From Branchiostoma floridae (Eukaryota; Chordata; Leptocardii; Amphioxiformes; Branchiostomatidae), in assembly GCF_000003815.2 (NCBI RefSeq), contig NC_049979.1:6878833-6942832 (forward strand): a stretch of 64,000 bases of DNA, read 5' to 3'. Each line of letters begins with the position of its first letter. The first letter of the stretch is position 1. The notes beneath the pieces are model-generated. The model had not been told where the DNA came from and did not search any database. It saw nothing but the letters and a program-made list of their open reading frames with translations. Positions 1 to 64,000 of the stretch are shown piece by piece. A program made the translations under genes and the position numbers.

Positions 1-140
1 AAACCAATCCACCCAGCCGTTCTTGAGTTATCTTGTTTACACACACACAGACACACACACAGACAAACGCGGCGTAAAATATAACCTCCATGACATTTCA
101 TGGAGGTAAATATAACCTCCATGACATTTCATGGAGGTAA
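1..140. repeat. Right end of a dispersed transposon-like repeat, with duplicated terminal palindrome
   Basis: Bases 1-140 closely match the right end of the element at 41018-42066: the same CA/CAGA-rich stretch, the same 'caaacgcgg' segment and the same terminal palindrome (ACCTCCATG ... CATGGAGGT). Here the palindromic terminus occurs twice in tandem (about 79-108 and 111-140), so the tip was duplicated. The rest of the element lies outside the window. Confidence 0.75.
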
Positions 141-518
141 TTACCTTACCTTAGTTACTCTTGTGTCTTGCGGTGCGATCATGTCGGGCCGTTCTCCTCC
201 GTCTTCTGCTGTGCTTGTCTCACCGTTCTATACCAAGTGATAAAGACTGACTTTGTGATTATAGGCCTCGTTTTCTTCAATATTTCTGTTAGTGAATGTT
301 AAGTTCAAAGACATATTAGCAGCAGATTTGGTGTGTAATTCGGTACCATACTCGGTACCATACTCTTCCCAAGGTCTCGCTAAAGAACTTTATCGCATCA
401 GGAACTGGACTATGTGACCTGACTGTAATGATGGATGATAGATCGCACTGGAAGCGAAAATGTGATAATGCTACAACTCAATAAGAGTATGCATGTATGT
501 ATGAATGTATGCATGTAG

Positions 519-1780
519 GTCTCGCAGGGAAGACTATCTTGGAGCAAGCGCAGGCCGACATGCTGGTGGACGGACTGGACGACCTCAGAGGCAAGCAGGC
601 GGTAATCCGGAAGGCACCTGAGGACAGGAAGGTACGTAACTATGTGTTCATGGAGTCAAGAGCGATGTCAGTGAATGGTCGTCTGTATCTAACTTAGAAA
701 GTCCACCAATAATCATAAAAGCACAATCTCATCAGATACGACGCAGTATTCTGCAAGGTGTATGTATTAATGGATGTTGCTATGTGACAGAAGTTGTCAC
801 TGACTATTTTTGACGTTTTAGGCGTTTTTTATCGGGCTTTCTATTTGTATCGCTTTGATGTCTCGCGGCCTAGGCCGGAGCCTAACCTCTGCATGGAGAG
901 TAAAATTTTATGGCAATTGAAATTCAAATTATGGGGTCACAATGAATAAACCAAATCCACCAGTATTGCTCTTGACTGTTGTGACGACATGGATGTTTGA
1001 CAATCCTTGAAATGAATGAAGCAAACAATACATCTTGTTTTAGGTAATAACTTCATCATTAAAATACCCTGTACCATAGGAACAGTGCAAGAAAGAACTT
1101 GCAGATTTTGCTCCCGACTTCCTCAGCAAGTACGAAAAACTCTGCGGGCCGCAAGGTCATCTTGTTGGCGATAGCGTGAGTATTGTTATTACGATACCAC
1201 ATTTTATATATAAAGTTATAACGTTATATATAACGTTATATCCGACATCAGCAATCAAAAGACTTAGTTATCGTGATGGCAGATAAGAAAACGTTTAAAA
1301 TGTTTTACAGTGTACAAATGAATCCGCAGCAGCTTCGAATTCGGAATTGTTGTTCAGTTTTTGTTCGACTAAACATTGTGCAATAGATCGATCCCATAGC
1401 CCCAGTCAAAACATGCAATATAAAAACATGAAATGCAAATATTTGACGAACTTACAGCCACTACTCATTCCACCGATGGTCGAACTGTTACGTGTCATAT
1501 TATCAATTGAAATGAATACTAATTGTAATGGACAGTCCGGTTCGGTCTAGATCTATTGCTGGACGCATTTTTTTGTTGCTTTTAAGGACCCTAACATTTT
1601 CCGTCTATTTCACAGTTGACCTGGGCTGACCTGGTGTTCTATGACGTCACGTCGAAGGTCCTCGCGGTGCTACCGGGCGCTCTTGATGACCTCCCCAAAC
1701 TCTCCAAGGTCATGGACACGGTCACAGCCAACGAGCGGATTGCAAAGTGGCTAGCCAAACGCCCCGACACTCCACACTGA
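519..1780 (+). CDS. Sigma-class glutathione S-transferase (hematopoietic prostaglandin D synthase-like), 3' exons only
   Basis: Three exons of a cytosolic glutathione transferase are visible: 519-631, 1080-1175 and 1616-1780 (TGA). Each is bounded by AG/GT sites, and the phases join (1-0-0 from the left). They encode about 123 residues of the all-helical C-terminal domain: GLAGKTILEQAQADMLVDGL, then EQCKKELADFAPDFLSKYEK ... GHLVGDS, then LTWADLVFYDV ... ANERIAKWLAKRPDTPH. The WADL helix and the 'I..WL..RP.T' ending are typical of sigma/prostaglandin D synthase-like GSTs. The thioredoxin-fold N-terminal half with the catalytic Tyr must lie left of the window. The reaction would be conjugation of glutathione to electrophiles, or prostaglandin isomerisation. 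The exact subfamily is inferred. No poly(A) signal was identified before the retroelement that begins 66 bp after the stop. Confidence 0.88.
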
Positions 1781-1846
1781 TCTTGCAGGAACTGCTCGTA
1801 CGCTGGAGGAAAATCATTCAGGAGGCCGAATCATTTGGGGCTTCTA

Positions 1847-4690
1847 AATTACACCTCTCAGATTAAGGGAGACAGGTAGGGAGTCGGAGACCGGTGTTTG
1901 GCAGCAGTTTGAAGTCTTTAATGACCAAACTTCGGCCAACAGCTAAAACGAGCTGTCAGCAAAACTTCGAAAATAAGAGACTAAACTATTAACGACCTAA
2001 TCTAACATATCCTGTAGGCCACCAAATGTGCCCTCTAAACTATAATATGGACTAGCCTGATAAGCAATGCTGCTGTATACTGCTGGCTATCCTAGATACA
2101 AAGGGAACCATATGAAGGGTGTTACTTCTAATTATAATAGCTTAGAGCTATAACACGATGCCTAACAAGAAATTTTGCTCTATACTGACGACTATCTTGA
2201 AATAGGTGAACCATGTAAACGATTACTGCTGTGTATACAATCTTACAGGCGGTAACAAGAGACCTAACAATAAGAGCTATAACAAGATAACTAACAAGAG
2301 GTTTGCTCTATATTATTATTAATGCCTATCTGCATAGAGGGTGAACCATGTAAAATGGTTACCCCTGGTTATACAATATTACAGGCCGTAACAAGAGACC
2401 TAACAATAAAGTGCTATATACTAATGACTTGCCTAGATACAGGGTGAGCCATATGCCTGGGTTACTGCGATTAATAATGTCTTCGAAACAATAACCTGCT
2501 TGAGCCTCATGTGAAGGTGAGATTATGATAACTGTCCTAGAGTTCAATGTGTTGCCAGCTTGGGCGGGTGGAGGTGAGATTTTGCCGTGCAAGTTCTCTC
2601 CCAGGCCCCGGAGCCGCAGTGCAGTCTGGGAAACGTCGGTGCAATTCCCCACAATGACGCCTGGGGGCGCCATTCTACCATAATTACACCTCTCAGATTA
2701 AGGGAGACAGGTAGGGAGTCGGAGACCGGTGTTTGGCAGCAGTTTGAAGTCTTTAATGACCAAACTTCGGCCAATCCGGCGAAGCACGGGCCAAACACCG
2801 GTAGAGTAGACGATAGAGTAGGTAAGCGTATATGAGTTCTTTAGTTGGTTTGTTTGCGCGGTTGAGAGTCACAGATGATCTATCATGGTAATTGGATAGA
2901 GCAAAGCGGTATGATGAGATTAGACTGGACGGGAATACGGAGTCCTTGGAAGTTGTATTGACCGTACGAGTACACCAACTCATGTAAGTGACATGCCTTG
3001 TGTGTAGACTTGACCGGAGGATCTACTATGCTGTGTAGCTCGCTATCACGTGGGGCACCGACGCACACCTGAGTGTCAGGTGAGTCAGGAGAGTTGCCAA
3101 GGATGCGCGGTCCGTGCGGCGACGGGGCATCAGCAATTACGTATGTGCGCAATCCACGTAACGGAGAAAGTAAGTGATCCGCAGTGACGACCAGAGGATC
3201 TACGACGCTGTGACGCTGTCATCCCGTGGGGCACTATAAACTGAGGTGCGCAGTCCACGTGAAGGGTCAGCTAGGCAATTGACATGAGTAGAGTCAGCGT
3301 TCAAACGACCAAGACAAGGTTCAGTGGGATGATATGGATTGTCTACGATGCTAGTTCGGGAACTGGAAGTGGGCTGTTGGAGATTATCAGCATCTGCATC
3401 TGAAAGGAACTGTCCCTGATCTGATAATTGCATTTAGGATTTGTGTAGTCCTGTATGGACTTAAGTGAAAACACAACGAGTAGTGAACTGTCCCTACCTA
3501 CTTGGGAACTGTTGTTGAGCAGAAGGAAACTTGAGAACTAGGGCATCCTGCCAGGGACGAAACATTAATGACACCCGGCGACCGGGGAGGATGGCAGTCT
3601 AGTCAATCCTCCTTCTGCTGAGAAGTCATCAAGGCGTCGCGCTTGTCCTTGTCATTGTACGGGCACGAGGAGGCAGGATGGTCCGCCGGAAGGGTCGGAC
3701 GCCACTTGATGCAATACTTGCATTTGTGCAACTGTGACTCATGATCTGAATTGTGCGGGCATTGGCCATATTGGAACTTAGAACATGGAGACTTGCCTGC
3801 GTTTGGCTTCGGCAGGGATTTCTCCTGCGGCTTCTTCATGTATTTCAGCTTGAGCCTGGAAATCTTGTCGAGAACGCGCGGATCTTTGAACTTCAGGATG
3901 CCACGCTCCACGTGAATGAGCACTGTTTTGTAGAAGTTCTTGACGCCCTGGAACGTGTATATCGGCACGTCTAACATCAAATCTTCCAGCATGGCCATTC
4001 TGACTTCCCTCTCACGCTTCTTCGTGTGGGGATCGTTAATGACAGCAAGTTCCCCCGACACAAACTGGCTCCACGTAAGGGACTCGTGGGTTGGTGGTGG
4101 GTCCTCGAATACATGCATGTGCGCCCATTCCACCTCCTGCACAACTTTGTCATGAGCTTTCCTGGTGAGACCACTCTTGAGCTTCTTACCTCTGCTTCTG
4201 GTATGCATGACCGGGGCGCCGAGCAGGCTGTCACGGTGGCGCTTACGAGCTGCCCTTTGTTGCAACTTGCTCAATTCCCTCAACTCCTTGAGGGAGGGCC
4301 TTGATGTGTCATCGCTACTGTCTTCGCTGCTCTTAACGGTTGACGCGACGCTGGTGTTGGCCTCCGAAATGACGTTACTCAGCGATGCAAGGTCGTCCCG
4401 CAAGGTCGATTCCAGTCGCTCGACCTCCCTCGTCATTTTTGCTATCAGAGCGCTCTCAGAGTCCACATCAACTGAATCCTCGTCACGATACCTTGCAGGC
4501 TTTTTTGTCTTGCGTCTTCCTGCGGATGATGACATTTTGAGGCCCGATTGAGGACGATTTTAAATCGATTGCCTGAGATAAATTTTCAGTGAGATTTTGC
4601 GGGGAAAGTTTTCTCCCAGGCCCCGGAGCCGCAGTGCAGTCTGGGAAACGTCGGTGCAATTCCCCACAATGACGCCTGGGGGCGGCCATT
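1847..4690 (-). mobile_element. Gag-only retroelement with split direct repeats (DIRS/Ngaro-like layout)
   Basis: Two direct repeats are interleaved. Repeat A (93 bp) is identical by eye at 1847-1939 and 2682-2774. Repeat B (about 100 bp, with a 72-bp identical core) is at 2575-2673 and 4589-4690. Read on the minus strand, the order is B - gag - A - B - spacer - A, with only 8 bp between the inner A and B. This matches the A1-ORF-B1-A2-B2 split direct repeats of PAT/Ngaro-type tyrosine-recombinase retroelements. The alternative is two head-to-tail deleted copies of one element. No reverse transcriptase, RNase H or recombinase ORF is visible, so this copy is non-autonomous. The spacer 1940-2574 holds degenerate copies of a roughly 130-bp subrepeat ('ggtgaaccatgtaaa', 'taacaagagacctaacaata'). 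Confidence 0.65.
3603..4535 (-). CDS. Retroelement Gag-like protein with a C-terminal Cys/His zinc motif
   Basis: This is an intact 310-residue ORF without introns. The N-terminal ~110 residues are charged and partly coiled (acidic/Ser-rich, KELRELSKLQQRAARKRHRD). A central domain, about residues 120-235, is probably the capsid part. The C-terminus has Cys and His spaced CSKFQYGQC ... HKCKYC ... HPASSCPY, the CxxFxxGxC/HxCxxC/HPAxxCP arrangement I associate with Gag proteins of DIRS/Ngaro-type elements. Repeat B sits just upstream of the ATG. The ORF lacks stops or frameshifts, which suggests a recent insertion or retained coding constraint. The family is inferred from motif spacing and from the flanking repeat arrangement. 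No pol ORF follows. Confidence 0.72.
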   Translation of the reverse strand: MSSSAGRRKTKKPARYRDEDSVDVDSESALIAKMTREVERLESTLRDDLASLSNVISEANTSVASTVKSSEDSSDDTSRPSLKELRELSKLQQRAARKRHRDSLLGAPVMHTRSRGKKLKSGLTRKAHDKVVQEVEWAHMHVFEDPPPTHESLTWSQFVSGELAVINDPHTKKREREVRMAMLEDLMLDVPIYTFQGVKNFYKTVLIHVERGILKFKDPRVLDKISRLKLKYMKKPQEKSLPKPNAGKSPCSKFQYGQCPHNSDHESQLHKCKYCIKWRPTLPADHPASSCPYNDKDKRDALMTSQQKED

Positions 4691-4751
4691 TTTCCACGAT
4701 TTCCCCGTGGGAAGGGGTGGTCTCTGTCCCCTTTTTCAAACGGGGAACGTA

Positions 4752-4895
4752 TTTTTTTTTGGGGGGGGGGGGGGGGGCGATTTTCAACGTTGGCTGGAAA
4801 ACATGGGGACCGGGCCAAACCGCTTTCACGGCAACTCCCTTTCCCGGCACAAGGGAACCTAGCCAACGTTGGAAATCGCGACCCCCCAAAAAATA
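4752..4895. repeat. T9-G17 homopolymer tract with imperfect inverted repeat
   Basis: A run of 9 T then 17 G (4752-4777) followed by 'cgattttcaacgttggctgg' (4778-4797) is matched in reverse complement by 4860-4895 (ccaacgttggaaatcg, then C6 and A6). The arms are about 36-46 bp with a 62-bp spacer. It adjoins repeat B of the retroelement and may be its outer end. The mismatched tract lengths (G17 against C6) suggest slippage. Confidence 0.6.
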
Positions 4896-6026
4896 AAAGC
4901 CAGCCCCGTTCGAAGACTGCAACAGGGGCTAGTGAACGAGCGGTTTCACAGGAAATCTGCTGACTAACTGACAAGGGCATCAAAGTGCAACCAATCCTCA
5001 TGTTCTGACCATGATATCAATGGTACGTTGGCAGAATAAATCAATTGGGATATTCTTCATGTCCCCAAGTGGTGCACGAAACTGTTCAAATAAACAAATA
5101 AACATCCGTTACAGTTCTGCCTGACAATTTGACGTATATTTTTGTCCAATTAGAGGATGTCCTTTTCCTTTCAATATATCTTTTCATACTATCATTTCAG
5201 AAGGTAATACATTCCTCTTTAGTTTGCTATGCCTCTCGCCATCTCGAATCACCCCCTGAGAAATGTCACAAGGATTATATTTCCACGAATTCATATATGT
5301 ACGTTTGCATTCCAAATATAGAGGAAAGTTCTTCAATGATAATGCTTATGTTGGTGAACCTGACGCTTTTAGTTAATGCGAGGTACGGCTTGGGGTAAAC
5401 TTTCGAATTCGGACTCATTATAGTTTTATAATGGGCCGCATGTCTGTAGTTACGTAGATATCGTTAGAAGTAGCAGGTCAGTCAACAGTCAACGTTTACT
5501 TCGCTGTTGAATGTTCGTATTGTGAAGATGCTGAGCTATTGGTTAACGATTTACAGGTCATCACCACTGGGGCACAGCACCAGAACGCAATGCCGGGGGG
5601 TACTGATTCTAACTTCCAACTCTAACAGCATTCACTTTATAGATACCATGTCCTCATATGCCTCTATATCACATTGTCAGAATACAAGCCGTATGACAGA
5701 ACTTCAAGTTGACAGTATTGTAACATAGTCCATAGCTACAGATTCATTACCTTCACCAGTGCAAAGGTTCAAGACTGTTCCATCCTTTACTAGGAAGGAT
5801 GAAAGATTATTATAACTTTACTATTTACTTTTTACTATTATCACAGGCTGACTATTGATGTGAGCTGTTAAGTAGGTTAAGGTAGTGTATATATAAACAT
5901 AGACTTTCTGAAATTAGCAGATGAAAAAAAATCGTCGTCCCCTCAAACTCACCCCGTTCAAACTTGAAGTTGTGGAACAGTCCTTGTCCAGACGACGCGT
6001 CCTGCCAGGATACGTGAGGAACAGTC
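4896..6026. other. Intergenic/upstream region of the peptidase gene; nothing recognised
   Basis: There is no convincing coding potential, only short AT-rich ORFs without splice context or recognisable domains. The 5' UTR and promoter of the peptidase gene starting at 6027 should lie in the right-hand part, but no core promoter motif stands out. Confidence 0.5.
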
Positions 6027-9000
6027 ATGGCTGAGAACACGTCTGGATACAGGGGCGTACGCAGAAGACCCTTCTTACTCCTGGGGGCAGGGTGCGCGGT
6101 GTTAGGACTCGTGTTAGGCATCATCATCGGCTACTTCGCCATTCCCCAGAGCGGGACGCCATGGTCTGCCGCCCTGACACAGGAGGGAGACCCGAGCATC
6201 GCGGCACGGCTACAACGTGAGGTCACGCCCAGCAATATCAGGGACAACCTGAGGTCTGTGTTGTTTTTCTTGTTCGACAATTCATTCTGTGAAAGCATCG
6301 TGGTCCACTATGGGCCAGTAACAGGTGTGACCTCTTCTAACAACGCGTTACCCTCATCAGTACTGGCCAGCCCTGTCAATGGCCATCGCTGGGACTGCGA
6401 GGATAACACTTGCACTGTAGACAGACATAACCTTGGTCACTCACTAACGTTCGTTAAGTATGCCGACTATACTCCAATGTCCAATGTTACTCCAATGTAC
6501 GTATGTTCAGGCTTTGTCTCACTTGACTGCAAATGGCCAAGGTATTGGGTTAAGCGCACCGTGCAAGTATTTGTCCCATGCTCACTTGTAGTAAGATTTT
6601 GAACTCTCGGGGAGACCGTTACACTGACACAAAGAGACCGACAGTTAAACTTTAACCAGATTTGGTGACTTTCCAGACAGTATCTGGCAATGTCAACTTT
6701 ACCTTGGTCAAAATCTGAAAAGAAGTAGTCACAAGAATATTTGGACTTTCACTCTCGTCAATCCAGCTCGCTGTCGCAAACCCAGCGCAAAAAGTTTTGG
6801 AAATAACTTTGGTTGTTCGTATCTCCACTGCTTCTTTATCAATTTCATTGTACTATAACGTTAAATTGTTGGAAAATATGTTGAAAAAAATCTATTACCA
6901 ACTAGAGTTTCACGAACACATATCTTCGCCAAATAAACAAGATTTTTATGAAGGTTGCTTGTTTTGAAACGTTGTAAATTTTGCATAATTGATATTCATA
7001 AACATTCCTATTTTTGTGATCTGCATTATGTTGAAGTCTGAGAGTCATGTCTTGGATTGCAGTGGATTTATAAAGTTTGTCATTGATTTTGCATTATCAA
7101 TTTGCATGATTGTTGACTTTTTTTCGTTGACTCCTCTGTTGACTTTTTCCGTTGACTCCTCTGTTGACTTTCTTTTTTCTTGGCGAAGATAATTAGAAGA
7201 TACACGATGAACTCCTTACTGATAAGAGCCACGTTACCGCTTCTTAAATCTCAGGGAGCTGACGGCCCGCCCGCACATAGCCGGGAAGGAGATGGACCTG
7301 GGGGTGGCCCGGCTGTTACGGGACAGGTGGCTGGAGTACGGGCTGGACTCCGCCCGTCTCGTCCCGTACGACGTGCTGTTGGCGTACCCGAGCAGGGAAC
7401 CCGACAGGGTAGGAAATATATACATGTATTGCTCAGATATATCTACAGATGAAGCCATATGAAGATAACTTCGTGCCCGCTCGAAGGCTAATTAATTGCA
7501 ATGAACGCACAGATACGAAGGCGTAAAAATGTAATGAGAAATGTCCAGTCTATACACCTATGTGCATCACTGGGGGCATGACTTTGGGGGCAGTGGCTAA
7601 TGAGGAGCCCCATGTTTATCGTAGTTGATACATTCCTTATAGCGAAACAGAACTGCCTCAAGTTGTTCGTAAAATACAAAACACCTAGTCTTGTGGATGG
7701 AGTGATATCATGATCGGAAATGTACAGTAAAGCGATAATGATGAGTACAAAACTACAGTATACTGGTAATCTATTCTAATGCTGTTGTAATACAGAAGTA
7801 TCTGTGTGGCGCAACGGCTAGAGCGTTGGAATCAGAATCAGTAGGTCCTGAGTTCGATACTCGCCATGCCTCTGCCCCCATGGCGGTGGAGGGACGCCCA
7901 CCGAGCCTCACGGCTAATCTGTCTTAAGGTGCCAAAACACCTACGGATTTGGTGCTGTCAGTGTGTCAACATCTGCACACTTGCCACTGACCCATGATTT
8001 TTTTTTTAATACAGCAGTTAGGTTGGACATTTATATTTCCTGTGGATATCTTTAATTCTCTTTCAATATGACGACCCGTAGCCGAGCCGCGTTTCGCTGC
8101 TGGAGCCTGACGGCACAGTGGTGGTGGAGTCCCAGCAACAGGAGGCCGGGGTGGACGATCCCGAGGCAGAACCACCGTTCAACGCTTACTCAGCCTCAGG
8201 AGAAGTTCAGGTGTGGTTCATAAAAATAGATGGCTTTGTTTGATACTTTGGAAATTACTATTAAGTGCGATTTTCCCTGCAGTATTCCAACATGCCAATG
8301 GAGTGATTGATTATGCGGTCTTGGTTTGGCTTGGTTTGGTTTATCTATGTCTCTGTCCGTCTGTGTGTTTTCCTCATATAAACGATTCAACGTTGCCATT
8401 CATCTCCAGTAATGTTATTTTTGTCTGCCTGAAAGCCGTATGGGTAAGGGGAAGAAGTATGTCATCTTTGATAGCCTTCTTTTCTTCCGTTTGATCGACA
8501 AATTATGAATTTGATTAACTAAATGTATACGTGACAGGTTTATGAGCTGTGTGGTAACCATGGTAATTGTTTTAAAGACAAAACTGCCAATTTTACAAAA
8601 TCAAGATAGGAACAGAATTTTCATTGAAGACAGGGCAGATATTTTTTTTTTACTAACAGGACTTGCTCGTTCTATACCGTTTGTCTGTAGGGTGAACTGG
8701 TGTATGTAAACTTCGCCCGGGCTGAAGATTTCCAAACGTTGGTGAGGGACCTGCGCGTGGACGTGACTGGGAAGATCTGCATCGCCAGATATGGCGAGAT
8801 ATTCAGGGGGGACAAGGTCAGCAGTGGTTCATTCACAATATATGGAGTATGAGTTTTAAATTCTCTTGACATCGCACGTCTTGGTCGGTTGCCTTCTTCT
8901 TTATTGGACTCAATAGAATTGGTTATTTACCTCATTTTTCTAGCCTTGAAAAAAATTATTTTGGAAACACGTGCTAACTACAAAGAGATGTGCTAATATA

Positions 9001-12000
9001 GGGTACAAACCTTAAACCCATTTTCAACGAAATGTTCATTAATCCTCAAGTCTGACTCAATTCACTGCCAGATGTGACACATAGGAAGCACGAAGCCGTG
9101 TTAAATAAAAACGTTCGTGCCCGAACTGATATTGGCACACACTTTTATGTAACCTTGTGATGCGTTTACATCGGTGTGTAACAGTCTTACAGTCTCTATC
9201 TTGTTTGGCTAGCCGTTGGCCCTTGAGTAAACGGTGCCTGCAGCTGTGATGTACGCGTAGATGCATGTAGTTTGCTCTCGAAGGTCAATGACTAGCCTGA
9301 TTGAATCTCCGCCGGGTGGGGCGGGGCTAGTTACAGCCCTGGACAGCAGAGTTTGTGTTACACAGACTAGTCAATGACTAACATGTTGTGACCATCCCAC
9401 CCAGGTTAAACAGGCCAGTCAGTATGGCTGTGCCGGTCTGATCCTGTACTCGGACCCTGAGCAGTGCGTGGCGGACGGCATGGCTGTGTGGCCGGACGGC
9501 TGGATGATGCCGAGCACGGGCGTGCAGCGGGGAACGGTGAAGCTAACCGGAGACGTCCTGACGCCTTTCTATCCAGCTAATGGTGTGGTTCTTGTTCCTA
9601 ATCATCATTAATTAACTAAAGGGATACCAGTGTATAGAATTGCCGAAGACGACAACCCTGAAATAATAATCATTGTCCAAATAGCACTGAAGTGAGTAAA
9701 TGATCCTTTCACACTTCCCTGTCCAAAACGGTTGGTCGAAAGAAAGATAATAATGAACATCAACACGGCATATTTATCAGGATGTTTCTATGTATGGCGC
9801 ATAGCTTGTTTATCGTCAAATCGAAGAAATGATGCCCGCTGCAGTCACTTAGTTAATAGTGGAGATTCTTATAGAAATATCGTGATACACAAAATAGGGC
9901 TGTAAAACAGAATAGTTCTCACAAAATCTCGTCAGTGGAACTTTCCGTCTGTCAAATTCACAAGAAGGATATGTTGCGAGATAGAAATTAACTTTTTAAT
10001 TAATTTTTTCTTGACAGAGTACGCCTATCGGTTACGTGTAGAAGATGCAGGCCTTCCCACCATCCCTGTTCATCCTATCAGCTACGGAGTTGCAGTGGAA
10101 ATACTGAGGTGGGTCTGCCTTTGGCAAAAGTTGTCGCCACTTTTGACATGGGCATCTATCTGTATAATCATACGATAGATATGAAGCCACTTTCATTGCA
10201 GCTCGTAACGAGGTAGACGATCCACAGTCTCGCCTGCTCCTACTCAGACGAACTTCGCAGCACATTATTACTTTGAGTTCTTTCCATGGTTTACTCAAAG
10301 CATTTGAACGGTTGTATGTATTAGTATCAGTTTTAGTCGTCGATTCATATGAGCAACATATCAAGAATTCATGCTACCCTAAGGTGTGGTTTGTTATATA
10401 ACCAACTATAATGGATGATGACATTTTTCAGAAATATGGCAGGCGCTGAAGCTCCCGTTGACTGGCAGGGCGGGTTGGATATAACCTACCACTTAGGACC
10501 AGGTTATGCGGGTCAGGGAAGCAGCAGGTACGCCATACATTCTGTATATGCTATGCAGACATAAGCTAAGTAATAAGTACTTGTCGACTTAGATATGATC
10601 TTCGTCGGTCAATATTGACAATGGTAAAACCCAAACCTGTTGACTAAGTCACCAAATTCGCTACTCCTGTGGTCACACTTTTCATTACTGCTCCAATCGT
10701 ATTTAGTACGGCCAAGACTTTATCTCTGTCATGCAGCAGGAATATAGCAGATAAAGAACTTGATAAAGAACTTGTACTTTTGATCTCGAATTTCTTAGAG
10801 ATGATTCTTTTCGCAGGACGGTGCGACTTGTGGTGAACCAAGACAGGGAGGTGCGGACCACGTACAACGTCATCGGCACCATTCGGGGAGCCGTCGAACC
10901 AGGTCAGAAAGCAATGCATGATACAGAAATCATCGTTGATTTTGCCATCTAGTTTTACAGACATATTTCTCAAAGGTCATCGATAGTTCACTGAGGCCAT
11001 TGATAGATAAAAACTGTATCATAAGGACACCGCCATTTACTAAGCCATGTAAGTACAATCGAGATCTTTCACCTCGCGTGTCAATATCAACTAAATGTCC
11101 GGCTGCGTATAGCAAAATGCACATGAGAAATGTTTAAGTAATGTTTCAGACCGGTACGTGATCGTGGGGAACCACCATGACGCCTGGGTGTACGGCAGCG
11201 TGGACCCGTCCAGCGGGACCGCCGTCATACTGGAACTGGCCAGGGCCATGGGCAAACTCAAGAGGGAGGGTAAGACAAGACTAATAATCTTCAGGCAGAT
11301 TTACCAGTGGCATAATATACATGTAGTATCAATAGTATTAAAGCTGTCTAAGAAGTAAAGCTGGCCAATGGAGTCATCCGCCACTCCGGTAGCCAAACAC
11401 ACCCCTTGGTCGGCTTCACTCTTCTGGCAGCTTTTGATACTATGGTATGCTACCGTTGGGTCTGGTTGGAGATTAAGACAAGACTTCGGTGTGACAGGTG
11501 GCTTAGGCTACTAGTATCTAATTTTTTTTTCTGTCCTTCATTCATCGAAAATACTAGATTAGAAGTGAAAGATTGATTAGGACTGATACAGGATAACCAC
11601 GTGCTGATTTCCCAGGCTGGAGACCACGTCGCACTGTTGTGTTCGGCAGCTGGGGAGCAGAGGAGGAGGGACTGATCGGCTCTGTGGAGTTTGTAGAGGT
11701 AGCCTCTTCACAGTTTACCAAACGCCCGTACTAAAAGACTCAGCAAGTCCTTCCTCCATAGCGCCATCCGTCTATACAACAAGAAGGTTACACAGTAGTG
11801 CCATCAACACTTGTTGTTAGCTATTATCTGTACTGCTTGTAACTCGGTACCGTTTTCCAGTACGTTGATTTTTATCTATTATGTATGTTATGCAAATGTT
11901 AACTGGAATCTACAAGTCGTTGTTTGTATGCAGCTATTGTTATTATGTGTTTTGTGTGGCTTCGGTAAGCCTGACGTGTGTAATAAGGTCAAAATTCGGG

Positions 12001-15000
12001 TGAATGTGTGTTTGCCCGCGAGAACCTTAATAAATAAAACATTGACAACATTGACATTGACAGAGAACAATCTGTTTTCACAGCAACATGGATTGTTCTT
12101 TGAAAAGTGCCTCGATAAGCATAAGCTACTAGTAGCAGAAAGGCCCGACTGACTGGCGACCTGAAGGAAACAGTATAAAATAGAAAGCCGGACAAAAGGC
12201 ATACAACATGTAAAAAAAGCCGGAGCTAAACCTTTCTTCTTGGAGAGTAAGCAAGTCATAGATTGAATGTGACTTACATGAAGGATTATAGTATTAATCA
12301 TAGTGTTGAAAATATAAGTGTAAATGCAAATAATACAATCGTGGATTTCGTCTTGGTTTTCAGGATTACATCAAAAGTCTTCAAGAACGGACGGTAGCAT
12401 ACCTCAACTGTGACTCTGCGGCAAGTGGTGAGACATAGCATTAGGAGTCATGATTGCAATTATATCTTAAGCTAAGGGCACAACCCGCCGTACTTCCAAT
12501 TTGTCCGTACGTTTTTTTGGAGGCCACGTCCGCCACGTATTTCCGAAAACGTTCAGGCTGTACAGGGCAGGCGCGTCGCCCGTACATGCACGTACAATCT
12601 GCAAATCTGCAGCCCGATGGCACACAAAGTTTTGCCGCGGCTGCACGTAAAGTTCTACGTGCCCCAAAATCCGTCGGATTCCCTAGCTTTAGTTACACAC
12701 ACGGGCAGAAAAGAAAGTTATGAAGTGTGTAGTCTGTAACCACTATCAACATTATGGTATTTTAATTTTTGTCCCTGCAAAGCAATTGAAGCAGCGGCAG
12801 AGAATTTTAAAAAGTGACTAACCTATAATCATATGGCGCAATTCTTGAGAACACATTACGGAGTTCTATACTATAGGTACTGTCGGTGAGGAGTTCCAGT
12901 AAGATTTTTGTCACATGCTAATTCGGTAATGATTTAAAATTTATCATTCCCAGGAAACTTCTCACTGTCGGTAGCGGCGAGTCCACTCTTGCACAACATG
13001 ATACGAGACGCTACGAAAAAGGTGACGATGCGATTATAACTATACCAAAAAAATGCCCGCACATAAGTTGCACTTTGTACATAAGATCAAAATGTATCCT
13101 TGTTTGTCATTATCTATCATTATCTATCACCACCTTCTCGGTGGTGAATGAAACTCCTCTGCCGGCTAAACTCATTCCCAAGCTGATGATATCTTATGCC
13201 ACAACAAGATCTGCTTGGAGATTAGGGTTCTTTCACTTGTTGACGAATGACGTTTACCGAAGTTATAGATCTGATGACCTTCATTGTGTCAGTCTGGTTT
13301 ATGTATTCAAATTCCTCACCCAGGCAGCGTTCGTTACAGGTTGTCGGACGGAAGGCTTCTATCCGTCAAGTAATGGTGCAAGTTCAATCTTTTACACATG
13401 CTATCCCAGGTGCCTGACCCGCATGAGCCCAGCAAAACCCTGTACGACACGTGGCGGACGAAGCGACCGGAGGAGGAGGGCAATCCCGACAGTCGCCCGA
13501 AGTAAGTTAATTAAAATGCGGATTAAGACTTTTGTCATCTCCGTACTTGTTATTACTAGTAAGGAAGAAAAGTGTGGTCATTAATTACATGTATATTGGA
13601 TCTACTACATGTATTAACAACAAGACTCAGAGAGAAATTCATTTACTGCTGCGTGCTGTTTCCACTTTTACTTCGTGGCTAATGCTGGCTATTTTGTAAT
13701 TTTGTCATGGACATTAAAAAATGGTGCCTTTATTTCAAGAATCAACAAGTTGGGCTCCGGGAGCGACTACGCACCGTTTTTCCAGCATGCCGGCATCGCG
13801 GCATCCAGCATGTCAAGCGACATAGACCCCGTAAGTTACTGTATAAGCGTAAGGATGCGTTGAGAGAGGCGGCTAATGTTTCACACGCCTTTCAGACAAA
13901 ATTAAGCTTCTATACCAAGTGAAACCGACTGCACGCAACCTATTAAAGTCATGAGAAAACCTGGCAATAACGTCCGTCTAGATCCCCTGCACATAAAGCA
14001 AGGACATTACTCCTTGCATCAAGTTGTGAGGTTTCATTCCTTATGGACATGTCCGTCTAGAAGTTTGAAACTGTAGCGTGACGATCTTTCTTTCTCCAGG
14101 CGATTGGTCTGGGTGGCTATCCTCTGTACCACTCTGCCTATGAGACATTTGATCTTCAAGATCGTTTCATCGACCCTGACTGGACCGTTCACCAGGCGGT
14201 GGGCCGGCTGTGGGGGCAGATGGCGGTGACCCTAGCGGATGCCCTGGTACTGCCGCTGGATGTGCGCGACTACGCCACGGCTGTGCAGCAGATGATGGAC
14301 GAGCTCCGACAGGAGCACGGCTCCAGGCTGAGCGCGCAAAATATCGGCTTAGGTTAGTCTGATCGGCACACAAACGGCTCTTCTCAAACTGAAACCATCA
14401 TAGCACAAAGGCCAGCCTTTCTGCTCATTGAATTTCGCAACAGTTAAAACTAAAAACGAGTGTTAATAAGTCCCATTTTGACAGTGGAATCACAAAAAAC
14501 AACAAAAACATGAAGTTGTTTTTCTTTGTAAAGCCATTGGAATTCATTGCATTTCCGCTACTCATGAATCAAGTCTGTCTCATTCAACTTTTAAATGTAA
14601 AAAGTACAATTGCAAGTGGATGCTGCTGCAAACGAAATCATCCTGCTCTTTGGTGAAAAAAAAATCAAAAAGTAAACTGCACTCAGACTGTCCCGTTTCC
14701 AAACTTTCCCTGCAATAGTAGTAAGAAATTAAGATGTCTCTCTCTCTATATATATATATATCCATACAGAACACCTTGAGTCGGCAGTGTCAAACTTCAC
14801 CAGGGCTACTACAACTTTCCACCAAACCCTTGAAAGTGTGGACAAATCAAAGTGAGTGGAGATCTAAGAACAACAATGCCTTTAGATTTCTTCATAATTA
14901 CTTTGTCTTCAGTTGTACGTACATCACTTCAGATACAGGAAACACAAAATTAACACAAATGTCCCACACTACTTCCAGTCCCGTTGCGGTGCGTGCTGTA

Positions 15001-15845
15001 AACGATCGCCTCATGAAGCTGGAGGGTGCCTTCATCGACCCACTGGGACTACCTGATAGGCCGTGGTTCAGGTAAAATATGAATAGTAAAGTTTATAGAT
15101 GTAAAGGTATTGTGGAAGCAATCTGCTTATCCAGTGCTCTAGTGCCATACCAATTTCATTTCTTTGTTCTCGGATTTTTTAAAGCAAAAGGGAGCAAAAC
15201 TTGAATATGACAGTGGCTGTATTTGCCCCATCAAATTAAGTGCACCAAGGCACAAACCTGGACCTTAGGCTTCATTATCATTATGTTTTTCCAGTTAAAA
15301 TGGTTTTTTTAATGAATGAATGAATGAAGACCTTTATCTTACAATTTTGCCCAACCGAGCTATCTAAAAAAAAAATTTAAATCCAAGAACAAATTAAATT
15401 GGTGTGGCCTAGTGCTGATAAAATCATAACTAATATCATTTCATTACGATAAGGACCACTTAAACATCTTGACTTTCCCAACTTATCGGCAGTACACAGT
15501 TTCCTTGGATTCCTAGTTAAGACTATAAGATTTTTACCCTTTGCAGCTACATGTGCTCTTTACCACTTCCGGGATCCTAAATCTGCATGTAAACAACAGA
15601 GTTGTTGTCTGGCCATGTGGATTAACAGTTGGTTACATGCTTTACCCTGCAGACATGTGGCTTTTGCCCCGAGCAATGTCAACACCTACGCAGGACAGTC
15701 CTTCCCTGGGCTGGCTGATGCCCTGTTTGACATTGACCGTGCAGCTGACCAGGCAGCGCGGTGGGAGGTTGTGAGGAAGCAGCTTGCAGTTACCACCTTC
15801 ACCGTACAGTCTGCAGCCAACACTTTGGTCAACAACCTGTTCTAG
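6027..15845 (+). CDS. NAALADL1-like: NAALAD/GCPII-family zinc peptidase (M28), NAALADL1-like, complete 18-exon gene
   Basis: Exons: 6027-6253, 7255-7408, 8082-8210, 8691-8816, 9405-9582, 10018-10108, 10432-10527, 10817-10902, 11150-11269, 11616-11698, 12364-12427, 12954-13021, 13410-13501, 13740-13830, 14100-14352, 14770-14851, 14979-15071, 15653-15845. All have GT-AG sites and consistent phases, giving 741 aa. This is a type II membrane peptidase with a short basic cytosolic tail and one TM segment (about residues 15-38, ending IIIGYFAIP). The protease-associated domain is followed by the M28 core. The binuclear zinc ligands and general base are all kept: His371 and Asp381 ([17 protein letters not shown]), Glu418 base and Glu419 (WGAEEEG), Asp447 (NCDSA), His546 (YHSAYETFD). 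The stretch RGAVEPDRY ... SWGAEE resembles NAALADL1 most, while the C-terminus ([10 protein letters not shown]) is closer to GCPII. The three arginines that select acidic P1 residues in human GCPII are Ser here, so substrates probably differ. Whether it is orthologous to NAALADL1 or ancestral to the family needs a tree. Confidence 0.95.
7803..8011 (+). mobile_element. tRNA-derived SINE in intron 2 of the peptidase gene
   Basis: The sequence has a Pol III A-box-like segment (TGGCGCAACGGCTAGAGCG) and a B-box-like segment (GAGTTCGATAC) at tRNA-like spacing near its 5' end. A roughly 140-bp unrelated body follows and ends in a T-run (7999-8007). The cloverleaf is not intact enough for a functional tRNA, so I call it a SINE. 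It ends about 70 bp before exon 3. Confidence 0.6.
9292..9370. mobile_element. Very small inverted-repeat element (MITE) with target-site duplication
   Basis: A 79-bp insert runs from CTAGCCTG to CAGACTAG (8-bp termini with one mismatch). It is flanked by identical 'tcaatgacta' at 9285-9294 and 9371-9380, which overlaps the element's first bases. This fits an 8-bp hAT-type duplication. It lies in intron 4, just before exon 5 of the peptidase gene. Confidence 0.55.
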
Positions 15846-16503
15846 ACAGCAAATATACAGGAATCTTAATTTTAGAAAGGATTCAAATTGACTCTTATTC
15901 AGATGTACCTGTTCCAAAAGCAGAGACAATATGCTTGTCCCAAATAGCCTGACTAAATGTACTATGTTTCCTTTTATTCTAAGCAATTCAAGAGACTTGC
16001 GCAACATGGATGTATTCAGTGGCTAACCTAAAGAGATTGGAAGTTTTGAAATTGACGTACATGTAGCAAGTAGCTTGGCAGGGTACCCTGGGTATGTAGA
16101 CTTGCCTTGGAAAGAAGTAAGCTTGACATATCTCTAATGAACTGAAAGGGCCAACAGTCTCTTAATAGAAACTTTATTGATCAATATCCTACTATTAGAC
16201 TAGATGTACAGTCAAAAGCAATAGCTCTCTTGAGCTACACCATGGTGGCTATGGTTTATGTTTCATTTCTGGATGAAACAAAATAAACAGAGGATAATGA
16301 GGCAACTATACGGATCTATTTATGTTTTCTACATATCTAAAGACTATCTTTTCTGTCCTAAGCCCTGCTTTCATGGGTATTTTCTTGGGAACATAAAACT
16401 TGTGGTAACCAGGCAGCCATGTCCATCTGGTCTGTAAAGTTGTGTTACTGCAACGTTTATTCATCAGTCTGCCATCTACTCTCTCCACAAAGGCAGACCT
16501 GTG
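15846..16503. other. Convergent 3' region between the peptidase gene and POLR3F, with poly(A) signals
   Basis: The two genes end 658 bp apart, tail to tail. A plus-strand AATAAA at 16282-16287 could serve the peptidase gene. A minus-strand AATAAA (TTTATT on +, 16456-16461) lies 43 bp past the POLR3F stop. No other gene was seen. Confidence 0.55.
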
Positions 16504-19305
16504 TCAGAACTCCAGCCAGTCCTTCATGTACACACAGGTGGACGGGGACACGGCACCGCCTTCATGGCATCTATCAAACACCTGGAGATGATACACAACA
16601 CTTCATCATATACATGTACATGTCTATAAGAGAGAACCTACTTCACATACTGAGCAAAACCGAGGATGTTATATTATATAACGTCCTTGACAAAACAAAG
16701 GATCTGAAATTCCTGCACAAAACTCTTACATTTTGGGACTTTCAAAACTGAGACTCTTTCCACTCCCTTAAAATTCCATACATTATTCCTCAACACTCAG
16801 TTTCATTCCTTGTTTGGAAGATATTGCTTGCACATTCCTTCAGTTCTAAAAGTACTTGTATCCAGTTTACATGACAGAAAGATGTACTTACATCTGTGAC
16901 AACATGTGGCACAATCGGTAAGGTGTTTAACAATAACAATACTTACTGGACAGACCCCACATGGTATTCTCATCAGGCCTGCAGGCTGCATGATCGGTGC
17001 CACGGCTCTGAACAGTTTGGTCTGACTGTCCTCCACGGAGCTACTCTGGCTCGCCACAACTGTCATCTCTACCTTCCCATCATAGATCAGGGTGTTCAGT
17101 ATGGTCTCTATATCTGCAACTGACAGCTGGACCTGGAACAGAAGTTAATCTGTTTTAGACTCACTGATAAACTGCACAGCAGTCTGTAGATCTTATATCA
17201 GTCTTCAAAAAATCAACATCAAAAACACCTGTACAGCATCACATGAATGAAATTCAACAGTATTGTTATGATACATGTTCAATGTGCAATGAGCAATATT
17301 CTTGATACATGTGGTTAGAGATAGTAATACTAGTACCCAATGTGATAACCCTGAGTTTAAATCTGTTGCTCCAAAATCTTCTCTACTTGTAAAACACTTA
17401 CCTTACTGATGCCCAGCTCTGTGATAAACTTACAGACCTCCTTGGAGGAAGCATATGAGGCATTTCTCTGTGCGATGGGTCCCTGTTTTGCTTCTTTAGC
17501 AGTAGTGGCCTGGGAGAGAGAAAAACAATAACTGTTGTATGAAAAGTCTGAAAAAAAGGTCAATTTAATGTTAGGCTTTGTTCGTACAACAAAGTGAATC
17601 TTGATAAGCGTAGCCTCCGTAGCAGGCTCTCTAGGGCCTTCTTCTTGCTCATAATACACTTTTGCTGGCCATTTCTTTCTGTACTGGGTCACTGATTATC
17701 GGGCATCGCTGATTCATTGACCCCTCATTGACGGAGCCAAGGATGATGTGTATTGTGAGCTAAAAAGGCCCCAGAGAGCCTGCCACGGAGGCTAGGGTAA
17801 GGGTCCTAAAACATACCTGACACAAATCACAAAATGCAGAAAACAACATCACAGATGAGACAATTCACATTCTACCTTTTGCTGCAAAAACTTGAAGCAC
17901 TGCTGGTTCAAAACCTCTACAAACTCAGACTCAAAGTCCTGGTCACTAAACCAGGCACCCCCAGTCACGGACTGGTCAGGCTCTAGGTTGAACAGCATGT
18001 AAACTTTCTTCTTGGAGGCCTGAAAATACAATCATTCAAGATTGCCAATCATCAAATAATTGATAAATCATTATTTAGTCTGATTGCCACAAGCAACTGA
18101 CCACCATATCAAGGGTTCAACATGTCTGTTAAAAGCCAGCTGTTTACATGTTAATAAGTTACATCTTTAAGTAAGACTAGAGTAGTTGCTTACTATACTG
18201 TTTACCATTATTTGTCGGTCATTTTTTGGCACTTGCAATTAGCCCTCGGGAAACTATTTCCAATCACTCCTAACTCACGCTCACTATCCATTGTTTGATT
18301 ATACTGCTGCTGGGATCCCTGATGCAGGGGTAGGGAGCAGTCGGCTAGTCTTGATGTACTTATCATTAGTCTTGATAAACTTGATAAACAATAAACTTAT
18401 CATTGTTAGTATTTTGTGAATGTTGCTGTTAACAGTGAGTGTTAATGTACTCTTCTCTGTATGAAATTGTAGATGTACTTACAGCCACTGACTTGACAGA
18501 CTTGATAAGTTTCTTGCTCTCTAGGTTCCTGAGGATTTTGTTGAGTTGTGTAATCATGATGTTACACCTGTACCTTATGTCCCTGATCCAGATCCCTGCA
18601 CACAGAGTATAAATCGTCATCAGCATTTCTAATAAGCCAACATAGAACTAAGATTGATTCCGGCAATGGGAAAATTCAACATGTTCAAAATCCTATTCAG
18701 TTTTTTTCCCCAATTGCACAATGCTCTAGATCTGCAGTGGCTAATCAAACCTGTGACTGAGCCAGGTACTCTCACCTTATCCTATGGTATGATGCCCTGC
18801 CATGTTTTTGACCACAGCTTTATTCAAATCATTGTTACTTCTTCTGAAACCACAGATATATGTATGGAGCTATCAACATTGATCTGTGCCATGTGTGTGA
18901 CTAACTAGTAAGGCTTTACTGACCCTTATTTCCAGCATCAGTGATGATCTGGTACACCAGCTTCTCTTGGTTGTCAGCACCTTTTATAACACTGAGATAA
19001 AAACACAGCAGAAGGTAAGCTTGTACATGTGTACAGTAGCTGCTATAAGATGATGATTCATAGACCAGGCTATGTTCTCATTCCTGACAAATTATCCAAA
19101 CATAGATCTACTGAACACTGTTAATGAAGGAGACTGACCAGCCAGTAAGATACTGCCTTTTCCAAGCATCTTCTTCCTTACATATTCTATCATGTGATAC
19201 TTAAGATATATACAATCATTGTCAAATGTGTCCAAATCAAGATAGACGGGAGCTTTGCAAAGCTTAAGGGGTCAAACAAGTTAACACATGCATACTGCAC
19301 AATAT

Positions 19306-19348
<43 letters not shown>

Positions 19349-20873
19349 ATGGTTTATATATCATCAACTATAGTCAGCAAACTGTGTCCTTACTTTGTTC
19401 CTTGGGTATCTTTCAACCTGTAGATCAGCCCACCAGTTCCTTTTAACACATCGATGCGGCCCTGAAACATAATCTACATGTCAGCTGCAAAAGTACAAGA
19501 CCAAACAGACTACAGAAACAGCCTGTTTTGATTATTGCACGGGGGACTAAATTGAAAACAACATTTACACTTTTTCATGAGTCAAATAGTTTGATTAATA
19601 CTACTGGTAATGATGGACTGGACACGACATGTTGTCATTCCTACTTTTCACTAGCTTTGGTACCATCCGGGTAGTAGTCCGCTCTTATGTTTGCTTCTGC
19701 TACCCGTCTGGAGACATGCACATTCAAACTGTTTGGTGCTGACGGCAGTTAATGAGCGAATTAAGGAATGGGTTTTAGAGCGCCAGTTTGATTACAACAG
19801 GCCCTCTTGCAAGCAGGCGGAGGGTGTTTTGGGTGTTGGAACGCCTGTTCAAATGAGCGCTTGTACCCATTCTTTAATTCGCTCATTTGTAGGGACCAAT
19901 CAGCGCCCTTGTCCAAAATTTGGACAATTCCAGTATTTCCAGACATTAACATGGTCAAAGATCCCAGACAGAACAGCAGTGAACCGACTGTATATGATAT
20001 ATAATAAATGCTGGAGCAAACTACTTTCCGGATGGTACCCAGGCTGTTACTTTTCACAAAACCTCACAAGCATTTCTTCAAGAAAGTCAACAATTTTGAA
20101 AAGTTCCTCACAGTGGACAGCAGTCTGTTGATGGCCATGGCCCTCTGCTGGGCTGTCACCATGGGCATGTGTCTCATGATCAGGGCATCTGTGATACCTT
20201 TTGGGGTCTCCTGGCACAGTTCTATGACTCTGTGCATGAAATATGAAATGATGTCCAGTTATAAAAGTTTACAAACACAAATGCAGAAACAGGGATAGAC
20301 ATTGCCTCAACTAGTATGAAAATAACACTGAGCTCTAAGAATACACTCTCATCTAGGTAAGGTGTATTATCAGCAAACAAACATTTTAGTGTAAAAAAAA
20401 AGTGTTGTTATGTTATGTTATCCACCAACATCTCCCTAAAACATCATACTCTTGCATGTGTGAAGGACTTGTTCAAACATGCCACACACAGATGTTCCTG
20501 ACAAGGAGTTATATTACTTTTTCTTTGGTGATCGCAAGTCAAAAACACAGTTTGGTAAACGCTGCTGCAATACATTATTTTTAAGTGAATGGTGTATGCA
20601 CACAAAGTTCTCAACCTGGATATCTGATGAAATCCATGATCACACACACACAATCAAGCTATCAAAAGTGACAATCAATTTGGCTCCAATCAATTAGGCG
20701 GCCTGCCCGCCCTAACCCGGGAGCCTCAGCTCCCCCCCCCTACTTTTGCCCCTCGCGGGGTCATTTGGGGGTATCCTATGCAGATGCAGAGGCTCATTTT
20801 ACCTGCTCTCTAGTTCTACTGGTTCTACAGTCTCCTGTTTGATAACGACGCCGTCCGTTGAGTCCTGTTCCAT
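16504..20873 (-). CDS. POLR3F: RNA polymerase III subunit RPC6 (RPC39), complete 9-exon gene
   Basis: Exons in transcript order (minus strand): 20873-20803, 20229-20112, 19461-19394, 18991-18924, 18595-18483, 18019-17876, 17509-17402, 17132-16947, 16581-16504. The phases close and give 317 aa. RPC6 is the winged-helix subunit of the Pol III RPC3-RPC6-RPC7 heterotrimer, used for TFIIIB contact and promoter opening in the nucleus. Diagnostic stretches are PVELESRVIELC, GIWIRDIRYR ... NKILRNLESKKLIK, KKKVYMLFNLEPD, GGAWFSDQDFESEFV, and LETILNTLIYDGKVEMT with Val-Ala-Asp variation. The C-terminal Cys set CGVC ... RCHEGG ... STC is preserved; in the family it binds a 4Fe-4S cluster. The protein ends CVYMKDWLEF. 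The start is supported by the family N-terminus and by the promoter shared with KAT5. Exon 4 uses the acceptor that keeps frame (NVIKGADNQEK). Confidence 0.97.
17608..17793. mobile_element. MITE with ~50-bp terminal inverted repeats in POLR3F
   Basis: The left end 'gcctccgtagcaggctctct' and the right end 'agagagcctgccacggaggc' are near-perfect inverted repeats extending about 50 bp inward. The element (about 186 bp) is bordered by TA on both sides. It lies in the intron between POLR3F exons 6 and 7. There is no coding capacity. Confidence 0.7.
19305..19346. repeat. Tetranucleotide microsatellite (ATCA)n
   Basis: About ten uninterrupted copies of ATCA lie in a POLR3F intron. Confidence 0.95.
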
Positions 20874-21081
20874 CTTGAATTTGTCGTTTCCTTTTTGTGA
20901 TGAGGACCATCAAATCACCTACTGTGTACTGTGTGTACACCACTCTCCTATGAACTCATGTAACCTCTTTACCTTTGACCTCATTCACCCGCAGAAATGT
21001 GAAATGGCTGCTGATTGGTCAAAATATTTTCCCTACACCAATCAGACGAGTTGTTTTATTTTTTACAGCTCACTATCCAAG
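20874..21081. promoter_or_regulatory. Bidirectional promoter shared by POLR3F (-) and KAT5 (+)
   Basis: Only 208 bp separate the two start codons. The interval contains CTGATTGGT (21011-21019) and its exact reverse complement ACCAATCAG (21037-21045). This is a symmetric pair of CCAAT boxes in the extended CCAATCAG form preferred by NF-Y, one for each direction. No TATA box was seen near either gene. The KAT5 ATG sits in CCAAGATGGCGGAC, a YY1-type motif. Confidence 0.8.
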
Positions 21082-28580
<7,499 letters not shown>

Positions 28581-29751
28581 AATAAATACAAAACAAGAAT
28601 GTCTACAGTGGACACTTTAAGACCAAAACACCAAGGAATTGTGGTTAAGGCACCTGAAAATGGCTTGCATTAGATGTCACACTTAACATGCGTCACAAAA
28701 TAAAACCATTGACAGGGATGTAGCCATTGATGTGACTAATTTTTTTTCACGTCTTATAAAAGTACTGTCTTGAATAAAATTTGCTGTTAAAACTACCCCA
28801 GGTAACTCTGTTCTACATGCCAAGATCAACATTGGCATTTGTGTCATCAATATTTATCAAACTTGTCCATTCTGTCTGTGCTGTTCTGTTCAGAAACCTG
28901 GTGGTGTGAGTGTAGAAACAAGGAGTGGTGTGTGTGTGTGTGTGCAAAATAGATGATTGTCATACTGCATCACAACATGTGATACTTCACTGTGATCAAG
29001 ATTTATCCATGTACTGTTTGTAATCAACCAATAGTCAATCTTAATTACTGTTCCAAGCCTTGTTTGGTAATTTGATTGTAATGTGCCGAAAAGCTACACA
29101 GGAAGTATTCTTTGAATGATTGGATGTTAGTTGTTATGTTGTACCCAAAATAGTATTTATTAGTACATGTACTGAATATGTAGGACAAGAAATCAGAGTG
29201 TCCCATTTGAATAAACAAATTTTTTGTGCCCCTTTCTTTGACTGTTCTGTCTGTGCAGTAGAAAGCATACAAGTATGCAGAAAGTGGATCCATTATTTTT
29301 GAGTGTAACTGCTTTCATGTCTAAACCTAAAACACAACTGCAGTTACTTGAAAGCTGCTAGTGGGACAAATTGCCTCAAAAATCCTGACAAAAAGGTGTA
29401 AAAAAGAACACAAAAGACACAACTTGAGTTCTGTTGTTATTCCAAAAGAGAAGCAGGGGGTGGGGGGAATCAAACTTGCCCCGTTTTGTGGTCATCCAAA
29501 ATCAACATTGTAATTCCAAATATCTCGCCATTGACAAATTCTGGAGTCACAAGTGTTCAGTTTAGACGCAAAACATTGAAGGAGATAGTAAGGCATCAGT
29601 GATCTCAAAGATGACGTTGGGGTGTTCCGTTTACTGCTACGTTTTTGTGGCACACAACCGCCCTAACATCTGCTTGAAGATCATAGCACAGTGATCTGGG
29701 AAGGAGAGTAGTGCGTCACGTGACTCAGCCTGGGTTCGAGATTGACCTGTG
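28581..29751. other. KAT5 3' UTR/downstream region and spastin upstream region
   Basis: AATAAA at 28581-28586 directly abuts the KAT5 TAG stop. A further AATAAA lies near 28773, and a TG microsatellite near 28929-28944. No gene was seen before the spastin 5' end. Confidence 0.55.
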
Positions 29752-29762
29752 ATGGCGGCTGG

Positions 29763-46050
<16,288 letters not shown>

Positions 46051-48007
46051 CAGTGTTGGATGAAGATACTGTCTTCTAGTCTCGGGAATGAATGTTCATA
46101 CAATCAATGAAAGTTGTGTTTAATTTCCTTACCTGAAAAGCCATTTAGTTGCATCAATTCCTCTCAAATGTACTAGAGTCCCTAAATGTTGGACTGAAAA
46201 CTCCTCTCATGTAGTCAGAGGAAACATCTTGTCAAGAGTGTCTCTCACAAGCCATGATTTTTCTGTCCATCCATGGAAAGTCAGGGACCTTAAATCAGCT
46301 GTATCAGAAGTAATTGTGCAATTATTATCAAGATGTTTTTTGTCATAAAATCTTTCGAGGAAAGACTTGGTAAGGCCATGGTAGTTATTTTGGACAACAG
46401 CTATTTGTAACTTTCTGATAAGCCATGAAATTTTGACCCATATGGACTATCACATCATTTCTTACTCAGTGGTCTAAAGTTAAAACCTGAGTTAAATTGT
46501 TAATATTGTAAATATGATTTAAATCACTCATCATCTTATTAGATTTGAGGTACCAAAAAAAGGTGTATGGTGGACAGTCGTGTTTCTGATTTGAAATGGA
46601 GACTTTTGTCTGCAGAAGTAAGTTATGATAATTGATATGTTAGACTTTGTACAGATTCTTATAAGAGCTTCCAGTTGTACATACACGTTAAATGTTACTT
46701 GTATTATTTTTCATGGCACTCCATTGCTAATCTGCTGTTACTTCTATGCAATTATTATCAATTCAGCACCAAGGACAGACACCACTAAAATTAAGTGCAG
46801 TGAGCTACCGGTACTTCATTTTCCCAAAAACGCCATGGAGAGCTAGTTTCCAACCAGGTTATTAAATGGATTTGCTTTAGTATATGATACACCCTTCATT
46901 ATGTTAGGCTGTAATTCTGTGTGTATGTGCAAAACCAAATGAAGAAATATTTGTTCTGCACACTCTTCATTTGTGCAATCCATACCCATTGACTTTCATT
47001 GTATGCTGTTGCAAGGAAGCCAGACTTTCCAGAAGTCTGGTGCATGGAAATCCTGGCTGGCAGACATCATATGCGCTGCCAATCCATTTTAACCTTCCAG
47101 TATTTATGATTAGAGATGTTGGAGTTGGTCATAAAGGCACTGATAGTGAATCCAAGCAAGGCCACATGTAGTGTTGATGGAATCTAGCCATAAACCTTGT
47201 CCCAGCTTACTTGTGCAGTGAACACAAATCTGCAGCTCAGCTAAGCAGAAGGAATTTATGTTTTTCTCTTCTAGCATCTCATATCCACGAATGTTTCAGC
47301 AGCTCTTGACGAATGCATGTTTCATCAGACAGGTCCATCGTACCATGTACCAGGAGAAACATGCTTTGCTGTGCCTTAGAGTCAATATGAGGCCTCATGA
47401 AAGCTTGCCATAACAGATGATGCATGTATTATGGCATTGGCAATCTTTCAACATCAACATGCAAGCAATGTTATCAAAGTACCATTGTTAAGCATCGAAG
47501 GCCTGAAAGCACTGATTTGGAGTACCAGCAATACACGCAACATTGTACAGCTATTCGATTATCTTGTATATGTAATACATGTTGTAAGCAGTTGCATTTG
47601 ATGTCTTGGGTGGTTTTAGATTATATCCAGCTTAACTACATGTTGGTCATTTAGGGTCAGTAAATTAGCCCTGTAAGTTTTAATAAACTGGGCATTTTTT
47701 TCAGGAAAGGCTGCATAACCTGATTCACCATCCTGTTTTATGCATAATCATCATTGCAACATGCCCAAATTTTGCATCAGAAGTGGCTTTTATGTGTACA
47801 ATTGTTATGCCTTGGATACAGCTATCTGTATGACCTGGAAAAATGTCAAATACCTCAATTACTTTTTGTAAGGGTTGTTGTTTGTAACAGCGATGTCAAA
47901 GTTACTTGCTTCACCAATTTATCAATCTATGTCCAAAGCCCACTGTACAGCTTAATATTTCCACAGCAGTAGCAGTATGATCCATGTATCGCCTGTTGTA
48001 TTGGATG
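46051..48007. other. Spastin 3' UTR and downstream region
   Basis: This is non-coding AT-rich sequence. A likely plus-strand poly(A) signal AATAAA is at 47682-47687, implying a 3' UTR of about 1.65 kb. The short ORFs have no domain or splice support. Confidence 0.5.
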
Positions 48008-48015
48008 GTAGACAT

Positions 48016-48390
48016 AAGGGGTGGGTATCGATACGGTGTACCGGTACAAAACCCGTTTTTTCTTATTGTACCGGTCCAGAAAAAAATCGGTGGACCGGAT
48101 GTTGGACCTACTAGAAAATAAATGGATTATATGATCAGGAATTCATGCGTTTTGGGGCTTACCGGTCGAAGACAATAACGAGAGCAAAGCAGGTAGAGTC
48201 TATAGTCATCTGTACAAAGTTTCCAGTCAATCGTACAGAGGCATCTTGTAAATCTTGCAGGATTTTAGAACTCCAGTGGGAGTCAAATACTCCACAAAAT
48301 GGACCATTGTTTTGAGTATCATCCAGTCACATGCTCTAACATACTGAACCAGGTCCGGACCTGAATTTTGTGTACCGGTACCCACCCCTA
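48016..48390. mobile_element. hAT-type MITE with exact 8-bp target-site duplication
   Basis: A 375-bp element runs AAGGGGTGGGTA ... TACCCACCCCTA, with subterminal 'gtgtaccggtac' repeated inverted near both ends. It is flanked by GTAGACAT at 48008-48015 and again at 48391-48398. The 8-bp duplication identifies the hAT superfamily. It has no coding capacity and lies between SPAST and PNO1. Confidence 0.85.
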
Positions 48391-48906
48391 GTAGACATGG
48401 TAGATAGAGGAATGCCCAGCATTCCTATGTCCTGTATCTGTGTGTGATGTGACTTGATTGTGGAAGGAGTTCCCGGCAGTTCTGAGTAAATGTATTTATC
48501 TAATTCAAAGAAACTTAAGTCCACCGTGCTCATTAAGTACTTAGGCGCCTCCTACCACAGCAACAAGATAACTACTAGGCAGTTTTTGTCCTTTGACATA
48601 TTGACTCAAGTGAAAACACAAGGAGTGCAGTGTGAAAGCCACAGTGGTGAAGGATCAAACATGAATAAAGGTTTATTACTTCATGTTGTACACCCTTCTC
48701 GTTTCTTATAAACCATCAATATGGTCATACAGTATGCATCAATTATACTATAAGGTTAACCTTGAATACATATTACTGTACATGTATGTATTCATGTGTA
48801 CATCTTAGGCCACACAAGGATGAAGCTTGTTTAGGAATTGCAGGAAGGAACATCTAGTCGATTCCACAATAATTTGCATCAATCTTTGTACATGTTAGCA
48901 TGCATG

Positions 48907-49315
48907 TACTGTAATTCACTTTGTCTTCTCGGTACCAAACTTTCACGGTCTGAGAAAATTTAACTTCTTCTCGGAACTAAATGTTCACTGTCGAGGAAAG
49001 TGCACATTGAAAAAGTCTGTGAATTATTTGCTATCAGAGGTCGTGGGAGACCTAGGAAAACCTGGAGGGACTGTGTCAGCAGGGACTTGAAGGAGTGCGG
49101 TCTGACAGGGGTCGACCCACTGGACAGAGCCAAATGGAAGCGGAGTGTGAAGACTGGCCGACTGCTGCCTACCCCTGCGTCAGGGAACCCAGCAGCAGTA
49201 TAATGTAACCATGGATAGTGAGTGAGTGAGTGAGTAATGATAAGTTCATGTTACAGTTGTCACTGTGAAAACCGTGAACATAACAGTACATTGAAAAAAA
49301 TCAGGAATTACAGTA
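48907..49315. mobile_element. TACTGTAAAT-family MITE split by a LINE 3' tail
   Basis: The outer ends 'tactgtaattc' and 'gaattacagta' are inverted repeats, and inner blocks 'tttcacggt' and 'accgtgaa' pair as well. Between them, about 49000-49238, lies a short + frame ending GRGRPRKTWRDCVSRDLKEC ... KTGRLLPTPASG, typical of the extreme C-terminus of non-LTR retrotransposon polymerase. A (GTGA)n tail at 49217-49234 marks the LINE 3' end. The LINE therefore inserted into an older MITE. Confidence 0.65.
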
Positions 49316-49623
49316 TCCAGTTGGGATGAATGCTTACCAAACATCATTGGACATGGTAGTCACAAACAGCAGTAGATTCAAATGACAAATCCATTCCATT
49401 TCCCAATCACTGATACTTTTCCTTTGAGTCACTACAATAGAAATTTCCTTTCAGACAAATAGTAAGGTTCTTTATTTATGGATGTTTCTATCAGTCACTT
49501 TTCATCAAATCACAAGCATTCTCTTTGTCCAAGAGCAATTGTTTCCTGGCAGAACCTTGGCATTGAAAATCCCATCTGGCAGTGAATACCAAGAACACTT
49601 GACTCTACATTGGCATCTTTTCA
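49316..49623. other. PNO1 downstream region with poly(A) signal
   Basis: Minus-strand AATAAA (TTTATT on +, 49471-49476) lies about 150 bp past the PNO1 stop and is the likely polyadenylation signal. Nothing else was recognised. Confidence 0.55.
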
Positions 49624-52303
49624 TCAAAATCTTTCTGCAGATCTTGCTGCAACAGCTCTCATCTGTCCATAAACCTTGGAGGGAGGACTCCCTGTGGATA
49701 AAAAAAAATACTTTGTAAACTATATTCCTCATGTAGAGTCCATTCCAAGACACCATGAGGGTTTTTAGGCGATATTTATAATTAGTCTGAATCATTTTGA
49801 ATAAAAGAATATCTGAGCCACAATAATTAAATTATTTTCAAAAAATTGACTAAGAAAATACTCATTTGAATTTCTTTGAATATTTTTGAAACATTTTGAA
49901 AGTAACTGTACAAAAATATCTTTATTAGAATAATTGTGAAACCTCTCTGTGATTATTTCACATTTACAAATATTTACAAAAAATGGTAAACCTGGCCAAA
50001 TGGTCAAATTAGTTTATTGCCCCCATAAAAGTAAGCCCTATTGTTGCATCTGTATATTTATAGATTTCACTGCTGGGCACTGGTGGACCCTTTGTGGTGG
50101 GCCATTGTTGCATGGCACCCAACCATACTTTGCAAGGATGTGTGAATTGCTATCTTCCCAGCCCACCGAACCATTTACAAAAAAATGGTAGAAAATGGTA
50201 GAAAATGGTAAATAATGGTAGAATGCTGTTATCATTATTTAGAAACCATTAGAAGTATCCAATTCCACACCATGAATATTTCCAGAGTTTTACAGGACCA
50301 GGGAAATATTTATAAAGTTGAAACAGTATTAAAAATATTTCTGAAGTATCAAATGTCCTAGACATATAATTACAAAACTTTAAAATCAATTCTAAACAAT
50401 GGCAACAAACATCCGCATGGTGTCTTGGAATGGACTCTACCATATTGCTGTTTCAAGAAAACTTTTAAAGCCTCTGATGATGGTGAATTACAAAGCAACT
50501 GAAACAAGCAGCTCGATTTAATGTTGGGATGCTGAACTTCACTAGACATTGCATTTACATACATTTGTACCAAGTCAATATTTGGATGGTTGACTTCACT
50601 AGACATTATATCTTCATACTTACCAAGTATAAGATTACAGATTGCTGTTCTGGCTGTCTTGATGTTCTGGAAGGACCCAAGGAGGTGTATTTTTCTGCAA
50701 AATAAAGATTAGAAATTTTTTATATCGGTAATCAAAGTTATTATCCATCGAGAGAATTGAATGCAAGGCTTGACTACATCCTCCCTATGCTATAGTCGTA
50801 CTAACTAAAAAAAATCAACACACAATCTTGCATTTATTTTAGCCTCCATCATGTTACATTGTATGTACCATCAGCATCTGTATACCTTTCATTACAACTA
50901 GCTCAGATATTTGTGTATGCTATATCTTATCATTTCCTGCCAAGTGGGTGTGTGTGTGTGTGTGTAGGGAAGTAAAGAATAAAACAAATCTGCATCACTT
51001 ACGTGTCTGCAAGAACTATTCTTGTCTTGGTAACGTTTTCGATAGTAAACTTTGTTTTTCCCCCTTTCCCTGCTATCCGACCAATTGCTCTGGACAAGTG
51101 TTCTCCTTTCAATGATGCCTTGACTGTAAGATGGAAGATTAAATAAATGAACAATGATAATAGAAGGTATTGCTTTATCAGTTTTTTTTGCACATTTTAT
51201 CTACTTCTGAGTAAATGTTGATTATTCATGAAGAAAGTCCATAAACTCAAGCACAGAGGAACAGAAAGGTTGCCTACCATCAGCAACTTCAAATGACTCC
51301 AGGAAGAGGTCGTCAAGTCTGACCAGGGCTAAAGCATCCTGTAAAGATAATTTAAAAAGCAATTTTGCAAAGTCATCTTGACTGAACATTCTCAATCAAT
51401 AGCAGGATGCTAAACTGGAATGATGCATCTGTGAGACATTTACAATTACTGAAACAATCTCTACCTCCACATCGAAGCCCAGAGTGAACGCTCGTACAAA
51501 GTCGGCTCCCTTCTGGAGAGCACCTACATCTCTGGTCTCCTTGCACGACTGAAAAAACACATAGGAAGCAACACAATAATCAAAATGTAGATGCATGTCA
51601 AGATGACTTTTCTTTCTACAACCATAATCATCTCTCTATGCACTGTGCAATAAACATTGGTTTAATTACAACAAATCACACACTTTGGGTGCTGATATAC
51701 AAGCATATATCATTATTCCAACAAATATTTCATACTGATTTGATATTCATCCACATGTGATGTAAGATAAGCTTATAAAGAATTGGTTATCTTAACTTGG
51801 TGGAAATCTTGGGCTAATATTTTGAGGCTGAACCCTGTAAGCGGGTATCTGGGAATCTACCTTAGGTCCTCACCTTAATCTCCACATGTCTTGTCCTGAG
51901 GTTAAACCTGATCTGTAACTTGAGGTGTTCCACCACAGGTGTGTATATCTTCATCCAGTTCTCCTTCAGGGGAGTGTACCTGTTTGGGGGGACGGGGATC
52001 TTTCTCAGGTCCACTTTACCTTCCTGCAAGAAAGAGAAACGGATTATTGACACCTGGAACTGTATATTTGGCTGGTAACGTCACTATAAATGTCAGGTTC
52101 CCTTGCCTCTACATGTGAAGGCTGGGGAGGAGTGGATGGTTATGCGTGTGTGTGTGCGTAGCAGTGTGTGTGCGCGCACATGTGTGTGGTAGTGTGGGTG
52201 GGTGTGCATGCGTGCGCGCATGTGTATGGAGTAGAGTACTAGAGTAGAGTTCTTCGGTGTGTATGGTGTGCTTGCATGTTTGTAACGTTATGTATATCTA
52301 ATC

Positions 52304-52364
<61 letters not shown>

Positions 52365-52740
52365 CTGTGTGTGTGTGTATCTATGTGTGTGTGTGTGTGT
52401 GTGCTGTATGTGTATGTATATGCGTGCGTGAGTGTGTGTGAGGTATGTATGTCTAAGATGGTATGCAACAAGTAACGTTACACCAGAAAACGCCGGGTGT
52501 TGCACAACCACGTGGTAACGTCCCACTCACCAGAAGCTTGTCCGGGCTGATCGGCGGGAAACTCGGTCTCTTCGTGGGCTTATCTGTGTCCATAGCCTCC
52601 GCCCCGTCGTGTTTTCTCTTTCTAGAGACTTTCTTTTCGACTTTCGTAAACTCTCCGTCACCTTTCTTGGTATCCAAGTCCATTTTTGAGGATTCTGAAG
52701 ACGACTCTTTCGTCACACTGGAACTCTGCGCTTCCGCCAT
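49624..52740 (-). CDS. PNO1: PNO1 (Dim2), KH-domain 40S ribosome assembly factor, complete 7-exon gene
   Basis: Exons in transcript order (minus strand): 52740-52531, 52023-51874, 51548-51465, 51338-51278, 51123-51003, 50694-50624, 49691-49624. The phases close and give 254 aa. PNO1 binds the 3' end of 18S pre-rRNA in nucleolus and cytoplasm and partners the NOB1 endonuclease for final 18S cleavage. The N-terminus is acidic/basic and poorly conserved (MDTDKPTKRPSFPPI). Then come RKIPVPPNRYTPLKENWMKI, VEHLKLQIRFNLRTRHVEIK, the ALVRLDDLFLESFEV segment and the KH core with its GxxG loop (AIGRIAGKGGKTKFTIENVT). It ends SKVYGQMRAVAARSAERF. The last exon is small (21 codons) and sits 0.9 kb from exon 6; it was found by matching the conserved ending and phase. 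The gene is convergent with SPAST and divergent from ABCD4. Confidence 0.97.
52307..52402. repeat. (TG)n microsatellite in PNO1 intron 1
   Basis: A long near-pure TG run lies within a wider TG-rich tract (about 52140-52445). Confidence 0.95.
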
Positions 52741-53134
52741 GATGGATCATGTGACGCAAGTGGGTGATTCCACTAAAATTGAAGGGATTTCCCTAATAAA
52801 GCAAAAACGGAAGATTTAAATGCAATAACATTCAACTACCTGTTGAAATAAATATATCGTATGTTCAAGTATATTTTTCATCGAAAGTATTGATCAATGT
52901 AACAGAATTTGGTCTATATTTGTCTTAAATGAAAGGCTAACAAAGAAACCCCCATATTCCAATGAGTAACATCCAAAAGTTGACCAGAGGTCACCAGAGC
53001 AGGCCACAAGTTCCCTTGGGCATCCCCACATGTAACTTTTCACCTATTTTCATCTACGGCAAGCACGTTTACCCAGAAGAACTGTCTTCCACATTTCATT
53101 TCTAAGGTGTGAAGGTTGAGGCTGAGCTGACGTG
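52741..53134. promoter_or_regulatory. Divergent promoter region between PNO1 (-) and ABCD4 (+)
   Basis: 394 bp separate the two start codons, so both 5' UTRs and promoters should lie here. The PNO1 start reads ATCATGGCGGAAG on the minus strand, a YY1-like context. No TATA or CCAAT pair as clear as the POLR3F/KAT5 one was seen. Confidence 0.5.
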
Positions 53135-56100
53135 ATGGCGTCGTGTCGTGAGAGACGGCGAGACTCCGACACCAGCCTGCTGCTGGAGGACGAGGAGGAC
53201 AGGGAGGAGGACACCGAGGACGAGGACCATATAGAGTAATTCACTTTGGTTTAACGTTGTATCTTCATTGGTGTCGAGTGCTGCTATAACATTCAGGCCA
53301 AAGATGTTGACAGCATGTTTCTGTCAATAAGAATGCTTTGGCGCCATTGACAAGATGCTTCTGACTTCCTATCAATATTTGGGGGGATGGGGGGGGGNNN
53401 NNNNNNNNNNNNNNNNNNNNNNNNNNNNNNNNNNNNNNNNNNNNNNNNNNNNNNNNNNNNNNNNNNNNNNNNNNNNNNNNNNNNNNNNNNNNNNNNNATT
53501 GATCTAAACTTTAATGGCCATTAATCATGTTAACTTCTGTACCGTTTAAGTCTTTAAATAATCCTCACGTGTACCTGCCCATTGCACATCTTTTACACAT
53601 CAGAATCTAATTTCGCCAGGTTTTGCATTGCTTACAGACCTCAGAAAGAGACAATGACTGCAAAGCCAGGTAACATGGGACCCAACATGCAAAATAACTC
53701 TGCAAGGAGGTATGCCGTATCAGTCTAGACAGGAAGTAAAACTGCCAATTGAGTGATTTACATAATTCTGATCATGGAATCAAATCACTGAAGCTGGACA
53801 TGATTTGACTATGATCATTGCTTTCACAGATCTGCATTATCACATCATCAGTACAAACATAAATGTATTGATATTTGACTTTAAGAGTATATACTAGTAA
53901 ACTGTGACAGTGTGTATTGTAAGATGTTTTGTTTAAAAAGTGTTGTGTAAAGAATAAATCATTGATCTGAGACTGTGAGAGTATTTGAGCCTATACCTAC
54001 CCCTCAATTACTTATTACCTACCTACCCCTCAATTGATAGATTAATTTTGACAAAGGTTTTTTAAAAATGAATCAAACTTCTTGGCCAAATTTGGATCAA
54101 ATGAAACTATCTATTTTTCTGAACAAGTCATCCCTCCAACAAACCTTCTCATTAAACATTTGGGTACTTGAAGGGATGCTTAGAAGCGTACCTACTGTAG
54201 TTGATTTGTAACCCCATTGATGATTATTGTCCTTGTATCACGACTGTTTCAGGAAAGCTGCTCTCAACATCCTTTTCTGCAAACGTTTCTGGCATCTTCT
54301 GAAGGTCATCTTCCCAAAACTCATTTCACCAACATTTCTCATGTTCTGCACACTTCTGGCTGTTTGTCTGCTGGGTGAGTAAAATTCATTTCATTTCATA
54401 AAAACTCTGACATTGAGAGTTAGAAGGCCTTTGGCTAACAAATACTTATTCTCTACCAGACTCCTGCCCGGCCAAATAGTAATAGTTTGGAATAAAAGCC
54501 TTGTAGGATTTGATTGGCCTAGGAGTAAACTGGCCAGCTGGATAGACTGCAAAAGACTGACTGAAATCCCATGGCATCTTACTATTCTTAGCTTCCATAT
54601 TTGGCCAAGTTCTTCTCTTTTTTCATCCAGTGGACATGTCTGCTTGGTGATGAACAAATACCTTATAAAGTTATATCCAAGTAGTTGTTGAATTTGGCTG
54701 TACTGGAGTCATGATTTTTTGATAAGAATAGAAAGATCACCTCAGTGTGACTGAATGATTATCAAACTTACAATTGACTTATTACCTACATCATAATGTA
54801 ACAATTGCATTATATAGTTAGGCATCTCAGTCTTGTCTGTGTTTCCAGAACAAGTTGTGATTTACCAGACGGGCCTCATCCCCAGCCAGTTTGTGAGGAT
54901 CCTGGCTGCAGAGAATCCCCAGAAGTCTGAGTTCATGACCAGACTCTGGCTGTCTCTCATCATTATTGGGCTCAACTCAACAGTAAGAAGGTTTACCTTT
55001 GGAAAACCAGGAAAGATATTAAGTGTTTCTTGCATGATTTGTGTCAATACCTTTGAAAATGTGACTTTGATTTCAAACTATAGAGGATTGAATCTAAATT
55101 TGTTGCCAATGTTTCTTTTCAATGTGTTTCTTGGGTGATTTGAGTTATTACCTCTGAAAATGTGACTTTGATTTCAAACTATAGAGGATTGAATCTAAAT
55201 TTGTTGCCAATGTTTCTTTTCAATGTGTTTCTTGCGTGATTTGAGTTAATACCTCTGAAAATGTGACTTTAATTCTAAATTATAGAGGATTGAATCTGCA
55301 ATTGTTGCCAATGTTTCTTTTCAATGTGTTTCTTGCATGATTTGAGTTAATACCTCTGAAAAGGTGACTTTAATTTTAAACTATATAGGATTGAATCTAA
55401 GTTTGATGCCAATGTTTCTTTCCAGCTGAAAAGCCTGGATGGTTACATCAGCAGCCTGATGTATGTGCGATGGCGCCGGCTGATCTGCCACAGACTCCAT
55501 CAGAAGTACTTCCAAGACACTGTGTACTACCAGCTCAACGTGCTGCAGGAGAACATGGACAATCCGTACGGACCTGTTCATATTGACTCACTTACAGTCA
55601 CTCTGATGTGGTTGCACAACTTACTGCAAATCTTACGATGTTTGCAGTGGTTTAATAATCTCTGTAGAAGTAGTTTCTGTAACCTCTGAACCACATTTGA
55701 CAGTTTCCAATGTATTACTACTGGATCACAGAATTGTTTCAAGTGTGAATTAGAACACCGTGAAAAGCTTGTATTAAATTTTCCTCTTTAGTACCACAAA
55801 ATAAAACCACCACAAAAGTAACTTCAGTTACACCACCTTTTATAACAACAGTCTATTTGGGGAGTTGTGAGTGATGGTAAGTGGCATTTATTTGACTTAC
55901 CATTTATCACTGTTACTTAAAATGTTTCCTTTTTTCTTTCTGTACAGGGACCAAAGAATCAGCCAAGATGTGGAGAGGTTCTGTAAGCAGTTCAGTCTGA
56001 TGATAGCTGTGATCATCATCTCTCCCTTTACCATAGGATACTACACATATCAGTGTTATATTAGGTCAGTGTTTAGCATCAAGCCTATGTCTAAGGCAGT

Positions 56101-59100
56101 ACCTTTGATAGGCTGCAAATTGGCTTGAATAAAGTATCCAACTATCCCAATCTTTTATACATCAGTACCTGTATATTTTGCAGTCTAAATTTTTATTTTG
56201 ATGAATGTACAAGGTATTCACTGTATTGTCTGATAATGGCATGCAAATCATTTCATCTACAATGTTGCCTAATCTATTTTGACATCGAAAATTAGATTGT
56301 GGATCTTGTCAAGTGGAAGATTGCCCCAAGGTCCAATAGTCACCTGACTACATTCAGCTACGTGTGTCTGTGTGTTAGCATATGGCGAAGACAACTACAT
56401 ATACCAGAATGTTAAAAGATTGAAAATGTTTTCTAACTTAACACATGAACATGCATGCCCATTTGTTTGAACCTGTGTCTTACATGTGCTGATGTTACTG
56501 TTCTGTTGTATCTGTGTTTCAGTACCGGATGGCAGGGTCCTGTCAGCATCTTTGTGTACTTTGTGACAGGTACAATCATCAACAGGTTCATCATGTCCCC
56601 CATAGTGAGCCTCCTGGTCAGACAAGAAAAGCTGGAAGGAGACTTTAGGTACTGTGTGTCAGTTTTATGTAGAAATGGTGATTAACATCTATTGAGCAAT
56701 CTTGAATCTAACACTTTTTTATTCAGTGTGAAATGAATGTTTGAAAGCATGGTCAAACCTCACAGGGCTTTCCAGGATTAATTTTTGCCAATGTCAAAGC
56801 CATCTAGGTGTCCATTTTGAAAGTAACGTACTTCTAAACCTTTTTCCATCTTTTCTCCAGGTTCAAGCACATGCAGATTAGAGTTAATGCTGAATCAGCA
56901 GCATTCTACAGGTATGAATACAGACTATTTCCTTCTTGTTCAGCACACGAGGATTCACCTAACTTCTCAGGGCTCTGCTTTTGTGTAACCATTCCCCTCT
57001 GAGACAAAGAGGGGAATTCTAAGTATGTCTATATTACTGTGAAGAAAGAAAGAAAGAAAGAACAGAGTTAGCGGTGTTGCTGATCTGCCCTCTCTGCTGC
57101 TGTTCCTGTAGAGCCTGCCAGGTGGAGCTGATGAAGACCAACTTCAGGCTCCACTCCTTACTGGACACACAGAAACGGCTCATAAACAGGGAGTTCTGGC
57201 TCAATTGTAAGTTTTCTGCTTAACTTCTCAAACTTGAATTCAGTTAGATCAATAGCTTGTAAGTTCTGGCAGTTCTTAACACCAAATTGTATAAAGCGGG
57301 GTCATACTACATCACTGACGAAAGACACCGGATGGCTGTCTGAAATGTTTGACCATTTCCAAAATCATATCCTTCATCGACATATTCAGGGTCATACTAG
57401 TTGCTATTTGTGACAATGACTAAAGATAGTGGACCGTTTCGAAAATCATATACAGTTGCTTGAGTAACTGCTTTTTGGCATATCTTATTACCTTAATATC
57501 TAATCTGCCTCGACCAATGGTAAATGATGAATTTGTTGTCATAAAGATCATTTTTGCATGGTATTTGCGCAGCCAGGTTAAGCACATAGAAATTGAGTCT
57601 TGTATTCTAAGTCATTAACTTAGTTGAAAATATGATATCTTGAGTTGTAAAATACCTAACTGTTTCTCTTGTGTGTGCACAGTTGCAGTGAACATGTTTG
57701 ACTATCTGGGAAGTATCCTGAGCTACATCGTCATTGCCATCCCTATCCTGAGTGGTGCCTACAGCCACATGGCACCAAATGAAATAAGTGCACTTGTCAG
57801 CAAGGTATGGATAGATTCATACCATTCACTAGAGAAGAAACTTTTCTAACTGAGCTTACTGTGTGCCTATGTGATTGAATTGATAGTTGAGCAAGAACTG
57901 CATTTTGATATTTAATATTGTATATCTAAATAGCCATGCAGAATTGGAGATCCTGTCCTTTAAACTTTAGACTACTGATCCAGCTTCCAAAGGGGAAGTC
58001 CACTTAGATCAACAGGACTCCTCTAACATTTGATCTAACAGCTGATGCACATGTTCCTGTGCCCTCAGAATGCCTTTGTGTCCATCTACCTGATTGGGTG
58101 CTTCAGCGGGCTGATAGACCTGTCTACCAAACTCACTGACCTGGCAGGCTACACACACAGGTAGGGTATGGTCTTGTGTTCTTGGTCCTCTTAATGTTTG
58201 AGCTAGACACCAACTGCAGGAATGCTGAGAATAACACTAGAGGTAGAAGGTCTTTGTAATCATGCAGATCTGTGACCACTTGAATTTAAGTCAGTCACTT
58301 TACCTTGATCGTCAAGAGCTTATAAGAATAAAAATGTTAGTAACAGGTACTGTCCATGGTACTGAAACATCGCTATTTGAAGTGTTGAGTATGCCCTAAA
58401 CAAGTGCCTGGAAAGCAGGAAATGTTATTTTGATCTACTGAGTGATTAGTGTATAAGCCTGACAGTACTATGCAGCCCTTTTTTGGTTAATCGTTGTAAA
58501 CCCCTCCCCCTGACAGGATTGGAGAGCTCCTCGAGTCTCTGGAGAAGACAGAAAAGGGGACAATGGAGGAACAGACCAACCACAGTGCAGACCCTGGGGA
58601 CGGCGATCCATCTGAAAATGCAAGGTATACACAAAACTTGTGCTTCTTTCGTAAATACATGCAGTATACAGTATCTCTTGCTGCAAGAAGCATAAAAATT
58701 AAGAAAATAACATATTATGTTGCAATTTTAAACTTAGCATCCATACACAAAATAAAGCACTTACCAACAAACTTTCAATCAGTCCTCTGATAACTTGAAT
58801 AAGGATCAGAGGACTGATCGAAAGCTTGTTGGTAAGCGCTTTGTTTTGTGTACAGATGTAAAGTTTAAAATTGCAACATGATGTTGATTACCATCTCCAC
58901 ATCTCCAACAAAGAACTTTATGGTCCCCTGCCGCAAGTATTGGCTGTTGTCCGCAGCCGAAGATTGCATCTGGCAGGACACGTGGTGCGCCATGAGGAAA
59001 TGGCAGGACAGGTCTTGCTCTGGGAGCCAAACGAGCCGCGCAGGCGTGGCCGCCCTTCGGTCACACTCAGGAAGCTGATGCTCGAGGAAACAGGTCTGGA

Positions 59101-62100
59101 GGCCAACGAACTCCGATCAGTAATGCTGGACAGAAACGAGTGGAGACACTGGTGTCACCTCCCAAAAGAGGATGATCTGAACTGAACGGAACAGATTACC
59201 ATCACAGATATGAACATATTGTACCGATCAAAAAGACATCATCCCCTTCCTCCCTCTACATATATTAGCATCTATTGCCGAAACAGTCTTTGAAAATTAT
59301 TAATCTGTATGTCTGTGAAATGAACTTTTGTTTCTATTTTTCTTGTCAGCCTTTGCAGCAATGAGAGCACACAGAGTAACAAGGCCTTCCAGCTGGAGTC
59401 AGTCACTCTCACACCGCCTTCACTACAGAACAGGGTCCTCATCAGGGGTAAGTCTGTCCTTCTCACACCACCTTCCCTACAGAACAGGGTTCTCATCAGG
59501 GGTAAGTCTGTCACACTCACACCACCCTCACTACAGAACAGGGTCCTCATCAGGGGTAAGTCTGTCACACTCACACCACCTTCACTACAGAACAGGGTCC
59601 TCATCAGGGGTAAGTCTATCACACTCACACCGCCTTCCCTACAGAACAGGGTTCTCATCAGGGGTAAGTCTGTCACACTCACACCACCTTCACTACAGAA
59701 CAGGGTCCTCTTCAGGGGTAAGTCTGCCCCACTCACACCACCTTCCCTACAGAACAGGGTTCTCATCAGGGGTAAGTCTGTCACACTCACACCACCTTCA
59801 CTACAGAACAGGGTTCTCATCAGGGGTAAGTCTGTCACACTCACACCACCTTCACTACAGAACAGGGTCCTCATCAGGGGTAAGTCTGCCCCACTCACAC
59901 CACCTTCCCTACAGAACAGGGTTCTCATCAGGGGTAAGTCTGTCACACTCACACCACCTTCACTACAGAACAGGGTTCTCATCAGGGGTAAGTCTGTCAC
60001 ACTCACACCACCCTCACTACAGAACAGGGTTCTCATCAGGGGTAAGTCTGTCACACTCACACCACCTTCCCTACAGAACAGGGTCCTCATCAGGGGTAAG
60101 TCTGCCCCACTCACACCACCTTCCCTACAGAACAGGGTTCTCATCAGGGGTAAGTCTGTCACACTCACACCACCTTCACTACAGAACAGGGTTCTCATCA
60201 GGGGTAAGTCTGTCACACTCACACCACCCTCACTACAGAACAGGGTTCTCATCAGGGGTAAGTCTGTCACACTCACACCACCTTCCCTACAGAACAGGGT
60301 CCTCATCAGGGGTAAGTCTGTCCCACTCACACCACCTTCACTACAGAACAGGGTCCTCATCAGGGGTAAGTCTGAACAACATTGTCATTTGTGGTCAGCA
60401 TGTACAGGGCATTCATCTGGTGTCTGGAGAAACTCTGAATAACAGTTTTTCATATTCAAGAGTAAGTGTTCAGAATAGTGCATTTAGTATTCTCAATTAT
60501 TTACAAGTTGCAGTGATGTAAATGTACAAGGGTGCAAAGGATGGCTCACATGTTTTTGTATCTTCAGATCTTAACCTTGAGATTGAGGCTGGAAGAAATT
60601 TACTTATAGTGGGAAATACAGGTGAGAACAACTCTATTCAACCTATTGTTCAGATTACTGAGTCAATGATAAATGCCAGTACTATACTGAATTATATATC
60701 TTAAATTTCTGCTGTATTTGTTGGACTCCAGAAGGTGGTACGATTGAAAATCGTCAGCGGTTCACCTGAACATTTATCATAGTCAATGGGGCTTGGTAAG
60801 CGGTGAACATTGACTGATACCTAAAATTGCACACTGGCATATAACAGACAACAATGCCATTTAGAGCTCACAGACTTGTCAGCCAATCAATTTTCATTAT
60901 GTGTGACAGGGGCTTAAGGATGTGAAGTCATATGTAATTGATTTGGCCAGGTAATGACTTGACTATTTACATGTATCTAACACACCTGAGTATATGTACA
61001 ATATTTGATATTTGAATATTTTTAATGTTTCCTAAAACAGGCTCTGGCAAAAGTTCCTTACTGAGGGTTTTGAGAGGACTGTGGCCAACCTTAGGAGGTA
61101 TGTAAATTTTGTTGTAGTCTCATGGGTTGCAAATGAAAGGTCCTGTTGAGATTCCATTCAGTTTTCTTGACACCGAACTGTAATGACTCTAACACCAATA
61201 AATACTTACTTTGTGCAACCTCCTTGCTTTGTGCATAGTAGTTATGGTCAAAGTGTTACTGTACTGGTAAGACAGACAAAGACAAGGTGTTCTGATGTTA
61301 CCTGATCTTGGGATTGGACTTCATCTTAAGCATCTACATCAACATGGTTTGTATTGTCCACAAGAGGAAATGATGTTAGTAATTGTTTTTAGTGCTGTTT
61401 CCATCATATTTTCTCTTTGTTGACTCTTTTCCTTGTTCCAACAGGCAGTGTAGAAAGGATCAGCCCACTGGGTCCACAGGGGGTGATGTTTATACCACAA
61501 AAACCCTACCTGACTGACGGGTCACTCAGGGAACAGGTAAATACAACTCCTGCTTGTTGTCAATATTCCACTTTTCAGCCAGTAGTTGTTTTGAATATAC
61601 TAGTAAATGAAGCACTTGATGTTCACAGCTGTCTTCTTAACTTTGCAGATCATATATCCACTTAAAGATAAATACCCAGGTCAAGGTGAGTCTCTCTTTA
61701 GCTAAATCACTCCCAGTACAACCTAAACTGGCTTGTGTGTTTTGTATGTCGTAGTGATTACAAAAGAACCACAGAAAGGATAAGTCCTTTACTGTTGACT
61801 GTAAGGGAGAAAATCTAGGCTATATATGCTGTACATGTGTCTGGCCACTTTTTCTACAGATGTTACAGATACACGCACATGAAACTTATGATGCAAGAAG
61901 ATAGTACTAGTATGTCATTGTGACAGATAACAGATTGAATGGCATCTTATAACCCCACCTACCAGCAAAATGTATTACTGGTGGAAGGGAAAGATGAACA
62001 GGAGAGTACTACAATACTGTTGTATTTGCCTTTCAGTTTCCCCTGATGATGGGATAATCATGCAATATTTGGAAAGGCTAGAACTGGTAAGATTGCAAAC

Positions 62101-63859
62101 CTTTGTCTTCTTTTTTTGTCTGTTCTTGATTTGTTTAAGATATAACATTGAACTGCCCTGTATCTTGTGGCACCTTACATACCATAAACATGTCTTAATT
62201 AAGATGTGTATTCCTGACAATGTTAGTTAGCTGCTTGTACCACTTGTCTAGTAAACCTAATGGGTAAACATGAACACAGAAATATTGGTGATATGTGTTA
62301 TCTGACTTTGTCCCATCCAGATGTCAGTTTTTGAGCGGGCCAAAGGACTGGATGGTGGCACGGAGTGGATAAACTGGTGAGACAATTGTACTTTATACGC
62401 TGCCATCACATCTCTGTGCCATACAAGGTTTTCTAGTTCTGCTCTACTTTGGCCGACAGGCTGAATAAAAGTTCAAAACTTGAACTATGTGGCTCCAGAT
62501 GTATTTCTGAGGGACGGCTGCAGTGTGCAAGATGTCAGTAGTTTGAGGAATGAATCTACTCTACTATATAAGGTTTTTAGTTCTGCTCATTTGATGTTCT
62601 CCTTCTCCCTGTTACTTAACCCCATAACCAGTAGAGAACTGGTAACCAAATGCCTGCTTCAGTTTGCTTAAGGTTAAAAAGGCCTTGCTTAACCAGGTTA
62701 TGCTGATGTATGTAGATTTAGGTGTTAGAATGGCCTTAGCCTAACTAGATCTGAGATTTTATGATAAATGATTCAGATCCTCACATCACATGTTGCTGTG
62801 AAAGCATTTACATGTACTTTTTCAGTGTCTTTATTTAGGTAGGAGAGAAAGGAACCTTTTGCAGGTCTGCTGTATGAACAATTCAGTAGAGCAGTTTGAT
62901 TACAGAACACATCTTTGTGGGGTTATGGTTAAGTTAGAGATCACCACGAAAACTGCAAAAATAAACTTAAAAGATTTACAGTCATTCTTTTTACTAGGGT
63001 GATTGGAAAGGTTAATAGCTCCTATAAAAAGTATAAACCCCAGAGTGTGTGTACAAAATGGTCTACGGTATGGGTGTTTGCTTGACAGTTAGTTAACCTG
63101 ATTTATAATCAATGGTTTCTTCCGTTCCAGGTACGATGTGCTATCCCCAGGGGAGATGCAGAGGCTATCCTTTGCCAGACTCTTCTTCCACCAGCCTCAG
63201 TTTGCAGGTATCAGCTTGCTGTTCTGCATTCTTATAGATGTGAAATGTATTATAATTTATAGGCACTTATTATAAATGTCATGAATCCCAAAGATAAGCA
63301 TTTCAAACCAATACATGTGTTTGTTATCATGGAAGCTCATCAATCATACTACAATGCTTAACTTTCTTCCAACACAAAGGTATACACAGATCAAATTTTC
63401 AACGACCACTGTCGCCTTCTTCAGGATCAATACTGATGAGCAATCACTTCAGAATGTAAACTCGCGAGAGTAACGGACACGTGATCTTGCAGATAGAGCA
63501 ATTGGTCGAAAGTGCCAGGAAGCCCACTGTCTCTGATCAGTGATGGCTGGCTACTGGAGTGTCATGGAGAGAACATGTGTTTTTGTGAAGTTAATGACTT
63601 AAACTTACCTTAGTGTTGAATGTCTGTGGTACATGAAATCATAGCAGCATACATTTAAAATATTGTTTATACAGAGGACATGACAATAAGGTTATGATTT
63701 GAGACTGTTTTCTGGCATGAACATTCACTTCTCTCACCAACAGTACTAGATGAGGCCACCAGTGCTGTCAGTATGGAGACAGAGGAACTTCTGTACAACA
63801 TGTGTAAGGACATGGGGATGACTGTTATCAGTGTAGGGCACAGGAGTAGCCTCAGAAAG
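53135..63859 (+). CDS. ABCD4: ABCD4, lysosomal cobalamin ABC half-transporter, 21 exons (3' end beyond window)
   Basis: Exons: 53135-53235, 53638-53709, 54253-54374, 54849-54982, 55426-55565, 55948-56064, 56523-56648, 56861-56911, 57112-57206, 57683-57804, 58069-58160, 58517-58624, 59350-59447, 60568-60621, 61041-61097, 61445-61536, 61649-61685, 62037-62086, 62321-62376, 63131-63207, 63744-63859. The phases close and give 639 aa so far. ABCD4 works with LMBRD1 to export vitamin B12 from lysosomes. An acidic N-terminal extension precedes the TMD ([75 protein letters not shown]). The NBD has Walker A GNTGSGKSS, Q-loop [14 protein letters not shown], degenerate signature [15 protein letters not shown], Walker [10 protein letters not shown] and the switch His in VGHR. 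The assembly gap lies in intron 1. The exon 13 donor is the first of 18 identical donors in a tandem array, so the true exon 13 end is uncertain. Confidence 0.95.
53398..53497. other. Assembly gap (100 N)
   Basis: Exactly 100 N follow a G-rich run (53381-53397), so the size is probably a placeholder. It lies inside ABCD4 intron 1. The flanking exons join in phase, so a missing exon is not required. Confidence 0.98.
55020..55425. repeat. 101-bp tandem repeat running into the ABCD4 exon 5 acceptor
   Basis: The marker 'tttcttg' recurs at 55026, 55127, 55228 and 55329 (exactly 101 bp apart). The last, partial unit ends in 'ccaatgtttctttccag', the splice acceptor itself. In the other units the same place reads 'ccaatgtttcttttcaatg', which keeps the pyrimidine tract but has no AG. 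The array fills nearly all of intron 4. Confidence 0.9.
57300..57485. repeat. Dispersed repeat shared with KAT5 intron 12
   Basis: Contains 'taaagatagtgga', 'aaaatcatatacagttgctt' and 'gagtaactgctttttggc', related to 27598-27715. An internal duplication is also visible ('ggtcatacta' twice). The family is unknown. Confidence 0.5.
58717..58882. repeat. Near-perfect ~74-bp inverted repeat with 15-base loop
   Basis: The left arm 58717-58790 ('gttgcaattttaaactt' ... 'caatcagtcctctga') and right arm 58806-58882 ('tcagaggactgatcg' ... 'aagtttaaaattgcaac') match with only a handful of mismatches. The repeat lies in ABCD4 intron 12 and abuts the LINE fragment that starts right after it. Confidence 0.9.
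58883..59185 (+). pseudogene. Non-LTR retrotransposon polymerase C-terminal fragment
   Basis: A plus-strand open frame ending at TGA 59185 encodes [20 protein letters not shown], then [10 protein letters not shown], then [20 protein letters not shown] and a LDRNEWRHW ending. The 'N.ELYG.LP.V...RRL.LAGH..R' and 'WEP....RGRP' blocks are characteristic of the region after the reverse-transcriptase domain of LINEs. The rest of the polymerase is absent. It is an intronic 5'-truncated insertion, and the clade is not assigned. Confidence 0.75.
59448..60371 (+). repeat. Exact 54-bp x 17 tandem array duplicating ABCD4 exon 13 end plus 5' splice site
   Basis: GTAAGT donors occur at 59448 + 54n for n = 0 to 17 (last at 60366) without a single indel. 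Each unit is GTAAGTCTG, then a copy of the exon 13 tail (TCACACTCACACCACC ... CTACAGAACAGGGTCCTC), then ATCAGGG. The tail of exon 13 itself (59402-59447) is the same sequence, so the array grew from the exon-intron junction. The unit is a multiple of three and stop-free in the exon 13 frame, adding [18 protein letters not shown] per unit until a stop at 60440. The units starting at 59880-60095 are repeated base for base at 60096-60311. Confidence 0.97.
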
Positions 63860-63932
63860 GTGAGGTAGCCTGCATTGACTGTTTGGATTGTGTTGTTGTC
63901 ATTTACTTTTGAGTGGTTCCAACCAGAGCAAT

Positions 63933-64000
63933 GGCCAAGTGGGTATAGTGCTTGCCTTGCATTTGGTAGGTTGTGAGTTCGAACCCCGGCCAAGTCATAC
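63933..64000 (+). mobile_element. tRNA-derived SINE head, cut by the window end
   Basis: An A-box-like segment (TGGCCAAGTGGGTATAGTG) and a B-box (GTGAGTTCGAACCCC) lie at tRNA spacing. The anticodon arm is not well formed, so I read this as the head of a SINE that continues past the window. Confidence 0.6.

Follow-up and report, generated by a model that had tools for sequence, protein, structure and literature searches.

The window, a 64,000-nucleotide stretch of the Branchiostoma floridae genome, carries the gene for the vitamin B12 transporter ABCD4. Pieces of human ABCD4 align by tblastn along 54263-63859 on the plus strand, as the initial annotation had the gene (the human query matches PDB entries of ABCD4), and among the best candidates scored this is the only ABCD4 copy in the assembly. 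A model of 15 exons (54253-61685) with GT/AG boundaries translates into 481 amino acids without a stop when the first of the donors described below is used, and 268 of 480 residues (56%) are identical to the human protein. The modelled introns measure 112-725 nt, the array intron apart. The exon of interest, numbered 13 in the initial annotation, is the 11th of this partial model and follows a 725-nt intron. Within that intron, at 58862-59185, lies a 107-residue open frame that resembles the end of a mobile-element protein and has a sub-threshold Pfam match to DDE_5; it may account for the length of the intron. Elsewhere in the window, the open frame at 29724-30143 seems to resemble the N-terminal part of spastin, and an array of 151 bp x 4.0 (94% matches) occupies 39004-39611, its inner copies (TTTGGTAAGATGATATG) carrying the donor-like word GGTAAGA.

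The eleventh exon, whose identity was checked against human ABCD4, runs into a 54-bp minisatellite that spans the exon-intron boundary (Table 1). Tandem Repeats Finder describes 18.1 copies with 94% matches, 0% indels and a score of 1718, and the array matches one place in the 513-Mb assembly among the best candidates scored. A direct scan finds 18 donors with the invariant word GGGTAAGTCT, their GT at 59448, 59502 and so on to 60366, and all 17 intervals are exactly 54 bp, which bears out the 17 exact units and 18 GTAAGT donors first noted. The commonest unit encodes 18 residues in the exon frame; 10 of its 54 positions vary, giving the residue changes V/A, T/P, T/L and I/F among units. As had also been proposed, the exon frame is open past all 18 donors (reading on from donor 1 it meets no stop before 60440, downstream of donor 18), every donor (18/18) keeps phase with the next exon, which begins at 60568, through a phase 1 junction, and the array interrupts the nucleotide-binding domain (NBD) ahead of Walker A. 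The choice of donor would set the exon at 98 nt (donor 1) or as much as 1,016 nt (donor 18; 98 + 17 x 54), and the array intron at 1,120 or 202 nt respectively.

Table 1. Features of the ABCD4 locus, in positions of the window
Feature	Position	Strand	Basis
ABCD4, mapped part; start-codon exon and C-terminal exons outside the model	54253..63859	+	piecewise tblastn of human ABCD4
Second ABCD4 array (101 bp x 4.0), reaching to the splice acceptor in front of exon 55426	55023..55421	+	TRF; read by eye
Array-bearing exon, 98 nt if donor 1 is used; phase 1 at its 3' end	59350..59447	+	sequence and exon model
54-bp minisatellite, exon tail plus intron start (GTAAGTCTG)	59397..60374	+	TRF
Donor 1 (GTAAGT), probably constitutive	59448..59453	+	sequence; conserved protein length restored; usage predicted
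Four-unit block, with an unchanged copy at 60095-60310	59879..60094	+	unit listing
Donor 18 (intron-proximal), would leave a 202-nt intron	60366..60371	+	coordinates
Next exon, carrying the start of Walker A	60568..60621	+	tblastn and exon model

The order of sequence within the units points to how the array arose. Each unit starts with intron-like sequence (GGTAAGTCTG) and continues with exon-like sequence (GTCACNCTCACACC), variable sites allowed for, an order that fits a single tandem duplication between a point in the exon and a point in the intron, overlapping by one base. The founding event would have been a tandem duplication with one end inside the exon and the other just inside the intron, and its result would have been an exon tail and a donor in every copy. 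Later growth, several units at a time, would have come from replication slippage or unequal exchange. Length instability, looked at in one allele, may show itself in an unchanged duplication of a 216-bp block (units 59879-60094 and 60095-60310); when units are compared at a lag of four, 4 of 13 pairs are identical. Block identity and lag-4 pairs suggest a recent expansion by blocks.

Arrays of this kind are known in amphioxus as mirages, minisatellites that tandemly copy an exon-intron boundary, and the ABCD4 array is one of them. Mirages have been described in globins, with Adh3 and others cited (Ebner et al. 2010, PMC3087553), and in PGBD5, where repeats of 60 and 108 bp overlap exons and splice sites (PMC3902484); the initial annotation made no mention of them. 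The resemblance to Adh3, BflGb6, BflGb9, PGBD5 and troponin C lies in minisatellite-like copies of a boundary within an amphioxus gene, with AG/GT splice signals in many units (PMC3087553, PMC3902484), and a unit of 54 bp is within the published range (10-72 bp in Adh3, 150-160 bp in globins). What sets the ABCD4 array apart from published mirages is that each of its 18 donors keeps the phase and lies before any stop; the mirage accounts in the relevant parts of PMC3087553 and PMC3902484 contain no such case. A search for literature joining ABCD4 and amphioxus found none, and among the papers listed on amphioxus minisatellites, mirages and splice sites the relevant ones recognised were PMC3087553 and PMC3902484. 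The new element is clear: a further mirage, in ABCD4, distinctive for a frame kept at all 18 donors. ABCD4 also carries a second array upstream, in which 101-bp copies repeat a pyrimidine tract (TTTCTTTTCAAT) and the AG stands in the last copy only, an acceptor-side near-mirage.

Adh3 data and globin RT-PCR suggest that regular splicing is undisturbed by mirages, with the reservation that duplicated splice signals could serve as cryptic sites (PMC3087553), and the Adh and TnC mirages are reported to yield no aberrant mRNAs (PMC3902484). The same type of locus is found again in the present assembly: at one of its nine globin loci, an array of 158 bp x 4.2 overlaps the globin match, and in size and composition (intron end plus exon start) it appears to fit the published BflGb6 mirage, which has units of 150-160 bp formed from the 3' end of the B12.2 intron and the 5' part of exon 2 (PMC3087553). 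A search for the GFP family, meant as a test of species, had no match in this genome and none in the control genomes, and so carries no information on the species.

Donor arrays recur in this genome. Three donor-spacing patterns matched 1,548, 103 and 1,236 times, against 315, 1 and 38 in reversed controls, totals that include a dispersed ~51-bp family and satellites and are not mirage counts. The dispersed arrays, with a consensus near CAGGTAAGTAAGGTGTGTTTCC and donor-like words, account for many of the listed places and are perhaps a mobile-element minisatellite. One 7.5-kb region (L041, G000:C1:218500-226000) holds minisatellites of 47 bp x 9.0, 31 bp x 12.0, 36 bp x 14.0, 54 bp x 4.0 and 105 bp x 6.9, some with acceptor- or donor-like signals; this may be a single gene in which many exons carry mirages.

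Five arrays, ABCD4 included, were compared in detail, all at exons with a protein match and picked for coding-looking units. The PRKDC array (PDB E 3.7e-8; Pfam DNAPKcs_CC5 1.8e-17) has 15 donors with spacings of 39, 46 and 80, of which 5 are in phase and 2 precede a stop. The FSIP1 array (Pfam 30.5 bits, cut-off 27) has 13 donors 61 bp apart, with 5 in phase and 1 before a stop. In a gene with a PLA2_B domain (Pfam 2.6e-13) the 13 donors are 54 bp apart, as in ABCD4; only 1 of 13 gives an open in-phase product, and a TGA directly follows the split codon of donor 1. With only one or two usable donors among 13-15, these three show that donor arrays need not make protein ladders. The fifth array, in a Kelch gene (Kelch_1 4.9e-8; L058, G000:C2:10582700-10585400), has at least 37 in-phase unit starts 51 bp apart, the sequence examined ending inside the array; 7 of these starts, from unit 11 onward, read GTTAGT, a word that brings TAG into the exon frame. 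In-phase donors are thus a candidate feature here as well, though one that is visibly decaying. ABCD4 alone of the five has every donor in phase and open.

Period length was considered as a sign of selection and rejected. The period is divisible by 3 in 10 of 23 regular donor arrays, with one third expected (P=0.21), so phase does not appear to be favoured. This tally was hand-picked from the first listed places among the 1,548, 103 and 1,236 matches, after the dispersed ~51-bp family, two satellite-like loci, single-place rows and one paralogue had been dropped; 5 of the 23 are shown at an exon with a protein match. The periods are dominant coordinate steps (105 also steps 107, 78 also 70, and 36 and 33 are irregular).

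Among the 18 donors, it is probable that donor 1 is used constitutively and that the array is a silent intron. Under exon definition, donor 1, which closes the ordinary exon of 98 nt, would be used nearly always, and the remaining 17 copies would be removed within the 1,120-nt intron. Across the junction the donor-1 protein, 56% identical to human ABCD4 as a whole, differs from it in length by a single residue, so that donor 1 restores the conserved protein length. In work on near-equal donor pairs, Carranza et al. 2022 (PMC9225289) linked exon definition to the upstream donor and intron definition to the downstream one, and also saw smaller exons favoured. Splicing in five of their minigenes, each with two equal, strong CAG/guaagu donors between introns of 365 nt, went to the upstream donor in every case. 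The downstream donor was preferred in ~60% of human events before donor strengths were matched. From these two-donor human data, carried over to 18 amphioxus donors, we infer that an architecture offering either a 98-nt exon preceded by a 725-nt intron or a 1,016-nt exon followed by one of 202 nt predicts donor 1. The parts of PMC8724738 and PMC5389562 that bear on the subject offered no usable data on equal donors. On grounds of donor competition, the main alternative predicted after donor 1 is donor 18, an even spread being less likely. Points that count against donor 1 are the short intron left by donor 18, the GGG/GTAAGT core here as opposed to CAG/GUAAGU in the minigenes, and the fully open, in-phase state of the array together with a synonymous share of 5/8 as against 10/33 in the other four arrays.

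One rival to constitutive use of donor 1 is the proposal made in the initial annotation, that several of the 18 donors are used and ABCD4 isoforms step by 18 residues; unit number might then also vary between alleles. Identical donor words and a frame that is open and in phase at all 18 speak for it. As evidence of coding the open frame was rejected, since three of the six frames (two plus, one minus) are open across the whole array. A shuffled 54-bp unit is stop-free in a given frame in 45% of cases, which with a one-in-three chance of a period divisible by 3 makes an in-frame, open array a chance outcome about 15% of the time; and the 17 copies are not independent because they descend from one founding unit. 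If donor 1 is used, the in-frame, stop-free state is most likely a chance property, in the main, of the founding unit.

Substitutions among the copies lean, weakly, toward the ladder. Synonymous and nonsynonymous changes in the exonic copies of ABCD4 number 5:3 (P=0.048 uncorrected, against a neutral fraction of 0.29), compared with 2:2 in FSIP1, 1:6 in PLA2_B, 3:7 in Kelch and 4:8 in PRKDC; the excess is not significant given that five arrays were tested. For the whole ABCD4 unit the share is 5/10 (P=0.12-0.18, not significant). Of the six frames of the array, the exon frame counts the most synonymous changes; restricting the test post hoc to codons 5-17 of the unit yields 4/5 (P=0.025-0.039). 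The four residue changes among units count on the other side. In the ladder's favour, AlphaFold2 folds the exon frame into a regular repeating all-beta model (pLDDT 85.6, pTM 0.78), whereas a second open frame through the array, run as a control, scores 56.2 and 0.43. The program is reported to give confident, unrealistic beta-solenoids for perfect repeats (PMC11795689), so the model shows only a strand-forming pattern in the exon frame; 'solenoid' is a reading of that pattern, and the model was set aside as weak evidence. Weak Pfam matches of the array translations fell below cut-off and were disregarded.

Taken with the competition data, in which architecture resolves equal donors to one side (PMC9225289), and with the PRKDC, FSIP1 and PLA2_B arrays, which are unable to give full ladders, a ladder at ABCD4 is unlikely. 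Of the initial interpretation, the gene, the donors with their shared phase, the frame free of stops and the position within the NBD ahead of Walker A all stand. The protein ladder is not supported, mirages being reported as splicing-neutral and the three other genes having no full ladders, and the alternative raised with it, an intronic array with one constant donor, is better supported. A broader version deserves separate statement, in which at least one of donors 2-18 is used at some stage or in some tissue, and the ATPase domain of ABCD4 carries a stack of beta units, 18 residues each, whose height depends both on the donor chosen and on a copy number that is unstable and differs between alleles; we regard such a length dial as speculative and unlikely.

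Splicing could also settle on the opposite end of the array. Intron definition of the 202-nt intron would select donor 18 and add 306 residues (17 x 18) to the mature protein, after the first strands of the NBD and ahead of Walker A. Such a mechanism is possible, given the shortness of that intron and the presence of introns of 112-264 nt in ABCD4 (4 of the 13 other modelled introns are ≤264 nt): short introns favour the intron-proximal donor (PMC9225289), and the frame is open through donor 18. The resulting exon of 1,016 nt would run counter to the preference for smaller exons in the same study, an insertion of 306 residues into the core of the NBD would be hard to square with 56% identity elsewhere, and the unchanged 216-bp block would imply a recent change of length in a conserved transporter. 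Use of the last donor is accordingly quite improbable. The array may finally be shorter or longer in reality than in the assembly. Mirage copy numbers do differ between B. floridae assemblies (2 vs 7 and 3 vs 6 units in PGBD5; PMC3902484) and between haplotypes (6 vs 3 units in BflGb6, where the draft assembly was aberrant; PMC3087553), and a 216-bp block repeated unchanged is what an artefact might look like. With units that differ at 10 of 54 sites, and further loci of the same kind in the genome, an assembly error of this sort has very little probability.

Comparable systems exist outside amphioxus. In human segmental duplications, internal tandem repeats with 30-bp units and four repeats on average alter gene structure, and those at boundaries may give rise to new introns, in most cases accompanied by alternative transcripts (PMC2812944). 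These too are minisatellites at exon-intron boundaries; they differ in lying in human paralogues, in having few units and in being supported by transcripts. The SmPoMuc mucin genes of Schistosoma mansoni combine a variable number of protein repeats with tandem genomic repeats and varied splicing (PMC2576457), and thus work as a ladder at ABCD4 would. The repeated element there is a whole 27-bp exon with flanking introns (~1 kb), in contrast with the exon tail and donor alone in ABCD4.

If the array is silent, it offers a natural test of how cells settle on one donor when 18 share the same core word, and the arrays compared with it, in PRKDC (15 donors), FSIP1 (13) and the PLA2_B-domain gene (13), suggest that the same choice is made at several amphioxus genes at least. 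The array also bears on the proposal that mirages seed new introns (PMC3087553). If further donors are used, ABCD4 would have a protein length dial built by a minisatellite.
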